A stretch of DNA of 64,000 bases from Myxococcus sp. RHSTA-1-4 (GTDB taxonomy: Bacteria; Myxococcota; Myxococcia; Myxococcales; Myxococcaceae): NCBI RefSeq assembly GCF_020037125.1, contig NZ_JAIQDG010000015.1, forward strand, positions 62,001 through 126,000, in the 5' to 3' direction. The notes below the pieces were generated by a model. The model did not search any database. It was not told the origin of the DNA and worked only from the letters and a program-made list of their open reading frames with translations. Shown here piece after piece: positions 1 to 64,000 of the stretch (positions within the stretch are counted from its first letter, which is position 1; every line of letters starts with the position of its first letter). The position numbers were made by a program, and so were the translations under genes.

Positions 1-253
1 CGACACGGCGGAGCGGGACTTGCGCCGCTGCCTCGCGCTGGACCCGGACCACGCCGCCGCGCGCTACCTGCTGGGCCTCCTGCTGGAACAGGGCGGCCGG
101 CCCGCCGAGGCCGCCGCCGAGTACCGCCGCGCGCTCCAGTCCCTGGAGGCCGGCCGCGCGCGCCCCGTGCCCTTCTTCCTCAACCCCTCCCGGCTCCAGG
201 TCGCCTGCGCCCACGCCGCCGAGCGCCTCGAGGCGGCCGGCCGGAGCCGCTGA
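1..253 (+). CDS. C-terminal end of a TPR-containing protein (5' end outside window)
   Basis: Reading frame 2 is open from the first base to the stop at 251-253, so only the last ~83 residues are visible. They form a tetratricopeptide-like helical pair: an ALDPDHAAARYLLGLLLEQGG segment followed by A-AEYRRAL. The tail has PVPFFLNPSRLQVACAHA. This arrangement, one TPR followed by a short helix with a Phe-Phe-Leu-Asn turn, resembles the C-terminal TPR region of CheR-type chemotaxis methyltransferases common in myxobacteria. That identity is an inference because no catalytic domain is in view. The next gene starts 84 bases downstream on the same strand. Confidence 0.55.
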   Translation, partial: DTAERDLRRCLALDPDHAAARYLLGLLLEQGGRPAEAAAEYRRALQSLEAGRARPVPFFLNPSRLQVACAHAAERLEAAGRSR

Positions 254-336
254 AGGGGCAGCCGGGCGGGCTTGCCGGCTCCGGGCATGCGAGAAGTCCG
301 GACGGGCGGGGGATTTGGCCGTAAGATGCCGGCCCC

Positions 337-1182
337 ATGCGAAGGCTCGTCCTGCTCGCCCTGCTGGCACTCCCTGGCTGCTTCTACCCCGCCGACCGTG
401 GCCGCGCCCTCGAGGCGAAGGTGGACCGGCTCGGCGCCGACACCGCCCAGATGCAGTCGCAGTTGAAGGAGGCGCGAGAGCAGCTCGCCGCCACGCTGCC
501 CAAGATTGACGAGAAGGTCGCCGAGGTCACCAAGGCCCTCCAGGGCCTGGACACCGCCGCGCGCCGCAAGGACGCGGACATCGGCATCCAGCTCCAGAAG
601 TCCGTGGAGGACCTGGCCCAGCTCCGTGGCCAGGTGGAGACCTACCTCCACAAAATCACCGAGCTGGAGACCGCCCTCGCCGAGCAGGACAAGAAGCTGC
701 TCGCGCTCCAGGGCACGGAGGCGGTGAAGGAGGCCGAGGCGAAGAAGAAGGCCGAGGAGCTCCAGCGCCCCACCGACAAGAAGGAGTTCCTCGCGCTGGC
801 CCAGGAGAAGGCCAAGGCGGGCGAGGTGCTGCTGGCGCGCCAGCTCTACACCGAGTTCCTCAAGAAGTGGTCCAAGGACCCGCTGGTGGGCGACGCCCAC
901 TACGGCCTCGGCGAGACGTACTTCAGCGAGTCCCGCTGCCGCGAGGCCCTCTTCGAGTACGGCAAGGTGGTGCAGGAGCACCCGAAGGCGTCGACCGCGC
1001 CGGACGCGTACCTGCGTTCCTCGGAGTGCTTCGCCAAGCTGAAGATGAAGGATGAGTCGCGGCTGGCGCTGGAGGAGCTCGTGAAGGGCTACCCGAAGTC
1101 CGCCGCGGCGAAGACCGCGAAGGAGCGCCTCGCCGAGCTGGACAAGGCGGCGAAGACTCCCGCGAAGAAGGGGAAGAAATGA
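337..1182 (+). CDS. CpoB/YbgF-like lipoprotein with coiled coil and TPR domain
   Basis: 281 residues. The N-terminus is a lipoprotein signal (hydrophobic stretch ending LLALPGC, lipobox Cys15), so the mature protein should be lipid-anchored in the envelope. Residues ~25-150 are heptad-rich and strongly charged, a predicted coiled coil. Residues ~155-265 carry tandem TPR-like helices (LARQLYTEFLKKW, AHYGLGETYFSESRCREALFEYGKVV, DAYLRSSECFAKL). The order lipid anchor, coiled coil, TPR is that of CpoB/YbgF, the periplasmic partner of the Tol-Pal system that coordinates outer-membrane constriction with peptidoglycan synthesis. No tol or pal gene is nearby, so this could be a paralogue. The C-terminus is Lys-rich. 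Its stop overlaps the next start (ATGA at 1179-1182), so the two are translationally coupled. Confidence 0.75.
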   Translation: MRRLVLLALLALPGCFYPADRGRALEAKVDRLGADTAQMQSQLKEAREQLAATLPKIDEKVAEVTKALQGLDTAARRKDADIGIQLQKSVEDLAQLRGQVETYLHKITELETALAEQDKKLLALQGTEAVKEAEAKKKAEELQRPTDKKEFLALAQEKAKAGEVLLARQLYTEFLKKWSKDPLVGDAHYGLGETYFSESRCREALFEYGKVVQEHPKASTAPDAYLRSSECFAKLKMKDESRLALEELVKGYPKSAAAKTAKERLAELDKAAKTPAKKGKK

Positions 1183-2324
1183 ACCTGCGTCCGACGCGGC
1201 TCGCCGCGCTCGCGCTGCTGCTCCTGCTGCCCCTGGTGGCGGGCGCGGCGCCGAAGCAGCTCGTGCTGCTCTTCACCGGAGACAATGGGGGCGAAATCGC
1301 CCCCTGTGGTTGAAGGCACAACCCGTCTGGCGGTCTGGCCAGACGAAAGATGGCGCTTGAGAAGGAGCGCGCGAAGGGCGTGCCGGTGCTCGTGCTGGAT
1401 GCGGGCAATGCGCTCTTCAAGAGCCGTGACAGCGGCGAGGCGCCGGACGCGAAGGCGCGCGCGGAGCTGCTGCTGTCGCAGATGGACGCGCAGGGCACCG
1501 CGGCCATGGCCGTGGGCGCGCGCGACCTCGTGCTCGGCGTGGACTTCCTGAAGAAGGGGACGAAGAAGGCGAAGCTGAAGCTGCTGTCCGCCAACCTGGT
1601 GGACGGCGAGGGCAAGCCGTACTTCCCCGCCTCGCTGGTGACGGACGTGGGCGGCGTGAAGGTCGGCGTGGTGGGAGTGTCCCCCGCCACGGACAAGCCG
1701 CAGCCCGCGGGGCCGGCCGTGAAAGGGAAGCCTCAGCCGATGATGCAGGGCCTGCCGGTGCAGTCCGCGGTGGCGGCCGAGGCGAAGCGCCTGCGCGAGC
1801 AGGAGAAGGTGGACGTCGTCGTGCTGCTGGCGGCGGTGCCCTACGACGAGGCCTTCCGCCTGGCCGAGCGGGTGGAGGGCGTGGACTTCGTGGTGCAGTC
1901 TCACGACGGCCGCGGCGTGGGCGTGGCGCAGCGCCAGGCCTTCGCCACCGTGGTTCCGCCGGGAGACCGGGGCCGGCAGCTCGCCCGCCTGGAGCTGGCC
2001 CTCGACGGGCCCGGCCGCTTCGCGGACATCTCCGAATTGGAGCGGACGCGGCAGAGCCTGGGCATCGTGGAGACCAACCTCGCCAAGGCGAAGGAGAAGC
2101 TCGCCGCCGCGGCGGATGCCACCACCCGGCAGTCCTACGAGCAGGCGGTCGCCAGCCTGGAAGCCCGGCGGACGGCCCTCAAGCAGGTGGCGGAGGGGGG
2201 CGCAACCGGCGCCGCCCGCACGCATCTGTTGTCCTACATCCAGCTCGGGAGCGAGGTGCCGGGGGACCCGGCCGTCCAGAAGCTGGTGGAACGCATCGAG
2301 CCTCCTGGCTCGGCGGCCCACTGA
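1179..2324 (+). CDS. Secreted 5'-nucleotidase/metallophosphoesterase-family protein, probable selenoprotein (UGA at 1311-1313 = Sec45)
   Basis: Translation from ATG 1179 gives a clear signal peptide (hydrophobic core [13 protein letters not shown]) and then [12 protein letters not shown], where an in-frame UGA (codon 45) interrupts an otherwise continuous reading frame. The frame resumes with [18 protein letters not shown] and runs to a stop at 2322-2324. GGLARR is the N-terminal signature of the UshA/5'-nucleotidase superfamily, so the homology spans the UGA, and a start at 1350 would remove the domain's first strand. Cys homologues of this branch, as I recall them, read PCGC at this point, so UGA replaces a Cys. 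A SECIS-type hairpin follows immediately (separate entry). With Sec the product is 381 residues. The usual metal ligands (DxH, GDxxD, GNHE) are altered (DNG, DAGN, GARD), so a redox rather than nucleotidase role is possible. Residues ~280-350 are helical and Lys/Ala-rich. Confidence 0.85.
1311..1345 (+). promoter_or_regulatory. Bacterial SECIS element (Sec UGA plus hairpin)
   Basis: The UGA is at 1311-1313. After ten bases, a perfect 8-bp stem CGTCTGGC (1324-1331) / GCCAGACG (1338-1345) closes a six-base loop GGTCTG (1332-1337). The loop starts with GG followed by U, the feature that SelB recognises. The E. coli fdhF SECIS apical loop likewise contains GGUCU. The first loop G is 19 bases after the UGA, inside the spacing known for bacterial SECIS elements. 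The hairpin lies wholly inside coding sequence, as required in bacteria. Confidence 0.85.
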
Positions 2325-2336
2325 CCCGAGCTGGCC

Positions 2337-2365
2337 TTGTGCACCGGCCGGCGCGCCGTTATAAG
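2337..2365 (+). promoter_or_regulatory. Candidate sigma-70-type promoter of rpmE
   Basis: TTGTGC (2337-2342) and TATAAG (2360-2365) are separated by 17 bp. This is the only AT-rich island in the 110 bp between the upstream stop and rpmE. It suggests rpmE has its own promoter rather than depending on the upstream operon. Confidence 0.5.
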
Positions 2366-2391
2366 CGCCGGCCACCCTCAGCGCCGGACCT

Positions 2392-2411
2392 CCCACCCGT
2401 CAGCGGGTGGG
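2392..2411 (+). promoter_or_regulatory. Leader hairpin just upstream of the rpmE ribosome binding site
   Basis: CCCACCCG (2392-2399) and CGGGTGGG (2404-2411) form a perfect 8-bp stem with a TCAG tetraloop, 23 bases before the rpmE start. It sits in the predicted 5' leader and ends just before the GGAGAGAG binding site at 2425-2432. Ribosomal-protein leaders often fold for autoregulation. Whether this one does is inference. Confidence 0.4.
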
Positions 2412-2434
2412 GGCAAGGCACACTGGAGAGAGAC

Positions 2435-2725
2435 ATGAAGCCCGAAGTTCACCCCGTCTATCCGCCGTCCCGCATCACCTGTGCGTGCGGCAACGTCGTG
2501 GAGACGAAGTCCACCCGCGGCTCCTTCTCGGTGGAAATCTGCTCGAACTGCCACCCCTTCTTCACGGGCAAGTACAAGCTCGTGGACACGGCCGGCCGCA
2601 TCGACCGCTTCCGCAAGAAGTACGCCGCCACCCCGGCCAAGGCCGAGGCTGCCCCGGCCGCCGAGGGCGCCGCTGCCCCCGCCGCGAAGCCGGCCGCCAA
2701 GAAGGGCAAGAAGGCCGAGGCCTGA
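2435..2725 (+). CDS. rpmE: 50S ribosomal protein L31 (RpmE)
   Basis: 96 residues. The N-terminal ~65 residues match L31: [20 protein letters not shown], then a [22 protein letters not shown]-like core and [10 protein letters not shown]. The Cys pairs CAC and CSNC show the zinc-binding (C+) form of L31, which sits at the ribosomal central protuberance bridging the subunits. After residue ~67 there is an Ala/Pro/Lys-rich tail of about 30 residues, a low-complexity extension beyond the usual L31 length. The start at 2435 is chosen because it follows GGAGAGAG and gives the canonical N-terminus. The frame is open further upstream, but that part lacks similarity. Confidence 0.96.
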
Positions 2726-2769
2726 TTCACGGCCCCAAGCCTGTCTTCACAGCTTGAGTCGTAACCCGT

Positions 2770-2818
2770 CGAGCAGGGTGCCGGAGGGCCTCCAAGAGAG
2801 GCGCTCCCGCCCTGCTCG
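2770..2818 (+). terminator. Long hairpin downstream of rpmE, candidate terminator
   Basis: CGAGCAGGG (2770-2778) pairs with CCCTGCTCG (2810-2818), a perfect 9-bp stem. The 31-base intervening segment can itself fold (GGAGGGCC with GGCGCTCC). It starts 44 bases after the rpmE stop. No U-tract follows, which is common for terminators in high-GC genomes. Confidence 0.45.
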
Positions 2819-2940
2819 CGGCGCTTCTACGGCCTGAAGCACGCGTCAAGTTTCAGGGTGCTACAGGCTGGAAATTAGACGTAGCAGTGAAGTGCTTGCA
2901 CATTCCGCCGCGTCCACGACGAGAGTCCGACGGAGGCGAG

Positions 2941-3822
2941 ATGTCCGCGCACGCTGCTGCCCCTGCCCTCAAGGTTGTCCGCCGCTCCCTGAGCGAGAGC
3001 GTCTACGCGAAAGGGGCGGACTACACGCTGCTGCACGGTGACAGCCTGGAGCTGATGGAGCAGTTCGAGCCCCAGACGTTCGACATGATTTTCGCGGACC
3101 CGCCGTACTTCCTCTCCAACGGCGGCACCACCTGCAAGGGTGGCAAGCGCGTCTCCGTGGCCAAGGGCAAGTGGGACGAGTCGCGCGGCGTGGAGGAGGA
3201 CCACAAGTTCACCACCGCGTGGCTGGCGGCCTGCCAGCGGCTCCTGAAGCCCACCGGCACGCTGTGGGTGAGCGGCACCCAGCACGTCATCTTCAACGTG
3301 GGCTTCGCCATGCAGAAGCTCGGGTACAAGCTGCTCAACACGATTACGTGGTTCAAGCCCAACGCCAGCCCCAACCTGGCGTGCCGCTACTTCACGCACT
3401 CCACCGAGCTGCTCATCTGGGCCTCGCCGAAGTCGGGCGGCAAGCTGCAGCACACGTTCAACTACTCCCGCATGAAGGCGGAGAACGGCGGCAAGCAGAT
3501 GCGCGACGCGTGGGTGCTGCCGCCCTCCGGCGACGCGGAGCTCACCGCGGACGGCGAGGGCCGGCTGTGGACCCTGACTGTCCCGCGCGGCGGCGAGGAG
3601 AAGGCCTTCGGCAGCCACCCCACGCAGAAGCCGGTGGCGCTGCTGGAGCGCATCCTCGAGGCGAGCTGCCCGCCGGACGCGCTGGTGCTGGACCCCTTCA
3701 ACGGCAGCGGCACCTCCGGCGTGGCGGCCCTCAAGCTGGGCCACCGCTACGTGGGCATCGACATGGACGAGAAGTACCTCGCCCTGTCGCAGAAGCGCCT
3801 TCAGGCGGTGTCGTCCCGGTAG
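2941..3822 (+). CDS. Orphan beta-class adenine-specific DNA methyltransferase (M.DpnIIB/DpnA-like)
   Basis: 293 residues from ATG 2941, which follows GGAGGCGAG. The catalytic motif DPPY (residues 53-56, FADPPYFLSNGG) lies N-terminal and the SAM-binding DPFNGSGTSG near residue 250. This order defines beta-class N6-adenine methyltransferases. Several blocks recall M.DpnIIB (DpnA), the GATC enzyme of the DpnII system that also methylates single-stranded DNA: FADPPYFLSNGG, NLACRYFTHSTE, GGKQMRDAW and SHPTQKPVALLERI. GATC specificity is inferred from that resemblance. No restriction endonuclease gene is adjacent, so it looks solitary, possibly serving regulation, repair or protection of incoming DNA. 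A longer GTG start at 2887 is possible, but that stretch is unlike the family. Confidence 0.88.
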   Translation: MSAHAAAPALKVVRRSLSESVYAKGADYTLLHGDSLELMEQFEPQTFDMIFADPPYFLSNGGTTCKGGKRVSVAKGKWDESRGVEEDHKFTTAWLAACQRLLKPTGTLWVSGTQHVIFNVGFAMQKLGYKLLNTITWFKPNASPNLACRYFTHSTELLIWASPKSGGKLQHTFNYSRMKAENGGKQMRDAWVLPPSGDAELTADGEGRLWTLTVPRGGEEKAFGSHPTQKPVALLERILEASCPPDALVLDPFNGSGTSGVAALKLGHRYVGIDMDEKYLALSQKRLQAVSSR

Positions 3823-3844
3823 TCCGCCGCTCCCCGCGGCCGCT

Positions 3845-5599
3845 TCAGGCGCGGGAGAGGATGAGCTCCACGCCCTGCCGGGCGATGGGGTGGTAGCGCT
3901 CCGCGTACTTCTTGAAGAGCGAGCGCGCCACTCCCCGGTACTCGCGTGACGACGCGAGCACGCCGTACAGCGGCTTGAGGTACTTCATGCGGCCCACCTC
4001 ACCGAGGAACGCCTCGGCGCGGCCCAGGGCCGGCTCCCACCCGCCGCGCAGCGCCGCCACCAGCCAGGACACCAGCACCTCCGAGTTGCGGCTCTTCGTG
4101 AGGCTGAAGCGCTCGTCGAGCTGCCGGAAGACGTCCCTCGGCGTGTCCGACGGCAGCCACTCCAGGTAGAGCTGCCACTCGGTGGGCGTCCAGTCCTTCA
4201 CCAGGTCCGCGGAGGGCACGGTGCCGCGCGCGCGCACCAGCGCCTCCAGCCGGGCCGAGCGCGGCGAGGGCGCCCCCGGCGGCACTCCCGGCTTGTGGAG
4301 GTACGCGTCCGCGTCCACCTTCGCCAGCACCCCGGGCAGCTCCCGCTCCGCGAAGGCGGTGAACTCCTCGGTGGTGAGCGCGCGGAAGCGGTACGTCGCC
4401 AGGTAGCGGCGGAGGAACTCGTCGAAGGCGGGGCGCCCGGCGGCGTCCTCCATGGCGCGCAGGAGCAGGTAGCCCTTCTCGTACGGAATCTGGGAGAAGG
4501 CCTCGTCCGGGTCCACGCCCGACAGGTGCGTGCGCAGCGCGGTGAGGTTCGGGTGGGAGCGGAAGTGGTGCAGCGCCTCCTCCAGCGCGCGCCGGCCCAG
4601 CGCCGCGTGCAGCGCCGAGACTTCGTGCCCGGCCAGCGCCTCCAGGATGCGGCGCTCGGCGAAGACGGTGAAGCCCTCGTTGAGCCAGAAGTGCTCCGCG
4701 GACGCGTTCGTCACCAGGTTGCCCGTCCACGAGTGCGCCAGCTCGTGCGCCACCACATTCACCAGGCTCTTGTCACCGGCGATGAGCGTGGGCGTGAGGA
4801 AGGTGAGGCGCGGGTTCTCCATGCCGCCATAGGGGAAGGAGGGCGGCATGGTGAGCAAATCGAAGCGCTCCCAGTCGTACGGGCCGAAGAGGGCCTCCGC
4901 GGCGCGGAGCATGTCGTCCACGCCGGAGAACTCGTCCGCCGCCTCCTCCAGCAACTCCGGCTCCGCCCACACGCGAGAGCGCGGGCCCAGCTCCTTCGGC
5001 GCGAGGCTGCCCACGGCGAAGGCCAGCAGGTACGGAGGCACCGGCTGCGGCATCTCGTAGTGCTCCTCCGCCTCCACGCCGTGCTCCTCGCGGTGCACGA
5101 AGCTGGCCGCCATGACGGCCTTCAGCGCCTTGGGCACCCGCAGCGCCGCCCGGTACCGGATGCGGATGCGCGGCGTGTCCTGCAGCGGCACCACGCTGCG
5201 CGCGTGGATGGCCTGGCACTGGCTGTACAGGAAGGGGTGCTGCCCGCCGGCCGTCTGCGAGGGCGTCAGCCACTGGAGCGCGCTGGCGCCCGGGGACGTC
5301 CGGTAGCGCACCGTGAGTTGCCTCAGCCCGGGCGGCAGCTCCACGCGCAGCCGGCTGCCCAGAATCGGCTCCGGCGGGGCCAGCATGTAGGGCAATGGGC
5401 GACCTTGCGCGTCCACCACCCCTCGAATCTCCAAATCCCGGGTATCCAGGTCGAGCGGGCCGGCGGAGGCCTCCTTCAGCGTCAGGGTGGCCTCCGCGTG
5501 CAGGCGCTGCGTCCGGAAATCGACGCGTGCCTTCCAGTCCAGGGTTTCCGTCTCAGGCTGCGTGCTGTCGTTGTACGAGTGTGGGTCGAGGCGCGCCAT
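3845..5599 (-). CDS. M1-family zinc aminopeptidase, leukotriene A4 hydrolase-like
   Basis: 584 residues from the chosen ATG at 5599. The catalytic signature HELAHSW with WLNEGF 18 residues on gives the HEXXH-(X)18-E zinc site of M1 peptidases. The substrate-binding motif appears as FPYGGMENPRLTF, followed by LIAGDKSLVNVVAHE, very like leukotriene A4 hydrolase/aminopeptidase B. The C-terminal ~150 residues are helical, as in the Leuk-A4-hydro_C domain. There is no signal peptide, so it is probably a cytosolic aminopeptidase acting on short peptides. The open frame extends to 5710, but the upstream 37 residues look non-coding and overlap the divergent promoter region. The start is therefore moderately certain. 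It converges with the DNA methyltransferase gene with a 22-bp gap. Confidence 0.9.
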   Translation of the reverse strand: MARLDPHSYNDSTQPETETLDWKARVDFRTQRLHAEATLTLKEASAGPLDLDTRDLEIRGVVDAQGRPLPYMLAPPEPILGSRLRVELPPGLRQLTVRYRTSPGASALQWLTPSQTAGGQHPFLYSQCQAIHARSVVPLQDTPRIRIRYRAALRVPKALKAVMAASFVHREEHGVEAEEHYEMPQPVPPYLLAFAVGSLAPKELGPRSRVWAEPELLEEAADEFSGVDDMLRAAEALFGPYDWERFDLLTMPPSFPYGGMENPRLTFLTPTLIAGDKSLVNVVAHELAHSWTGNLVTNASAEHFWLNEGFTVFAERRILEALAGHEVSALHAALGRRALEEALHHFRSHPNLTALRTHLSGVDPDEAFSQIPYEKGYLLLRAMEDAAGRPAFDEFLRRYLATYRFRALTTEEFTAFAERELPGVLAKVDADAYLHKPGVPPGAPSPRSARLEALVRARGTVPSADLVKDWTPTEWQLYLEWLPSDTPRDVFRQLDERFSLTKSRNSEVLVSWLVAALRGGWEPALGRAEAFLGEVGRMKYLKPLYGVLASSREYRGVARSLFKKYAERYHPIARQGVELILSRA

Positions 5600-5660
5600 G
5601 GAGGTCCGGTTTGTAGTCGGTGTCACGACCCCGTGGCGAGCCATCCGCACATCTGATTCC

Positions 5661-5688
5661 ATTGACTTTCGAGTCAATCGCCTACATT
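5661..5688 (+). promoter_or_regulatory. Palindromic operator-like site with overlapping promoter for fadN
   Basis: ATTGACT (5661-5667) and AGTCAAT (5672-5678) form a perfect 7-bp inverted repeat with a 4-bp spacer. The left arm contains TTGACT, usable as a -35 element, and TACATT (5683-5688) is a plausible -10 at 15 bp spacing. It lies 50 bp before the fadN start in an AT-rich patch. A repressor bound here would block the promoter. Fatty-acid-responsive TetR/FadR-type regulators commonly act this way on fad genes. No regulator gene is adjacent. Confidence 0.45.
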
Positions 5689-5727
5689 TGTGCAGTCCTC
5701 TCCTTCCCACATAGGGAGCCTTTCAAG

Positions 5728-8106
5728 ATGACGACGCGGATCCGCAAAGTGGCTGTGCTGGGCGCCGGAGTCATGGGCAGCGGCATTGCCGCGCACCTGG
5801 CCAACTCGGGCGTGCGCGCGCTCCTCCTGGACATCGTTCCCCCCAAGGCGAACCCGGGCGAGGACACCTCGTCCAAGTCCTTCCGCAACAAGTTCGCGAC
5901 GGGCGCGCTGGCCAACATGCGCAAGCAGAAGCCCAGCCCCATCGTCTCCGAGCAGGTGCTCTCCTACATCGAGGTGGGCAACTTCGAGGACGACCTGGCC
6001 CGCATCTCCGAGTGCGACTGGGTGGTGGAGGTGGTGAAGGAGGACCTGGCCGTCAAGCAGGCCCTCTTCGAGCGGGTGGAGAAGCACATCCGCCCGGGCA
6101 CCATCGTCTCCTCCAACACCTCCGGCATGTCGATTGCCGGCATGACGCAGGGCCGCGGCGCGGACTTCAAGAAGAACTTCCTCGTCACGCACTTCTTCAA
6201 CCCCGTCCGCTACATGAAGCTGCTGGAGCTGGTGGCCGGCAAGGAGACGGACCCCGCGGTGCTGAAGACGCTGCACCGCTTCGGCGAGGAGGTGCTCGGC
6301 AAGGGCATCGTCTACGGCAAGGACACCACCAACTTCATCGCCAACCGCATCGGCGTGTACGGGATGATGCGGACCATCTCCGCCATGGACAAGGCGGAGC
6401 TGTCCGTCGAGGAGGTGGACAAGATTTTCGGCCCGGCCATGGGCCGTCCCAAGTCCGCCGTCTTCCGCACCGCGGACATCGTCGGCCTGGACACCTTCGT
6501 CCACGTGGCGAAGAACTGCTACGACACGCTCACCCACGACGAGGAGCGTGAGGTCTTCGCCATCCCCGGCTTCCTCCAGAAGATGGTGGAGAAGGGGATG
6601 CTGGGCGACAAGAGCGGCGGCGGCTTCTACAAGAAGCAGGGCAAGGACATCCACGCCCTGGACCTGAAGACGCTGGAGTACCGGCCGCAGGCCAAGGTGC
6701 GCTTCGAGTCGCTGGGCGCCGCCAAGGACATCGAGGACGTGCGCGAGCGCGTGGCCTCCGTGCTCAACGGCGAGGACAAGGCCGCGAAGTTCGCCGAGGG
6801 CGTCACCCTGGACGTGCTGGCCTACACCAGCCGCCGCATCCCGGAGATTGCCGACGACGTGGTCAACGTGGACCGCGGCGTGCGCTGGGGCTTCGGGTGG
6901 GATTTGGGGCCCTTCGAGGTGTGGGACGCCTACGGCGTGAAGAAGGGCGTGGAGCGGATGAAGGCGCTGGGCCTGAAGCCGGCCGCGTGGGTGGAGGAGA
7001 TGCTGGCCGCGGGCCGCACGTCCTTCTACGGCGTGGAGGGCGGCAAGGACACCTACTGGGACATCCCCACGAAGTCCGTGAAGGTGGTGCCGGAGAACGC
7101 GCGCACGCAGCGCGTGGAGTACCTCAAGCGCGGCAACAAGAAGATTGCCGGCAACGACTCCGCCACCCTGTGGGACCTGGGCGACGGCGCCACGCTGCTG
7201 GAGTTCCACAGCAAGATGAACTCGCTCGATGACCAGATCATCGAGATGATGGGCACCGCGCTGGACGAGACGGAGAAGAACTTCAAGGGCCTGGTCATCG
7301 GCAACGACGGGGCCAACTTCTCCGCGGGCGCCAACATCGTGGCGCTGCTGTGGGCGGCGAAGAGCGGCGACTTCGAGTCCATCCGCAAGCTGGTGCAGAC
7401 GCTGCAGTCCACCGTCCAGCGCATGCGCTACAGCCCGGTGCCGGTGGTGACGGCGCCCTTCAACCTCACCCTGGGCGGCGGCGCCGAGGTGACGATGAGC
7501 GGCAACGCCATCCAGGCCAGCGCCGAGCTGTACATGGGCCTGGTGGAGGTGGGCGTGGGCCTCATCCCCGGCGGCGGCGGCAACCTGATGCTCCTGCGCA
7601 ACGTGTTCGGCCCGTACGCGGCGGACAAGGACTTCGACGCGCTGCCCTTCCTGAAGAAGGTGTTCCTGACCATCGGCACGGCGAAGGTGGCCACCAGCGC
7701 CGAGGAGGCCCGGGAGATGGGCTTCCTGTCGCAGCAGGACGGCATCACCTCCAACCGCGACTTCCTCCTATCGGACGCGAAGGCGCGGGTGCTGGGCATG
7801 GCGAACGCGGGCTTCAAGCCGCCGCGTCCCACGCGCTTCCGCCTGCCGGGCCCCAACGGCGCGGCCACCATCGACATGATGCTCTACGACATGGAGCTCA
7901 ACGGCCAGGTGAGCGCGCACGACCGGAAGATCGCCCAGAAGCTGGCGCGGGTGCTCACCGGTGGTGACACCAGCCCGTCCGTCCTCGTCACCGAGGAGCG
8001 GCTGCTGGAGCTGGAGGCGGAGGCCTTCCTGAGCCTGTGCGGCGAGGAGAAGACCCAGGACCGCCTGCAGTTCATGATCGAGAAGGGCAAGCCGCTGCGG
8101 AACTGA
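5728..8106 (+). CDS. fadN: 3-hydroxyacyl-CoA dehydrogenase / enoyl-CoA hydratase fusion (FadN type)
   Basis: 792 residues. The N-terminal Rossmann fold has GAGVMGSGIA (GxGxxG at residues 12-17), then SNTSGMSI, THFFNPVRYMKLLELV and NRIGVYG, which are 3-hydroxyacyl-CoA dehydrogenase N and C domains. The C-terminal third (from ~residue 490) is an enoyl-CoA hydratase fold with FSAGANI and LGGGAEVTM. Dehydrogenase before hydratase is the order of Bacillus FadN (about 790 residues), the reverse of E. coli FadB. It should carry out the hydration and NAD-dependent oxidation steps of beta-oxidation in the cytosol. The start at 5728 follows AGGGAG (5713-5718). It is followed 78 bp later by a thiolase, completing a FadN-FadA pair. 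Confidence 0.92.
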   Translation: MTTRIRKVAVLGAGVMGSGIAAHLANSGVRALLLDIVPPKANPGEDTSSKSFRNKFATGALANMRKQKPSPIVSEQVLSYIEVGNFEDDLARISECDWVVEVVKEDLAVKQALFERVEKHIRPGTIVSSNTSGMSIAGMTQGRGADFKKNFLVTHFFNPVRYMKLLELVAGKETDPAVLKTLHRFGEEVLGKGIVYGKDTTNFIANRIGVYGMMRTISAMDKAELSVEEVDKIFGPAMGRPKSAVFRTADIVGLDTFVHVAKNCYDTLTHDEEREVFAIPGFLQKMVEKGMLGDKSGGGFYKKQGKDIHALDLKTLEYRPQAKVRFESLGAAKDIEDVRERVASVLNGEDKAAKFAEGVTLDVLAYTSRRIPEIADDVVNVDRGVRWGFGWDLGPFEVWDAYGVKKGVERMKALGLKPAAWVEEMLAAGRTSFYGVEGGKDTYWDIPTKSVKVVPENARTQRVEYLKRGNKKIAGNDSATLWDLGDGATLLEFHSKMNSLDDQIIEMMGTALDETEKNFKGLVIGNDGANFSAGANIVALLWAAKSGDFESIRKLVQTLQSTVQRMRYSPVPVVTAPFNLTLGGGAEVTMSGNAIQASAELYMGLVEVGVGLIPGGGGNLMLLRNVFGPYAADKDFDALPFLKKVFLTIGTAKVATSAEEAREMGFLSQQDGITSNRDFLLSDAKARVLGMANAGFKPPRPTRFRLPGPNGAATIDMMLYDMELNGQVSAHDRKIAQKLARVLTGGDTSPSVLVTEERLLELEAEAFLSLCGEEKTQDRLQFMIEKGKPLRN

Positions 8107-8184
8107 CGGCCGGCCGGTATCCATTGACCACTGAATCGAGATTCGCTGAATGCCCGGGTGCTCCCCGGGCGAGGAGACACTGAG

Positions 8185-9357
8185 ATGCCTGGTCGAGTCG
8201 TGATTGCCAGCGCGGTGCGCACGCCCTTCACCCGCGCGCACAAGGGAGAGTTCAAGGACACGCGGCCGGACACCCTGGCCGCCATCGCCATCAAGGAGGC
8301 CGTCGCCCAGGTCCCCGGCCTGAAGCCGGAGGACATCGAGGACGTCATCCTGGGCTGCGCCATGCCGGAGGCGGAGCAGGGGATGAACGTGGCGCGCATC
8401 GCCACCCTGCTGGCCGGCCTGCCGGTCAGCGTGCCGGCGATGACCATCAACCGCTTCTGCTCGTCGGGCTCGCAGTCCATCGCCCAGATTGCGCAGGGCA
8501 TCCTGTCGGGGACGATTGAAGTGGGCATCGGCGGCGGCACCGAGTCGATGACCATGGTGCCGATGGGCGGCAACAAGGCGAGCGCCAACCCGGACGTCAT
8601 GGCGAAGCTGCCCGAGGTCTACACCTCCATGGGCGCCACCGCGGAGAACATCGCCTCGCGCTACAACGTCACGCGCGAGGACGCGGACAAGTTCGCCTAC
8701 GAGAGCCAGCGCCGTGCCGCCACCGCGCGCGAGCAGGGCAGGTTCAAGGAGGAGATCGTCCCCGTCACCACGACGTACTACGACGAGGACGGCACGGCGA
8801 AGACGGTGACGGTGACGGTGGACACCATCCTCCGCCCGGACACCACGCTGGAGGGCCTGGCGAAGCTGCGGCCGGCCTTCAACGCCAAGGGCGTGGTGAC
8901 GGCGGGCAACGCGTCGCCGCTGACGGACGGCGCGGCGGCGGCGGTGGTGATGAGCGAGGCGAAGGCGAAGGAGCTCGGCGTGAAGCCGCTGGGCTACTAC
9001 GTGGACTCCACGGTGGCGGGCGTCCCCCCGGAAATCATGGGCGTGGGCCCGGTGCCGGCGGTGCGCAAGCTGCTGGCGCGCAACAAGCTCGAGGTGAAGG
9101 ACATCGACGTCTTCGAGCTGAACGAGGCCTTCGCCGCGCAGGCGCTGCACTGCATCCGCGAGCTGGGCATCCCCCTGGACAAGGTGAACCCGAACGGCGG
9201 CGCCACCGCCCTGGGCCACCCGCTGGGCGTGTCCGGCGCGCGCATGACGGCCACGATTCTCCGCGAGCTGAAGCGCCGCAACGGCCGCTACGGCGTCGTC
9301 AGCATGTGCATCGGCGGCGGCATGGGCTTCGCGATGCTCGTCGAGGCGGCGAAGTAG
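8185..9357 (+). CDS. fadA: Acetyl-CoA acyltransferase (3-ketoacyl-CoA thiolase)
   Basis: 390 residues from ATG 8185, preceded by GAGGAG (8171-8176). Thiolase signatures are complete: nucleophilic Cys92 in NRFCSSGSQS, the NEAFAAQAL block, the NGGATALGHPLGVSGAR block with the catalytic His, and the second Cys in MCIGGGMG near the C-terminus. It cleaves 3-ketoacyl-CoA with CoA to give acetyl-CoA, the last beta-oxidation step, and works with the FadN fusion just upstream. The spacer has no terminator and a short inverted repeat (GAATC-GA-GATTC, about 8132-8143), so the two genes are probably cotranscribed. Confidence 0.94.
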   Translation: MPGRVVIASAVRTPFTRAHKGEFKDTRPDTLAAIAIKEAVAQVPGLKPEDIEDVILGCAMPEAEQGMNVARIATLLAGLPVSVPAMTINRFCSSGSQSIAQIAQGILSGTIEVGIGGGTESMTMVPMGGNKASANPDVMAKLPEVYTSMGATAENIASRYNVTREDADKFAYESQRRAATAREQGRFKEEIVPVTTTYYDEDGTAKTVTVTVDTILRPDTTLEGLAKLRPAFNAKGVVTAGNASPLTDGAAAAVVMSEAKAKELGVKPLGYYVDSTVAGVPPEIMGVGPVPAVRKLLARNKLEVKDIDVFELNEAFAAQALHCIRELGIPLDKVNPNGGATALGHPLGVSGARMTATILRELKRRNGRYGVVSMCIGGGMGFAMLVEAAK

Positions 9358-9390
9358 TCAGCGCCTCGCGGTGACACCGTGAAGTGAGCG

Positions 9391-9419
9391 CGGGCCTCGG
9401 GGCGACTCCCCGGGGCCCG
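9391..9419. terminator. Bidirectional terminator hairpin between fadA and the MutS-family gene
   Basis: CGGGCCTCGGGG (9391-9402) pairs with CCCCGGGGCCCG (9408-9419) around a CGACT loop, 12 pairs with a single T-G wobble. It lies between two convergent genes (stops at 9357 and 9427), the expected place for a shared terminator. Confidence 0.7.
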
Positions 9420-9426
9420 TGTCGTT

Positions 9427-11265
9427 TCAGGGCGCCGGAGCCTCCGGGTCGTCCACCGGCACCCCGGCGAGCCGCAGCACGCGCAGGGCATTCGTGGTGT
9501 CCACCACGCCCTGGCGCAGCTTGTAGTCGAACACCATCTTCCCGTCCTCCAGGTGGTCCCGGAAGTGGACGTTGACCACGTGAGCGCCGGGCTCGTCCGC
9601 GAGCGCCGCCAGGGACAAGTCGTGCGTCGTCACCGCGCCGCACGCCCCGGTGCCCAGCAGCAGCCGCAGCACCTCGCGTGAGGCAATCTGCCGCTCGCGC
9701 GTGTTGGTCCCCAGCAGGATTTCGTCGAGCAGGAACAGCGCCTGCCCCTTCGCCGCCTGCGCGGCGTCCAGCACGGCCTTGATGCGCTGCACCTCCGCGT
9801 AGAAGTACGACACGCCGCGCTCCAGCGAGTCCTTCACCCGCATGCTCGTGAGCACCTGGAGCGGCGACAGCCGGAACGTCTTCGCGCACACCGGCGCTCC
9901 CGCCAGCGCCAGCACCACGTTGCAGCCCAGCGCCCGCATCAGCGTCGTCTTTCCGCTCATGTTGGAGCCGGTGATGAGCAGCGCGTGGCGCGGCCCGGGC
10001 AGCGCCACGTCATTGGGCACCGGCGCGTCCAGCAGCGGGTGGCCCAGCGCGGTTGCCTCCACGCGCGGCCCCTGCGCCTCCAGCTCCGGCCAGGCGAACT
10101 CGGGCCGGTCATGCGCCAGGCCCGCCACGCACGACAGGGCCTCCAGCTCCGCGAGCGCCTCGAACCAGCGCCGGACGTCCTTCCCGTGCGCCGCGCGCCA
10201 GCGCTCCAGCGCGAACATCGCGTGGATGTCCCACAGCGTGAGCCAGTGCACCACCGGGTGGAACTGGTGCCGCTTGAACTCGATGAAGGAGAACAGCCGG
10301 CTGAAGCGCGCGAAGTGCGCGGACACGGGCTTCTCACCGGGCCGCTGCAAGCCTGACTGGAGCTGGCGCAGCAGCGGGTGCTCGAAGCGCTGGCCCTCGA
10401 CGCGCTCGAAGAGGGGCGCATAACGCACGAAGCCGCGCTCGCCCACCTCCACGCCCTCGTCCATGGCCTTCAGCGTGCGCCGGGTGATGACGGCCACCCC
10501 GAGCTGCGCCGCGAGCCCCGCCCACACCGACGAGTCCGGCAGCACGCCCGTCTCGCCCAGGACGTACAGGGCCAGCGTCACCAGCGGCAGCACCACCGCC
10601 ACCGGCCGCGCCCAGCGGATGGAATTCAGCGACGGCCCGGCCTCCACCCACTGGATGAACAGGGCCGGGTCCGCCTTCTCCTTCGCCACCACGCGCGAGT
10701 CCACACAGAGGTCCTGCCGGAAGTCCACGCGCGGGGCCAGCTCGCGCGCCGCGCCCTGCCGCGCCTCCACCTCCGCCACGCTGGCGGGCGCGGACAGCCA
10801 CGCCGCCAGCCGCTCCTCGCCCGCGCGAGTGGCCGTCTCGTTCATGAGCTGGAAGAGGCTGCCCTGGCCGAACACGTCCAGGTCCGGGGTGTAGAGGTGG
10901 CCGCCGGAGAGGAAGCGCTCACCGCGCTCGGTGAACTCGTGCCAGCCGCGTCCGAGCCGGGCGAGTCCCCGCTCGTTGAGCAGCACGTACAGCCGCGCCC
11001 GGGCCTCGCGGCGGAAGACCTGGTGATGCAGGACGGCGAGCAGCCCGTAGACTCCCAGCACGGCGGCCGCGCCCCACCACCACACCTTGGGCAGCCGTCC
11101 CACGAAGGTGAAGCCCGCGATGCCGGCGGCGGCCAGGAAGGCCACGGTGCGCAGGTTGGCGTAGCGGGCGCTCACGCGGTCCAGCGCGGCCAGGTCCGCT
11201 TGCGCGGCGGCGTGGCGCTCGGTGTACGTGCGGTGCGGGGAGGGGCTCTCGGGAGTGGCGGACAC
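9427..11265 (-). CDS. MutS-family ATPase with N-terminal membrane segments (short MutS, no mismatch-recognition domain)
   Basis: 612 residues from a GTG start at 11265 (next residues SATPESPS). Residues ~30-85 contain two hydrophobic segments (LRTVAFLAAAGIAGF and WWWGAAAVLGVYGLLAVLHH), so the protein is probably anchored in the inner membrane. Another hydrophobic pair lies near residues ~215-250. The C-terminal third is a MutS ATPase: Walker A TGSNMSGKTTL, Walker B LFLLDEILLGTN, and GAVTTHDLSL. The N-terminal mismatch-binding domain of MutS is absent. Similar short membrane-linked MutS proteins are known in Bacteroidetes and myxobacteria without a settled role, so it should not be assumed to do mismatch repair. 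Upstream of ATG-like sites the frame is low-complexity and was excluded. Confidence 0.85.
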   Translation of the reverse strand: MSATPESPSPHRTYTERHAAAQADLAALDRVSARYANLRTVAFLAAAGIAGFTFVGRLPKVWWWGAAAVLGVYGLLAVLHHQVFRREARARLYVLLNERGLARLGRGWHEFTERGERFLSGGHLYTPDLDVFGQGSLFQLMNETATRAGEERLAAWLSAPASVAEVEARQGAARELAPRVDFRQDLCVDSRVVAKEKADPALFIQWVEAGPSLNSIRWARPVAVVLPLVTLALYVLGETGVLPDSSVWAGLAAQLGVAVITRRTLKAMDEGVEVGERGFVRYAPLFERVEGQRFEHPLLRQLQSGLQRPGEKPVSAHFARFSRLFSFIEFKRHQFHPVVHWLTLWDIHAMFALERWRAAHGKDVRRWFEALAELEALSCVAGLAHDRPEFAWPELEAQGPRVEATALGHPLLDAPVPNDVALPGPRHALLITGSNMSGKTTLMRALGCNVVLALAGAPVCAKTFRLSPLQVLTSMRVKDSLERGVSYFYAEVQRIKAVLDAAQAAKGQALFLLDEILLGTNTRERQIASREVLRLLLGTGACGAVTTHDLSLAALADEPGAHVVNVHFRDHLEDGKMVFDYKLRQGVVDTTNALRVLRLAGVPVDDPEAPAP

Positions 11266-11290
11266 GATGGCCGCGCATGGTGTGCGTGCA

Positions 11291-11323
11291 CGGGGCCCAG
11301 GGCAAGCGGCACCTTCGGCCCCG
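11291..11323 (-). terminator. Hairpin between dgcA and the downstream MutS-family gene
   Basis: CGGGGCC (11291-11297) pairs with GGCCCCG (11317-11323), a perfect 7-bp stem with a 19-base loop. It lies in the 82-bp gap between the dgcA stop (11348) and the next same-strand start (11265), so it could separate the two transcripts. No U-tract is visible. Confidence 0.35.
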
Positions 11324-11347
11324 TGACGGGGAGAGGACGCAAGCCCG

Positions 11348-12331
11348 TCAGCCCCACAGCTCGCGAGGGGGCCAGTACATCGTGCTCCCCTCGAAGCGGA
11401 TGCCGGGCTCCCTGTCGCGGGCGAGCAGCAGCGGCCCATCCAGGTCCACCACCGTGGCCTCCTGGGCCACGAGCATCGCGGGCGCCATGGACAGCGAGGT
11501 GGCCACCATGCAGCCCACCATGAGCTGGAGCCCCTCCGCCCGGGCGGCCCCGGCCAGGGCCAGCGCCTCCGTCAGCCCCCCGGTCTTGTCCAGCTTGATG
11601 TTGATGGCGTCGTACCGGCCCAGGAGCGCCGCGAGCCCATGCCGGTCATGCGCGGACTCGTCGGCGCAGACGGGCACGGACCGCCGCATTCCCAGCAGCG
11701 CCCCGTCATTCCCCGCGGGCAGGGGCTGCTCCACCATCACCACGCCCAGCTCCGCGCAGGTGTCGAGCAGCGCGGGCAGCGCCTCCGGCGTCCACCCCTC
11801 GTTGGCATCCACGATGAGGCGGCTGGCCGGCGCACCCGCGCGGATGGCCCGCAGCCGCTCGATGTCCTCCACACCGCGTCCGAGCTTCACCTTGAGCAGC
11901 GGCCGGTGCGCGGCCTTCTCGGCGGCCTGCCGCATCGCCTCGGTGGTGTCGAGGCTCAGCGTGTACGCCGTGACGAGCGGCCTCGGCTCGGTCATCCCCA
12001 GCAGCTTCCAGAGGGGCTGACCGCTCCGCTTCGCCTCCAAATCCCACAGCGCGCAGTCCAGCGCGTTGCGAGCGGCCCTCGGCGCGAGCACCTCCGAGAT
12101 GCCGTCACGCTCCAGTCCCGCCTCGATGCGCGGACGCGCGGCCTCCAGCGCGGCGATGACGCCTTCGAGCGTCTCGCCATAACGCGCGTAGGGGACGCAC
12201 TCGCCGCGCCCCACCACGCCGTCCTCCTCCAGCGTGACGACCACGACCTCGGCCGACGTCTTCGAGCCCCGGGAGATGGTGAACTTCCCGGCGATGGGCC
12301 AGCTCTCGTGCCTGACGGTGAGCCTGCGCAT
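11348..12331 (-). CDS. dgcA: N-acetyl-D-glutamate racemase / dipeptide-epimerase family enzyme (DgcA)
   Basis: 327 residues of the enolase superfamily, muconate-lactonizing subgroup. A capping domain comes first (GRGECVPYARYGET), then a barrel with the KVKLGR lysine motif, metal-binding positions in IVDANEGW, VEQPLP and ADESAHD, and the second catalytic lysine in NIKLDKTGGL. This is the L-Ala-D/L-Glu epimerase pattern. Because the gene lies 6 bp downstream of a DgcN homologue, the better call is DgcA, which interconverts N-acetyl-D-glutamate and N-acetyl-L-glutamate in the DgcN-DgcA route of D-glutamate catabolism. Murein-peptide epimerase activity (AE-epimerase) is the alternative. Confidence 0.85.
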   Translation of the reverse strand: MRRLTVRHESWPIAGKFTISRGSKTSAEVVVVTLEEDGVVGRGECVPYARYGETLEGVIAALEAARPRIEAGLERDGISEVLAPRAARNALDCALWDLEAKRSGQPLWKLLGMTEPRPLVTAYTLSLDTTEAMRQAAEKAAHRPLLKVKLGRGVEDIERLRAIRAGAPASRLIVDANEGWTPEALPALLDTCAELGVVMVEQPLPAGNDGALLGMRRSVPVCADESAHDRHGLAALLGRYDAINIKLDKTGGLTEALALAGAARAEGLQLMVGCMVATSLSMAPAMLVAQEATVVDLDGPLLLARDREPGIRFEGSTMYWPPRELWG

Positions 12332-12337
12332 GGGCGC

Positions 12338-13354
12338 CTACCTGCCGCCGTGGAAGCGGCGCACCAGCTCGTCGACGAGGGGGCCGACGCCGGTGCGGAT
12401 GGGGTCCACGCAGGGCAGCCCGTGCTCGCGGCCCGTGCGGGCCAGCAGCTCCAGGGCCTCCTTCTCCTCCAGGTGCTCGGTGTTGATGGCCAGGCCCGTG
12501 CACTGGATGCGCGGGTGGGTGAGCTGGCCTTCGAGAATCGTGCGGTCGATGACGGCCTGGATGGAGGGGAGGGGATGCTGGACGCCGCGCATCTTCGTGC
12601 GCGTGGGCTCGTGGCAGACGATGAAGGCGTCCGGCTGCGCGCCGTGGAGCAGCCCCAGGGTGACGCCCGCGAAGGAGGGGTGGAAGAGCGAGCCCTGGCC
12701 TTCCACCAGGTCCCAGTGGTCGGCGTCGTTGGCGGGGGTGAGCCACTCGGCGGCGCCGGCGACGAAGTCCGACACCACGGCGTCGATGGCCACACCGCGT
12801 CCGGAGATGAAGATGCCCGTCTGGCCGGTGGCGCGGAAGTCCGCCTTGAGGCCGCGGGCGCGCATCTCCTTCTCCAGCGCGAGCACCGTGTACTTCTTCC
12901 CCACCGAGCAGTCCGTGCCCACCGTCAGCAGCCGCAGGCCCGGGCGCTTCGTGCCCTTGCCGGTGGCGAAGTCCATGTCGGGGATGCGCACGTCGTGCAG
13001 CTTGCGGCCGCTGCGCGCGGCGGCCGCGGCGATGGCGGGGAAGGAGGACAGCCGCTTGTGCAGGCCCGTGGCCACGTCCAGGCCCGCGTCGAGCGCCTCC
13101 ACCAGCTTCCCAATCCAGTGCTCCGGCAGCACGCCGCCCGCGTTGGCCACGCCCACGATGAGCGTCTTCGCGCCCTTCGCCTTCGCCTGGGCGATGTCCA
13201 GGTCCGGCAGCCCGCAGTCGGCCTTGCAGCCCGGCAGCCGGAGCTGCCCGACGCACCAGTCGGGCCGCCAGTCGACGATGCCGTGCGCCGTCTTCGCGGC
13301 GAGCTGGTCGGGAACGTCACCCAGGAACAGCAGGTAGGGCTTTTCGATCTCCAC
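12338..13354 (-). CDS. dgcN: D-glutamate N-acetyltransferase DgcN (DUF1611 family)
   Basis: 338 residues from GTG 13354, chosen because GGAGG lies 5 bases upstream and it yields the family-like N-terminus VEIEKPYLLFLGDVPDQ. Frame upstream to 13405 has no similarity. The N-terminal half contains GVANAGGVLPEHW. The C-terminal half has a P-loop-like GTDCSVGKK, followed by DLVEGQGSLFHPSFAGVT, typical of the DUF1611/COG3367 family. In characterised systems DgcN acetylates D-glutamate and DgcA epimerises the product to N-acetyl-L-glutamate. The two genes here are adjacent in the same order of action and probably form one operon. Transfer of this role to myxobacteria is by family and context. Confidence 0.85.
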   Translation of the reverse strand: MEIEKPYLLFLGDVPDQLAAKTAHGIVDWRPDWCVGQLRLPGCKADCGLPDLDIAQAKAKGAKTLIVGVANAGGVLPEHWIGKLVEALDAGLDVATGLHKRLSSFPAIAAAAARSGRKLHDVRIPDMDFATGKGTKRPGLRLLTVGTDCSVGKKYTVLALEKEMRARGLKADFRATGQTGIFISGRGVAIDAVVSDFVAGAAEWLTPANDADHWDLVEGQGSLFHPSFAGVTLGLLHGAQPDAFIVCHEPTRTKMRGVQHPLPSIQAVIDRTILEGQLTHPRIQCTGLAINTEHLEEKEALELLARTGREHGLPCVDPIRTGVGPLVDELVRRFHGGR

Positions 13355-13432
13355 CGTGACCTCCGCGCCCCACGTCCCGGGGCAGTGGGCCGGGCGTTTC
13401 AGCACGCTCGCGGGGGCCGGGCAAGGTCGCGA

Positions 13433-15321
<1,889 letters not shown>

Positions 15322-15325
<4 letters not shown>

Positions 15326-16527
15326 GAATGGCTCCTGGAGGTGCTTGCGAGAACGTCTGGCGAGCTGGCGGGGAGCTCCATCACGATCCGCGTGCCACTC
15401 CCGGGCACGCTCTGGACGTGGATGCGCCCGCCCCAGGACTCGACCAGCTCCTTGACGACCGGCAGGCCGAGCCCCGTCCCCGAGCCAACGGGCTTGGTCG
15501 TGAAGAAGGGCTCGAAGATGCGGGAGAGCACGGACTCGGGCATGCCCGGGCCGTTGTCTCCCACCCAGGCCTCCAGGCGCCCTCCGGGCAGGACGCGGAT
15601 GCCTGCCTCGATGCGAGGATCTCTCACCTCGGCCACCGCGTCCGCGGCATTGCTGAACAGGTTGAGGAACACCTGCTGGGCATGCACGCGGTTGGCGCGG
15701 ATGAGACAGGCCTCCTCGGGTATCACCAGGTCCACCTGCGCGAACCGGGCCCGCCCGGTGAGGCGCAGCATGTGGCGCACCTCATCCAGCGTCCGCGTGA
15801 GGTCCACCTCCAGCAGCGAGTCCTCCGCGGGACGGGCGAGGTGGAGGATGGTGCGCGCCAGCTCGGCCACATGGCTGGACACATGGCCGAGCACCTCCCG
15901 GACGGTCAGTGGATCATCTTCGGAAGCGTCCTCGGGCGAATCCAGGTAGCCGCGCAGCACCTGGGCGATGTTGTTCAGCTCGTGGCTGACCCCGGCGGCG
16001 AAGGTGCCGAGCGTGGCCAGCCGGTCCGCCCGCAGCAACTGCTGGCGCAGCCCGTCCACCATGGCGAGCGCGTTGTCCCGCTGCGAGGCCAGCAGCTGAT
16101 GGTAGGCGCGGACCTTGAGCAGGTTGGCGACACGCGCTCTCAGCTCGGCGCCGTGCACCGGCTTGTGGAGGAAGTCGTCCGCGCCCGCCTTCAGCCCGCG
16201 GACGACGTCGCCGCGCCCGTCCAGCGCGGTGATGAGGATGATGGGGATGTAGTCCGCGTCCAGGCGCGCGCGCAGCCGGCGGCACACCTCGAAGCCATCC
16301 AGACCCGGCATCATCACATCGAGCAGCACCAGGTCCGGTGTCTCCTCCTCCACCGCCGCCAGGGCCTCCTCGCCATTGGTGGCGAACCGGACATGGTAGC
16401 CCGCCGGGGACAGCAGCGCCGCGACGGTGCTGCGGCTCGCGGCGTCGTCATCGGCGATGAGAACCCGGCGTGGCAAGCCCGTCGGGCCCTGCGGGGAGGA
16501 CAGCGGGAGAGAGGACTGCTCGGGCAT
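15322..16527 (-). CDS. Hybrid protein: receiver domain followed by histidine kinase
   Basis: 401 residues. Residues ~20-140 are a CheY-like receiver (LIADDDAASR, phosphoacceptor Asp in LVLLDVMMPGLDG, ITAL, LHKPV). A coiled linker leads to a kinase with H-box GVSHELNNIAQVL, N-box LFSNAADAV, and G boxes GDNGPGM and GTGLGL. The HELNN form is typical of NtrB-like or chemosensory-type soluble kinases, whereas the partner gene has HELRTP. Receiver-first architecture suggests its kinase activity is controlled by phosphorylation from another kinase, perhaps the product of the overlapping downstream gene. The first ~18 residues are disordered. Confidence 0.9.
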
Positions 16528-16758
16528 GTATCAATTTTTTAACACATATGACTCCGAAGGTTCCAAGCCCCCGCCCGCACCGGAGCCCGTGAGAGTGAGC
16601 AGGCATATGGAGGGACCGAGCCAGCCCGCAATGCGCGTGGAGGCAGGCTCAGCGAGCGCTGGATTGCGCGGTGTCAGAACGAACTTCTGGGGTGGGTTGG
16701 GACCCGGAGTTCTCTGTTCGTCCAGGATTGCTGAGACGGAGCGTGGGGCCGTCTCGTC
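16528..16758. other. Intergenic region upstream of the kinase operon
   Basis: About 230 bp without a supportable gene. It begins with the most AT-rich short stretch of the neighbourhood (16529-16550, TTTTTTAACACATATG core) directly before the start of the hybrid kinase gene. This is the likely promoter region for the kinase pair on the minus strand. I see no convincing operator or RNA in the remainder. Confidence 0.4.
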
Positions 16759-16848
16759 TCAGGGCACGAGCTCTCCCGTTGTCACCGGTGCATTGCAGGC
16801 GGCCTTCAGCGCCTGGACGTGAGTCGCGAAGGTGGCCGTGCCGTTCAT
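16759..16848 (-). CDS. Possible 29-residue peptide gene coupled to the EamA transporter
   Basis: Directly after the transporter stop the sequence ATGA (16848-16845) opens a 29-codon frame beginning MNGTATFATHVQALKAAC and ending in GELVP before TGA at 16761-16759. The composition is protein-like and the start overlaps the transporter stop exactly as in coupled genes. It may be a genuine small protein or the in-frame remnant of a longer gene. I do not recognise it. Short length makes chance a real possibility. Confidence 0.3.
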   Translation of the reverse strand: MNGTATFATHVQALKAACNAPVTTGELVP

Positions 16849-17780
16849 GCGAGCTGCGAGGACGAGCCGCGCTGGAGGGGCACGCTGGGGGCTCGCGTGG
16901 CCGGAGCGCGGTTGACGAGCACCACGCCGGTGAACACCAGCATCAACGCGGGCCAGAACAGCACACCCAGCCGCTCGCCGAACACGATGGCCCCCGCGAG
17001 CACACCGGTCACCGCGATGACGTAGCCCACCTGGCTGAAGGCGACGCTCCCGGCGGCCCGCTGCAGCGCGGAGCCGGCGACGTTGGCGAGGACCGTGACG
17101 AGGACGAGCAGCGCCAGCAGGGCCCAGGTGGTGCCTGCCCCCATCTCCAAGGCGCGGGGAGCCCCTCGCACTCCGAGGAACAGGGGGACCAGCACGATGG
17201 ACTGCATCAGCAGCGTGCCCGCCGCGGCCGCGGGCGCGCCCAGGCCCCGTGGCCAGTGGCGTGAGCGGTAGACGTTGCCGGCCGCCAGCAGGACCGGCAC
17301 GCCGAGCGCGGCCACGAGCGCCAGTGCCTGTTCCCCGCCGACCGCCTGCACCCGTGGGCCCTGCACCAGCGCCACGCCGAGCATGCCCAGCCCCGTGCCG
17401 GCCATGACCGTGGGCGCTGGAAGGCGACGGTCCAGCGCGGCGTTGAAGAGCGAGGTGAACACCGGGGAGAGCGTGACCATCAGGGTGAAGACGCCCGCCG
17501 GGATTCGTGCGAGCACCCAGTTTCCCAGCACGTTGGACGCGAGCACGGCGATGAGCGCCGAGATTGCGAAGTAGCGCAGCGTGGAGGGCGCCATCGGCAC
17601 GCGGCCGCCGCGCAGCAGCAGCACACCACCCAGCACGGCCGCGGCCCCGCCCACCTGGAAGAGGGAGACCGTGGCGGCCGCGAAGCCCCTGGACATCAGC
17701 ACCTTGCTGACCACGTACCCGGTGGCGAGGAGGCCGCCGGAGGCGAGCGTGAGGAGGAGGCGCTGCAAGGAGGGCTTCAC
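16845..17780 (-). CDS. EamA/DMT-family transporter
   Basis: 311 residues from GTG 17780, preceded by AAAGGAA at suitable spacing. The open frame upstream of this has no membrane character. The protein is built almost entirely of hydrophobic helices, about ten, in two EamA repeats. Examples are LLLTLASGGLLATGYVVSKVLM at the start, VFTLMVTLSPVFTSLFNAALD at the end of repeat one, and VAFSQVGYVIAVTGVLAGAIVFGE in repeat two. Members export amino acids, metabolites or drugs across the inner membrane. The substrate here is unknown. A LysR gene is divergently transcribed 86 bp away, a common arrangement for regulated exporters. Confidence 0.9.
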   Translation of the reverse strand: MKPSLQRLLLTLASGGLLATGYVVSKVLMSRGFAAATVSLFQVGGAAAVLGGVLLLRGGRVPMAPSTLRYFAISALIAVLASNVLGNWVLARIPAGVFTLMVTLSPVFTSLFNAALDRRLPAPTVMAGTGLGMLGVALVQGPRVQAVGGEQALALVAALGVPVLLAAGNVYRSRHWPRGLGAPAAAAGTLLMQSIVLVPLFLGVRGAPRALEMGAGTTWALLALLVLVTVLANVAGSALQRAAGSVAFSQVGYVIAVTGVLAGAIVFGERLGVLFWPALMLVFTGVVLVNRAPATRAPSVPLQRGSSSQLA

Positions 17781-17866
17781 GGCGGCGTTCCTTTCATCGA
17801 GACGCCACCAGCGTATGGGCCCGACGGGCTCGGAGCAGCGTGCCGTTGGAGTTAGACTGTTTCCCC

Positions 17867-18808
17867 ATGTCAACAATCCCCGCTCATCCGGTTCCGGGGC
17901 CGGACCTCGTGGGCCTCGTGGCCTTCATGCGCGTGGCCGAGCTGGGCAGCTTCGTCCGCGCGAGTGAGGCCCTCGGCCTGTCGAAGGCGGCGGTGAGCAA
18001 GCATGTCGCCGCGCTGGAGCGCCGGCTCGGCACGCGCCTGCTTCATCGGACGACGCGCCGGCTGAGCCTGACCGAGGCGGGGCAGGTCTACCTGCGCCAC
18101 GCACAGGCGGCGTTCGCCGAGGCGCGCGCCGCGGAGGCCGCGGTCGCAGGGACCCAGCGCGAGCCGCACGGCCGCCTCCGGGTGACGGCGCCAATGTCCT
18201 TCGGCCTCCTGCACGTGGCCCCACGGCTGGCGTCCTTCCTCGCGCGCCATCCGCGGGTCGACGTCGACCTGCAGCTCGATGACCGGATGCGGGACCTGGT
18301 GACGGAGCGCCACGACCTGGCCATCCGCATTGGCCGGCTGGCGCGCTCCAGCCTGGTGGCGCGCCGGCTCGCGACCAGCCGCGTGGTGCTGTGCGCGGCC
18401 CCGGCCTATCTCGCGCGGCATGGCCGTCCGGAGCACCCCAACGAGCTGTGCCGTCACGCGTGCCTCCACTTCAGCCTCGCGGCGCAGGGCCGTGCCTGGG
18501 AGCTGCGGCGGCGGGACGAGGTGGTGCGCATCGCCATCAACGCCCGGCTCGAGGCGGACTCGAGCCTCGCGCTCAAGGCCGCCGCGCTCGCCGGCGCGGG
18601 AATCGTGCGCATCCCCGAGTTCGCCATTGGAGACGAGCTGCGGCAGGGCGCGTTGGAGGAGCTGCTGCCCGAATGGCGCCTGGAAAGCCTCGACGTGCAG
18701 GCGGTGATGCCCGAGCGCCGCTACGTGCCGGCCAAGGTGCGTGCCTTCATCGACTTCTTCGCACAGGCCTGGAGCGCATCCCCCGGCTGGGTCCAGAAGG
18801 CCGGGTGA
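17867..18808 (+). CDS. LysR-family transcriptional regulator, divergent from EamA transporter
   Basis: 313 residues from ATG 17867. The N-terminal helix-turn-helix reads VGLVAFMRVAELGSFVRASEALGLSKAAVSKHVAALERRLG, followed by TRLLHRTTRRLSLTEAG, the standard LysR DNA-binding domain. Residues ~100-300 are the periplasmic-binding-like effector domain (GRLRVTAPMSFGLLHVAPRL). The family usually binds the shared intergenic region and responds to a metabolite linked to the target, here most simply the divergent EamA transporter. The subgroup resembles those near amidases and hydrolases, and an amidase follows downstream. Confidence 0.92.
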   Translation: MSTIPAHPVPGPDLVGLVAFMRVAELGSFVRASEALGLSKAAVSKHVAALERRLGTRLLHRTTRRLSLTEAGQVYLRHAQAAFAEARAAEAAVAGTQREPHGRLRVTAPMSFGLLHVAPRLASFLARHPRVDVDLQLDDRMRDLVTERHDLAIRIGRLARSSLVARRLATSRVVLCAAPAYLARHGRPEHPNELCRHACLHFSLAAQGRAWELRRRDEVVRIAINARLEADSSLALKAAALAGAGIVRIPEFAIGDELRQGALEELLPEWRLESLDVQAVMPERRYVPAKVRAFIDFFAQAWSASPGWVQKAG

Positions 18809-18945
18809 GGTCCCTGTCCTACGCTGCGCACCCGAGTGCTCCCGAGGGGCGCCTTCTGCCAGGCGAGCGGTAGCTCGTCCCCGGGCGTGCGTGCGCTTCA
18901 GTCGGGACTGTTCCTGGCCTACCCGGCCACGCTAGGAATGGCGCC

Positions 18946-20337
18946 ATGGCTGCGTTCCATGAAATGGCGGCGACCCGGCTCGCCGCGCTCATCCGGACCG
19001 GCGAGGCCTCCAGCCGTGAGGTGGTGGAAGCCCATCTGGCGCGCATCGAGGCGGTGAACGGACGTGTCAACGCGGTCACCGTCGTGCTCGCCGATGAAGC
19101 GCTGGCGGCCGCCGACCGGGCCGACCGCGTGCGCCGCTCAGGAGGGCCAATGGGCGCGCTTCATGGCGTGCCCTTCACGGTGAAGGAGAACCTGGACTGC
19201 CTGGGCACGGCCACCACGCACGGCGTTCGCGCGCTGAGCGGCGCTCTGCCATACCTGGACGCACCGGCCGTCGCGCGAATGAAGGCCGCCGGAGCCATTC
19301 CGATTGGGCGCACGAACCTGTCGGAGATGGGCCTTCGGCTGTGCACGGACAATCCGCTGCGAGGTCGCACGCGGAACCCGTGGAACCCGCGCCTCACGGC
19401 TGGAGGCTCCAGCGGGGGAGACGCGGCCGCGGTGGCAACCGGGATGACGCCGCTGGGGCTGGGGACGGACATGGGCGGTTCGCTTCGTGTTCCCGCGCAC
19501 TGCTGCGGCGTGGCGGCGTTGAAGCCGACCACCGGCCGCATCCCCCACGCGGCCTCGCTGCCTCCCCATGACCACGGAATGTCGGGGCAGGCCATGCTGG
19601 CGCCGGGGCCGGTCTCCCGGTCCGTGGCGGACCTCAGGCTGTGCCTGTCTGTCATGGCGGGCCGCGACATTCGAGACCCGCGCTCCGTGGACGTGGCGCT
19701 CGTGGGCGCGCCACCGGAGGAGCGCCGGGCGGCGCTGGTCACCCGGGTGCCCGGAGCCACGATTCCACCGGAGAGCCTGGAGGCCATCCAGAGGGCAGGG
19801 GAGCTGCTGGCGGCCGCGGGCTGGACCGTCGAACACGCGGTGCCACCGGAGGTGCCGCGCGTGGGAGAGGTGTGGCACAAGCTGGTCGCCACGGACCTGT
19901 CCGCGGTGATGCCGATGGTGCAGCCTGTCGTGTCCCCGGCCCTCTTCGAGCACGTGATGCGCATGTGCCGGACGGCGAAGCTCCACGAGAGCCCGAACAA
20001 TCGCATCCACGAGGAGCGGTCGCGCCTGATGCGGGCATGGTCCGGGTTCCTGGCGGAGTACCCCGTCATGGTCGGGCCGAACCTGACCGTCGCGCCATGG
20101 CCGGTGGACGCCGACCTGGACCCCGAGGCCGGCATCGAGTTCCTGAAGCAGGCGACGTGGTGCGTGCTCCCCGGCAACGCGCTGGGCCTGCCCGTGGTTG
20201 CCCTCCCCATGGGCCTCTCCGGTGGCCTGCCGACCAGCATCCAGGTTTATGCGGACCTGTGGCGGGAGGACCTGTGTCTGGACGCGGCGGAAGTCATCGA
20301 GCAGGGGTCGCGCATGCCCCTGCCCGTCGAGCCGTGA
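18946..20337 (+). CDS. Amidase-signature family amidase
   Basis: 463 residues. The amidase-signature triad is present: Lys80 in FTVKEN, a Ser in GGSSGG (155/156), and nucleophile Ser179 in GTDMGGSLR. The glycine/serine-rich stretch between is intact. The usual GTDTGGS has Met in place of Thr, which is tolerated in the family. It hydrolyses a carboxylic amide of unknown identity. GatA is unlikely because no gatB or gatC is near and the C-terminus ends in a catabolic-amidase-like block (VLPGNALGLPVVALPMG). There is no signal peptide. It converges with the serine hydrolase gene. Confidence 0.9.
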   Translation: MAAFHEMAATRLAALIRTGEASSREVVEAHLARIEAVNGRVNAVTVVLADEALAAADRADRVRRSGGPMGALHGVPFTVKENLDCLGTATTHGVRALSGALPYLDAPAVARMKAAGAIPIGRTNLSEMGLRLCTDNPLRGRTRNPWNPRLTAGGSSGGDAAAVATGMTPLGLGTDMGGSLRVPAHCCGVAALKPTTGRIPHAASLPPHDHGMSGQAMLAPGPVSRSVADLRLCLSVMAGRDIRDPRSVDVALVGAPPEERRAALVTRVPGATIPPESLEAIQRAGELLAAAGWTVEHAVPPEVPRVGEVWHKLVATDLSAVMPMVQPVVSPALFEHVMRMCRTAKLHESPNNRIHEERSRLMRAWSGFLAEYPVMVGPNLTVAPWPVDADLDPEAGIEFLKQATWCVLPGNALGLPVVALPMGLSGGLPTSIQVYADLWREDLCLDAAEVIEQGSRMPLPVEP

Positions 20338-20346
20338 GGGACGCCG

Positions 20347-20361
20347 GGCCCGTCACGGGCC
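20347..20361. terminator. Short hairpin at the convergent amidase/serine hydrolase ends
   Basis: GGCCCG (20347-20352), TCA loop, CGGGCC (20356-20361). It sits between two convergent stops (20337 and 20353) and partly overlaps the last codons of the serine hydrolase. It is short, so only a weak terminator candidate. Confidence 0.35.
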
Positions 20362-21603
20362 GTACACCGCGTCCCGCACGTCCGTCGTGAACCGGCCGGT
20401 CATGCCCTCGAACGTGGTGTTGGTCAGGGCCACCACCGTGAGGCCCTTCGCCCGGTCGATGAACCAGTTGTGGCCATAGGCGCCGCCCCACTGCATGGTG
20501 CCGGCCGACTGGGGGCTGCGGGCGGACGCCGGGTCGACCAGCACCGCGCCCGCATAGCCGAATCCCCAGCCCGGCCCCTGGGTCTGCGCCTCGGGGCCCA
20601 CGTGGGCCTTGAACATGGACGCGACGGTGTCCGGCCGCAGGAGGCCGCCATTGCCGCGCAGCGCCTCGAGCAGCGCGAGGACGTCATCGGCCGTACCCGC
20701 CATGCCAGCGCCGCCGGATGGATGGGCCCGGGCGTCGAGCAGGCGGCCGGGGACGAAGCGGACCTGCGCGCCGTTGAACGCCACCGAGTGCTCGGCGCCC
20801 ATGCGCTGAGGGCGCGGCTCTCCGTCGCCATAGGGCGTCGCGAGCCGGCGCCGGTCCACCACCGAGAACGCGGTGTCCTTCATGCCCAGCGGCGCGGTGA
20901 CCAGCTCCTTCACCGCGTCGGGCAGCGGCTTGCCGGCTGCCCTGGCCACCACGGCTCCCAGCACGTCGGTCGCCATCGAGTAGCCCCAGCGCGTCCCCGG
21001 CGGGGACGACAGCGGCGCCGCGGCGAGGCGGCGCAGGTTCTCTTCGAGGCTGAGGTCCGGGCGGTCCAGGCCGCTCGACACGCCCAGCCGGTGGTAGGGG
21101 CCGTCGGCAGGCTCCAGGAAGTCGTACGTCAGGCCCGCCGTGTGGGTCAGCAACTGGTGGAGGGTGATGGCCGGCGAGGTGCCGTCGGGCCCCTTGGGCT
21201 GGAACCCGGGCAGCCACCGCGTCACCGGGTCATCGAGGCGAAGCCGGCCCTGCTCCACGAGCCGCATGGCGGCCGTGGCGACGAACGGCTTGGTGACCGA
21301 GGCGAGCAGGAAGATGGCGTCCTGCCGCATCGGCGTGCGTGCCTCCCGGTCGGCGAAGCCCGCGGCGCGGCGGTAGACGACCTGGCCGTCGCGTGCCACG
21401 AGGACCACGGCGCCGACGATGCGCTGCTCGGCGATGGCGCGCTCGATGGCGGCATCCAGGCGCGCGGCCAGCGCCGCCTCCGTGGAGGCCGGCCCCGCGG
21501 CACGGGCCGCCGGGGTGTGGGTGGGAGGAGTGCCCGCGGCGGCAGCGGGGCTGGCCGCCGAAACGGCGATACCAGAGGCGAGGGTCAGGGTCTTGAGCTT
21601 CAC
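20353..21603 (-). CDS. Secreted serine hydrolase of the class C beta-lactamase/esterase family
   Basis: 416 residues with an Ala-rich signal peptide (LASGIAVSAASPAAAAG). The nucleophile motif SxxK is S102-V-T-K105 in FLLASVTKPF. A Tyr motif appears as WGYSMATDVLG (YSM rather than YAN), typical of EstB-like esterases and D-aminopeptidase relatives rather than true beta-lactamases. The third region is GGAYGHNWFID. It is probably exported and acts on esters, amides or cell-wall-related substrates. A LysR regulator gene starts 116 bp away in the opposite direction, reminiscent of ampC/ampR, and may control it. Confidence 0.88.
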   Translation of the reverse strand: MKLKTLTLASGIAVSAASPAAAAGTPPTHTPAARAAGPASTEAALAARLDAAIERAIAEQRIVGAVVLVARDGQVVYRRAAGFADREARTPMRQDAIFLLASVTKPFVATAAMRLVEQGRLRLDDPVTRWLPGFQPKGPDGTSPAITLHQLLTHTAGLTYDFLEPADGPYHRLGVSSGLDRPDLSLEENLRRLAAAPLSSPPGTRWGYSMATDVLGAVVARAAGKPLPDAVKELVTAPLGMKDTAFSVVDRRRLATPYGDGEPRPQRMGAEHSVAFNGAQVRFVPGRLLDARAHPSGGAGMAGTADDVLALLEALRGNGGLLRPDTVASMFKAHVGPEAQTQGPGWGFGYAGAVLVDPASARSPQSAGTMQWGGAYGHNWFIDRAKGLTVVALTNTTFEGMTGRFTTDVRDAVYGP

Positions 21604-21719
21604 GGCGGGAGGTCCTTTCGGGTGACGACCGGGATTCGCTGGCTCAAACTACGAATCGGAATTGCCAACCGGAAGGCACATGATTTCGGAGCACTTCATA
21701 CCTGGAGTCGTGAATCGCC

Positions 21720-22676
21720 ATGAGGAACATGCAGGGACTGATTTCCTTCGTCGAGACGGCGCTGGGCGGAAGCTTCACGGCGGCCGCGGCGAAGCTGGGC
21801 GTCACCCCCGCGGCCGTGGGCAAGAACGTGATGCGGTTGGAGCAGGAGCTGGGCGTGCGCCTCTTCAACCGGACCACGCGCCGGCTGCGGCTCACCGCGG
21901 AGGGCGAGGCATTCTTCGCCGAAGCCGGTGATGCCCTGCGGCGCCTCGACGAGGCGGTGGACACCATCCGCGGCGCCGCGGTGGAGCCGGCCGGGCGCGT
22001 GCGCATCTCCAGCGGCATCTCCTTCGGCCGCCGCTTCGTGTTGCCCCTGCTGCCACGACTGGCGCAGCGTTACCCGCGGCTGCACGTGGAGCTCAGCCTC
22101 GACAACCGGATGGTCGACCTGGTCGCCGAGGGCTACGACATCGCGGTGCGTGGCGGCGTGATGAACGACTCCAGCCTCGTGGTGCGCCGCATCTGCGACC
22201 TCCAAAGCGTGCTGGTGGCCTCACCCGCGTACCTGCGCAAGCACGGCGTTCCCGCCACGCCCGCAGACCTCGCCTCCCATCGCCTGCTCGGCCTGCGCTT
22301 CGTCTCGGGGGAGGTGGCGCCCTGGCGCTTCCGCAAGCCGTCGGGCCGCGGCTTCTTCGACTGGGATCCGCCGGCCCAGGTGTGGACCTCGGACCCCGAC
22401 TCCTTCGTCGAGCTGGCCGCCGCCGGCGAAGGCATCTGCCAGGCGGCGCTGCTGCATGCCGCGCCGCTCCTGCGCGCCGGCCAGCTGCGCCTCGTGCTGC
22501 ATGGCCAGTATGACCCCGGGCAGCGCCAGATGGTGCTGTGCTACCCGCACCGGCAGCTGCTCAGCAAACGGGTACGCGTGGTGGCCGATGCGCTGTGGGA
22601 AGGCCTGTCGGCGCAGCCGGACCTGGGGCTCGAGCCGAAGGCGATACCGCGCGCGTGGTGCGCGGAAGCGGGCTGA
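21720..22676 (+). CDS. LysR-family regulator, divergent from serine hydrolase
   Basis: 318 residues. The helix-turn-helix is GLISFVETALGGSFTAAAAKLGVTPAAVGKNVMRLEQELG, followed by VRLFNRTTRRLRLTAEG. The effector domain starts near residue 90 (GRVRISSGISFGRRFVLPLLPRL). The C-terminus has AAAGEGICQAALLHAAPLLRAGQLRLVL, typical of the LysR subgroup that includes regulators of short-chain dehydrogenases and hydrolases. Divergent placement suggests regulation of the serine hydrolase. A second Met at codon 4 is an equally possible start. Confidence 0.92.
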   Translation: MRNMQGLISFVETALGGSFTAAAAKLGVTPAAVGKNVMRLEQELGVRLFNRTTRRLRLTAEGEAFFAEAGDALRRLDEAVDTIRGAAVEPAGRVRISSGISFGRRFVLPLLPRLAQRYPRLHVELSLDNRMVDLVAEGYDIAVRGGVMNDSSLVVRRICDLQSVLVASPAYLRKHGVPATPADLASHRLLGLRFVSGEVAPWRFRKPSGRGFFDWDPPAQVWTSDPDSFVELAAAGEGICQAALLHAAPLLRAGQLRLVLHGQYDPGQRQMVLCYPHRQLLSKRVRVVADALWEGLSAQPDLGLEPKAIPRAWCAEAG

Positions 22677-22748
22677 TGCCGGGGGCCCTCGAATGTCAGA
22701 CCCGGCACGTATGGTTCTCCTCGTCGCCACACACGAGGGGGCCACACG

Positions 22749-23843
22749 ATGGGCACGTCAGTCATTGATAACCGCGTCGAGATCGTCTTCAGCTTCGATA
22801 CCACCGGCAGCATGTATCCGTGTCTCGCGCAGGTGCGGAAGAAGCTGCGGGGCACCGTGTCCCGGCTGATGAAGGAGATTCCCGGCATCCGCATCGGCAT
22901 CATCGCGCACGGGGACTACTGCGATGCGGGCTCCACCTATGTGACGAAGGTGCTGGACCTGACGGACGACGAGAACGCCGTCGTGCGCTTCGTGGAGCGG
23001 GTGGGGCAGACGGGCGGCGGTGACGCGCCGGAGTGCTACGAGCTGGTGCTGCGCGAGGCGCAATCCCTCTCATGGACGGCGGGGTACACGCGCGCGTTCG
23101 TCCTGATTGGCGATGACGTGCCGCACGCGCCGAACCAGAACCCCAAGAAGCTGGACTGGCGCAAGGAGGTGGACGCGTTGGGGAAGATGGGCGTGCCGGT
23201 GTACGGGGTGCAGGCGCTGGCGCGCCGCCACGCGACGGCCTTCTACAAGGAGCTGGCGGAGAAGTCGGGCGGCTTCCACCTGAGCCTGGACCAGTTCGCC
23301 CACGTCACCGACATGCTGCTGGCCATCTGCTACAAGCAGTCGTCGGACGCGCAGCTCCAGGCCTACGAGGCGGAGGTGGTGAAGGAGGGCCGCATGAGCC
23401 GCGGTCTGAATGCCATCTTCAGCACGATGCTCAAGCGCGTGACGCCGTCCATCTTCGGGGAGGCGGACCTGCGCGCCGTGCCGCCGGGCCGGTTCCAGGT
23501 GCTGGACGTGGACCGTGCCATGCCCATCAAGGAGTTCGTGCAGGAGAACGGCCTGAGCTTCAAGACGGGCCGCGGCTTCTACGAGTTCACCAAGACGGAG
23601 ACCATCCAGGGCCACAAGGAGGTGGTGCTGATGGACCGGAAGACGGGCGACCTCTACAGCGGCGAGCGGGCCCGGGAGATGCTCGGGCTGCCGCCGGGCG
23701 AGACGGTGCGCATCCGTCCCGCCAGCCTGGAGAAGTACGTCGTCTTCGTGCAGAGCACTTCGGCCAACCGCAAGCTGATGGGCGGCTCGAAGTTCCTCTA
23801 CGAGGTGGAGGACTGGGACGGTGGGAAGGCCGCCGCGGCGTAG
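22749..23843 (+). CDS. vWA-domain protein of unknown function
   Basis: 364 residues, no signal peptide, so cytoplasmic. Residues ~8-200 form a von Willebrand factor A domain with the MIDAS motif FDTTGSM (Asp17) and a second metal-site segment TGGGDAPECYE. After a short helical linker, residues ~225-360 form a separate C-terminal domain (MPIKEFVQENGLSFKTGRGFYEF, then KEVVLMDRKTGDLYSGERAREMLG) that I do not recognise. vWA proteins of this type usually mediate metal-dependent protein contacts, sometimes with AAA+ ATPases, but none is adjacent. It is flanked by a LysR gene and a methyltransferase with no evident link. Confidence 0.8.
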   Translation: MGTSVIDNRVEIVFSFDTTGSMYPCLAQVRKKLRGTVSRLMKEIPGIRIGIIAHGDYCDAGSTYVTKVLDLTDDENAVVRFVERVGQTGGGDAPECYELVLREAQSLSWTAGYTRAFVLIGDDVPHAPNQNPKKLDWRKEVDALGKMGVPVYGVQALARRHATAFYKELAEKSGGFHLSLDQFAHVTDMLLAICYKQSSDAQLQAYEAEVVKEGRMSRGLNAIFSTMLKRVTPSIFGEADLRAVPPGRFQVLDVDRAMPIKEFVQENGLSFKTGRGFYEFTKTETIQGHKEVVLMDRKTGDLYSGERAREMLGLPPGETVRIRPASLEKYVVFVQSTSANRKLMGGSKFLYEVEDWDGGKAAAA

Positions 23844-23903
23844 CCGCCTCTTGAGGGCCGCCCTACCGCGGCCAGAAGAGCGCATACGAGAGAGTCCGCC
23901 ACC

Positions 23904-24785
23904 TCAGGCACTCGCTGCATCCTTCGGCTCGGCTGGCGCGGACGGCGCTCGGGCGCCGACCATCCAGCAGGCAGCGGTAAAACGGACTTCCGCTCCGTGC
24001 ACATAGGGCTCAAAAGCGGCGCGGACCGTTTCGATGACCTGGGTTCGAGTCCGGTCGTCCGCCTCGTGAAGAATCAGGCCGAGGGGACCGAGCCGGGTCA
24101 GGTAACGGACCAATCCCTTCTCGGGCAGGGTGCAGGCAACATCGATTGGCCGGATGTCGATCTCGTCCCAGCCGCTTTCCTCCAGGATGCGGTGGACCCG
24201 GCGCTGGTCCGCGAAGGCGAACTGCCCCGGCGCGTCCGGCCGGCGGGCAGGGAGGTTCGGCAGGAGCGGCGCCGCGGCGCGCTCGGCCGTTGTCATGAAC
24301 GGGTTTTCCGAAGGACTCCGCCAGGCGACGAACCGCAACTCGGCGTCGTCCCTGGCGGCACGCCTCAGGTTCGCAAAGGCCCGGACGAAGTCGCCGAAGA
24401 ACATGACGCCGAAGCGCGAAATGACCATGTCGAAGCTTGCGGGCTCGAAGGCGTGGTCTTGCGCGTTGGCGTGGATGAAGCTCGCCGGCGTGTCCTCCCG
24501 TTCGGCGCGGGCCCGGGCGGCGGTGAGCATCGGCTCCGAAATGTCGATGCCGACGCAACGGCCCTTCTCGCCGAGCAACCGCGCGACGGCGAGCGTTGTG
24601 CTGCCCGTACCGCAGCCGACGTCGAGCACCCGGTGCCCGGAGCCGGCGGAGACCGCTTCGACGAGCAGGTCTTCCAGCGGCTTGAACATCTGGTCGAGCA
24701 CCTGCTGGGTCTCGACCCAGGCGCGTCCGGAGTGGCCATTCCAAAGCTTCGTCTGCTCGTCATCGGTCTGGTGCGCGACACTCAT
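23904..24785 (-). CDS. Class I SAM-dependent methyltransferase
   Basis: 293 residues. The SAM-binding motif I is HRVLDVGCGTGSTTLAVA, motif II region CVGIDISEPML, with ANAQDHAFEPASFDMVISRFGVMFF following, a UbiE/COQ5-like small-molecule methyltransferase pattern. The substrate is not evident. It is divergent from a MerR-family regulator across a 75-bp gap that holds a sox-box-like palindrome, so it is probably that regulator's target. Confidence 0.88.
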   Translation of the reverse strand: MSVAHQTDDEQTKLWNGHSGRAWVETQQVLDQMFKPLEDLLVEAVSAGSGHRVLDVGCGTGSTTLAVARLLGEKGRCVGIDISEPMLTAARARAEREDTPASFIHANAQDHAFEPASFDMVISRFGVMFFGDFVRAFANLRRAARDDAELRFVAWRSPSENPFMTTAERAAAPLLPNLPARRPDAPGQFAFADQRRVHRILEESGWDEIDIRPIDVACTLPEKGLVRYLTRLGPLGLILHEADDRTRTQVIETVRAAFEPYVHGAEVRFTAACWMVGARAPSAPAEPKDAASA

Positions 24786-24834
24786 GGTCGTCTCCTTGGG
24801 CGTGCCTTCAAGAGTCGAAAGCCGTACTGTGCCA

Positions 24835-24852
24835 GTTCAAGTCAACTTGAGG
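24835..24852. promoter_or_regulatory. Sox-box-like operator between methyltransferase and MerR genes
   Basis: On the minus strand the 18 bases read CCTCAAGTTGACTTGAAC, matching 15 of 18 positions of the E. coli soxS SoxR site (CCTCAAGTTAACTTGAGG). The core TCAAGT-CA-ACTTGA (24837-24850) is a perfect inverted repeat. A minus-strand TTGACC (24856-24851) lies where a -35 element for the methyltransferase would be, so the operator falls in the long spacer, as usual for MerR-type activation. Confidence 0.65.
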
Positions 24853-24860
24853 TCAAGCGC

Positions 24861-25298
24861 GTGAGAGACCTGGACATCACTGAGGTGGCGCGGCGGTCCG
24901 GCGTTCCTGCCTCGACGCTGCGGTTCTATGAGGAAAAGGGGCTGATCTCCTCAATCGGCAGGCGGGGCCTGCGCCGTCTGTTCGAGCCAGGCGTGCTGGA
25001 ACGGCTGGCCCTGATCTCGCTGGGGCGCGCCGCCGGCTTCTCGCTCGAGGAGATCGCGCTGATGTTCGCGCCGGACGGGCGGCCGCGCATCGACCGGAAG
25101 AAACTCGCGGCCAAGGCGGAGGAGCTGGACAGGACGATCCGCAGACTCAGCTCCATGCGCGACAGCCTACGGCACGCCGCTGCCTGCCCCGCGCCGAGCC
25201 ACATGGAATGCCCCACCTTCCGCCGCATCCTGCGGGCCGCCGCGTCTGGAACGATTGGAGCGCGAAGGAAGAGGGTTCCGCAGCCACCGCGGAGCTAA
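24861..25298 (+). CDS. MerR-family transcriptional regulator, SoxR-like without complete Fe-S cluster motif
   Basis: 145 residues from GTG 24861, the start that gives the standard MerR N-terminus LDITEVARRSGVPASTLRFYEEKGLI. The wing RRGLRRLF and the dimerisation helix (RKKLAAKAEELDRTIRRLSSMRDSL) follow. The C-terminal segment CPAPSHMECPTFRR aligns with the SoxR cluster region but keeps only two Cys where SoxR has four, so a [2Fe-2S] cluster is unlikely. A thiol switch or other ligand is possible. A sox-box-like palindrome ends 9 bp before its start, arguing for control of both itself and the divergent methyltransferase. The frame is open far upstream but that is antisense to the methyltransferase. 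Confidence 0.85.
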   Translation: MRDLDITEVARRSGVPASTLRFYEEKGLISSIGRRGLRRLFEPGVLERLALISLGRAAGFSLEEIALMFAPDGRPRIDRKKLAAKAEELDRTIRRLSSMRDSLRHAAACPAPSHMECPTFRRILRAAASGTIGARRKRVPQPPRS

Positions 25299-25498
25299 CG
25301 CGCCGAACAGGTGAGCGCCATGGCGCTCCATGCTCCCTTGGCGACCGTTAGCGGGCCGGCTGAGCAGCGGGCGGCGCCTCGCCAGCTTCCGCCTTCTCAA
25401 ACACACTGACGGACGAGCAGTACCCCGGGCCGATGGCGGGTGAGCGGACCGTGGGAACCTTCGTGGCGAACTGCGCGCACGAGGGAAAGAAGGCCGTG

Positions 25499-26512
25499 AT
25501 GAAGCGTGTCGTCGTCGATCACTTCGGCGGGCCCGAGGTCGTGAGGGTGGTGGAGGAGGACAGTCCCCGACCGGGTCCGGGCGAGGTTCGCGTCAGGGTG
25601 CTGGCCGCCGGCGTGTCGTTCACCGATGCCCAGCTGCGCGCCGGCGCGTATCTCGGCGGGCCGAGGCCGCCGTTCACGCCCGGCTACGAGCTCGTCGGCG
25701 TCGTAGAGGAAGTCGGCCCGGGCTGCTCGAGGCTGCGGGAGGGAGACCGCGTCGGCGCGCTGACGGTGTGGGGCGCCGACGCGGAGCGCGTCTGTGTGCC
25801 GGAGAAGTACGCCGTCGAAGTGCCCGAGGACCTCGACCCGGCCGAGGTCGTGAGCCTCGTCTTCCCCTACATGACCGCCTACCAACTGCTTCACCGCGCG
25901 GCGATGGTGAAGCGCGGGGAGACGGTGCTCGTGCATGGCGCGGCCGGCAGGGTGGGCACCGCGCTCCTCGAGCTCGGCGCGCTGGCCGGACTTCGCCTCT
26001 ATGGCACCGCATCCGCTCGCGACCGCGCCGCGGTCGAGCGGCTGGGCGCGGTGGCGATCGACTACCGCAATGAGGACTTCCTGGCGCGGGTGCGTGAGCT
26101 GACCGGCGACGGTGTGGACGTCGCGCTCGACGGGATTGGTGGCGCGGTGTCGCTTCGCTCCTTCCGCGCGCTGCGGCCCGGCGGAAGGCTTGTCGTGTTC
26201 GGCCGCTATGCCACGGTCTCGCACGGGCGCAAGAACTGGCGAGCGGTGCTCGAGTGGTACGTGGCGACCGCGGCCGTCGCGCTCTGGGGCCTGCTCTCGC
26301 CCCGCCGGCGGGTGCTCGCCTACCGGATCCAGAAGCTGCGCATCCGCCACCAGGATTGGTTCCGGGAGGACCTCCTCGCGCTGCTCGAGCTGCTCCGTCG
26401 TGGCGAGATCCACCCGGTCGTGGCCGAGCGCCTGCCGCTGGCCGACGCTCGCCGCGCTCACGAGATGCTCGAGCGCTCGGCGGCGAAGGGAAAACTCGTG
26501 CTCGTGCCATGA
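25499..26512 (+). CDS. Medium-chain dehydrogenase/reductase (quinone oxidoreductase type)
   Basis: 337 residues from ATG 25499 (KRVVVDHFGGPEVV), preceded by GAGGGAAAG and AAGG. The GroES-like N-terminal domain spans ~1-120 (GEVRVRVLAAGVSFTDAQLRAG, PFTPGYELVGVVEEVG). The NADPH-binding Rossmann fold has VLVHGAAGRVGTALLELG. The catalytic zinc ligands of alcohol dehydrogenases are absent, as in zeta-crystallin/quinone oxidoreductases, which reduce quinones or enones with NADPH. An insert WRAVLEWYVATAAVALWGLLSPRR near residue 245 is unusually hydrophobic. It converges with the SnoaL-VOC gene, with 7 bp between stops. Confidence 0.88.
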   Translation: MKRVVVDHFGGPEVVRVVEEDSPRPGPGEVRVRVLAAGVSFTDAQLRAGAYLGGPRPPFTPGYELVGVVEEVGPGCSRLREGDRVGALTVWGADAERVCVPEKYAVEVPEDLDPAEVVSLVFPYMTAYQLLHRAAMVKRGETVLVHGAAGRVGTALLELGALAGLRLYGTASARDRAAVERLGAVAIDYRNEDFLARVRELTGDGVDVALDGIGGAVSLRSFRALRPGGRLVVFGRYATVSHGRKNWRAVLEWYVATAAVALWGLLSPRRRVLAYRIQKLRIRHQDWFREDLLALLELLRRGEIHPVVAERLPLADARRAHEMLERSAAKGKLVLVP

Positions 26513-26519
26513 GGCTTGT

Positions 26520-27335
26520 CTACTGACCACCCTCGGGGCTGATGAGGTTCAGGATGTTCCCGTCCGGGTCCTTGAACCAGGCGACCTTCATCCCGGGCGA
26601 GACGTGGATATCGCCCTCCAGCCGCGTGCCGGGCATGTCGTAGTGCTCGAAGGTGACGCCCTTGGACTGGAGCTCCTTCACCGCCTCCTCGATGTTGCCC
26701 ACCGTCCAGGTGACCGCCGTGGCCTGGTTGGTGCCCGCGTAGTCCGAGCGGTAGACGTTCACGGTCGAGTTTCCGCTCCGGTACACGACCACCTCGCTGT
26801 CCTCCTCGTGGACGGGCTTCAACCCGAGCGTCTCCTCGTAGAACTTCCTCGCCCTGCCCAGGTCCTTCACCGCGAGGTTGGCGACCGCGTCCTGCGCGGC
26901 GATCGGCTCGTCCGTCGGCGCCCTCGAGACGCGGTCACGGCCGAAGGGATCTCCGACAAGGGATTCGGTGTGCAGCGCGCACCGCCATCTTCCGTCCCGG
27001 CGCACCCACGTCGACGCGTCCGCGGCCTCGAGGGTCAGCGGTCTTCCCTCGACCTTCATCTCCTCCTTCACCTTGTAGGCGACGACCGCCACGTCGGGGC
27101 TGAGGAAGCGCACCGCGGGCTCGCCGAGGAGCTCGTACCGGTGCAGCCGCCATCGCTCGCTCTTCATCATCTTCGCGAACTGGTCGCGGTCGATGCTCGC
27201 GTATCCCTGTGCCCCTGTGACGACGCAGCGCTCGTCCGTCATCTCCATCGCCGCGTCGACATCCTGCTCCTGGATGGCCCGCCAGTAGGCGTGCTCGAGG
27301 TTGATGATCTCCCGCTCGCTCTGTGCCTGTTCCAT
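26520..27335 (-). CDS. SnoaL-like (DUF4440) and VOC/glyoxalase domain fusion protein
   Basis: 271 residues with two domains. Residues ~5-125 are a SnoaL/NTF2-like cone (EREIINLEHAYWRAIQEQD, DASTWVRRDGRWRCALHTES). Residues ~145-268 are a VOC domain (VANLAVKDLGRARKFYEETLGL, WTVGNIEEAVKELQSKGV, GMKVAWFKDPDGNILNLI). Both families occur widely in small-molecule detoxification and secondary metabolism. VOC proteins include glyoxalases, dioxygenases and antibiotic-binding proteins. The metal ligands expected of active VOC enzymes are only partly visible, so substrate and activity are unknown. Joining the two in one chain suggests a shared ligand. Confidence 0.85.
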   Translation of the reverse strand: MEQAQSEREIINLEHAYWRAIQEQDVDAAMEMTDERCVVTGAQGYASIDRDQFAKMMKSERWRLHRYELLGEPAVRFLSPDVAVVAYKVKEEMKVEGRPLTLEAADASTWVRRDGRWRCALHTESLVGDPFGRDRVSRAPTDEPIAAQDAVANLAVKDLGRARKFYEETLGLKPVHEEDSEVVVYRSGNSTVNVYRSDYAGTNQATAVTWTVGNIEEAVKELQSKGVTFEHYDMPGTRLEGDIHVSPGMKVAWFKDPDGNILNLISPEGGQ

Positions 27336-27354
27336 GCTCTCCTCCCCGGACCTG

Positions 27355-27480
27355 TCACGATTGGCACGGGCAGCTCCGTAGGGAGGAGACCGTCGAGCGG
27401 GCCCACGCAGTCAGGCTGCCGTCGATGCCCCCGAAGAGCACCGAGCCGGTGAGGACCGGCGCGGTCGCACGACCGCCCTC
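27355..27480 (-). pseudogene. Possible remnant of a beta-propeller (PQQ-repeat-like) protein
   Basis: The 307 bp between 27335 and 27643 contain no intact gene. On the minus strand a 41-codon stretch flanked by stops reads ATAPVLTGSVLFGGIDGSLTA in its middle. That resembles one blade of a PQQ-like beta-propeller, where a TAPV-x-GxVxFGxxDGxLxA pattern is usual. It looks like a decayed fragment. The similarity is by eye only. The rest of the gap shows nothing I can assign beyond a purine-rich stretch (27612-27620) before the next gene. Confidence 0.3.
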
Positions 27481-27642
27481 TCAGGAGGGGCGCGGCAGAG
27501 GGCCTGGGCCTCCGGGCACCTGCTGCCCGGGACTCCCACTCTGTGTTCGGCAGTGGATGGCGGCTCCACTTCCTCGTGAGACCGCATCGACTTGTGGGCA
27601 TCGCGAGTTGAATGGGAGGAGGACCATCCTTAGCTCGCACCC

Positions 27643-28413
27643 GTGCGTTTCTGGGTGCCATGGCTGCTGCTCTGTGTGAGCTGCGGCGTCTTCGAGTTCC
27701 ATCCCTACGAGCTTCGCGGGACGGACCGGGACCGCCATGTCCACTCGCTCGAACGGCTGCGGCGCGACGCACCGGAGGGGCCGTTCCGCTTCGCCGTCAT
27801 CGGCGACATGCAGCTCTTCCTGGACGAGTCGGCCGCGGCCGTGAAGGACCTCCAGCGGCGGGACGTCGCCTTCGTGGTGCAGCTCGGGGATTTGACCGAG
27901 TTCGGTTCCGCGCAGGAGTACGAGTGGGCGGCCGGGCTGCTCGATGAGCTGCCGGTGCCGTTCTTCGCGGTGATTGGCAACCATGACGTGCTGGGCACCG
28001 GGGCGGACATCTACCGCCGGACCTTCGGGCCGGCCTTCTTCACCTTCGAGTACGCCGGGAGCCGCTTCGTCCTCTTCGACTCCAACTCGCGCGAGTACGG
28101 CTTCCCGGGCAACGTGCCGGACCTGGAGGCGTTGCGGGAGGCGCTCGCGCCGGAGCCGGGCCTCACCCACACCTTCACCTTCTCCCATGTTCCGCCGGGA
28201 CATGGAGACTTCGATGCCGCCCTGACGCAGCCGCTGGAGCAGCTGCAGGCGGAGCGCGGCGTCTCCATCTCCTTCCACGCGCACATCCACGACTTCGACA
28301 GCAACGTGCGGCAGGGCGTTCGCTACTTCATCACGGACTCGCTCGACCACCGCAACTACCTGCTGGTCACCGTGCAGGGCGAGGCCGTCCAGGTCGAGCG
28401 GGTCTTCTACTGA
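27643..28413 (+). CDS. Calcineurin-like metallophosphoesterase lipoprotein
   Basis: 256 residues from a GTG start. The short hydrophobic N-terminus with VSCGVF gives a lipobox Cys14, so the enzyme is probably anchored in the envelope facing the periplasm or surface. All metallophosphoesterase motifs are present in order: AVIGDMQ, VVQLGDLTEFG, IGNHDV, FTFSHVPPGHG and FHAHIHDFD. These bind a dinuclear metal centre. The substrate is unknown and could be nucleotides, phospholipids or sugar phosphates. The stop overlaps the next start by one base (TGATG), so it is co-expressed with the following outer-membrane-like protein. Confidence 0.85.
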   Translation: MRFWVPWLLLCVSCGVFEFHPYELRGTDRDRHVHSLERLRRDAPEGPFRFAVIGDMQLFLDESAAAVKDLQRRDVAFVVQLGDLTEFGSAQEYEWAAGLLDELPVPFFAVIGNHDVLGTGADIYRRTFGPAFFTFEYAGSRFVLFDSNSREYGFPGNVPDLEALREALAPEPGLTHTFTFSHVPPGHGDFDAALTQPLEQLQAERGVSISFHAHIHDFDSNVRQGVRYFITDSLDHRNYLLVTVQGEAVQVERVFY

Positions 28414-29006
28414 TGCAGGCCGTCTGGCACGCGCGGGCGCTCGTCCTGACGCTCCTCCTGATTCCCGTCGAGGCGCTCACGGAGCCGCCTCGGGAGGGGC
28501 CACCGTGGTACGTGCCGGACCACGCGTCGCTCCAGCTCGCGGGCTCCATCGGCCTGCTCTCCGCGGGGCCCGGCTGGGCCTTCCTTGACGAGGCGGTGGA
28601 GGCCGGGCTGCTCCTGGGCTGGGCGCCGCCGTTGGTGGCCGGAGAGGACTTCCTCACGCTCACGCTGAAGGGGCAGTGGCACCCGTTCCGTGTCGAATGG
28701 AGGGGCTGGAGCCTGCGGCCCCTCACGGTGGGAATGCTGTTCAGCTACACCTTCGGCGACGCGTACTTCGTGCGCCTGCCGGACCGCTACCCCGACGGCT
28801 ACTACTGGTTCAAGACGGGGCTGCGGCCCGCGCTGCTGGTGGGGGGCGGCGCGGGGCGGCCGGTGCCCGCGCTGGGGTTGAGGCTCCTCGAGGGCTACTT
28901 CGAGCTGGTCGCCACCGACTACCGCACCATCCACTTCGTCCAGGACCCCGGCACCGTGCGGACGGGGCTCTTCTCGCTGGCGCTGGGGGCGAGGTTCCGC
29001 TTTTGA
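28413..29006 (+). CDS. Putative outer-membrane beta-barrel protein
   Basis: 197 residues with an N-terminal signal-like segment (ARALVLTLLLIPVEALT). The rest alternates aromatic/hydrophobic and polar residues in strand-length runs (EDFLTLTLKGQWHPFRVEW, RPLTVGMLFSYTFGDAYFV, GLFSLALGARFRF) and ends with a C-terminal Phe. The terminal pattern ALGARFRF is a BAM-recognition-like signal. I do not recognise the family. It overlaps the phosphoesterase lipoprotein gene by one base and is likely its surface partner. It converges with the YejM-like gene after 10 bp. Confidence 0.65.
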   Translation: MQAVWHARALVLTLLLIPVEALTEPPREGPPWYVPDHASLQLAGSIGLLSAGPGWAFLDEAVEAGLLLGWAPPLVAGEDFLTLTLKGQWHPFRVEWRGWSLRPLTVGMLFSYTFGDAYFVRLPDRYPDGYYWFKTGLRPALLVGGGAGRPVPALGLRLLEGYFELVATDYRTIHFVQDPGTVRTGLFSLALGARFRF

Positions 29007-29016
29007 AGCGGAGGCC

Positions 29017-30930
29017 TCAGGGCGCGGAGGGGCTCGCGGCGGCGGGGGCGACGATGGCCCCGGGCACGGGCGTGTCCTTGTCCCCGCGAAGCCGGCGCAG
29101 GATGCGAGGCGCCTCCGCGGCGAAGCGGGCCTGGGCGTCGGGCAGGGGGCGGTCCCTCACGTCGGTGATTTCCGTGCCGGGGAGTCCCGCGCCGAAGCGC
29201 ACCTTCAACTCCTGTCCGATGAGCGCGTACCGGGGCTCCCAGCCGATGGTGGTGAGCAGGTAGCGCTTCGGGTCCGGCCGCGTCATGGGAATGCCGTCGC
29301 CCAGGTGCGCCGGGTCATGCGTGTCGCCGAGCAGGTCGAACAGGGTGGACACCACGTCGATGTGGCCGGTGACGGCGTCCACCTCACCCGGGGCGAGCCG
29401 CTCGTCGAAGATGAGCATGGGGACGTGGAGCTGGTACTCCGTCACGTCGCTGGCATGGCCGACGCGGCCGTGCTCGCGGAACTCCTCGCCGTGGTCTCCG
29501 GTGAAGATGACGAGCGGCCGCCCGCCGCGCACGGCCTCGATGCGGGACAGCAGCGCCTCCACCTTGGTGTCCACCTCGTAGGCGGCGTTCCACGCCCGGG
29601 CCTTGAGGTGCTCCGCGGGCACGCGCGCCGTGGCGAGGCCGCCCGTGCCGTCCCAGGCCGGTGAGAACACCGCCGAGCGGGGAGGGTAGTCGTAGTCGAA
29701 GTGCGTGCCGGCGAAGAACAGGAAGAGGAAGAGCGGCGTGTCCGCCGGCGCCGTCTCCACCACCGCGAGCGCGTCCTTCACCATGGCCTCGTCCCGCTCG
29801 TGGCTCCGGCCGGAGTAGTCGGTGCGGAGGCCTCCCTGCACGTCGCGGAAGACGGTGTCCTTCAGGCCCATCCAGTCCACGGAGGACGCGGCGAAGAAGG
29901 CCTGGTGGTAGCCGTTGCGCCGCAGCGCGGGGAAGAGGAGCGGCGTGCGCCCGGCGCCCACCACCGCGTCGCGCCGCTGGGCCTCCAGCCCGAAGAAGAG
30001 GCTGAAGAGGGAGTAGTCCGTGGAGCTCGCCGCGCTGTGGTGGAGCAGGAAGCGCGTCCCGTCCCCGGCCCGCCGCCACAGGTTTGGCATCACGTCCTCG
30101 CGGAAGAAGTCGTCGCGCAGGCTCTCCGCGAGGATGAGGACGATGTCGGGGCGCCGCGTGAAGCGCACGGCGGCCGGGTCGATGGTCGCCGCGGGCACGC
30201 CGGCCTCGGGGCTCACGCCCAGGCGCAGGCCGGCGGCGGGTGGATGGCCGGTGAGGCGCGTCAGCAGCGTGTTCATCCGCACCGGCGCCTGCAAGGGCAG
30301 GGTGGTGGCGGCATGCTGCACGGCGCCACCGTGGGAGAAGATGAGGTACGCACTCAGCAGCCGCTCCCCGGTGCACAGCGCGATGATGGCGAACACCGTC
30401 AGGAGCACCCGGCGCGGGAAGTGGAGCCGCCGCATGAAGCGGACCCCGGCCCACACGTCCAGCCCCAGCAGCGCCGCCGTCCCCGCCGCGACGAGCAGGA
30501 CCTCCGTCGAGGAGAGCCCCGTCTCCGCCAGCGCGCGGGGCTGGAGCGCCACCGCCAGCACCAGCCCGTTGATGTGGAATCCCAGGGACGACAGGACGAG
30601 CGAGTCCACTCCGAACATCGCCACGGCCAGGGCCGTCACCACCGCCACGGCCGGCACATAGCGGCGGCCGAGCAGCGCCAGCGGCAGCGCCACGAGAAAG
30701 GTGAGCAGCCCGAGGAACAGCGCCTGGACGACTCCGCCCGCGAGCACCAGCGGGCGCAGGGCCGGGGCCAGCCGCTCCACCGAGGAGAGCAGGGCGCTTC
30801 CGAAGAAGCCGAGCGAGAGCAGTCCGTGCAGCACGCACCAGAGCAGCGCGGGACCCATGAAGGGCCGGGCCTCGTCCAGCCGGCGGCGGAGCCCTGCCGC
30901 GGCGGGAGGGGCGTGGGGCGTTTGAGACAT
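29017..30930 (-). CDS. Inner-membrane sulfatase-family protein (YejM/PbgA-like)
   Basis: 637 residues. Residues ~25-200 contain about five membrane helices (LLWCVLHGLLSLGFF, LFLGLLTFLVALPLALLG, VAVVTALAVAMFGVDSLVLS, LLVAAGTAALLGLDVWAG, LLTVFAIIALCTGE). The remainder is an alkaline-phosphatase-fold sulfatase domain: DIVLILAESLRDDFF, the nucleophile region SSTDYSLFSLFFG, FFAGTHFDYDYP and VIFTGDHGEEF. Five helices plus a periplasmic sulfatase-like domain is the plan of YejM/PbgA, the cardiolipin- and LPS-sensing inner-membrane protein. LtaS-like phosphoglycerol transfer is the alternative. A regulatory or envelope-lipid role is inferred. Confidence 0.85.
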   Translation of the reverse strand: MSQTPHAPPAAAGLRRRLDEARPFMGPALLWCVLHGLLSLGFFGSALLSSVERLAPALRPLVLAGGVVQALFLGLLTFLVALPLALLGRRYVPAVAVVTALAVAMFGVDSLVLSSLGFHINGLVLAVALQPRALAETGLSSTEVLLVAAGTAALLGLDVWAGVRFMRRLHFPRRVLLTVFAIIALCTGERLLSAYLIFSHGGAVQHAATTLPLQAPVRMNTLLTRLTGHPPAAGLRLGVSPEAGVPAATIDPAAVRFTRRPDIVLILAESLRDDFFREDVMPNLWRRAGDGTRFLLHHSAASSTDYSLFSLFFGLEAQRRDAVVGAGRTPLLFPALRRNGYHQAFFAASSVDWMGLKDTVFRDVQGGLRTDYSGRSHERDEAMVKDALAVVETAPADTPLFLFLFFAGTHFDYDYPPRSAVFSPAWDGTGGLATARVPAEHLKARAWNAAYEVDTKVEALLSRIEAVRGGRPLVIFTGDHGEEFREHGRVGHASDVTEYQLHVPMLIFDERLAPGEVDAVTGHIDVVSTLFDLLGDTHDPAHLGDGIPMTRPDPKRYLLTTIGWEPRYALIGQELKVRFGAGLPGTEITDVRDRPLPDAQARFAAEAPRILRRLRGDKDTPVPGAIVAPAAASPSAP

Positions 30931-30975
30931 CGCGCCTCCTGCTAGCCCGCCGTCGGCGGATGTTCAAGGAGTGAC

Positions 30976-31021
30976 GGAAGCCCGGCCGCTCGTCCACCCA
31001 GGGGGCGTGAGCCGGGCTTCC
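30976..31021. repeat. Inverted repeat in the divergent YejM-like/LysR intergenic region
   Basis: GGAAGCCCGG (30976-30985) and CCGGGCTTCC (31012-31021) are perfect 10-bp arms separated by 26 bp. The site lies 46 bp from the YejM-like start and about 170 bp from the LysR start. Between two divergent genes a terminator is unlikely, so it may be an operator or a leader structure. The rest of the 261-bp gap shows nothing I can assign. Confidence 0.4.
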
Positions 31022-31191
31022 AGCCCGCGCCACGAGCCCGGCCATCCGCCGTGGGTGTCACACGGGCCGTCCGGTTCCCGGCCTCCACGGCCGCGTGGAC
31101 GGGCCCGGGACTGGAGGCGCGCCGCACATCGGAGCCGGCTTCATGGCACAAGGCCGATGTCGCCCGGAGACGCTGGTGCGAGGATGGGCAC

Positions 31192-32112
31192 ATGCCCCCG
31201 CGCAAGCTCGTCCGGCACCTGGTGTGGTTGGAGTCCTTCGCCGCCGCGGTGGAGGCCGGCAGCATCGAGGCCGCCGCCGAGCACCTGGGCGTGGCGCGCT
31301 CCGTGGTGAGCGAGCACATCCGCGCCCTGGAGGTGGCCGTGGCGGAGGGGGCTCCGCTGCTGGAGCGTGGCCCCGGCCGCCGCCTGCAGCTCACCGCCCG
31401 GGGCGAGCGCCTCTTCGCGGGCACCCAGACGCCGCTGCACCAGCTGGACATGAAGCGGCTGGTGGACCTGGCCAGCGCCGAGCCCGTGGTGCGCCTGGGC
31501 CTCAATCCCACCCTCTCCCTGTCGCTGCTGGGGAACGTCGCTCGAGAGGCCGCCGCTTCCGGCCTCAAGCTGGTGCTGAGCTTCGGGGGGCCCCATGAAT
31601 TGACGCGGCAGGTCAAGACACGGCAGCTGGACCTCGCCCTGGACTTCACGCCGCTCCCTCCCCACGAGGGCGTGGAGGCCGAGTCCCTGTTGCGCATGCC
31701 CTTCGTGGTGCTCGCGGGGCCCGACAACGCGCTGGTCCACACCGCCGCCTCCCGCCGGACGCTGCACGTGAAGGAGCTGGAGGGGCAGCCCTTCGTGGAC
31801 TGGCTGCGGGACGACCCCTACGGAGGGGCCAACAGCGCGCGCTTCGCCACCCATGGGGTGACGGTGGTGGAGGTGGCCCGCGCGGAGAGCTTCCTTCTCA
31901 TGTACGAGCTGCTGCGCGCCTTCAAGGCCTGCGCGATTGCCCCGGACCTGCGCCTGATGCACCCCTTCCCGGAGGACATCCGCGCCTGGCCGCTTCGCGA
32001 GGAGGAGCCCCAGGCCGTGGAGGTGGTCGCCCTCTGGCCCTCCGGCTCGCTCAGCCCCGGCGCCCGCACGCTCCTCGATGGGCTGCGCCATCTCCCCGGC
32101 GCTCGTCGATAA
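31192..32112 (+). CDS. LysR-family transcriptional regulator upstream of aromatic amino acid hydroxylase
   Basis: 306 residues from ATG 31192, with GAGGA 8 bases before it. The helix-turn-helix is HLVWLESFAAAVEAGSIEAAAEHLGVARSVVSEHIRALE. The following linker reads PLLERGPGRRLQLTARGERLF. The effector domain is shorter and more divergent than usual (LDLASAEPVVRLGLNPTLSLSLLG). It lies 92 bp upstream of the hydroxylase gene on the same strand rather than divergent from it, so its control of that gene is only suggested. It could instead act on the divergent YejM-like gene. Confidence 0.88.
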   Translation: MPPRKLVRHLVWLESFAAAVEAGSIEAAAEHLGVARSVVSEHIRALEVAVAEGAPLLERGPGRRLQLTARGERLFAGTQTPLHQLDMKRLVDLASAEPVVRLGLNPTLSLSLLGNVAREAAASGLKLVLSFGGPHELTRQVKTRQLDLALDFTPLPPHEGVEAESLLRMPFVVLAGPDNALVHTAASRRTLHVKELEGQPFVDWLRDDPYGGANSARFATHGVTVVEVARAESFLLMYELLRAFKACAIAPDLRLMHPFPEDIRAWPLREEEPQAVEVVALWPSGSLSPGARTLLDGLRHLPGARR

Positions 32113-32129
32113 AACGACGAAGCCGTCGA

Positions 32130-32190
32130 ATTCTGCCGGATTTCCGTTTCGGTCCAGAAGCGCTATCTTTGGATGGTAGAAGATTCTGCC
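32130..32190 (+). promoter_or_regulatory. Direct repeat ATTCTGCC upstream of the hydroxylase gene
   Basis: ATTCTGCC occurs at 32130-32137 and again at 32183-32190, about 53 bp apart or five helical turns. Both sit in the AT-richer leader before the hydroxylase start at 32205. They could be half-sites for the neighbouring LysR protein. The second copy overlaps the ribosome binding region (AGGAG at 32191-32195). Confidence 0.3.
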
Positions 32191-32204
32191 AGGAGTGCAC
32201 AAGG

Positions 32205-33779
32205 ATGACTCCCACGGAACGGACCATCGCCCGCCTGCCCGCCCACCTGCGTCGCTACGTGGTGAGCCAGGACTACGCCGCGTACACGGCTCGGGACCAG
32301 GCCGTGTGGCGCAACATCCTGGGCAAGCTGCGGGGCCACCTTTCGGACAAGGCCCACCCCGTCTACCTGGAGGGCCTGGAGGCGACGGGCATCGGCTCGG
32401 AGTCCATCCCCAGCCTGGACGAGATGAACGAGAAGCTGTCCCGCCTGGGCTGGGCCTGCGTGGGCGTGCGCGGCTTCATCCCGCCGGCGGTCTTCACGGA
32501 GCTGCAGGCGCTGGGCGTGCTGGCCATCGCCGCGGACATCCGCACGCACGAGCACATCGAGTACACGCCGGCGCCGGACATCGTCCACGAGAGCGCGGGC
32601 CACGCGCCCATCATCGCCAACCGCCGCTACGCGCAGTACCTCAAGGAGTGCGGGCTGGTGGGCTTCAAGTCCATTGCCAGCGTGGAGGACCAGGCCGTCT
32701 TCGAGGCCATCCGCAACCTGTCCGTGGTGAAGGAGGACCCGGACGCCACCGAGGACGAGATTGCCCACGCGCAGGCGCGGCTGGAGGCGGCCAGTGCCAG
32801 CCGCCGCTTCGTCAGCGAGAGCACGCGGGCCAGCCGCCTGTACTGGTGGACGGCGGAGTACGGCCTCATCGGAGACCTGGAGCACCCGCGCATCTACGGC
32901 GCGGGGCTGCTGTCCAGCATCGGCGAGGCGCAGCACTGCCTCACGTCCGCGGTGAAGAAGCTGCCCCTGTCCGTGGCCTGCGCCGACATGGAATACGACA
33001 TCACCCGCATGCAGCCGCAGCTCTTCGTGGCGCGCGACTTCGAGCACCTGTTCGAGGTGCTGCGCGAGTTCGAGTCCACGCTGGCGTGGAAGCGGGGCGG
33101 GGACTTCGGGCTGGCGGAGGCGCAGCGTGCCCGCACCGTCAACCACCTGGTGCTCGCGGACGGGCGCGAGGTGACGGGCCGGGTGATGGAGATGATGGCC
33201 GCGCCGCGGCCCCTGGCCACGGGCCTCACCACCGCGCTGGTGTGTCTGGAGGGCCCCATCCTTTCCTCGCGCGGAGGGAAGGCGGGCGAGGGCAGGCCGT
33301 GGAATGGCCCGGCCCTGGTCGCCTTCGGACAGGGGACGCTGCCGGAGCGTGGGCCCTTCAAGCTGGCGCTGGAGAGCGGGCTGCAGCTCGAGGGCTTCGC
33401 CGCGGGCGGTGGCGAGGTGCTGGCGCTGCGGGGCCGGCTGGCCGGACGCGAGCTGGACTTGCCCGCGGTGGCGAAGCTGTTCGTCAGCACGCACCTGCCC
33501 GCGGTGGCGGGCGGGCCCGCGGACCCGGAGACGTGGGACCGGTGGTTCGGCGAGCTGAGCGCCTTCTCGGAGGGGGACGGCGAGGCGAAGGCGCGCTCGC
33601 GCAAGGCCATGTCGCTGCACCCGTCGCTGGCCGCCCTCTACCGCGAGGTCCGGCAGATGCGCGAGACGCGCACCGTGAAGCCCGAGCGGCTGGCGCAGAT
33701 CGCCGCCGCGGCCACGGACTTCCCGGACGACTGGCTGCTGCGCACCGAGGTGGACGAGCTGCGCGCGCCGCGCGCGTGA
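32205..33779 (+). CDS. Aromatic amino acid hydroxylase (phenylalanine 4-monooxygenase type) with C-terminal extension
   Basis: 524 residues. The first ~300 are a biopterin-dependent aromatic amino acid hydroxylase. The iron ligands are His128 and His133 in PDIVHESAGHAP and Glu218 in YWWTAEYGLIG. The segment GFIPPAVFTELQALGVLAIA is typical of the long bacterial forms. The remaining ~220 residues (starting near VNHLVLADGREVTGRV) are not part of classical PhhA and form an extra domain of unknown role, rich in beta pattern then helical. It probably converts Phe to Tyr in the cytosol. Tyr or Trp as substrate cannot be excluded. No pterin recycling gene (phhB) is adjacent. Confidence 0.9.
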   Translation: MTPTERTIARLPAHLRRYVVSQDYAAYTARDQAVWRNILGKLRGHLSDKAHPVYLEGLEATGIGSESIPSLDEMNEKLSRLGWACVGVRGFIPPAVFTELQALGVLAIAADIRTHEHIEYTPAPDIVHESAGHAPIIANRRYAQYLKECGLVGFKSIASVEDQAVFEAIRNLSVVKEDPDATEDEIAHAQARLEAASASRRFVSESTRASRLYWWTAEYGLIGDLEHPRIYGAGLLSSIGEAQHCLTSAVKKLPLSVACADMEYDITRMQPQLFVARDFEHLFEVLREFESTLAWKRGGDFGLAEAQRARTVNHLVLADGREVTGRVMEMMAAPRPLATGLTTALVCLEGPILSSRGGKAGEGRPWNGPALVAFGQGTLPERGPFKLALESGLQLEGFAAGGGEVLALRGRLAGRELDLPAVAKLFVSTHLPAVAGGPADPETWDRWFGELSAFSEGDGEAKARSRKAMSLHPSLAALYREVRQMRETRTVKPERLAQIAAAATDFPDDWLLRTEVDELRAPRA

Positions 33780-33809
33780 AGCCCTCCTGGCTCCATGGCT
33801 GAAGCCACC

Positions 33810-33844
33810 GGACGCCCTCTGCTCCTCGCGGGCAGGGGGCGTCC
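33810..33844 (+). terminator. Terminator hairpin after the hydroxylase gene
   Basis: GGACGCCCTCTGC (33810-33822) pairs with GCAGGGGGCGTCC (33832-33844), 13 pairs with one T-G wobble, around a 9-base loop. It lies 31 bp after the stop and is followed by ACGTTT. The rest of the 324-bp gap to mrpC (33845-34103) is very GC-rich and I see no gene in it. Confidence 0.7.
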
Positions 33845-34103
33845 ACGTTTCGCGCGACGCGCAAGGGCGGCCCGCCCGGCGCCCCGAGCCCGGACGGAGA
33901 GCGCTGCCGCTTCGCGCCGGGCGCGAGGCCCGGTCCTCTCCGGCACGCGTCGCGCCACGGGGCGTGGCCGCGCGGGGCAACGCGGGGAGCGGGCTGCGCG
34001 GTGCGCCGCTGAAAACGCCACGGGCCCGGCCACGCGGAAGCACGCGCGGACAGGCCCGAGGTCCGGCATCCGCTCCCGCGTGTCACCGCGAGGAGCGAGC
34101 GGC

Positions 34104-34850
34104 TCACTTCTCCTTGGAGGCAATCTTCCGCAGCGCCTTCTGGTCGCGCACGCAGAGGATGCGGCCGACGTTTCCGAGCACGCCCTCGCGCTTCATCTCG
34201 TTGATGAGCGTGGACACGAAGGAGCGCGAGGCGCCGACGAGGTCCGCGAGGTCCTGCTGGGTAATCCCGCGCAGGTCCGTCTCACCACCGTGCGGGCAGC
34301 GCTCGCCGTGCGCCTCCACCAGGGTGAGCAGGGTGTCCGCGAGGCGGGCCGGGACCTCCTTGAAGGTCAGCCCCAGCACGCGCTTGCGCAGCGAGCGAAC
34401 GCGCTCGGCGTAGGCGCGCACCACGTCCACCGCCAGGGCCGGACGGGCCTCGAGCTGCGCGCGGAAGTCACGGCCCTCGATGCTCCACACCTCGGCCTCA
34501 CCCGCGGCGACCGCCATCTCCTCGATGGGCGTGCCCTCGGGGCGGAACAGCTCGCCGAACAGGTCTCCCGGGCGGAGGATGGACACCACGGAGCGGGTGC
34601 TGTTCTTGCCAATGCGCATCAGGCGCACGCGGCCGGACTTCAGCAGGTACACGCGGTCCGTGTTGTCGCCGGGGCGGTAGATGGTGGAGTTGTGCGGGAA
34701 GGACTCGACCTTGAAGTACCCCTTGAAGTCGATGGCCTCCTGCCCGGGGATGAGCTTGTTGGCGGTGACCATCATGCCGGAGCTGGTCGTCTGCAGCGGC
34801 GCCACGACGTTGGAGCCGATGGGGCCGAGGGGGCGGTTGAATCCGTGCAT
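34104..34850 (-). CDS. mrpC: MrpC, CRP/FNR-family developmental transcription regulator
   Basis: 248 residues from ATG 34850, preceded by GGAG, starting MHGFNRPLGPIGSNVVAPLQ. Residues ~35-150 are a cyclic-nucleotide-binding-type beta roll (FPHNSTIYRPGDNTDRVYLL, RPGDLFGELF). The C-terminus is a helix-turn-helix (TQQDLADLVGASRSFVSTLINEMKREG). Size and sequence agree with my recollection of Myxococcus xanthus MrpC, the regulator needed for fruiting-body development and sporulation. Thr21/Thr22, the reported Pkn14 phosphorylation sites, and Met26, consistent with the N-terminally shorter MrpC2 form lacking 25 residues, are visible in TTSSGMM. It lies downstream of mrpB with its own sigma-54-type promoter. 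Confidence 0.95.
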   Translation of the reverse strand: MHGFNRPLGPIGSNVVAPLQTTSSGMMVTANKLIPGQEAIDFKGYFKVESFPHNSTIYRPGDNTDRVYLLKSGRVRLMRIGKNSTRSVVSILRPGDLFGELFRPEGTPIEEMAVAAGEAEVWSIEGRDFRAQLEARPALAVDVVRAYAERVRSLRKRVLGLTFKEVPARLADTLLTLVEAHGERCPHGGETDLRGITQQDLADLVGASRSFVSTLINEMKREGVLGNVGRILCVRDQKALRKIASKEK

Positions 34851-34930
34851 GGCAATCACTCCGTGAAAGGCAGAAGGAAACGTGGGGAAGACCGGCCGCC
34901 TGCTGCAGCGGCGAACGGGAGTTTCCTTTT

Positions 34931-34946
34931 CCAAGTTACGTGCCAG
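34931..34946 (-). promoter_or_regulatory. Sigma-54 (-24/-12) promoter of mrpC
   Basis: The minus strand reads CTGGCACGTAACTTGG. This is TGGCAC (34945-34940) and TTGG (34934-34931) with a 5-bp spacer, against the consensus TGGCAC-N5-TTGC, so there is one mismatch in the -12 element. Transcription would start near 34920, about 70 bases before the mrpC start codon. mrpC of M. xanthus is known to depend on the NtrC-like activator MrpB, which requires sigma-54. Confidence 0.75.
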
Positions 34947-34957
34947 CCGGGAATGAA

Positions 34958-34975
34958 GTGCCACCGGGGGAACAC
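34958..34975. promoter_or_regulatory. MrpC-like binding site adjoining the mrpC promoter
   Basis: GTGCC-N8-AACAC matches the reported MrpC motif GTGTC-N8-GACAC with one mismatch in each half, at symmetric positions. It lies 12 bp upstream of the -24 element. A CRP-type protein here could block activator looping, fitting reported negative autoregulation. Confidence 0.5.
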
Positions 34976-35046
34976 ATTCAGTAATGCCGGGTACTTAGCG
35001 CTACAGGCCCGCAGCAGTCCCGCGCGTATGTCCAAAAGGCAAAACA

Positions 35047-35087
35047 GAACGTTCAAACAGTCTGATCAAGTTGAACGGAACGTTCAA
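35047..35087. promoter_or_regulatory. Repeated GAACGTTCAA motifs, candidate MrpB enhancer sites
   Basis: GAACGTTCAA occurs at 35047-35056 and 35078-35087, start to start 31 bp (three helical turns). Between them TTGAAC (35071-35076) is an inverted copy of the GTTCAA half. The cluster lies roughly 125-165 bp upstream of the predicted sigma-54 start site, the normal distance for NtrC-type enhancers. Assignment to MrpB is inference. Confidence 0.5.
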
Positions 35088-35100
35088 TCCGGCCACCGGA

Positions 35101-35118
35101 GTGTCGCGGCCGTGACAA
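35101..35118. promoter_or_regulatory. Second MrpC-like binding site, next to the mrpB stop
   Basis: GTGTC-N8-GACAA matches the MrpC motif GTGTC-N8-GACAC at nine of ten defined positions. It lies just upstream of the repeated enhancer-like motifs and four bases from the mrpB stop codon, so an MrpC molecule bound here could compete with or modulate the enhancer complex. Confidence 0.55.
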
Positions 35119-35121
35119 TGT

Positions 35122-36573
<1,452 letters not shown>

Positions 36574-36579
36574 GGCGTC

Positions 36580-37572
36580 TCAAGTGGCGAACGTCAGCGT
36601 GAAGACCATGCCCGGCTCCGAGCTGCCCTCGGCGGCCAGGTCTCCCCCCTGGCCCATCATCACCCGGCGCAGGGCGGCGAGGGACAGGCCGGCGCCCCGG
36701 GCCAGCCGCGAGCCGAAGGGCTCGAAGAGGGTGCCGCGCTCCTCCGGGGGCAGGGCGGCGGCGGGGTCCTTGAGCACCATCAGCACCTGGCCGGCGGGGC
36801 CCCGGCGCAGGGCCACCTCCACGGCGCTGTCCTCGGGCTGGCCCATGGCCACGTTGAGGAGCACCTGCGCCAGCACGGGCCTCAGCCGGTTGGGGTCCAC
36901 CCGCACGCGCGGCAGGTCCGGCTCCTCGTCCACGCGCACCTCGATGCGCCGCTCGGCCAGCTCCGGCGCCACCATGCTGGTGGCCTCCTGCAGCACGGAG
37001 CGCAGCGGGTGGGCATCCAGGTTCGGCGTGGTGTCGCGGCCGTACTCGGACAGCAGCCAGAGCATCCGCTCCATGGTGCGGATCTCCCGGTTGGCGATGG
37101 TGAGCCGGCGCCTGTCGCGGTCCGACAGCCCGGTGTTCCGGGCGAGCGTCTGCACCGCCATCTTCACGGAGGACAGCGGGTTGCGAATCTCGTGGCTGAG
37201 CGAAGAGGACAGCCGGGAGATCTGCACCGGCGGCGCGCCCTCCAGCACGGCGTTCAGGTCCAGCACGCCGGCACAGGCCGCTCCGGCGTCCATGCCCAGC
37301 GCCAGTCGCAGGGGCGTGGGGTCCTCGCCGCCGAGCTGCGCGGAGACGAACTCCACGGCGCGGCGGTCCTCGCGGGCGCGAGCATCCAGCTCACGGGCGC
37401 GCTCGGGCGTCACGCCGAGCACCGTATGGAGCGGGCGCTCCAGCAGCTCCGCCGCGGGACGGCGCAGGATGGTGGCTGCATCGCCCTCGACGCGAGTCAC
37501 CCGCAGGTTCGGAGACCAGGCGAGCAACATGGCTTGCATGAGGTGGGCGTTCATTTGGTAGGCCTGAAACAT
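36580..37572 (-). CDS. mrpA: MrpA, histidine-kinase-like partner of MrpB (degenerate ATPase domain)
   Basis: 330 residues from ATG 37572 (MFQAYQMNAHLMQ). The longer start at 37614 would run into the divergent gene's coding sequence and is less likely. A PAS-like N-terminal region precedes the H-box SSLSHEIRNPLSSVKMA (His127). The catalytic domain is weak: the N-box reads VLLNVAMGQ, the usual DxGxG of the G1 box is replaced by LKDPAAALPPEE, and only FEPF and RGAGLSLAAL recall the F and G2 boxes. This fits a protein that acts mainly as a phosphatase on MrpB, a role proposed for MrpA. No membrane segment is seen. Confidence 0.88.
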   Translation of the reverse strand: MFQAYQMNAHLMQAMLLAWSPNLRVTRVEGDAATILRRPAAELLERPLHTVLGVTPERARELDARAREDRRAVEFVSAQLGGEDPTPLRLALGMDAGAACAGVLDLNAVLEGAPPVQISRLSSSLSHEIRNPLSSVKMAVQTLARNTGLSDRDRRRLTIANREIRTMERMLWLLSEYGRDTTPNLDAHPLRSVLQEATSMVAPELAERRIEVRVDEEPDLPRVRVDPNRLRPVLAQVLLNVAMGQPEDSAVEVALRRGPAGQVLMVLKDPAAALPPEERGTLFEPFGSRLARGAGLSLAALRRVMMGQGGDLAAEGSSEPGMVFTLTFAT

Positions 37573-37598
37573 ACCGAGTAAGGTCGCGTGCTGTCCCC

Positions 37599-40484
37599 AT
37601 GTCCCGTACGGCACGTTTTCCGAAGAACCTTGTGGCCTCCCTCCTCTTCCTGTCGGGGGCCACGGCGCTGGTCTACGAACTCGTCTGGTCCAAGTATCTC
37701 GGGAATGTCCTGGGGAACAGCGGACAGGCGCATGCCGTGGTGCTCGCCACCTTCATGGGGGGGCTGGCGCTTGGGGCATCTGTCTTCGGGCGGACAGCTG
37801 ACCGGGTAAAGAATCCCCTGGCCCTTTACGGGCTCCTCGAATTGGGCGTGGGCCTCTACGCCCTGGCCTTCCCGCATGTGCTGGAGGCCCTGGGGGCGCT
37901 CTGGCTGGCGGTGGCGCCCTCCGTACCGGAGGGGTGGCGGGTGGGGCCGCGCCTGCTGGTGGCCTCGGTCTCCCTGGTGGTGCCCACGCTGCTGATGGGC
38001 GGCACGCTGCCCGCGCTGGTGCGGCACTTCGCGTCCAGTCTCTCCGGGGTGCGGCGTGAGCTGGCGCGGCTGTACGCCGTCAACAGCCTGGGCGCGGCGG
38101 TGGGGGTGTTCATCGCCGGCACGAAGCTGGTGCCCGCGGTGGGCCTGTCCGCGTCGGCGAAGATGGCGGCGGCGCTCAACATCCTGCTCGCGCTGGCGGC
38201 GCTGGCCCTGGCGCGCGGCTTCCCACCCGCGCTGGCCCCCGGACAGGCGGCGCCGGCCGCGGAGGGAGAGGAGGAGGTGGCCTACCCGCGCGTGGCGGTG
38301 CGGGCGGCGCTCATCGGCGTGCTGCTGTCCGGCTTCACCTCCATGCTGTACCAGGTGACGTGGATCCGCCTGCTGTCCATCGTCCTGGGCGCGTCCACGT
38401 ATGCCTTCACCCTCATCCTCACCGCGTTCATCCTCGGCATCGGCCTGGGCAGCTTCTGGCTGATGACGCGCGGGGGGAAGGTGGACTCGCTGCGGCTGTT
38501 CGGCCGACTCCAGCTCCTGCTGGTGGCGAGCGTCTGCGTGGCGTTGCCGCTCTACGTCCGGCTGCCATACCAGTTCCGCTCGGTGCACTGGATGCTGTCG
38601 CGCACGGTGGACGCGTGGCCGCTGTTCCAGGTCATCACCTTCGGCTTCTGCTGCGTGGTGCTGCTGGTGCCCACCTTCTTCATGGGGGCGGCCTTCCCGG
38701 CGGCGGCGCGCGTGGCCACGGCGAAGGTGTCCGAGGTGGGCCGGCAGCTGGGCGGCGTGTACCTGTGGAACACGGTGGGGACGATTACCGGCTCCGCGCT
38801 GGGCGGGCTGGTGCTGATGCCGTGGTGGGGCATGGAGGGCAACTTCGTGGCGGGCGTGGTGGGCAACCTCGCCGCCGCGGGGCTGGCCTATGCCGCGGCG
38901 GCTCCCTCGGCTCCGGAGCCGGCGCGGAGCGGGTTCGCGCCGCGCGCGCTGTGGCCGGTGGGCGCGGCGGCGGCGCTGGCGGCGGTGGTGCTGGGCGGCA
39001 TGCACGGCTGGCCGGTGGAGCTGTCCTCCATCGCCTCCATCCGCCTGCGCAAGCCGGCGGAGAGCTACGCCGCGCTGCTGGAGGAGACGAAGCGCGACCT
39101 GCGCCCCATCTTCTACCGCGACGACACCTTCGCCACGGTGCTGGTGGGCGAGGTGGAGAAGGACCGGCTGCGCTTCATGAAGCTCAACGGCAAGGTGGAC
39201 GCCTCCAACGGCAGCGACGTGGAGACGCAGGTGGTGGCAGGCCACCTGGGCGCGCTGCTCCACCCGCGCGAGCCGAAGAACGTGCTCCTGGTGGGCGCGG
39301 GCGCGGCCATCACCGCGGGCAGCGTGCTGGCGCACCCCGTGGAGCGGCTGGACCTGGTGGAAATCGCCCCCGCGGTCATCGACGCGGCGCGGCTGTTCAA
39401 GGAAGACAACCGCAACGCGGTGGATGACCCGCGCACGCACGTGCACATCGAGGACGCCAAGACGTTCATGGCGCTGGCGCCGCGCAAGTACGACCTGGTG
39501 GTGAGCGTGCCCTCCAACCCGTGGGTGGCGGGCGTGTCCGGCCTCTTCACGAAGGATTTCTTCCAGACGGTGGACCGGCACCTGACGGACGACGGCGTGC
39601 TGGTGCAGTGGATCCACACTTACGAGAGCAGCGAGGAGCTCATCAAGCTGGTCATCCGCACGCTGCGCGACACCTTCCCGCACGCCACCACGTGGCTGGG
39701 GCCGCACGACCTGGTCCTCGTGGCCAGCCGCAAGCCGCTGGACGTCGACGCCCGGCGGCTGGCCGAGCGCATGGCGCGGCCCGAGGTGAAGGCGGACCTG
39801 GCGCGGGTGGAGATTCGCGACGCCTTCGCGCTCCTGTCCAAGCAGGTGCACAGCGAGGCGGGACAGCTCGACTTCGCCGGCCCCGGCCCCATCAACACCG
39901 ACGACCAGAACCTGCTGGAGTACGCGTCGCCCATCGCCTTCTTCGTGTCCAACCTGGACGTGCGCGTGAAGGATGAGCGGCGCGCTCCGGACGGGGGCTC
40001 GCGCCTGCTCATCCACCCGTACCTGCGCGAGCACCCGCCCACGGCGGAGCAGGTGGCCGCGCTGCACCGCAACGTGGAGCGCTACCACGCGCTGAATGAT
40101 CCACTGGTGCGCGGGGTGGCCACGCTCTGGCACCAGCTGGCGCCGGAGAGCCAGGAGGCGGCGGTGGCGCTGGCGAAGGCCGCGCTGGCCCAGCAGGAGG
40201 TGACGCTGGCCGCCTCGCTCCTGGAGCCCCGGGTGGCGCGGGGGGAGCGCGAGCCGGACCTGATGGCCGCGTACCTGTGGCTGGTGACGTCACGGGCCTG
40301 GGCGGCGCGCACGGTGTGGACGCCCGTGGAGACCTCCCAGGCCCTGGCGCTGGGGCGCGAGGTGGCGGCGGCGCATCCCAGCCACGCGGACCTGGCCAAG
40401 GCCCTGCGCTCCCTCTGCAACACCCTCCCGGCCTCCGAATGCGAGCCCTCCGCGAGCCCCGTCGCGGCCCCGGCGGGGCCCTGA
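37599..40484 (+). CDS. Spermidine-synthase-like protein with N-terminal membrane domain
   Basis: 961 residues. The N-terminal ~460 residues hold about a dozen hydrophobic helices (LVASLLFLSGATALVYELVW, LLMGGTLPALVRHF, FTLILTAFILGIGLGSFW, LLVPTFFMGAAFPAAAR). The central part is a spermidine-synthase-type Rossmann fold (VLLVGAGAAITAGSVLAH, LDLVEIAPAVIDAARLF, YDLVVSVPSNPWVAGVSGLFTKDFF). The C-terminal ~170 residues are helical and TPR-like. Such fusions are widespread, and polyamine synthesis has not been shown for most. The acidic residues that bind putrescine are not obvious, so a different aminopropyl or methyl transfer, or none, is possible. It is divergent from mrpA with only 26 bp between starts. 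Confidence 0.85.
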   Translation: MSRTARFPKNLVASLLFLSGATALVYELVWSKYLGNVLGNSGQAHAVVLATFMGGLALGASVFGRTADRVKNPLALYGLLELGVGLYALAFPHVLEALGALWLAVAPSVPEGWRVGPRLLVASVSLVVPTLLMGGTLPALVRHFASSLSGVRRELARLYAVNSLGAAVGVFIAGTKLVPAVGLSASAKMAAALNILLALAALALARGFPPALAPGQAAPAAEGEEEVAYPRVAVRAALIGVLLSGFTSMLYQVTWIRLLSIVLGASTYAFTLILTAFILGIGLGSFWLMTRGGKVDSLRLFGRLQLLLVASVCVALPLYVRLPYQFRSVHWMLSRTVDAWPLFQVITFGFCCVVLLVPTFFMGAAFPAAARVATAKVSEVGRQLGGVYLWNTVGTITGSALGGLVLMPWWGMEGNFVAGVVGNLAAAGLAYAAAAPSAPEPARSGFAPRALWPVGAAAALAAVVLGGMHGWPVELSSIASIRLRKPAESYAALLEETKRDLRPIFYRDDTFATVLVGEVEKDRLRFMKLNGKVDASNGSDVETQVVAGHLGALLHPREPKNVLLVGAGAAITAGSVLAHPVERLDLVEIAPAVIDAARLFKEDNRNAVDDPRTHVHIEDAKTFMALAPRKYDLVVSVPSNPWVAGVSGLFTKDFFQTVDRHLTDDGVLVQWIHTYESSEELIKLVIRTLRDTFPHATTWLGPHDLVLVASRKPLDVDARRLAERMARPEVKADLARVEIRDAFALLSKQVHSEAGQLDFAGPGPINTDDQNLLEYASPIAFFVSNLDVRVKDERRAPDGGSRLLIHPYLREHPPTAEQVAALHRNVERYHALNDPLVRGVATLWHQLAPESQEAAVALAKAALAQQEVTLAASLLEPRVARGEREPDLMAAYLWLVTSRAWAARTVWTPVETSQALALGREVAAAHPSHADLAKALRSLCNTLPASECEPSASPVAAPAGP

Positions 40485-40597
40485 AACAGGGATCCAGGAT
40501 GTCACGTATTGGTTAAATTACTGGAATCACTGAAGATTCCGATCATCCTCCCGATGACGGATGGAGCGGCGAGCGGGATCCATCCTAGGGTGCACGT

Positions 40598-40617
40598 AAC
40601 CCTCAGAAGTCAGGGTT
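40598..40617 (+). promoter_or_regulatory. Small inverted repeat in the pilin leader
   Basis: AACCCT (40598-40603) and AGGGTT (40612-40617) form a 6-bp stem with an 8-base loop, 35 bp before the pilin start. The ribosome binding site CAGGAG (40640-40645) follows it. The wider leader (40485-40651) includes an AT-rich patch near 40505-40540 that probably holds the promoter. I see no clear -35/-10 or -24/-12 pair. Confidence 0.3.
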
Positions 40618-40651
40618 CGTTCTACCGCTCGAAAACCCCCAGGAGATTTCC

Positions 40652-40906
40652 ATGAAGGCGCTCCCGAAGAAGAACCTGCGCAAGGCCCGTGGTCAGGGCA
40701 TGACCGAGTACATCATCATCGTGGCCCTCATCGCGATCGCCGCCATCGGCGTCATCACGCTGTTCGGCGACAACATCCGTAAGCTGTTCGGCGCCTCGGC
40801 CGCCGCGCTGGCCGGTAACCCCAGCGTCGAGAACGACGGCCTCGAGTCCAACGAGAAGCTGAACAAGAAGACGATGAAGACGTTCGGCCAGAACAACGCC
40901 TACTGA
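40652..40906 (+). CDS. Flp-family type IVb (Tad) pilin
   Basis: 84 residues. A short basic leader (MKALPKKNLRKARG) is followed by QGMTEYIIIVALIAIAAIGV, a prepilin-type site where cleavage after Gly14 leaves Glu at +5 and Tyr at +6, the Flp pattern. The hydrophobic helix and a short polar tail rich in Asn and Lys complete a typical Flp subunit. After processing by a TadV-like peptidase it would assemble into thin Flp pili or act as a pseudopilin. No tad or cpa assembly gene is in the window. A strong leader binding site and its own strong terminator suggest high, independent expression. Confidence 0.85.
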   Translation: MKALPKKNLRKARGQGMTEYIIIVALIAIAAIGVITLFGDNIRKLFGASAAALAGNPSVENDGLESNEKLNKKTMKTFGQNNAY

Positions 40907-40917
40907 GTCTTCCCCAT

Positions 40918-40961
40918 CGGAGGAGTCAACCCGTGGCGTTCGTCAGGGGCTGACTCCTCCG
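40918..40961 (+). terminator. Strong terminator after the Flp pilin gene
   Basis: CGGAGGAGTCA (40918-40928) pairs perfectly with TGACTCCTCCG (40951-40961), 11 bp. The 22-base loop adds an inner ACCC/GGGG pairing. It begins 12 bases after the stop codon. Confidence 0.8.
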
Positions 40962-41052
40962 GGCCGTTCGTGTTCCGCCAGCGCGAGCCTTGCCGTGGTC
41001 GAGGGCGTCCTTCGCGCGCCCGGTGCCCGGCCCGGACTCCTGGACTCCCGAG

Positions 41053-41907
41053 ATGAGCGTCTCCGTTCCGGCCGACCTCCTCACGCTGCGCCGGCGGCTC
41101 TGGTTGTATCGGCTCCTCTCGCTGGTGCTGGCCCTGGCGTTGGCGGTGCTGCTCGTGGCCGTGCGGCTGGCCATGGTGGGCCTGGGAGACCCGGAGGTGG
41201 AGGTCTTCGACGTGCCGGCCCGCTTCGAGGCGCTGGCGCGGGAGAACCCCGACTCGGCCGACATCTCCCAGACGTACTTCACCGAGGACACCGCCTCCGT
41301 GCACATGCACGTGATGGGGCGCGGGCAGACGTGTCCGCTGCACATCCACCGCCGCACGCACGAGGCCACCATCATCGTCACCGGGCAGGCCGAGGTCCGG
41401 CAGTCCTGGGGGGACGGTGACGGGCTCGCGCACCGGATGGGCGTGCATGGCCCCGGGGAGTTGATTGCCTCACCGCCCTTCACCGGGCACGCGTGGTTCA
41501 ACCGCGCCACGGACCGGATGCTGGGCAACCTCGTCTTCGCGTGGCCGCCCTTCGACGGGAATCTCTACGTGGAGGGCGAGGACGCGCGCATGACGAAGGG
41601 CACCGCGCCCTTCGTCCACGTGCCGGCGGCGGCGCTCGCGTCCTTCCGCGAGGACGTGCGCGAGCAGAAGTTGCCCGCGCTGGATGGGCGCATGTCGAGC
41701 GTGCTGCTCGCGAAGGGGACACACGCGCTGGTGGCGACTCGCGAGGCGCCGGTGGTCGTCTACGTGGCGGAGGGTGAGGGAGCCATCGAAGCTCCGGACG
41801 AGCGGCCGGTGAAGCCGGGCCAGCTCTGGGTGCTGCGCCGGGACGCGAAGCTGCGCGCGGCGGAGGGCCGCCCCCTGGCGCTGTATGTCTTTCGCCCGGG
41901 GGCCTGA
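41053..41907 (+). CDS. Membrane-anchored cupin-domain protein
   Basis: 284 residues from ATG 41053. One membrane helix lies near the N-terminus (LWLYRLLSLVLALALAVLLVAV), so the rest probably faces the periplasm. Residues ~75-150 form a cupin barrel with the metal-binding CPLHIHRRTHEA and GHAWFNRAT motifs. A second, degenerate cupin half occupies ~190-280 (SSVLLAKGTHALVATREAPVVVYVAEGEG). The function is unknown. It could sense or bind a small ligand or catalyse a metal-dependent reaction. It lies between the pilin terminator and a convergent membrane-protein gene. Confidence 0.8.
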   Translation: MSVSVPADLLTLRRRLWLYRLLSLVLALALAVLLVAVRLAMVGLGDPEVEVFDVPARFEALARENPDSADISQTYFTEDTASVHMHVMGRGQTCPLHIHRRTHEATIIVTGQAEVRQSWGDGDGLAHRMGVHGPGELIASPPFTGHAWFNRATDRMLGNLVFAWPPFDGNLYVEGEDARMTKGTAPFVHVPAAALASFREDVREQKLPALDGRMSSVLLAKGTHALVATREAPVVVYVAEGEGAIEAPDERPVKPGQLWVLRRDAKLRAAEGRPLALYVFRPGA

Positions 41908-41923
41908 GCCTCACGCGGCGCCG

Positions 41924-43417
41924 TCAGGGCCTCGTCGTCGCGGCGGGCCGCTCGCGGACCCAGAGGACGTAGTCGCCGTCACGGGCCTGCTCGCGCCAGC
42001 CACCGCGCGCGCGCAGGTTGTCGAGCAGGATGTTGCCCGGGTTCTCCACCTTCCACAGGAGGTAGTCCGGGTCGTACTTCGCCAGGGCCTCCTCCCAGCC
42101 CGGCTCGCCCCAGACGAGCTTGTCGTAGTCCTGGTGGATGGCCAGGGGGAACGGGTCATTGCGGCTGTCGATGAAGACCTTGTAGTCCGGCCCGGCGAAG
42201 AACGAGACGAGCCCGCCGATGACGAACGGGTTGAGCACCCGGCCCGGTGGCAGGCCGCGCAGCGCGTCCAGTGCTCCGAGCGGGATGTGCGCGCGCTTCA
42301 CGCCCTGCTCGACGGGTGTCGGGTTCATCACATGGGTGGTGGCCAGCGCGGCCAGCACCAGGGCGGGCCATGGGGTGCCTCGGGCCCGGGCGCTCCAGTG
42401 GGCCAGCGCGCCATCGAGTCTCTTCACCGTTCGCCGCCACGCCGGGCCCGCCTCGGCCACCGGGGACCGGGTGGCGTGCTCCAGCAAGGCGAGCGCCAGG
42501 AGCACGGCGGCGAAAGGTGCATGCCGCTGGACCTTGATGGCGGCGATGCCGAGCACCGCCGCGGGCAGGAGGATGGCCACCTTGCGCGAGGGCGCCCCGC
42601 CCACGGCGAACAGCGTCGCACCAGCCAGGGCGAGGTAGGCCCAGCTCCACGACAGGTTCAGGTCGAGCGGCCGCCACTCGTTGATGCCCTGGGTGGACTC
42701 CAGCACGGAGTGGTGCAGGGGATAGAGGTAGATGGCGGGGCCATCCGGGCCCAGTCCGGCCGCGAGGAAGGCGGCCACGCTGAAGGCCACGGCGCGAACG
42801 GCGCGGCGCCGGGACTCCGGCCCGGGCGCGTCCAGCACGGAGCCCACCGCGATGGCGCCGAGCAGGGCAGGGCCCAGGGGCCAGCTGCCGTGGAGGTTGG
42901 CCCAGGCCGCGCCCAGGAAGGGGAACACCCAGAGGATGCGGTTGTTGCCCGCGCGCCAGGACTGGACGCACAGCACCGCGACGGTGAAGAGCAGGTGGCC
43001 CACGTGGAAGGGGCGCTCCTGGGGCCACGTGGGGGCCTGCACCAGGAGGACGGTGCCCAGCACGGCCAGGGCGAGCAGCCCGCGATGCCCGGACGCGGCC
43101 CGGCCCAGGGCCTTCCACAGCAGCAGCACGTTGGCGGACACGAGCGCGGCGACGAGCAGCGCGGGCCCTCCGGCGCCGAGCCACCGAATCAGCAGCACGC
43201 ACAGCACCCCGAAGCCCCACTCGTGAGGCACCCAGCCCGCCGTGCCCGTGACGCTGAAGGGGTCCACCCGAGTGAAGCCATGCTCCAGGACGAAGCGTCC
43301 CCCGGCGAGGTGGAAGAACAGGTCGAAGTGCTTGAGCGGCGACATCCCCAGCCGCGCGGCGAGCACCAGCGCGAGGAGGGCCGCCGGCCCGGGGAGGAGG
43401 AGGGACCGCATCCGCAT
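41924..43417 (-). CDS. Polytopic membrane protein (GT-C glycosyltransferase-like)
   Basis: 497 residues with about ten hydrophobic helices in the first ~370 residues (LLALVLAARLG, VLCVLLIRWLG, LLVAALVSANVLLLWKALG and others), then a soluble C-terminal ~110 residues containing VFIDSRNDPFPLAIHQDYDKLVWG and YDPDYLLWKVENP. The pattern of an early charged loop (LKHFDLFFHLAGGRFVLEHG) plus a C-terminal periplasmic domain recalls GT-C-fold glycosyltransferases. The FIDSRNDPF block is often seen in such hypothetical membrane proteins. A catalytic role is not proven by the sequence. Confidence 0.7.
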   Translation of the reverse strand: MRMRSLLLPGPAALLALVLAARLGMSPLKHFDLFFHLAGGRFVLEHGFTRVDPFSVTGTAGWVPHEWGFGVLCVLLIRWLGAGGPALLVAALVSANVLLLWKALGRAASGHRGLLALAVLGTVLLVQAPTWPQERPFHVGHLLFTVAVLCVQSWRAGNNRILWVFPFLGAAWANLHGSWPLGPALLGAIAVGSVLDAPGPESRRRAVRAVAFSVAAFLAAGLGPDGPAIYLYPLHHSVLESTQGINEWRPLDLNLSWSWAYLALAGATLFAVGGAPSRKVAILLPAAVLGIAAIKVQRHAPFAAVLLALALLEHATRSPVAEAGPAWRRTVKRLDGALAHWSARARGTPWPALVLAALATTHVMNPTPVEQGVKRAHIPLGALDALRGLPPGRVLNPFVIGGLVSFFAGPDYKVFIDSRNDPFPLAIHQDYDKLVWGEPGWEEALAKYDPDYLLWKVENPGNILLDNLRARGGWREQARDGDYVLWVRERPAATTRP

Positions 43418-43572
43418 GAGGGCCGCAGCCTAGCGCTCCTCCGCGGCGGCGCTAAGGCCAGGTTGCAGGCCGCCTGCTCGAAGTCCGCCGGCGGGTACGC
43501 GTGCGCGGCTCGATGCCCTCATTCCAAACGAACCCGTATGCCTCCCCGGGCCGTGCTAAGACAGGCAGGTTC

Positions 43573-44898
43573 ATGGAAGGCCGCCTGCTGCTGAAGAACT
43601 GCGCCGTGTTCCGCGCGGATGGTCGGGTCCGCACCGGCATGGCCGTGGTGGTGGAGGGGAACACCATCCGCCGCGTGGCGCCGGATGCCCAGGTGCCCGT
43701 GTTGCCGGGTGACTGGGAGGTGGCGTGCCGGGGCCGGCTCGTCGCGCCGGGGCTGGTGGACTGCCACTCGCACCTCGTCAATGGCCAGCTACTGCCGCCC
43801 AGCGGGAACTTCCTCCTGCAGTCTCCACGCGAGCGGCTGGAACGGATGATGCGGGTGGCCCGGCTCCTGACCGACGAGGACGTGGAGGCCCTCACCCGCT
43901 TCGGCGCGGCCCGCGCCCTGCGCGACGGCGTCACCCTGGTGGTGGACCACCTGTCCTGCCAGGACGTGGCCGGCGGGCTCGCCGCCCAGGCCCGCGCCGC
44001 CGAGAGCGTGGGCCTGCGGCTGGTGGTCAGCCACTCCACCCACAGCCTGGACGGAGCCGCCCAGGCGGAGACGTGGCTGGAGGCCAACGCCGACTTCACC
44101 CGCCGCCACCGCGAGCACCCCCTGGTGCGCGGAGCGCTGGGCTTCCATGCCTCGTACACCTGCGACCACGCGCTGCTCACCCGGGTGTCCCGGCTGAGCC
44201 GGGAGCTGGACGCGCCCACCGTCTTCCACCTCGCGGAGAGCGAGGACGACCTCACCACCACCTACGCCCGTCACAACCAGCGCGTGGTGCCCCGGCTGGA
44301 CGCGCTGGGGCTGCTCGGCCCGCGTGCCATCGCCGGTTATGCGCGCGCGCTGGACAGCTCCGAGGCGGCGCGCCTGGAGGAGAGCGGCACCTTCGTCGCG
44401 CTCGCGGCCCGGGGCGTGCGCACGCTCGAGCGCGGCGTGGACCCCATGGAGGCCGTGCTGTCCCGCATCCATCTGCTGGGCCTGGGCACGGGCGGCCACG
44501 GGACGCTCCAGGACGAGCTGCTCGCCGCGACGGTGGGCGTGCTGCGCATCTCCCGCGCCGGCCGCCTGCCGGACGTGGACGGCACCCTGGCCCATCTGCT
44601 CATCAACGGCCCGGCGGAGCTGTGCACCCGGCTGTTCGGCCTGCCCTCGGGCAACGTGGAGGAGGGCAGCATCGCGGACCTCGTCGTCTACGACACCGTG
44701 CCCCCGGCGGACCCGGAGACGGGCTACTCGCCGCACCTGCTCGGGCAGCTCTCCCGCTCGCCGGTGTCATGGACGGTGGTCAACGGCCGCGTCTGCGTGC
44801 GCGAGGGGCAGTTGCTGGGCCAGGACTACGTGGAGCTGTCCCGCGCCGCGACGGATGCGCTCCACCGCGTGTGGACCCGCGCACGGCTGGGGAGCTGA
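43573..44898 (+). CDS. Amidohydrolase-superfamily protein (SsnA/cytosine-deaminase-like) lacking two metal-site residues
   Basis: 441 residues from ATG 43573. The N- and C-terminal beta-sandwich and central barrel are recognisable: APGLVDCHSHL (His65, His67), GFHASYTCDHALL, VFHLAES (His219) and the C-terminal GSIADLVVYDTVPP. The fourth-ligand His, normally in a GH-C/A block, is Tyr256 (AIAGYARAL), and the essential Asp of the GTDG block is Gly307 (GLGTGGHG). The VAHNPRSN block usual in SsnA relatives reads VALAARGVRTLE. It therefore looks like an SsnA-type amidohydrolase whose metal centre has decayed or been rebuilt. It overlaps no neighbour, and the next gene starts 11 bp after its stop. 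Confidence 0.82.
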   Translation: MEGRLLLKNCAVFRADGRVRTGMAVVVEGNTIRRVAPDAQVPVLPGDWEVACRGRLVAPGLVDCHSHLVNGQLLPPSGNFLLQSPRERLERMMRVARLLTDEDVEALTRFGAARALRDGVTLVVDHLSCQDVAGGLAAQARAAESVGLRLVVSHSTHSLDGAAQAETWLEANADFTRRHREHPLVRGALGFHASYTCDHALLTRVSRLSRELDAPTVFHLAESEDDLTTTYARHNQRVVPRLDALGLLGPRAIAGYARALDSSEAARLEESGTFVALAARGVRTLERGVDPMEAVLSRIHLLGLGTGGHGTLQDELLAATVGVLRISRAGRLPDVDGTLAHLLINGPAELCTRLFGLPSGNVEEGSIADLVVYDTVPPADPETGYSPHLLGQLSRSPVSWTVVNGRVCVREGQLLGQDYVELSRAATDALHRVWTRARLGS

Positions 44899-44908
44899 GG
44901 GACGACAC

Positions 44909-45895
44909 GTGGCCGCCCTGCCTTCCTCCCTGGTGGACCTCCTGCGCGCCTCGCGTGAGCGGCGTGGTCCCCTGCTGTCGGATGCCCGCACCACCGCCTT
45001 CCGCGTGCTCAACGGCGAGGCGGACGGCGTGCCGGAAGTGACGGCGGATGCCTTCGGCGGGCTATACGTCATCAGCCTGTACCGCGACCTCACCCCCGCC
45101 GAGGAGGCGACGCTCCTGGACGCCGCGGTGGCCGCATGGGCGCCGCGGAGCCTCTACCTCAAGCGCCGCCCCCGTGAGGCGCGCGTGCTGGCCAACGTGG
45201 CGAAGGAGGCGCTCGCGCCGGAGACCGCCGCCCGGGGCGAGCCGGTGGAGTCCCTCACCGCCCTGGAGAATGGCCTGTCGTTCCTCATCCGCCCCGGGCA
45301 GGGGCTGTCGGTGGGCCTCTACCTGGACATGCGCGACACCCGCGTGTGGCTGAAGGACGAGGTGCGCGGCCGCACCGTGCTCAACCTCTTCGCCTACACC
45401 TGCGCCTTCGGCGTGGTGGCCACCGCGGGGGGCGCGAAGCGGGCGCTCAACATCGACGCCAGCCGCCGGGTGCTGGACTGGGGCGAGGAGAACGCGCGCC
45501 TCAACGGCCAGTCCGTGGACCGCTACGACTACGTGGCCGGGGACGTGTTCGACTGGCTCAAGCGCCTGGCGAAGAAGGGCGAGGCGTTCGACGTCGTCGT
45601 GGCGGACCCGCCGTCCTTCTCCACCACCCGCACCGCGCGCTTCTCCGCCGCCCGCGACTACGCGAAGCTGGCCGAGGCCGCCGCGCGCGTGGTGGCCCCC
45701 GGTGGCCGGCTGGTGGCCTGCTGCAACCACGCGGGCCTGCCCTCCCGCCGCTTCGAGGCGATGGTGGCCGAGGGCCTCGCCCTCGCCGGCCGGCAGGGGA
45801 GGGCGGTGCGCTCGCTCGGCCCCTCGCCGCTCGACTTCCCGTCCCCCCCCGGACAGGAGCCGGCCCTCAAGGTGCACGTGGTCGAACTTCGTTAG
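44909..45895 (+). CDS. Class I SAM-dependent RNA methyltransferase (RlmI-like)
   Basis: 328 residues from GTG 44909, with GAGG upstream. The N-terminal ~100 residues resemble the PUA/EEHEE region of RlmI-type enzymes (DGVPEVTADAFGGLYVISLY). The methyltransferase core has VLNLFAYTCAFGVVA, NIDASRRVLDWGEENARLNG, and the catalytic-loop motif DVVVADPPSFS. RlmI methylates cytosine in 23S rRNA. The exact target here is inferred. The gene follows the degenerate amidohydrolase closely and precedes the Ser/Thr kinase by 37 bp on the same strand. Confidence 0.85.
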   Translation: MAALPSSLVDLLRASRERRGPLLSDARTTAFRVLNGEADGVPEVTADAFGGLYVISLYRDLTPAEEATLLDAAVAAWAPRSLYLKRRPREARVLANVAKEALAPETAARGEPVESLTALENGLSFLIRPGQGLSVGLYLDMRDTRVWLKDEVRGRTVLNLFAYTCAFGVVATAGGAKRALNIDASRRVLDWGEENARLNGQSVDRYDYVAGDVFDWLKRLAKKGEAFDVVVADPPSFSTTRTARFSAARDYAKLAEAAARVVAPGGRLVACCNHAGLPSRRFEAMVAEGLALAGRQGRAVRSLGPSPLDFPSPPGQEPALKVHVVELR

Positions 45896-45932
45896 CGTGG
45901 CCGACCCCGGCACGGGTAAGGTCTCCAGGGCC

Positions 45933-47180
45933 ATGGCTCCCGCAGCTCAGCAGCGCGACACCGCCCGCTTCGGCAAGTACCGGCTCATCGACCGCATCGC
46001 CGTGGGCGGCATGGCGGAGATATTCCTCGCCCACCAGCAGCACGAGGACGGCCGCGAGTCGCCGGTTGTCATCAAGCGCATCCGCCCTCACCTGTCCAAG
46101 CACGCGGCCTTCGTGAAGATGTTCCTCAACGAGGCCCGGCTCGCCGCCCAGCTCAACCACCCCAACGTCGTGCAGATTCACGACCTGGGAAAGATTGCCG
46201 AGAGCTACTTCATCGCCATGGAGTACGTGGCGGGGCGGGACATGCGCCGCGTGGTGCCCAAGGCGGAGGCGCTCGGGATTCCCTTCCCGCTGGTGTACGC
46301 GGTGAAGATTGCCTCCTGCGTCTGCGCGGGGCTGCACCACGCGCACACCAAGGTGGACCTGTACGGAAACCCGCTCAACATCGTCCACCGCGACGTGTCG
46401 CCGGAGAACGTCATCGTCGCCTTCGACGGCTCGGTGAAGATTCTCGACTTCGGCATCGCCAAGGCCGCCAACCAGGTGGGCCAGACGCGCACCGGGGAAA
46501 TCAAGGGCAAGCTCAGCTACATGAGCCCGGAGCAGTGCCTGGGCAAGCCGCTGGACTGCCGCAGCGACATCTTCTCCCTGGGCGCGGTGCTCTACGAGTG
46601 GCTCACCGGCTTCAAGCTCTTCACCGGCGAGTCCGAGGTGGCGGTGATGCGCAGCATCACCGAGGGGAAGATCTACGCGCCCTCGTACTTCCGGGAGGAC
46701 CTGCCGGAGCGGCTCGAGGTCATCCTGATGAAGGCCCTGGAGCGGGACAGGGACAAGCGCTACCAGACGGCCGCGCAGATGCAGAAGGACCTGGACGCCT
46801 TCCTGGACGCGTACGACTTCACGCCCACGTCGCTGCACCTGTCCAACTTCCTCAAGCAGCTCTTCGAGGAGGAATTGCAGGCGGAGCAGCGGCGCATGGC
46901 GGTGCGTGCCGCGTCCGCGCCCACGTCGGAGGAGGCGCTGGAGCTGTCCGAGGTCGTCGCCGCGCTCGACACCGAGCGGGGCATCCCCGCGCCGCCGCCC
47001 GTCGCGCCCCAGGCGGCGCCCCCGGAGGCCACGGCCGGCGAGCGCACCGAGCCGCGCATGGTGGCCGTGCCGCTCAGCCCGGCCGCGTACGATGCGCTGC
47101 AGGCGATGGCCCGCCGCAATGACATCTCCCCGGGCCGGCTGGTGGCGGAAATGCTCGAGGCCTGGCTGAAGTACCGCTGA
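45933..47180 (+). CDS. pkn14: Soluble Ser/Thr protein kinase, probable Pkn14 (MrpC kinase)
   Basis: 415 residues, no membrane segment. The kinase domain spans ~15-300: glycine loop AVGGMAEIF, Lys48 in VVIKRI, catalytic HRDVSPEN (Asp154), DFG (172-174), and SYMSPEQ. After a Pro/Ala-rich linker, the last ~40 residues read VPLSPAAYDALQAMARRND then SPGRLVAEMLEAWL, a strand-helix-helix pattern like ribbon-helix-helix domains. Gene order between this kinase and mrpABC agrees with my recollection of the M. xanthus chromosome, where pkn14 lies a few genes from mrpC. Pkn14 is a cytosolic kinase that phosphorylates MrpC during vegetative growth and dampens its DNA binding. The identity rests on order, solubility and size, not on an alignment. 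Confidence 0.8.
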   Translation: MAPAAQQRDTARFGKYRLIDRIAVGGMAEIFLAHQQHEDGRESPVVIKRIRPHLSKHAAFVKMFLNEARLAAQLNHPNVVQIHDLGKIAESYFIAMEYVAGRDMRRVVPKAEALGIPFPLVYAVKIASCVCAGLHHAHTKVDLYGNPLNIVHRDVSPENVIVAFDGSVKILDFGIAKAANQVGQTRTGEIKGKLSYMSPEQCLGKPLDCRSDIFSLGAVLYEWLTGFKLFTGESEVAVMRSITEGKIYAPSYFREDLPERLEVILMKALERDRDKRYQTAAQMQKDLDAFLDAYDFTPTSLHLSNFLKQLFEEELQAEQRRMAVRAASAPTSEEALELSEVVAALDTERGIPAPPPVAPQAAPPEATAGERTEPRMVAVPLSPAAYDALQAMARRNDISPGRLVAEMLEAWLKYR

Positions 47181-47181
47181 C

Positions 47182-47979
47182 ATGCCGCGACTGAAGCTGA
47201 CGCTCGAATACGAGGGGACGCGCTACGTGGGCTGGCAGGTGCAGCCCAACGGCCCGTCCATCCAGGCGGCGCTGGAGGACGGGCTGGCCCGGCTGCTGGG
47301 CGAGCGGGTTTCGGTGGCCTCCGCGGGGCGCACCGATGCGGGCGTCCATGCCACCGGACAGGTGGCCTGCTTCGACACCTCGCGGGTGCTGCCCATGAAG
47401 GCGTACCTCATGGGCCTCAACGGCATGCTGCCGGAGGACCTCGCGGTGGTGGACGCGGTGGAGGTTTCGGCGGACTTCGACCCGCGCCGCTGGTCCCGGG
47501 GCAAGCGCTACCGGTACCGGCTGAGCAACCGCCGCACGCGCTCGCCGCTGCGCCGGACGACACACTGGGAAGTGTTCGCCCCCCTGGACGTGGACGCCAT
47601 GCGGCGGGCGGCGGCGCACCTGCTGGGGCGGCATGACTACTCCGCCTTCCGGGCGTCGGACTGCCAGGCGAAGCACGCGGTGCGCGAGGTGCGCCGGCTG
47701 GCGGTGGAGGGCGAGGCGGGGGACGCGGTGTCCTTCGTGGTGGAGGGCACGGCGTTCCTGAAGCACATGGTGCGCAACCTGGTGGGGACGCTGGTGGAGG
47801 TGGGGAAGGGGCGCAGGCCAGAGGCGTGGGTGGCGGAGGTGCTGGCCTCGCGGGACAGGAAGCGGGCCGGGCCCACCGCGCCCCCACAGGGGCTGGTGCT
47901 GGAGGAGGTCTTCTACGGGGAAGGGCCGCCCCCTCGCGCGCCAGGGGGCGCGCCGGACGCGGAGGAGGAAGAGACCTGA
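47182..47979 (+). CDS. truA: tRNA pseudouridine(38-40) synthase TruA
   Basis: 265 residues. The catalytic Asp52 lies in SAGRTDAGVHATGQV, and the domain continues with RYRYRLSNRR, DYSAFRASDC and FLKHMVRNLVGTLVEVGKGR, all TruA hallmarks. It isomerises uridines 38-40 in tRNA anticodon arms. A ~20-residue acidic tail (GGAPDAEEEET) extends beyond the conserved core. The start is one base after the kinase stop, so the two are cotranscribed. Confidence 0.95.
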   Translation: MPRLKLTLEYEGTRYVGWQVQPNGPSIQAALEDGLARLLGERVSVASAGRTDAGVHATGQVACFDTSRVLPMKAYLMGLNGMLPEDLAVVDAVEVSADFDPRRWSRGKRYRYRLSNRRTRSPLRRTTHWEVFAPLDVDAMRRAAAHLLGRHDYSAFRASDCQAKHAVREVRRLAVEGEAGDAVSFVVEGTAFLKHMVRNLVGTLVEVGKGRRPEAWVAEVLASRDRKRAGPTAPPQGLVLEEVFYGEGPPPRAPGGAPDAEEEET

Positions 47980-48000
47980 AGTGAGGTAGGCTCGCCCGCC

Positions 48001-48627
48001 GTGAGCTCCAAGACGAGTGCCCTCGAGCCGCTGCGCGTCCGCATCCGCCGCTTCCAGTTCGTCATGGGACTGGGGTTCGTCGCGCTTATCGGAGGCTCGT
48101 TCATCGGCGGGTCGCTGCGAATGCGCCTGAGCGTGCGGCTGAGCGCGCTGCCCTTCGAGGTGTTGGCGGTGGTGCTGGATTCGGCAATCGTCAACTTCTG
48201 GCTGCTCGCGGCGCTGCCGCTCATCTGTCACGGCGCCGCGCGGGTGGTGGAGCTGCGGCCCTGGTCCACGGCGCTGGGGGCGGCCATGACGGGCTCGGCG
48301 TTCCTCCTGGCCATCAGCACCGTCCAGAGCGGACTGGCTGGCCTGTGGCCGGGTGGGCTGCGGCCGGTGCTGAACGTGGTGGCCTTCGTCGTGGGCGTGG
48401 TGCTCAGCGCCCGGGCGGTGACGCTGGGCCGGGCCGCGGCGGCGCGGCAGGTCGACAAGGCCCGGGAGAAGGCGCAGGATCGCAAGTCGGAGTACGACGA
48501 GTTCCTCCGCGCCGCGGAGGCCGGCGGGGCCCGTCTGGAGCAGCGTGAGGCCGCGGCCCAGTCCCAGGCTTCCGGGCCGGAGTCCTCTCCGAGCGCCCCG
48601 GACACGGGCAAGAACACGGCTGCCTGA
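48001..48627 (+). CDS. Conserved membrane protein of unknown function
   Basis: 208 residues from GTG 48001. Four hydrophobic helices are seen: FVMGLGFVALIGGSFIGGS, AVVLDSAIVNFWLLAALPLI, TALGAAMTGSAFLLAIST and VLNVVAFVVGVVLSA. A cytosolic, charged, helical C-terminal tail (QVDKAREKAQDRKSEYDEFL) follows and ends in a Ser/Pro-rich stretch. I do not recognise the family. It lies 21 bp after truA on the same strand and may share its transcript. Confidence 0.6.
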   Translation: MSSKTSALEPLRVRIRRFQFVMGLGFVALIGGSFIGGSLRMRLSVRLSALPFEVLAVVLDSAIVNFWLLAALPLICHGAARVVELRPWSTALGAAMTGSAFLLAISTVQSGLAGLWPGGLRPVLNVVAFVVGVVLSARAVTLGRAAAARQVDKAREKAQDRKSEYDEFLRAAEAGGARLEQREAAAQSQASGPESSPSAPDTGKNTAA

Positions 48628-48791
48628 GCCGGCGAGGTCCGGCTTCGCGTCTCGTCGTACGCCAGGCCCGTCTCACGGGAAGTGGCTTTCGTTCGCTTTC
48701 TCGCAGCGCGCCAGCCCCCTGGGCTCGTTCCGATATCCTCCGGCTTCGCGGACGTTCCATGGCTCATCGCTGGACGAGAAGAGAGGAAGCG

Positions 48792-50477
48792 ATGATGCGC
48801 CGCTCTCTGGCCTGTCTCGTTGTGCTTGCCGCCGGCTGCGCGAGGAACGCGCGCCCCACGGAGGCGTCGCCCGCCGCGCCGGCCGAGCGGAAGGTCGAGC
48901 GGGTCGCCCCCCGCTACGAGCACATCTTCATGTTGCCCGTTGAACGGGCGCTCGCGGAGACCACGAAGCTCCTGCAGGAGAACGGCTGGGTGCTCAAGCC
49001 CATGGAGGACCCGAAGTACCTCCTGACCGAGTGGAGGTCGATATCGCCGGAGTGGGCGAGGTCATCCTGGGGGTGGAAGAGCGACGGCGACCATGTGCGC
49101 TACCTGGTCGCGGGCGAACCACTGGCCGAGCGGCAGTCCGTGGTGCGCATCTTCCGGATGAGGCGGACCTCCTTCGCCAACGATGCGGAGATTCGGTACG
49201 ACGGACAGACCGGCGAGCTGATCTGGAAGCACCTGGAGACGCAGCAGCTCGAGCAGAGTCTCCGGCAGAAGGGGCGGCCCGTGACGCTCGCCACCCGGGA
49301 GGAGGACACCGCTCCGTGGGTGGAGCTGGAGGGCATGGTGCACGGGGAGCGGGACCTGGAGCTGGAGCACCAGCTCACGCTGCGGCTGGAGTCGCGTCCG
49401 TCGCTGGAGACGCTCACCGGCACCCTGCGCCTGACGCGCGATGACACCTTCGCGAGGGACCCGTCCTTCTACCTCAAGCGCTGGCGGCAGGAGGTGCAGG
49501 AGCCCTGTGAGCGGAAGGTCTCTGGCTTCCAGCCGCTGCTGCGCCCCGGGTTGATGGTGCTCATCGGCGAGCAGCTCGGCACCTGGGAGGTTCCCACCAC
49601 CGTGGGGGACATGGCCTGCGAGGCCGCCGGGACGGGGATGGGCGTCACCGTGGGACTCGCCATCTCCCACAAGGAGCAGGAGCGCATCGACCGCTACCTG
49701 GCGAGCGCGGGAGCCCCGCCGGACCAGGACGCGCTGCTGAGTGGCGACTTCTGGCGCAAGCTGGAGCAGGACGGACGCGGGAGCCGGGCGGTGATGGACC
49801 TCATCGACCGGCTGCGGGCGCTGCGTGCCGCCGGGCGCAAGGTGTCCGTGGTGGCCATCGACACGGACACGAACCATGGCAGCGCACGCGACGCCCGCAT
49901 GGCGCGCTTCGTGCTCAACGCGCGCTCGGCGCGGCCCAACGACGTCTTCCTCGTGCTCGCCGGCAACGCGCACACGCGGCTGGTGGCCGAGGCCGCGTGG
50001 AGCGAGGACTTCGTCCCCATGTCGAAGCACCTGGTGGAGGCGCACCCGGGCCTGAAGGTCCTGGAGGTGGGCTATGCCACGGGCCGGCGGTGGGGCTGCG
50101 ACCTGGACGCGAAGGGGGAGCTGGAGTGCGACGTCATGGGCATCACCCCGGGCCCGAGGGTGGAGCTGGCGCCGACGGCCCCGGTTCCCGCCGTCCGCAT
50201 GCTGCCGGAGCTGGATGCCGACGGGGGCTTCCACGGCTTCCTGGACGTGGGGGCGCTGAATGCGTCGCTGCCCGCCATCGCCCTGCGCGGGCACGAGCCG
50301 CCCTCGCGCCCCGCCGGGCCTCCCGGGAAGCCGGGTCCGGGCCCGGCGCAGGTGGTGTTCAAGATTGCCACCCCGGACTCCGGCCGGCCTCCTGGGACGC
50401 GGGGACCTCCGGACTCCGCGGGGGACACGCCGTCTGGGAAGGAGTCGGAGCCCCCGGCAGCCCCGGCGCCGCCCTGA
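48792..50477 (+). CDS. Lipoprotein with a possible TraB/Tiki (ChaN-like) domain
   Basis: 561 residues from ATG 48792, directly after AGAGGAAGCG. Lipobox CLVVLAAGC gives an acylated Cys ~18 and an envelope location. Residues ~35-200 are a mixed domain (HIFMLPVERALAETTKLLQENGW) like those of outer-membrane assembly lipoproteins. Residues ~280-430 contain GVTVGLAISHKEQERIDRYL, VMDLIDRLRALRAAGRKVSVVAIDTD and DVFLVLAGNAHTRL, which recall the TraB/PrgY/ChaN (Tiki) fold with its conserved Glu/His positions, though the first catalytic block is weak. The C-terminal 60 residues are Pro/Gly-rich. The domain call is tentative. Confidence 0.6.
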   Translation: MMRRSLACLVVLAAGCARNARPTEASPAAPAERKVERVAPRYEHIFMLPVERALAETTKLLQENGWVLKPMEDPKYLLTEWRSISPEWARSSWGWKSDGDHVRYLVAGEPLAERQSVVRIFRMRRTSFANDAEIRYDGQTGELIWKHLETQQLEQSLRQKGRPVTLATREEDTAPWVELEGMVHGERDLELEHQLTLRLESRPSLETLTGTLRLTRDDTFARDPSFYLKRWRQEVQEPCERKVSGFQPLLRPGLMVLIGEQLGTWEVPTTVGDMACEAAGTGMGVTVGLAISHKEQERIDRYLASAGAPPDQDALLSGDFWRKLEQDGRGSRAVMDLIDRLRALRAAGRKVSVVAIDTDTNHGSARDARMARFVLNARSARPNDVFLVLAGNAHTRLVAEAAWSEDFVPMSKHLVEAHPGLKVLEVGYATGRRWGCDLDAKGELECDVMGITPGPRVELAPTAPVPAVRMLPELDADGGFHGFLDVGALNASLPAIALRGHEPPSRPAGPPGKPGPGPAQVVFKIATPDSGRPPGTRGPPDSAGDTPSGKESEPPAAPAPP

Positions 50478-50495
50478 GCCCGGGGCCGGTTCCGC

Positions 50496-50684
50496 TCAGG
50501 CGCTGGCGGTTCCCAAGGCGGCGGGGGCCTCTTCCTGCGAGGGCGTGTGGCTCTCGGCGGCGTCCGTCTGGGCGATGCGCTCGTCCAGCTCCGCCGCGAG
50601 CCGCTCGAAGGCTTCCTTCTTGCGGAACTCGACGGGGAAGGCCGCCTCGAGGGCATGCACCGCGCCCAGTGTCAGCCCCGCCAC
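50496..50684 (-). CDS. Small conserved-looking protein downstream of argC
   Basis: 62 residues from GTG 50684, 22 bp after the argC stop on the same strand. The product starts with a short hydrophobic helix (AGLTLGAVHALEAAFPVEF), continues into a charged helix (RKKEAFERLAAELDERIAQ) and ends in a Glu/Ala-rich tail. Codon use (nearly all third positions G/C) and composition match real genes here. The frame remains open upstream into argC without another start. I do not recognise it. It may be the last gene of the arginine operon. Confidence 0.45.
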   Translation of the reverse strand: MAGLTLGAVHALEAAFPVEFRKKEAFERLAAELDERIAQTDAAESHTPSQEEAPAALGTASA

Positions 50685-50706
50685 CAGGGCCCACCTGGGG
50701 CCCGCG

Positions 50707-51774
50707 CTACGGGTAGCAGGCCGCCTGGCGCAGGGCGGTGTCCTCGGGCAGGCCGAGGGCCACGTTGAAGTTCTGCACGGCCTGGCCGGCCATGCCCTTC
50801 ACCAGGTTGTCCAGCGCGGCCATGACGGCCACCGAGCGGCCCTTGGTGGCGACGGAGATGTCACAGAAGTTGCTGCCCGCCACCGCGGCGATGCGCGGCG
50901 TGCCCTCGACGATGCGGACGAACTTCGAGCCCTCGTAGTAGCGGCGGTACTTCTCCGTCAGCGACGCCGTCACCACCGCGCCGCCGTGCTCCGGCCACTC
51001 GAACTGCACGGTGGCGAAGATGCCGCGCACCATGGGCGCCGAGTGCGGCACGAAGGCCAGCCGGTGCCGCTGCGCGCCGTGCGCCACCAGCATGACCTCC
51101 ACCTCGGCCTCGTGCTGGTGCTCCAGCGGCTTGTACGCCCGGAAGTCATGCGCGCGCGTGGGGTGGTGCGTGCCCTCGCCCGGCAGCGAGCCGGAGCCGG
51201 ACGAGCCCGTCACGCCCGTCACCGCCAGCAGCCCCAGCCCCGGCGTGGAGGCGATGGGCAAGAGCGCGAGCTGCACCGCGGTGGCGAAGCACCCCGGGTT
51301 GGCGATGCGCTTCGCCTTCGCGACGGCGTCGCGCTTCCACTCGGTGAGGCCGTAGGTGAAGGTGCCCAGCAGCTCCGGGGAGGGGTGGGGCCGGCCGTAG
51401 GCGCCCGCGTAGCGGCCCGGGTGGTCCAGCCGGAAGTCGGAGGACAGGTCCACCAGCAGCATGCGCTCGGCGATGCCGGCCTCCGCCCACTTCTTCTCCA
51501 GGCTGGAGAATTGCGCGGCCAGCTCGCCGTGCCCCAGCGCGCTGAACACCACCGGCTGCTCCGAGTCCGCCAGCCAGCGCCAGTCCGGCTCCGCCTCGAA
51601 GCGGCCCTCCACCAGCCCGCGCAGGTGCGGGTGCACCTTGTGGATGGGCGCGCCCGCGTGGTGCCGTGACACCACGCGGATGTTCCCCACGGCCGGGTGG
51701 CCGGAGAGGATGCGCAGCAGCTCGCCTCCGCCGAAACCGGAGGCTCCCAGGATGTAGATGTTCGCCCGCGTCAT
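50707..51774 (-). CDS. argC: N-acyl-gamma-glutamyl-phosphate reductase ArgC
   Basis: 355 residues. The NADP-binding N-terminus is IYILGASGFGGGELLRIL. The catalytic Cys162 lies in IANPGCFATAVQLALLP, and GSSGSG and HSAPMVRGIFATV blocks complete the ArgC pattern. It reduces N-acyl-glutamyl phosphate to the semialdehyde, step three of arginine synthesis. It overlaps the upstream P-loop gene by 4 bp (ATGA), so its translation is coupled to that gene. Confidence 0.95.
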   Translation of the reverse strand: MTRANIYILGASGFGGGELLRILSGHPAVGNIRVVSRHHAGAPIHKVHPHLRGLVEGRFEAEPDWRWLADSEQPVVFSALGHGELAAQFSSLEKKWAEAGIAERMLLVDLSSDFRLDHPGRYAGAYGRPHPSPELLGTFTYGLTEWKRDAVAKAKRIANPGCFATAVQLALLPIASTPGLGLLAVTGVTGSSGSGSLPGEGTHHPTRAHDFRAYKPLEHQHEAEVEVMLVAHGAQRHRLAFVPHSAPMVRGIFATVQFEWPEHGGAVVTASLTEKYRRYYEGSKFVRIVEGTPRIAAVAGSNFCDISVATKGRSVAVMAALDNLVKGMAGQAVQNFNVALGLPEDTALRQAACYP

Positions 51775-52832
51775 GACTTCCTCCCCGCGCCCAGCTTGGG
51801 CGCGAGCTTCTCCAGGATGAGCCCACCCAGCGCCGCCGCGTTCGCGCGCGCGTTGCGGGCGGGAATCCCCACCACCTGCTCCACGAAGCGCACGCCCACC
51901 GCGTTGTCCGTGGCCGGCCCGGCCACCATGTCCACGTCGATGCCGTACGCCTCTCTCAGGTGCCGCACGCCGCCGGACGCGCCCACCGGGTCGTTCGCGC
52001 ACAGCACCCACGCGCCCGCCAGCGCCTTCAGCTCCGGGTCCGCCAGGATGCCCTGCACCCCGTACTCGCCCATGATGCCGTCACCCGTCTCCGCGACGAT
52101 GACGTCCACGTTCTCCGCCGCCAGCTCGGAGAACAGCACCCGCGCCACGGTCGCGCCCGTGCGGGAGCCCGTGCAGACGACGCCCGCGTCCGTGAAGTCC
52201 ATCACCACGTCCGCGCCGGCGTCCTGCATGGCCAGCGTGTCCCGCATCAGCGACACGCCCGTCAGCTTCGCCCCGCCCACGCGGTAGCCCGCCTGCGCCA
52301 GCTTGCGCACCATGGCGCTGGCCGCGAACGTCTTTCCCGCGTTCATGCAGGTGCCCACCACGTAGACCACCGGGCACTTCACCGGAATGGGCTGGCCCTT
52401 CAGCGAGCCCGAGCTGATGTGCGCCGGCTGCCCGGTGCGCGACATCAGCTCCGGGAACTCCAGCACCTGGCCCAGCACCTCCGCCTCGAAGGGCTGGCCC
52501 ACGCCCGGGTTGTGGGACGTGCACTTGCCGATGACGCCGCCCATGTTCAGCACGTGCAGGCGCTCGCCCACGGACACGGACTCCGGCACCACGCCCTCGT
52601 AGCCGTGCAGCGCGTTGCGGTGCCCCAGGGCGCCCACGACGATGTCGCCCGCGTGCAGCGTGACGAGCCGCCCGTGCGGGTCCTCGAGCTGGTTGTAGAC
52701 GCTCTTCTCCCCGTGGATGCGCACGGCCACCACCGCGCCCTCCTCGGCCTTCACCTCATCCGCCAGGTGCACCGTGCGGCCCAGGCCGAGGTTGCGCGTG
52801 ACGCTGCCCACCTTGTCGACGAAGACCTTCAT
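51771..52832 (-). CDS. DUF1611-like P-loop protein within the arginine cluster
   Basis: 353 residues, preceded by GGGAGG. The N-terminal ~150 residues form a beta-rich domain with VTLHAGDIVVGALGHRNALHGYEG and LHVLNMGGVIGKC. The C-terminal ~200 residues are a P-loop domain: VVYVVGTCMNAGKTF, GGAKLTGVSLMRD, DFTDAGVV, VIVAETGDGIMGEYG. The spacing of these blocks parallels DgcN (GTDCSVGKK, RATGQTGIF, DLVEGQGSLFHP), so the two appear related within the DUF1611/dethiobiotin-synthetase-like superfamily. It starts 1 bp after the argG stop and overlaps argC by 4 bp, so it belongs to the pathway by context. Because argA and argJ are missing here, an acyl-glutamate-forming role is an attractive hypothesis. 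Confidence 0.75.
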   Translation of the reverse strand: MKVFVDKVGSVTRNLGLGRTVHLADEVKAEEGAVVAVRIHGEKSVYNQLEDPHGRLVTLHAGDIVVGALGHRNALHGYEGVVPESVSVGERLHVLNMGGVIGKCTSHNPGVGQPFEAEVLGQVLEFPELMSRTGQPAHISSGSLKGQPIPVKCPVVYVVGTCMNAGKTFAASAMVRKLAQAGYRVGGAKLTGVSLMRDTLAMQDAGADVVMDFTDAGVVCTGSRTGATVARVLFSELAAENVDVIVAETGDGIMGEYGVQGILADPELKALAGAWVLCANDPVGASGGVRHLREAYGIDVDMVAGPATDNAVGVRFVEQVVGIPARNARANAAALGGLILEKLAPKLGAGRKS

Positions 52833-52833
52833 T

Positions 52834-54030
52834 TCAACCTCCCTTGGCCCGGTGCGAGAGCATCTGCGCCACGCCGTACAGCTTGGCGAAACCCGCCGCT
52901 TCTGAACCCGTCCACAGCACGTTGGCTTCTCCGTACGTCGCCACCTTGGCGTCCATCAGCGAGTGTGGCGAGCGCACGCCCTCCACCACCAGCGTCCGCG
53001 GGTGAAGCACCAGCCGCACGTCACCCGTCACCCGCTCCTGCGACGAGGTGAGGAACGCCTCCAGGTCCTTCACCAGCGGGTCGAAGAAGTGGCCCTCGTG
53101 CAGCAGCGAGCCGTAGAGGTTGCCCACCGTCTCCTTCCAGAATAGCTGCTTGCCGGACAGCACCAGCTTCTCCAGCTCGCGGTGCGAGGTGACGAGCAGG
53201 TGAGCGGCCGGCGCCTCGAAGCCCACCCGGCCCTTGATGCCGAGAATCGTGTCGCCCAGGTGCACGCCCCGGCCGATGCCGTACGTGCGCCCCACCGCGT
53301 TGAGCGTCTCCACCAGCTTCACGGGGCCCATGGCCTCGCCGTCCAGCGCGGACGGGACGCCCTGCGTGAAGGACACCGTCAGCGTGCGGGGCTTCAGGTC
53401 GGTGGGAATCTCCCCGCCGGGGAAGGCCGCCTCGGGCAGCGCGCTCCACGAGTCCAGCGTCTCGCGGCCGCCCACCGAGGTGCCCCACATGCCCTCGTTG
53501 ACGGAGTAGGAGCCCAGCTTCGGAGGCATGTGGATGCCGCGCTCGGCCAGGAAGGACAGCTCCTGCTGCCGGCTCAGGCCCAGCGTGCGGATGGGCGTCA
53601 GCAACTCCAGGTCCGGCGCCAGCGAGCGGAAGGCCACGTCGAAGCGCACCTGGTCGTTGCCCGCGCCGGTGCTGCCGTGGGCAATCGCCTGGACGCCCAG
53701 CTCGCGCGCCACGCGCACCACCTCCACCGCCTGGCAGGCCCGCTCCGCGGAGACGCTCAGGGGGTAGACCTGCCCACGCAGCACGTTGCCGGCGATGAGG
53801 TAGCGCAGGTAGCCCTGGAAGAGGGTGTCGCGCGCGTCCACCGTCTTGTGCGCCACCGCGCCCAGCTTCACCGACAGCGCCTCGATGTTCGCGAGCTGCT
53901 CGGCCGGGAAGCCGCCGGTGTCCACCGTGACGGTCGTCACGGCGTAGCCCTGCTCGCGCAGGTAGACGGTGCAGAAAGCGGTATCGAGTCCGCCGGAGAA
54001 GGCCAGCACCACGTTCTTCTTGTTGCTCAT
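52834..54030 (-). CDS. argG: Argininosuccinate synthase
   Basis: 398 residues from ATG 54030, preceded by GAGGAGTGACGAC. The ATP-pyrophosphatase motif is VLAFSGGLDTAFC. HGSTGAGNDQVRF and SYSVNEGMWG complete the ArgG pattern. It condenses citrulline and aspartate with ATP to argininosuccinate. It sits between argH and the P-loop gene in the minus-strand operon. Confidence 0.95.
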   Translation of the reverse strand: MSNKKNVVLAFSGGLDTAFCTVYLREQGYAVTTVTVDTGGFPAEQLANIEALSVKLGAVAHKTVDARDTLFQGYLRYLIAGNVLRGQVYPLSVSAERACQAVEVVRVARELGVQAIAHGSTGAGNDQVRFDVAFRSLAPDLELLTPIRTLGLSRQQELSFLAERGIHMPPKLGSYSVNEGMWGTSVGGRETLDSWSALPEAAFPGGEIPTDLKPRTLTVSFTQGVPSALDGEAMGPVKLVETLNAVGRTYGIGRGVHLGDTILGIKGRVGFEAPAAHLLVTSHRELEKLVLSGKQLFWKETVGNLYGSLLHEGHFFDPLVKDLEAFLTSSQERVTGDVRLVLHPRTLVVEGVRSPHSLMDAKVATYGEANVLWTGSEAAGFAKLYGVAQMLSHRAKGG

Positions 54031-54056
54031 GTCGTCACTCCTCACGGGGAAGGGGT

Positions 54057-55406
54057 TCACAGCGACCACACGCGCTCGGCGGCGGAGGCCATCGAGCGGT
54101 GCGTCTCATCGAGCCAGGCGCGCGCGGCGGCCAGCTCCTCCCGGGCCTGGGGCAGGCCCAGGTTGCCGGCGCCACCCAGGTGGGTGGCCGTCAGTGCGCC
54201 GCGGTCCGGGCGGAAGGTGCCGTCCGCGATTTCGCGGCCCACCTGCCGGTACGCGTCGCGGAAGGGCAGCCCCTGGGCCACCAGCGCGTAGGCATGGTGG
54301 GCGGCATACAGCGTGTCGTCGCTGGCGCGCGCCGCCGCGTCCGCCTGAATCTGGAGCGCGGGCACCAGCCGGGCGAGCACCACCAGCAGCTCCTTCATGG
54401 AGGACAGCGCCGCCAGGGTGGGGCGCTTCAGGAGCTGGAAGTCGCGGTGGTAGCTGGAGGGCAGGCCGCCGGCCACCGCCTCCACCTGGTGCGCGAGGCC
54501 CCGCAGCTCGCGGCACCGGCCGCGCGCCAGCTCCACCACGTCCGGGTTCTTCTTCTGCGGCATGATGGACGAGCCGGTGGTGAACGCGTCCGGCAGCTTC
54601 AGGAAGCCGAACTCGTCCATGCTGTAGAGCTGCACGTCCCACAGCCACTTCTCCAGCGTGCCCGCCACCGAGCACGACCACCCCAGCACCGCCGCCTCGT
54701 GCCGGCCCCGGCCGTTCTGCACGTCGATGGGGCTGCGCTGCACCCGGCTGAAGCCGAGCAGCTTCGCCACGTACTCGCGGTCGATGGGCAGCGGCACGCC
54801 GAAGCCCGCCGCCGCGCCCAGCGGGCACCTGTCCAGCCGGGCCCACACGCCGCGCAGCGCCTCCAGCTCCTCCAGCAGCCCCTCCGCGAAGGCCATGCCC
54901 CACAGGCCGAAGGTGGACGGCATGGCCCGCCGCAGGTGGGTGTAGCCGGGCAGCGCCACGTCCGCGTGCGCCTGCGCGAAGTCCAGGAACGTCCCGGCCA
55001 GCTCCACCGCGCGCGCGCCCAGCGACAGCACCTCCTCGCGCAAGAGCAGGCGCACGGCGAGCTGCACCTGGTCATTGCGCGAGCGCGCCAGATGGATGCG
55101 CTTGCCCGGCTCGCCCACGCGCTCCACCAGCGCCGCCTCCAGCGCGGTGTGCCCGTCCTCCTGTTCGGGGCGGATGGTGAAGGCGCCGGCGCGTGCCTCG
55201 TCGTGCAGCACCTTCAGCGCGGACACCAGCGCCCGCGCCTCCTCGGCGCGCAGCAGGCCCACGTGCGCCAGCATCCGCGCGTGCGCGGCGCTGCCGAGCG
55301 CGTCATGCGGCGCCAGCGCCAGGTCCACCACCGGGTCGTCGCCCACCGTGAAACGGTGGATGACGGCGTCCAGCGGCGCGCCCTTGCCCCACAGGGTGTC
55401 AGCCAC
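54057..55406 (-). CDS. argH: Argininosuccinate lyase
   Basis: 449 residues of the fumarase/aspartase superfamily. The signature GSSIMPQKKNPD is intact and is preceded by RSRNDQVQLAVRL and LPGYTHLRRAMP. It splits argininosuccinate into arginine and fumarate. Its start overlaps the end of the upstream deacylase gene by 8 bp, evidence of one operon. Confidence 0.95.
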   Translation of the reverse strand: MADTLWGKGAPLDAVIHRFTVGDDPVVDLALAPHDALGSAAHARMLAHVGLLRAEEARALVSALKVLHDEARAGAFTIRPEQEDGHTALEAALVERVGEPGKRIHLARSRNDQVQLAVRLLLREEVLSLGARAVELAGTFLDFAQAHADVALPGYTHLRRAMPSTFGLWGMAFAEGLLEELEALRGVWARLDRCPLGAAAGFGVPLPIDREYVAKLLGFSRVQRSPIDVQNGRGRHEAAVLGWSCSVAGTLEKWLWDVQLYSMDEFGFLKLPDAFTTGSSIMPQKKNPDVVELARGRCRELRGLAHQVEAVAGGLPSSYHRDFQLLKRPTLAALSSMKELLVVLARLVPALQIQADAAARASDDTLYAAHHAYALVAQGLPFRDAYRQVGREIADGTFRPDRGALTATHLGGAGNLGLPQAREELAAARAWLDETHRSMASAAERVWSL

Positions 55407-56460
55407 GGGCCACCTCCTCGAAGTAGCCGCGCACCAGGCGCGTGTAGAAGGCGGCGCCGGCTTCCAGCTCCGCCCGGGTGAGGTACTCGTCCGCCTGATG
55501 GCTGCGCAGGGTGTCGCCGGGGCCCACCTTCACCGCCGGAAGGTCGCCCAGGAAGGCCCAGTCGGACGTGGTGCTGGAGCCCACCGGCTGCGCGCCCGCG
55601 GCGGCGATCGCCGCGCGGACGACGGGCTGGTTCGACGCCGTCGCCTTCGGCAGGTAGCGCGCGGAGTGCACGTGCACCTCGCTCTTCAGCGCCCCGGCCA
55701 CCTGCTTCGCCACCTCCGCGTGGTTCATGGCCGGCGTGGTGCGCAGGTCCACGAAGAACTCGCACTTGTCGGGCACCTGGTTTCGCGCCAGGCCGCCGGA
55801 AATCTGCGTCACCTGCGCCCGCGCCTCGCCCAGCAGCGGGTGGGACGGGAAGCGCAGCTCCGCCAGCACGGAGATGTCCACCGCCGCCATGTGGATGGCG
55901 TTCACCGAGGCATTGGTGTGCGCATGCGCCACGTGCCCGCTCTTCCCGTGCGCCGTGCAGCGCAAGAGCAGCATGCCCCGCTGCGCGGTGCAGGGCTTGA
56001 GGCTCGTGGGCTCACCCACGATGGCCGCGTCCAGCGGGCCCAGCTCGGACAGCATCGTTCCCAGTCCCTGGCCTCCCGTCTCTTCCTCGGCGGTGAAGGC
56101 GAAGACGACCTCGCCTCCGGTGGGGGCTCCTTCCTTCAAGAGGGACTGCGCGGCGAGGAGCATCCCCGTCACGCAGCCCTTGGCGTCGTTGCTGCCCAGG
56201 CCGTACAGCCGGTCCTCCCGCCACTCGGGCGCGTGGGGCTCGTACGTCCACCCGGCGCACGGCTTCACCGTGTCCAGGTGCGAGTTGACGAGCAGCCGGC
56301 GCGGCCCGCTCCCCACGGAGAACCACACGTTGTGGCCCTTCCGCTGGACGCGCGCGCCCCAGCCCTCGGCCCACCCGGACACGGTGTCCGCGATGCGGCC
56401 CTCGTCACCCGAAACGCTGGGGATGGCCACCAGCGCCTGGAGCAGCTCCGTCGCCTTCAT
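55399..56460 (-). CDS. argE: M20-family N-acyl-citrulline/N-acyl-ornithine deacylase (ArgE-like)
   Basis: 353 residues. The M20 metal site is visible: HLDTV (His61, Asp63), GSNDAKG (Asp92), AEEETGG (Glu125-127) and GEPTS. The C-terminal His ligand lies in LRSHQADEYLT. It is shorter than E. coli ArgE (~383). Because the neighbouring transcarbamylase makes N-acyl-citrulline, the deacylase should act on N-acyl-citrulline, as in Xanthomonas. It overlaps argB by 4 bp and argH by 8 bp. Confidence 0.9.
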   Translation of the reverse strand: MKATELLQALVAIPSVSGDEGRIADTVSGWAEGWGARVQRKGHNVWFSVGSGPRRLLVNSHLDTVKPCAGWTYEPHAPEWREDRLYGLGSNDAKGCVTGMLLAAQSLLKEGAPTGGEVVFAFTAEEETGGQGLGTMLSELGPLDAAIVGEPTSLKPCTAQRGMLLLRCTAHGKSGHVAHAHTNASVNAIHMAAVDISVLAELRFPSHPLLGEARAQVTQISGGLARNQVPDKCEFFVDLRTTPAMNHAEVAKQVAGALKSEVHVHSARYLPKATASNQPVVRAAIAAAGAQPVGSSTTSDWAFLGDLPAVKVGPGDTLRSHQADEYLTRAELEAGAAFYTRLVRGYFEEVARG

Positions 56461-57383
56461 CCCACGGCCCCGGACGGCTTCGGCGCGGCCTCGCGCACCA
56501 CCATGGTGCCGCTGCCCTCGTTGGTGAAGACCTCCTCCAGGAGCGCGTTGGGCGCCACGCCGCTGACGAGGTGCACGCTGCCCACTCCGCCCACCAGCGC
56601 GTGGCGGATGGCGTGCGCCTTGGGCCGCATGCCGCCGGAGATGACCCCGGTGTTCTCCATGGTGGCCAGGTCCGTCAGGTTCGCCAGCGTCACGAGCGAC
56701 GTCGGGTCGTTCACGTCCTTCAGCAGGCCCGGCACCTGGACGAGGAAGAAGAGCTTCTCGGCCGACAGCGCCACCGCGAGCGCCGCCGCCACCGTGTCCG
56801 CGTTGGTGTTGTACACGGCGCCGTCCACGCCGCCCGACAGGGGCGCCACCACCGGCACGTAGTCCGCCGAGCGCAGGTGCTCCACCACGCGCGTGTCCAC
56901 CGACTCGATGTCACCCACGAGGCCGTAGTCGACGAGCTTCCCCTCGGTGGAGCCGGGCTCGGTCACCATGACGGGGGGCCGCTTGCGCGCCTTGATGAGG
57001 CCCGCGTCCACGCCGCTCAGGCCCACCGCGGGCACGCCCGCCGCCTGGAGGTCCGCGAGCAGGTCCGTGTGCAGCTTGCCGGCGAGCACCATCTTCGCCG
57101 CGTCCAGAACCGGCGCGGAGGTGACACGGCGGCCCGCCACCTTCTCCACCGGCAGGTGGAGGGCGTCACAGAGGGTGTCCAGCTCCGGGCCGCCGCCGTG
57201 AACGACGATGGGGCGGATGGAGAAGGTCCACAGCAGGGCAATCTGCTCGCACGCGGAGCGGCGCAGCTTCGGCTCGCTCAGCATGGCACCGCCGAGCTTC
57301 ACGACGAACGTCTTGCGGCGGAACTGCTGCACGTAGCGCGCGGCGTGGCGGAGCGCGGCGTAGGGATCGGGCGACAGGGGCAC
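56457..57383 (-). CDS. argB: N-acyl-glutamate kinase ArgB
   Basis: 308 residues of the amino acid kinase family. Motifs: FVVKLGGAML, IVVHGGGPELD, VGLSGVDAGLI, YNTNADTVAAALA and GVISGGMRPK. It phosphorylates N-acyl-glutamate. The lack of the long N-terminal helix found in arginine-sensitive hexameric kinases is not clear-cut, since ~25 extra residues precede the core. It lies 36 bp downstream of the transcarbamylase and overlaps argE by 4 bp. Confidence 0.93.
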   Translation of the reverse strand: MPLSPDPYAALRHAARYVQQFRRKTFVVKLGGAMLSEPKLRRSACEQIALLWTFSIRPIVVHGGGPELDTLCDALHLPVEKVAGRRVTSAPVLDAAKMVLAGKLHTDLLADLQAAGVPAVGLSGVDAGLIKARKRPPVMVTEPGSTEGKLVDYGLVGDIESVDTRVVEHLRSADYVPVVAPLSGGVDGAVYNTNADTVAAALAVALSAEKLFFLVQVPGLLKDVNDPTSLVTLANLTDLATMENTGVISGGMRPKAHAIRHALVGGVGSVHLVSGVAPNALLEEVFTNEGSGTMVVREAAPKPSGAVG

Positions 57384-57419
57384 GTGGCACCTCTAGAAAA
57401 GGGGGAAGGGGAGGGAAGG

Positions 57420-58433
57420 TCAGCGCGAGTGCGAGCGCATCCAGTGAAGGAGCGCGCGCTGGACGTGGTAGCGGTTGCCCGCCTCGTCCACGACGCGGCT
57501 GCTCGGGTGGTCCAGCACCTCGTCGGCCACCTCCACGTTGCGGCGAACCGGCAGGCAGTGGAGGAAGGCCGCGTCCTTGGCGGCGCGGGACATGGTGCGC
57601 AGCGTGGGCATCCACCCGGAGTAGGAGGCCAGCAGCGCGGTGACGTCGTTCGGAGAGAACGCCGCCGCGGCCGTCGGGCCCCACGACTTGGCGTACACCG
57701 CGCGGCTGCCGGCGAGCGCCTCGTCCTGGTCATGGGTGTAGGTGATGCTGCCGCCGGTGGCCTTCGCGTACGCCTCCGCCTCCGCCCGCACGGCGGGGTG
57801 CAGCTCGAAGCCGGGAGGGTGCGCCACGCGCACCTCGCAGCCGGCGGCGGCGGCGCTCAGGAGGAAGGAGTTGGGCACGGCCTTGGGCAGCGGCTTGATG
57901 TGCGGCGCCCAGGTGAGCGTCACCGGCAGCTTCTTCGTGGAGCCGAACGTCTCGCGCAGGGTGAGCACGTCCGCCAGGCCCTGGCAGGGGTGCTCGCGCG
58001 CGGACTCCATGCTGACCACCGGCACGGTGGCCCACTTGCGGAAGGCGTTGATGACGGGGTCGAGCTCGTCCTCCTCGTCGCCGCCGCCCTGCGAGAAGGT
58101 CCGCACGCCCAGCATGTCCACGAAGCGCGACAGGACGGGCGCCGCCTCCTTGAGGTGCTCGGCCCGGTCCGCGTTCATCACCGCGCCCTCGCGGTGCTCC
58201 AGCTTCCACACGCCCGCGCCCACGTCGAGGATGATGGCGTTGCCACCCCCGCGCAGCATGACGGCCTCGAACGAGGTGCGCGTGCGCAGCGAAGGGTTGA
58301 AGAACACCATCCCCAGGATGGTGCCCGGGAACAGCGGCTGCCCCGGCGCCTGCTGCTTCCACGCGGCCGCCTGCGCGAGCACCGCCTCGACGCCCTCGGG
58401 GCCGAGGTCCTTGATGTGGGTGACGTGCTTCAT
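57420..58433 (-). CDS. argF': N-acyl-L-ornithine transcarbamylase (ArgF', acetyl- or succinyl-ornithine type)
   Basis: 337 residues from ATG 58433. Carbamoyl-phosphate binding FFNPSLRTRTSFE and HPCQGLADVL are present. The acyl-ornithine-type features are present too: Trp76 in GVWKLE (equivalent of Trp77 of Xanthomonas AOTCase), LTWAPHIKPLPKAVPNS, and HCLPVRRNVEVADEVLD with EAGNRYHVQRAL, rather than the ornithine-type C-terminus. In ungapped comparison with the remembered Xanthomonas sequence, acetyl-specific Glu92 is replaced here by Ala91 (NADRAEH). Succinylornithine enzymes of Bacteroides have Pro there, and Ala at this site was reported to switch AOTCase to succinylornithine. Hence the substrate may be N-succinylornithine. 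First gene of the operon, divergent from argR. Confidence 0.9.
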   Translation of the reverse strand: MKHVTHIKDLGPEGVEAVLAQAAAWKQQAPGQPLFPGTILGMVFFNPSLRTRTSFEAVMLRGGGNAIILDVGAGVWKLEHREGAVMNADRAEHLKEAAPVLSRFVDMLGVRTFSQGGGDEEDELDPVINAFRKWATVPVVSMESAREHPCQGLADVLTLRETFGSTKKLPVTLTWAPHIKPLPKAVPNSFLLSAAAAGCEVRVAHPPGFELHPAVRAEAEAYAKATGGSITYTHDQDEALAGSRAVYAKSWGPTAAAAFSPNDVTALLASYSGWMPTLRTMSRAAKDAAFLHCLPVRRNVEVADEVLDHPSSRVVDEAGNRYHVQRALLHWMRSHSR

Positions 58434-58481
58434 GGGCCTGTGCTCCAACCGGCAGCGGGCCGGATGCATGGGTTGATGAAT

Positions 58482-58501
58482 ATGCACGAAAATTCGTGCA
58501 T
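58482..58501. promoter_or_regulatory. ArgR-type palindrome near argF' start
   Basis: ATGCACGAA (58482-58490), AA, TTCGTGCAT (58493-58501): perfect 9-bp arms. It lies in an AT-rich island in the argF'-argR gap, 49 bp from the argF' start. ARG boxes are ~18-20 bp imperfect palindromes, so the size fits. The sequence differs from the E. coli consensus. Confidence 0.6.
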
Positions 58502-58578
58502 TTTCAAAAGAGGCGCGGATATTATGCAGAAAGACGCAGCGCGCAAGCCTCTTATTGCGGAAATTTTTATGCAGGCGC

Positions 58579-58598
58579 TTGCGTGCATATTCACGCAA
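58579..58598. promoter_or_regulatory. ArgR-type palindrome near argR start
   Basis: TTGCGTG (58579-58585), CATATT, CACGCAA (58592-58598): perfect 7-bp arms in a 20-bp site, the same length as the other palindrome 97 bp away. It lies 17 bp before the argR start. Two sites in a divergent arg promoter suit looping by hexameric ArgR and autoregulation. Confidence 0.5.
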
Positions 58599-58614
58599 AT
58601 GCATGGTGCCCGGA

Positions 58615-59037
58615 ATGAACCTGGACGAGACCATCCTGCGGCTCATCACCGAGCGGGAGATCAGTGATCAGGCGGTACTTCAGGAGCTGCTGGAGGCGCA
58701 GGGGGAGGCGCCGAGTCAGTCCACGCTGTCGCGCCGGCTGAAGAAGCTGGGCGTGCAGAAGGTGGGGGGGCGCTACCAGCGCGTGGAGACGCCGCCGCCG
58801 GTGGCGCCCGCGCGGCCCTGGCTGAGGATCATCGAGGCGCCTCCCAGCCTGCTCGTGCTGAAGACGGCGCCCGGCTACGCGCAGGTGTTCGCGCTGGCGC
58901 TGGACCGCGAGCCGGACGTGCCCGGCCTGGCCGGCACCGTGGCGGGGGATGACACCATCTTCGTCGCGGTGACGGACCCCTCCCGCCTGCGCGAGGTGCG
59001 CGAGGTGGTGGAGGAGCTGATGTCGCGGGGGACGTGA
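58615..59037 (+). CDS. argR: Arginine repressor ArgR
   Basis: 140 residues from ATG 58615. The N-terminal winged helix is LDETILRLITEREISDQAVLQELLEAQG, followed by SQSTLSRRLKKLGVQKVGGRY. The C-terminal domain has LLVLKTAPGYAQVFALALD and AGDDTIFVAVTDPSR, which form the hexamer and arginine-binding site. It is divergent from the arginine operon and probably represses it, and itself, through the palindromes in the shared region. An alternative start four codons upstream (58603) is possible. No clear ribosome binding site is seen. Confidence 0.92.
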   Translation: MNLDETILRLITEREISDQAVLQELLEAQGEAPSQSTLSRRLKKLGVQKVGGRYQRVETPPPVAPARPWLRIIEAPPSLLVLKTAPGYAQVFALALDREPDVPGLAGTVAGDDTIFVAVTDPSRLREVREVVEELMSRGT

Positions 59038-59180
59038 GGGCTCCGGGGCTCTTGCGCTTTGCCCCGGGTGGGGACAACCTTTCAGGGTGGGCGCTGGCTG
59101 GGTGCCCTCACACGTCAGGCCCCGGTGCTATCTCCGCACGCATGGAACTGGAGACGGGCGGCGGGGAGTATGGGCGGAGC

Positions 59181-59735
59181 ATGGAACGGAAGAGGGCCAC
59201 CTACGCGGAGCTGGAGGCGCTTCCCGACAACATGGTCGGGGAGATTGTCGACGGGGTGCTGTACGCAAGCCCGCGGCCCGCGGGGCCCCATGCGATGACG
59301 TACTCCCGTCTGGGCGCCGAGCTGACGGGGCCGTTCACCCGGGGGCGGGGCGGGCCTGGAGGCTGGCTCATCTACGACGAGCCGGAGCTTCATCTGGCGG
59401 AGGACGTGCTGGTCCCGGACGTCGCGGGCTGGCGCCGCGAGCGGATGCCGGAGCCCTACCGCACCGCGTTCACCACGCTCGCTCCCGACTGGCTCTGCGA
59501 GATTCTCTCGCCCTCCACCAAGACGCTGGACCGGAAGGCGAAGCTGCCGGTGTACGCCCGCGAGGGCGTGCGGCACGTCTGGCTGATGGACCCCGAGGCG
59601 CGCACGCTGGAGGTCTTCCGGTTGGAGGGTGAGCGCTACACCCTGCTCGCCAGCCACATCGGAAATACGCCTGTCCGCGCCGAGCCCTTCGAGGCCATCG
59701 AGCTGGACCTGCCCTTCCTCTGGGGCGAGGTGTAG
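59181..59735 (+). CDS. Uma2-family (DUF820) putative endonuclease
   Basis: 184 residues from ATG 59181. The family pattern is RATYAELEALPDNMVGEIVDGVLYASPRP, then EPELHLAEDVLVPDVAGWR, LAPDWLCEILSPSTKTLDRKAKLPVYA, and HVWLMDPEARTLEVF. The PD-(D/E)xK-like core residues (Asp in VPDVAGW, Glu in CEILS, Lys in RKAKL) are present, so nuclease activity is possible, though no Uma2 protein role is firmly settled. A start at 59142 would add 13 residues. Confidence 0.88.
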   Translation: MERKRATYAELEALPDNMVGEIVDGVLYASPRPAGPHAMTYSRLGAELTGPFTRGRGGPGGWLIYDEPELHLAEDVLVPDVAGWRRERMPEPYRTAFTTLAPDWLCEILSPSTKTLDRKAKLPVYAREGVRHVWLMDPEARTLEVFRLEGERYTLLASHIGNTPVRAEPFEAIELDLPFLWGEV

Positions 59736-59742
59736 TCCGCAT

Positions 59743-59765
59743 GCCCCGCTCGGACTGACCGGGGC
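59743..59765 (+). terminator. Hairpin after the Uma2 gene, candidate terminator
   Basis: GCCCCG (59743-59748) pairs with CGGGGC (59760-59765) around an 11-base loop and is followed by CTTGCGTTT. It starts 8 bp after the stop. Confidence 0.5.
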
Positions 59766-59894
59766 CTTGCGTTTCGCGTCCTTCGAGACCAACTGGAGGT
59801 CTTCCGGTTACAAGCCGGTTACACCCCTCGCCGGCCTCCATTCGTACTGTCCTCAGCGTGCCCCACCGGGCACCGCCGTACGAAAGGACGCACG

Positions 59895-61127
59895 ATGAAA
59901 CCGGCCCTCAAGCTCCCCGTCATTCTCGGCTCCGCCGCGGTGCTCGCGGTCTCCGCGCTCCTGCTGGGCAAGCCCGCTCCCGGCACGCCTCCGCCGCGCC
60001 CGGTGCCTCCGCCCACCGTCGTGGCGGCGCCCACGCCTCCCGTCAAGCCGGACGTGGCCCCCGTGGCGAAGCCCGAGGGCAACCAGCCCATCATCCAGAT
60101 TGCCGTGCTCCTGGACACCAGCGGCAGCATGGACGGCCTGCTGGACCAGGCGCGCACGCAGCTCTGGAACATCGTCAACCGCTTCTCCCACGCGAGGCGC
60201 AACGGCGTGGCGCCGCAGCTCCAGCTCGCCCTGTACGCGTACGGCAACACCGACGCGGGCGCCAACCGGAGCGAAATCCGCCAGGTGGTGCCCTTCACCA
60301 CGGACCTGGACCTCATCTCCGAGCACCTCTTCTCGCTGCGGACGTCCGGCGGTGACGAGCACTGCGGCGAGGTCATCCGCGACGCCACCACGCAGCTCGC
60401 CTGGAGCCGGGACCCGGAGGCCATGAAGCTCATCTTCATCGCCGGCAACGAGCCCTTCACCCAGGGGCCCGTGGACTTCACGGACGCGGTGAGGGCGGCC
60501 CGCGACCGCGGCATCACCGTCAATACCCTCCACTGTGGCGGCTACGAGGAGGGCATCTCCGGGAAGTGGAAGGACGCGGCGGTGCTCGCGGACGGCAGCT
60601 ACCTGAACATCGACCAGAACCAGCGCGTGGTGGAGCTCGCCGCGCCGCAGGACGAGGAGATTGCCCGGCTGGGCGCGGAGCTGAACAAGACCTACGTGGC
60701 CTACGGCGCCAGCGGCCGCGAGGCCCAGGTGCGCCAGGCGGCGCAGGACCGCAACTCGCTCGGCGTGTCCATCTCCAACATGGTGTCGCGCTCCGTGGCC
60801 AAGTCGTCCGGCTACTACTCCAACGAGAGCTGGGACCTGGTGGACGCGGTGAAGAAGAACCAGGTGGACCTGGGCTCGGTCCGTGCCGAGGACCTCCCGG
60901 AGCCCATGCGCGGGCTGGATGCCGCCGGCCGCAAGGCGTGGCTGGAGGCCCGGGAGCAGGAGCGGGCGGGCATCCAGCAGCGCATCCAGGCGCTCAACGC
61001 CGAGCGCCAGAAGTTCCTCGCCGAGGCCCGCAAGCAGCAGGCCGAGCAGGGGACGGACACGCTGGAGGGCGCCATCGGCCAGGTCGTCCAGCGCGAGGCG
61101 AAGAAGCGCCACCTCACGCTGGAGTAG
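59895..61127 (+). CDS. Secreted or membrane-anchored vWA-domain protein
   Basis: 410 residues. An N-terminal hydrophobic segment (LPVILGSAAVLAVSALLLG) is followed by a Pro-rich linker (~28-60) and a vWA domain (~65-260) with MIDAS VLLDTSGSMDG and SGGDEHCGEVI. The C-terminal ~120 residues are helical and charged (AAGRKAWLEAREQERAGIQQ, AERQKFLAEARKQQAEQG), probably coiled coil. The protein should face the periplasm and bind a partner through the metal site. It is the first gene of an apparent operon. The response regulator starts 9 bp after its stop, suggesting it is linked to the signal sensed by the kinase. Confidence 0.85.
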   Translation: MKPALKLPVILGSAAVLAVSALLLGKPAPGTPPPRPVPPPTVVAAPTPPVKPDVAPVAKPEGNQPIIQIAVLLDTSGSMDGLLDQARTQLWNIVNRFSHARRNGVAPQLQLALYAYGNTDAGANRSEIRQVVPFTTDLDLISEHLFSLRTSGGDEHCGEVIRDATTQLAWSRDPEAMKLIFIAGNEPFTQGPVDFTDAVRAARDRGITVNTLHCGGYEEGISGKWKDAAVLADGSYLNIDQNQRVVELAAPQDEEIARLGAELNKTYVAYGASGREAQVRQAAQDRNSLGVSISNMVSRSVAKSSGYYSNESWDLVDAVKKNQVDLGSVRAEDLPEPMRGLDAAGRKAWLEAREQERAGIQQRIQALNAERQKFLAEARKQQAEQGTDTLEGAIGQVVQREAKKRHLTLE

Positions 61128-61136
61128 GATGCCGCC

Positions 61137-61844
61137 ATGGCCGCGCGCCGAGTGCTCGTCGTGGAGGATGACCCCGCCATCCGGCGCGGAATCGTGGATG
61201 CCCTGCGCTTCGAGGGTTATGAGGTCCTCGAAGCGGGGGCGCGCGAGGAGGGGCAGCGGCTGGCCGAGCGCACCCCGTGCGACCTGGTGCTGCTGGACCT
61301 GGTCCTTCCCGACGGTGACGGGTTGGAGCTGCTCCGGGCGGTGCGCAAGAGCCGCCCCACGCTCCCGGTCATCATCCTCACCGCCCGGGGCCAGGAGGAG
61401 GACCGCGTCACGGGCCTGAAGCTCGGCGCGGATGACTACGTGGTGAAACCCTTCTCGGTGCGCGAGCTGCTGGCCCGGGCGGGGGCGGTGCTGCGCCGCT
61501 CGGCCGAGCGCCCCACCGGCGTGGCCCGCATCGACTTCCCGGGTGGCCACTTCGAGGTGGAGCGGCGCGAGCTGAGCTTCGAGGACGGCACCCGGGTGGA
61601 CCTCTCCGAGCGCGAGGCGGACGCGCTGCGCTACCTGGGTGACAACGCCGGGCGCGCCATCTCCCGCGAAGAGCTGCTGGAGCGGGTGTGGCACCTGCCC
61701 GCCCGGGGCGTGCAGACGCGCACGGTGGACATGACCATGGCGCGCCTGCGCGAGAAGCTTCGCGACGACTCGGAGGAACCCCGCGTCATCCTCACGGTGC
61801 GGGGCAAGGGGTACATGTTCGCGGCGCGGGGCCACGCGCCGTGA
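61137..61844 (+). CDS. OmpR/PhoB-family response regulator
   Basis: 235 residues. Receiver domain: VVEDDPAI, phosphoacceptor Asp in LVLLDLVLPDGDG, ILTARG and VVKPFS. The C-terminal winged helix reads REELLERVWHLPARGVQTRTVDMTMARLREKL and ends GKGYMF. It binds DNA when phosphorylated, presumably by the kinase encoded by the overlapping downstream gene (GTGA at 61841-61844). Confidence 0.93.
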   Translation: MAARRVLVVEDDPAIRRGIVDALRFEGYEVLEAGAREEGQRLAERTPCDLVLLDLVLPDGDGLELLRAVRKSRPTLPVIILTARGQEEDRVTGLKLGADDYVVKPFSVRELLARAGAVLRRSAERPTGVARIDFPGGHFEVERRELSFEDGTRVDLSEREADALRYLGDNAGRAISREELLERVWHLPARGVQTRTVDMTMARLREKLRDDSEEPRVILTVRGKGYMFAARGHAP

Positions 61845-63613
61845 TTCGCTCCTGGCGCATCTGGATTGCGGTGAGCGCGTGCCTGTGTCTCGCGCTTGCG
61901 GGCGTGGTGTGGCTGTCCGCCTTCGCGCTCCGGCTGGACCGCGCGGACCGGCAGGCCCGGCAGAGCGCGGCGCTCGAGGAGAACGCGCGACTGGCGCTGT
62001 GGCGGCTGGACTCGGACCTGCTGCCGCTGGTTGCGCGGGAGAGCGCGGTGGCCGCGGCGGCGTATGCCCCCATCTCTCCCGCGCGGGGCGTGCTCGACTC
62101 GCGAGGCCGCCCCGTGGAGCAGGGCACGGCCTTCCTGGCCTCGCCGCTGCTGTCCGGGCTGCCGGAGCACGTGCTGCTCCACTTCCAGCTCGCCCCGGAC
62201 GGGACGGTGTCGTCGCCGCAGGTGGTGGAGCCGGGGCTGCGCGAGTCCGTGGGCGCGGCGCTGCCCGCGTCCGAGGTGGCGAGGCTGGAGGGACGGCTGC
62301 GCGAGCTGCGCGGGCTCCTTCGCGGGGTGGACCTCCCACAGGCCCTCGCGGAGCGGCCGCTCCAGGTCCGCCGCGCCGAGGCCGAGTCCCCGCGCAGGTC
62401 CAACCTGGACGACCTCACGCAGGTGGCGAAGAACGTGAGCGAGTACAGCGCCCGCTCCCGGAGCGCCAGCCAGGCCCTCCGCCAGACCCCGAGCCTGTCC
62501 GGCTCGAATGCCTATGTGGACGTGACGCCTCAGGAGCCCGCGCTTCCCTCCCAGCAGGAGGCAGACGCGATGCAGGCGCTCTGGGTGGGAGACTCGCTGC
62601 TGCTGGGCCGGCGCGTGCGGCTGGAGGGCGTGGAGTACATCCAGGGCTGCTGGCTGGACTGGCCGGGGCTGCGCGCGTGGTTGCTCGGGCAGATTCGGGA
62701 CCTGTTGCCCTCGGCGGTGCTGGAGCCGGTGCGGGGGCGCGAGGCGCACGGCGATGGCCGGATGCTGGCGGCGCTGCCGGTGCGGCTGGTGCCGGGGCAG
62801 GCGCCGGAGGGGGGCTACGGCACGGCCTCCGTCTCCTCGCTGCCCGTGGTGCTGATGGTGGCGTGGAGCGGCGTGCTGCTGGCGGGCGTGGCGGTGGTGG
62901 CGCTGCTGGTGGGCGTGGTGGCGCTCAGCGAGAGAAGGGGCGCCTTCGTCTCCGCGGTGACGCACGAGCTGCGCACGCCGCTGACCACGTTCCGCATGTA
63001 CACGGAGATGCTGGCGGCGGGCATGGTGCCGGACGAGGGCCGGCGCCAGGAGTACTTCGACATCCTCCACCGCGAGGCGGAGCGGCTGAGCCACCTGGTG
63101 GAGAACGTGCTCGCCTATGCCCGCATCGAGCGGGGCCGCGCCCCCGCGCGGCTGGAGCGTGTGCAGGTGCGCGCCATGGTGGAGCGGATGGAGGCGCGGC
63201 TGGCGGAGCGCGCGGCGCAGGCGGGCATGGAGTTGTGCGTGGACGTGCCCGCGGGCGTGGCGGTGCTGACGGACCCCTCCGCCGTGGAGCAGGTGCTCTT
63301 CAACCTGGTGGACAACGCGTCCAAGTACGCGGCCCCGGCGGAGGACCGGCGCATCCACGTGGAGGTGGAGCAGCGCCGGGGCCAGGTGGGGGTGGTGGTG
63401 AGGGACCACGGGCCCGGCGTGGACGCCGCGACGGCGAGGCGGCTGTTCGAGCCGTTCTCCAAGTCCGTGCAGACGGCGGCGAAGACGGCCCCCGGCGTGG
63501 GGCTGGGGCTGGCGCTGTGCCGGCGGCTCGCGCGGAGCATGCGCGCGGACCTGCGCCACGCGCGCGTGCCCGAGGGCGGAGCACGGTTCATCCTCTGGCT
63601 TCCGGCCGCCTGA
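61841..63613 (+). CDS. Transmembrane sensor histidine kinase
   Basis: 590 residues from GTG 61841, overlapping the regulator stop by 4 bp. Two membrane helices (IAVSACLCLALAGVVWLSAFAL near the N-terminus, and LPVVLMVAWSGVLLAGVAVVALLVGVVAL around ~330-360) bracket a ~300-residue periplasmic sensor of no recognised family. The kinase core has VTHELRTPLTTFRMY, N-box LFNLVDNASKYA, G1 RDHGPGV and G2 GVGLGLALCRR. The unusually large periplasmic part contains a low-complexity Ser/Arg stretch (~200-220). With the upstream vWA protein it forms a three-gene sensing unit. Confidence 0.92.
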   Translation: MIRSWRIWIAVSACLCLALAGVVWLSAFALRLDRADRQARQSAALEENARLALWRLDSDLLPLVARESAVAAAAYAPISPARGVLDSRGRPVEQGTAFLASPLLSGLPEHVLLHFQLAPDGTVSSPQVVEPGLRESVGAALPASEVARLEGRLRELRGLLRGVDLPQALAERPLQVRRAEAESPRRSNLDDLTQVAKNVSEYSARSRSASQALRQTPSLSGSNAYVDVTPQEPALPSQQEADAMQALWVGDSLLLGRRVRLEGVEYIQGCWLDWPGLRAWLLGQIRDLLPSAVLEPVRGREAHGDGRMLAALPVRLVPGQAPEGGYGTASVSSLPVVLMVAWSGVLLAGVAVVALLVGVVALSERRGAFVSAVTHELRTPLTTFRMYTEMLAAGMVPDEGRRQEYFDILHREAERLSHLVENVLAYARIERGRAPARLERVQVRAMVERMEARLAERAAQAGMELCVDVPAGVAVLTDPSAVEQVLFNLVDNASKYAAPAEDRRIHVEVEQRRGQVGVVVRDHGPGVDAATARRLFEPFSKSVQTAAKTAPGVGLGLALCRRLARSMRADLRHARVPEGGARFILWLPAA

Positions 63614-63617
63614 GCCC

Positions 63618-63647
63618 CGCGGGAGCGCGCTTCGAGCGCGTCCCGCG
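63618..63647. terminator. Terminator hairpin between sensor kinase and DUF6209-like gene
   Basis: CGCGGGA (63618-63624) and TCCCGCG (63641-63647) pair, enclosing a second helix CGCGCT/AGCGCG with a TCG loop and one bulged G. Thirteen pairs lie between convergent genes. Confidence 0.65.
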
Positions 63648-63696
63648 AGCCTCGGGCCAGCGTCAGCGAGGGGCGAGCAGTCCGCCCCGCCGCGCC

Positions 63697-64000
63697 TCAC
63701 TGCACGGTGAAGACGTAGTTCTGCCCGTAGCGCGAGTCGTACGCCTCGCAGTTCTTGCGGTCGATGTTGGAGAACCACATCTCCAGCGTCGCGGGCCCCT
63801 GCGGCAGCGGGATGAAGGCGGGGACCTGCTTCCAGAACTCCAGGTTCCACTCGCCCCAGCTGACCGTGAGAGGCAGCGAGGTCACCGGACCTCCGTTGAA
63901 GCGGTAGTTCACGTAGACGCCCCAGGCCTTGTAGTTCATGTAGTAGGCACGGCACTGGCCCAGCCGGTCGATGTCGTAGTCCACCATGAGCGTGGTGCCG
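63697..64000 (-). CDS. DUF6209-like protein, C-terminal part (gene runs past window edge)
   Basis: The frame is open to the right edge, so at least 100 residues are visible and the N-terminus is missing. The visible part starts GTTLMVDYDIDRLGQCRAYY, then GVYVNYRFNGGPVTSLPL and ends with TLEMWFSNIDRKNCEAYDSR and a short tail. The pattern V-DYD-RL--CR, a GGPV turn, and -MWF-N-DR--C-AYDS-YG-NY matches DUF6209-type secreted proteins common in myxobacteria. Two Cys (CRAYY, NCEAYD) may form a disulfide. The function is unknown. A shorter start at 63987 within the frame is not preferred because the homologous pattern continues upstream of it. Confidence 0.7.
   Translation of the reverse strand, partial: GTTLMVDYDIDRLGQCRAYYMNYKAWGVYVNYRFNGGPVTSLPLTVSWGEWNLEFWKQVPAFIPLPQGPATLEMWFSNIDRKNCEAYDSRYGQNYVFTVQ

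Follow-up and report, generated by a model that had tools for sequence, protein, structure and literature searches.

A short, haem-free UshA-like protein encoded beside a ybgF/cpoB-like gene in Myxococcus is very probably a selenoprotein

The window analysed here, a stretch of 64,000 nucleotides from Myxococcus sp. RHSTA-1-4, carries near its start a gene that very probably encodes an exported selenoprotein, with the UGA at 1311-1313 decoded as Sec45. The evidence for this is comparative: the UGA column among homologues, a hairpin behind the UGA that is conserved along with it, and the selenocysteine (Sec) machinery of the genome. The selenoprotein family itself is already known; the novelty lies in a short myxobacterial branch, haem-free and linked to ybgF, that falls outside the present NF041198 model. 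The features of the locus are:

337..1182, + strand: coiled-coil/TPR lipoprotein gene, YbgF/CpoB-like (tol-pal system type), with TIGR02795 and TPR Pfam matches
1179..2324, + strand: UshA-like gene, very probably a selenoprotein gene; 381 residues with Sec45, stop TGA 2322-2324
1179..1250, + strand: probable signal peptide, residues 1-24 (hydrophobic run ending VAGA-AP)
1305..1313, + strand: Cys43-Gly44-Sec45 (CGU) motif; C-G-(C/U) in 90/90 homologues
1311..1313, + strand: UGA read as selenocysteine, on comparative evidence
1324..1345, + strand: bacterial SECIS hairpin, stem 1324-1331/1338-1345, loop GGUCUG 1332-1337
2435..2725, + strand: rpmE (ribosomal protein L31), downstream; TIGR00105 91.1 bits, above cut-off

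Apart from the single in-frame TGA the frame from 1179 to 2324 is open, and the start, internal UGA and end given in an earlier note, made from the sequence alone, are all exact. Start codon ATG 1179 and the stop codon of the gene before it overlap as ATGA (1179-1182). Downstream, rpmE is probably functionally separate from the UshA-like gene.

A genome search found homologues in 127 of the 145 genomes of the order. A copy with a single internal TGA occurs in all 27 genomes of the genus and in most of the family, and a UGA copy is present in 88 genomes. Among 90 retrieved copies the CG[U/C] column holds TGA in 70 and Cys in 20, with no third residue; in every TGA copy retrieved the internal TGA falls at this same column, and family homology continues on both sides of it. 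These counts support the proposal of the earlier note that Sec takes the place of the second Cys of a CGC motif, giving CGU. When placed on a tree, the Sec/Cys label changes eight times, and at least six of these changes are forced by well-supported branches (the deepest joins, on long branches, are uncertain), implying that Sec and Cys were exchanged several times. Short Cys paralogues also occur in Archangium, Pyxidicoccus and relatives (L048-L061), where they coexist with a Sec copy in the same genomes.

The hairpin starts 10 nt past the TGA and has eight perfect pairs and a GGTCTG loop, exactly as had been described. The 53-nt stretch that holds it has an MFE of -21.4 (z -2.5), and when codons for the unchanged peptide were sampled according to family usage, 0.14% of the random draws produced a stem of 8 bp together with GGU at these positions. 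An Rfam search of the locus gave chance matches only, and the SECIS was therefore assessed by comparison. GGU stands at the start of the loop in 69 of 70 UGA genes and in 0 of 20 Cys genes, against a background of 155 GGU among 2709 Gly codons (~6%), and the contiguous stem measures 5-9 bp in all 70 Sec copies versus 2-4 bp in 18 of the 20 Cys copies. In a set of 39 distinct Sec hairpins pairing holds for 86% of the stem cells, and sliding the partner strand by 1-3 nt leaves only 22-42% pairing. None of 2000 shuffles gives as many two-sided pair changes (11 cells), but 47 of them reach the observed number of extra pair types, which is therefore not clearly above chance. Compensation is directly visible in L092 (CTCGGC-GGTCTG-CCGAG) and L101 (GACGGGC-GGTCTT-GCCCGTC), while the second stem pair from the outside, unpaired in 30 of the 70 Sec copies, counts against the structure. 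Altogether, the comparison of homologues supports a SECIS just downstream of the UGA with GG(U) in its apical loop, a hairpin that SelB would recognise so that the UGA is decoded as Sec45.

The earlier note had also proposed looking for selA, selB, selC and selD. By its named relatives the source genome groups with Pyxidicoccus/Myxococcus, Pyxidicoccus fallax (88%) being the best named match. In the source genome (11.2 Mb, 134 contigs) selA (561 bits), selB (320 bits with both pieces; cut-off 242), selD (374 bits) and a tRNA-Sec (72 bits; tRNA-SeC according to ARAGORN, anticodon tca (UCA)) are all present. Because the selD match contains one in-frame TGA (G000:C22:156955-157884, L108), SelD is, judging by its sequence, probably a selenoprotein itself. 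Detection of selA follows the Sec copy across genomes: it was found in 86 of the 88 genomes with such a copy, and the two others, G050 and G124, are incomplete MAGs (80% and 87% complete), of which G050 still shows selB and tRNA-Sec. Five genomes have a Cys copy only (G054, G077, G092, G129 and G144; G046 is not one of them, since it carries a Sec copy, C230), and four of these lack selA, although G054 is only 79% complete. With counts made by hand from the homologue and selA searches, Fisher's test gives p 2.5e-5, a value that is optimistic because related genomes are not independent. The association is imperfect, owing to the two selA-less Sec genomes and to G129, which has a Cys copy only yet retains selA and selB.

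G077 is a complete two-contig genome with a Cys copy (L047). The searches there gave only a spurious selA match (E 1.9e-4), a selB match below the cut-off, and a best tRNA-Sec match of 46.8, just below the gathering score of 47; its congener G078 has selA, selB and tRNA-Sec, and shows similar sub-threshold tRNA-Sec matches beside a true gene at 71.7. The Cys gene of G077 adjoins the same ybgF-like gene, so this locus is the orthologous one. G077 thus looks like a recent loss of the Sec trait in a group whose other members keep the machinery. Taken together, the UGA/Cys column, the GGU loop, the machinery and the selA association leave the claim of Sec insertion very well supported.

The suggestion that the selenoprotein is new-looking has to be given up at the level of the family. 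UshA-like COG0737 CxU selenoproteins were listed in a GOS survey in 2008 (76 Sec and 92 Cys sequences; PMC2398784) and again in a 2022 review (PMC9312934), and a 2026 review lists both NF041198 and family 2, NF049981 (CxxU) (PMC13188914). The protein encoded here has the same COG0737 (UshA) homology with CxU. Its best NCBIfam match is NF041198, 'UshA-like (seleno)protein' PCGU (191.7 bits, E 2e-56), but the cut-off of 275 is not reached, the alignment spans positions 16-374 of 519, and nothing anywhere in the source genome matches above that cut-off; in Pfam, the protein has no match above cut-off. The N-terminal domain and the PCG[U/C] motif, in which Sec replaces the second Cys, are common to both. 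Long NF041198 members, however, have a multihaem CxxCH C-terminal part, whereas the short myxobacterial form has no CxxCH at all, so that the protein in the window falls short of the full model length, and unlike NF041198 members it is linked to ybgF/cpoB. The long forms carry three to four CxxCH after the UshA-like domain, with Cys in L165, L171 and L175 and Sec in L168; L175 (four CxxCH) and L172 (multihaem) both exceed the NF041198 cut-off. The same genome also encodes a long PCGC paralogue with four CxxCH (G000:C44:155014-156396, L202), apparently a haem-bearing Cys counterpart. NF049981 has a related N-terminal region (34 bits, far below its cut-off of 140), its motif being CxxU as opposed to CxU here. 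Among open-access papers, we found none describing the myxobacterial form and none of relevance on myxobacterial selenoproteins.

To consider the chemistry we used an AlphaFold2 model with Sec entered as Cys (pLDDT 94.3, pTM 0.91). Against known structures the model gives Z 31 to 5'-nucleotidases and Z 30 to SoxB (range 30-32), and a profile search of PDB sequences finds the same families (2z1a, E 1.4e-22). The predicted fold is thus the metallophosphoesterase fold of UshA, ecto-5'-nucleotidase (CD73) and SoxB, bearing out the 5'-nucleotidase fold proposed earlier. Compared with those proteins, the one encoded here has lost most metal ligands and gained the CGU loop. We take the dinuclear metal ligands to be D41, H43, D84, N116, H217, H252 and H254 (UshA numbering), and mapped their columns in 40 homologues via the PDB-profile alignment. 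The sole invariant column is the D41 equivalent: the H43 position is Gly or Arg, N116 is variable, H117 is Arg, H217 is mostly Ala, D84 mostly Asn and H254 mostly Gly or Phe, with His kept at the H252 position in 21 of the 40. The dinuclear ligand set of 5'-nucleotidase and SoxB is therefore not retained, in agreement with the degenerate metal site noted before.

Cys43 and Sec45 are the sole thiol and selenol in 64 of 69 mature Sec proteins, which, together with the ligand loss, favours a redox pair over metal hydrolysis, though Sec might still ligate a metal. With most metal ligands gone, the fold probably acts as the framework on which thiol/selenol redox chemistry takes place in the cell envelope. 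Sec45 and Cys43 would pair up as a CxU of the selenylsulfide/dithiol type, placed in the loop that follows the first beta strand and near the metal-binding place of 5'-nucleotidases, and Cys could replace Sec in this pair. Because long relatives fuse the domain to four CxxCH motifs, electron flow between CxU/CxC and haem is suggested there. We lean towards a thiol/selenol redox protein of the envelope whose scaffold is a dead metallophosphoesterase. The redox enzyme built on a phosphoesterase fold that the earlier note put forward is a reasonable proposal, one inferred from the motif, from the loss of ligands and from the fusion to haem in relatives.

The neighbourhood invites a narrower version of this function. 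The upstream gene matches TIGR02795 (tol_pal_ybgF) with 82.8 bits, just below the cut-off of 90.1, and almost every Sec locus, down to ~37% identity, has a ybgF-like gene next to the UshA-like one, a neighbourhood conserved in Myxococcaceae as well as in distant relatives. The ybgF-like gene of L162 and L164 is immediately preceded by a gene for a Pal/OmpA lipoprotein; in the source genome a Pal-like gene lies ~10 kb upstream (107.8 bits to Pal_lipo; cut-off 125). Since the short form has no haem part and its start overlaps the YbgF/CpoB-like gene, the protein of Myxococcaceae may, speculatively, act where Tol-Pal operates in the envelope and exchange electrons with a separate partner. More specifically, it could assist envelope constriction by Tol-Pal/CpoB as a redox-active accessory that, for example, senses oxidised thiols there or repairs them; the ATGA overlap, the conserved neighbourhood and the two loci with adjacent Pal speak for such a role, but this evidence is synteny only, and the Cys paralogues examined in Archangium, Pyxidicoccus and others are not beside ybgF, so that we regard it as possible but doubtful.

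Between the Pal-like and ybgF-like genes of the source genome lies a chemotaxis-type cluster (L110:1691-13182 in G000:C41, reaching the window start) with two MCP-, CheA-, CheB- and CheR-like genes, the names being read from sequence. It looks as if inserted into a tol-pal operon, and cheB/cheR beside ybgF recur across Myxococcaceae.

An active metal-dependent nucleotidase or SoxB-like hydrolase, with Sec as metal ligand or nucleophile and S-S or S-sulfonate bonds as possible targets, seems unlikely to us. SoxB acts on a carrier-protein cysteine, and such a function would fit the clear fold match to 5'-nucleotidase and SoxB (SoxB model match, E 2e-14) and the invariant D41 equivalent. The replacement of the H43, N116, H117, H217 and H254 equivalents and the mostly Asn D84 position nevertheless argue against it, and the chain ends too early to include a C-terminal substrate domain like that of 5'-nucleotidases.

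Finally, a UGA acting as a true stop, leaving either a pseudogene or a gene for a short peptide, with translation restarting at ATG 1350, is very improbable: ATG 1350 does open an ORF of 324 aa that a standard gene caller would probably report, but the UGA is kept in 88 genomes, the 44 codons ahead of it (including PCG) are conserved along with the hairpin, Cys stands elsewhere at its column, it tracks selA, and a start at ATG 1350 would lose the first strand of the predicted fold. The internal TGA in those 88 genomes likewise led us to reject a pseudogene or a sequencing error.

The selenoprotein reading gives a near-universal selenoprotein in an easily cultured lineage (Myxococcus, Corallococcus, Pyxidicoccus), and its subfamily would escape NCBI's model at the current cut-off. 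It also offers a natural Sec/Cys experiment, with several switches and, usually, loss of the Sec machinery where Cys alone remains. The combination of the two makes the function of UshA-like selenoproteins, and the retention of Sec in aerobes, testable in a genetic model. It is conceivable, though we would not expect it, that part of the reason why predatory, aerobic myxobacteria retain their Sec machinery is a haem-free, metal-free selenol redox enzyme with a phosphoesterase fold that serves the Tol-Pal/CpoB envelope system specifically; if true, this would be an undescribed function that depends on selenium, in constricting the outer membrane or repairing envelope thiols.

Follow-up and report, generated by a model that had tools for sequence, protein, structure and literature searches.

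A P-loop protein of the Myxococcus arginine operon is a candidate N-acyl(succinyl)-L-glutamate-forming enzyme

Which protein acylates glutamate at the start of arginine synthesis in Myxococcus? Reconstructions of bacterial metabolism repeatedly come up short at the first arginine step, and Myxococcus is among the many bacteria without a recognizable enzyme for it. We analyzed a 64,000-nucleotide stretch of DNA from Myxococcus sp. RHSTA-1-4 (the window; all coordinates are positions in it) that carries an arginine operon and, within the operon, a gene here called X. The pathway can be taken as functional because M. xanthus DK1622 needs no arginine in defined medium and becomes an arginine auxotroph when its argE (MXAN_1012) is disrupted by an insertion (PMC5801462).

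Gene X within the arginine operon

Pfam and NCBIfam annotation gives the operon order argF'-argB-argE-argH-argG-X-argC, with argR divergent (Table 1). X starts at 52832, leaving a 1-bp gap to the end of argG at 52834, and its stop codon shares ATGA with the argC start codon, a 4-bp overlap. The first-pass annotation had described this minus-strand ORF and its two tight junctions, together with an operon devoid of GNAT and ArgJ genes; all of this was borne out. The sole Pfam domain of ArgB is AA_kinase, with no NAGS domain. ArgE and DapE models score nearly equally, and all below their cut-offs, on the M20 deacylase. X is present in a single copy in the 11.2-Mb genome. It has no match to PF01960 (ArgJ) or to any acetyltransferase family in Pfam or NCBIfam, and its structural model is of the P-loop and not the GNAT type.

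Table 1. Arginine genes of the window and the Walker A motif of X
Feature	Position	Strand	Basis
argC, N-acyl-gamma-glutamyl-phosphate reductase	50707..51774	-	TIGR01850, 323 bits
X, 353 aa, candidate N-acyl(succinyl)-L-glutamate-forming enzyme	51771..52832	-	ORF
X Walker A motif, G160-TCMNAGKT-168	52329..52355	-	GTCM[NS][AS]GKT in 42/42 homologues
argG, argininosuccinate synthase	52834..54069	-	TIGR00032
argH, argininosuccinate lyase, without fused acetyltransferase domain	54057..55406	-	TIGR00838; Pfam
argE-like M20 deacylase, candidate N-succinylcitrulline desuccinylase	55399..56460	-	M20 family
argB, N-acylglutamate kinase	56457..57383	-	TIGR00761
argF', knotted carbamoyltransferase, N-succinylornithine-type residues Ala/Pro/Glu at 92/185/302 (X. 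campestris AOTCase numbering)	57420..58433	-	Alignment to AOTCase structures
argR, divergent arginine repressor	58555..59037	+	PF02863, PF01316

A more complete operon leaves X as the only unexplained gene. At locus L224, the order is argR, argG, X, argC, argD, argF', argB, argE, argH; here argC is followed by a gene for a class III aminotransferase whose nearest subfamily is ArgD. Every pathway step except glutamate acylation is assigned there, and X is the sole gene left over. The same argD insertion is found at locus L223.

Distribution of X, known first-step enzymes, and ArgF' types

Relatives of X, collected by a profile search of GTDB species genomes, are 56-96% identical. They occur in Myxococcaceae, Geothrix and other Holophagaceae, Lysobacterales and other gammaproteobacterial assemblies, and also in Armatimonadota (Fimbriimonas), Verrucomicrobiota, a planctomycete, and Eisenbacteria. 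The 80 fetched loci come from at least six phyla; every one of them has X inside an arginine operon, and the ArgB proteins of these operons are kinase only. Five more loci from Lysobacterales bring the total to 85, of which 82 have argG to the left of X and 83 have argC to the right; the exceptions are ends of the fetched or matched stretch, plus one argB-X-argC arrangement. The same operon is present in M. xanthus AM003 (L152), with an X that is 92% identical. Thus, the association of X with the arginine operon is far beyond chance. None of the papers retrieved in a literature search concerns X. A record labeled Comamonas sp. KCTC 72670 (L148; BNCN01000006.1) contains a Myxococcus-type arginine operon, 87-94% identical, and is probably mislabeled.

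We then compared X with ArgJ in 100 myxobacterial genomes around the window's own. X is present in 33 of them (every one of the 27 from the genus, plus six more from the family), none of which has ArgJ; among the 67 genomes without X, 55 have ArgJ (Fisher p ~1e-16, relatedness ignored). Five tested genomes that lack both X and ArgJ lack argC too. ArgJ is likewise absent from all 45 X-positive genomes tested in several phyla. Some X-negative myxobacteria (L132-L142, L146) have a second argC-argB pair, with argC ~39-46% identical; this pair is separate from the ArgJ locus and was set aside.

A similar pattern is seen with NAGS-K in Lysobacterales. The NAGS-K domain is found in 64/72 X-negative genomes and in none of the nine X-positive ones, one of which has a partial X (p ~1e-7, ignoring relatedness among genomes that are not phylogenetically independent). 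The eight genomes that lack both X and NAGS-K also lack a full-length AOTCase-like argF': argF' matches nothing in four (G152, G180, G187, G214), only ordinary or distant OTC-like proteins in three (G163, G194, G207), and a partial AOTCase-like fragment of 38-39% identity in one (G170). ArgF' is 53-61% identical to that of the window in X-positive Lysobacterales vs 36-41% in X-negative ones, which suggests that the whole arginine operon has probably been exchanged and, therefore, that X and NAGS-K were not swapped as single genes. Together, mutual exclusion and operon exchange argue that X comes together with a pathway that has no need of the earlier first enzyme.

The carbamoyltransferase offers a clue to the acyl group. 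According to PMC4581275, three residues tell the two types apart: the acetylornithine type has Glu92, Asn185, and Lys302, and the succinylornithine type has A/S/P/V/Q, P, and V/I/E at these sites. The best PDB match of the window ArgF' is the AOTCase entry 3l02, in which Ala replaces Glu at the first site. The residues of the window ArgF', Ala, Pro, and Glu, are those expected of an N-succinylornithine transcarbamylase under this rule, which corrects the signature of argF' from acetylornithine to succinylornithine type. By the same rule, 70 of 74 X-positive loci are of the succinyl type at all three sites, the four exceptions having Thr at 92 (three loci) or Ala at 185 (one), while all 20 X-negative Lysobacterales have the AOTCase-type Glu, Asn, and Lys. 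Thus, X tracks the succinyl pathway.

Fold and sequence family of X

AlphaFold2 modeled X with a mean pLDDT of 91 as two predicted domains, a beta-rich N-terminal domain (residues ~1-150) and a SIMIBI P-loop domain (~150-350). Residues 1-149 modeled alone had a pLDDT of 84, and a fold search of the PDB with the N-terminal domain gave no convincing match (best Foldseek E, 0.74; best Z, 3.3), which does not amount to proof of a new fold. In the model, the P-loop domain resembles those of the DUF1611 structures 2g0t, 2obn, and 7xrj (Z 14.7-16.8 over 174-181 residues); among these, 2g0t scores Z 16.8 (rmsd 2.7, 174 residues), and DgcN itself, 7xrj, scores Z 14.7 (rmsd 3.3, 181 residues). Within this range (Z 15-16) are also the amidoligase domain of CTP synthase (Z 16.3) and BioD (Z 15.6), which differ from X in having no X-like N-terminal beta domain and in acting on other substrates in another pathway. 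PDB sequence searches with X or its profile gave weak matches only, the best of them P-loop matches to BioD.

Across an alignment of 42 homologues, GTCM..GKT, K189, and E248 are invariant, and K167 and K189 of X align with K15 and K37 of BioD. DUF1611 proteins, by contrast, have GKK or GKR at the P-loop and no lysine at the place of K189. In its P-loop residues, X is therefore closer to ATP-dependent ligases of the BioD kind than to DgcN, and the predicted combination of a SIMIBI fold with an intact Walker A motif fits a SIMIBI P-loop ligase. Given this pattern, an ATP-dependent ligase is a serious alternative to CoA-dependent transfer.

The first-pass annotation had recognized in X the order of conserved blocks found in DgcN and had argued from it to function. 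This order was borne out in part, for the P-loop stretch. Pfam DUF1611_C (PF07755) covers only 44 residues of X at the P-loop (E=2.6e-4), and its 20.9 bits fall short of the cut-off of 25, although a few X orthologues reach 25-27 bits in a genome scan. The Rossmann-like DUF1611_N (PF17396) is absent from X in Pfam, whereas the window's canonical DgcN has it. Profile comparison of X with DgcN aligned ~30-60 residues around the P-loop at 0.4-14% probability, and there is no full-length similarity. Judged by sequence, X is outside the DUF1611/DgcN family. The analogy is a weak argument, since the N-terminal domains differ and the fold of DgcN is no closer than that of CTP synthase or dethiobiotin synthetase.

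A proposed first step and its alternatives

X is a candidate for the acyl-glutamate-forming enzyme because it is strictly linked to the operon across phyla, it and ArgJ or NAGS-K exclude each other, and it is what remains once all other genes of a complete operon are assigned. On these grounds, rather than on the DgcN analogy, the original proposal can be kept, with the acyl group shifted, probably, to succinyl, for which the first-pass annotation had left room. We consider it likely that X acylates glutamate in an arginine pathway of the succinyl type; we infer its activity, its acyl group, and its energy source. X would convert L-glutamate to N-succinyl-L-glutamate, using a P-loop (SIMIBI) domain joined to the N-terminal beta domain and no GNAT fold. 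ArgB would phosphorylate this product, ArgC would reduce and ArgD transaminate the successive intermediates, ArgF' would carbamoylate N-succinylornithine, ArgE would desuccinylate the product, and the final steps to arginine would fall to ArgG and ArgH. The energy could come from ATP, with succinate as the donor as in BioD-type ligases, or from succinyl-CoA. X may work by ATP-dependent ligation instead of transferring an acyl group from CoA; the more specific idea that it attaches free succinate to the L-glutamate amino group via succinyl-phosphate, replacing the known CoA-dependent N-acyltransferases, is a tentative one that we hold with less than even confidence.

Two known systems offer comparisons. 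In the succinyl pathway of Bacteroidetes, the reaction predicted for X is carried out by the GNAT protein ArgA2/BT3761, likewise with arginine operons and a succinylornithine-type carbamoyltransferase (PMC7311316, PMC9026213), but X, with a P-loop domain plus an unrelated N-terminal domain, is built differently. NAGS-K of Xanthomonadales, a fused NAGS and kinase, also provides the first enzyme in arginine operons that have the same order; however, its GNAT-type domain is fused to ArgB, it belongs to the acetyl pathway, and it was never found alongside X.

That ArgA2 is a GNAT encoded within the arginine operon (PMC9026213) lends some weight to a different view, in which glutamate is acylated by an ArgA2-like or other short NAGS of the GNAT family, encoded elsewhere, while X serves the pathway as regulator, chaperone, or channeling partner. 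The genome of the window has 64 GNAT-like matches (4-24 in six other X-positive genomes). MobB and HypB, which belong to the same P-loop class as X, are accessory proteins. Yet a search of this genome for argA and argJ, which the first-pass annotation had called for, found no ArgJ, and none of 62 scanned GNAT proteins reached the NAGS model cut-off; none is encoded in the arginine operon. A conserved GNAT was also rejected as a hidden synthase: those common to the window genome, a Geothrix, and a Fimbriimonas, identified as reciprocal best hits, match RimI or general GNAT models only. So strict a linkage across phyla would not be expected of a dispensable regulator, and we regard an accessory role for X as unlikely.

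It is about equally doubtful that X forms N-acetyl-L-glutamate from acetyl-CoA, as the analogy with DgcN would have it. NCBIfam does name argF' N-acetylornithine carbamoyltransferase, but this model is blind to the three diagnostic residues, which, by the rule above, are of the succinyl type at every site in the window and at nearly all X-positive loci. The P-loop fold common to X and 7xrj, titled N-acetyltransferase in the PDB and from a family with a reported glutamate N-acetyltransferase, is consistent with acetyl transfer, as is the finding that, among the matches listed, only DUF1611-type structures align well with the model upstream of residue 147; set against these are the missing DUF1611_N and a score below the DUF1611 cut-off. 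The shared fold with 2g0t, 2obn, and 7xrj would also suit a D-glutamate N-acetyltransferase of the DgcN family that sits in the arginine operon by chance. This we find very improbable: the window has a separate, canonical DUF1611/DgcN gene beside a DgcA-like epimerase gene, and X departs from the family in its N-terminal domain, in GKT vs GKK/GKR, and at K189.

If X is the succinylating enzyme, it fills the gap for Myxococcus, Corallococcus, Geothrix, and uncultured members of several phyla, and its carriers would no longer be called arginine auxotrophs. Glutamate would then be N-acylated by a non-GNAT enzyme, and succinylated arginine synthesis would reach well beyond Bacteroidetes. It would also become easy to correct the annotation of many carbamoyltransferases labeled acetyl specific.

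Several minor observations concern the window and distant relatives of X. The canonical DUF1611/DgcN gene (12338-13405, minus strand) is followed by the enolase-superfamily DgcA-like epimerase gene (11348-12331, minus strand), and the two (11348-13405) are likely a D-glutamate catabolism pair. A tRNA-Glu (ctc) called by ARAGORN at 44181-44270 on the minus strand lies antisense inside an amidohydrolase-like ORF (43501-44898, plus strand) and is probably a false call. Remote paralogues of X in Lysobacterales, ~31-33% identical and below Pfam cut-offs, adjoin an M20 deacylase gene (L240, L241, L242), in L240 with a flavin reductase gene nearby, and possibly belong to another N-acyl pathway. A second group of paralogues in the same order (L245, L246) adjoins CydDC-like ABC exporter genes.
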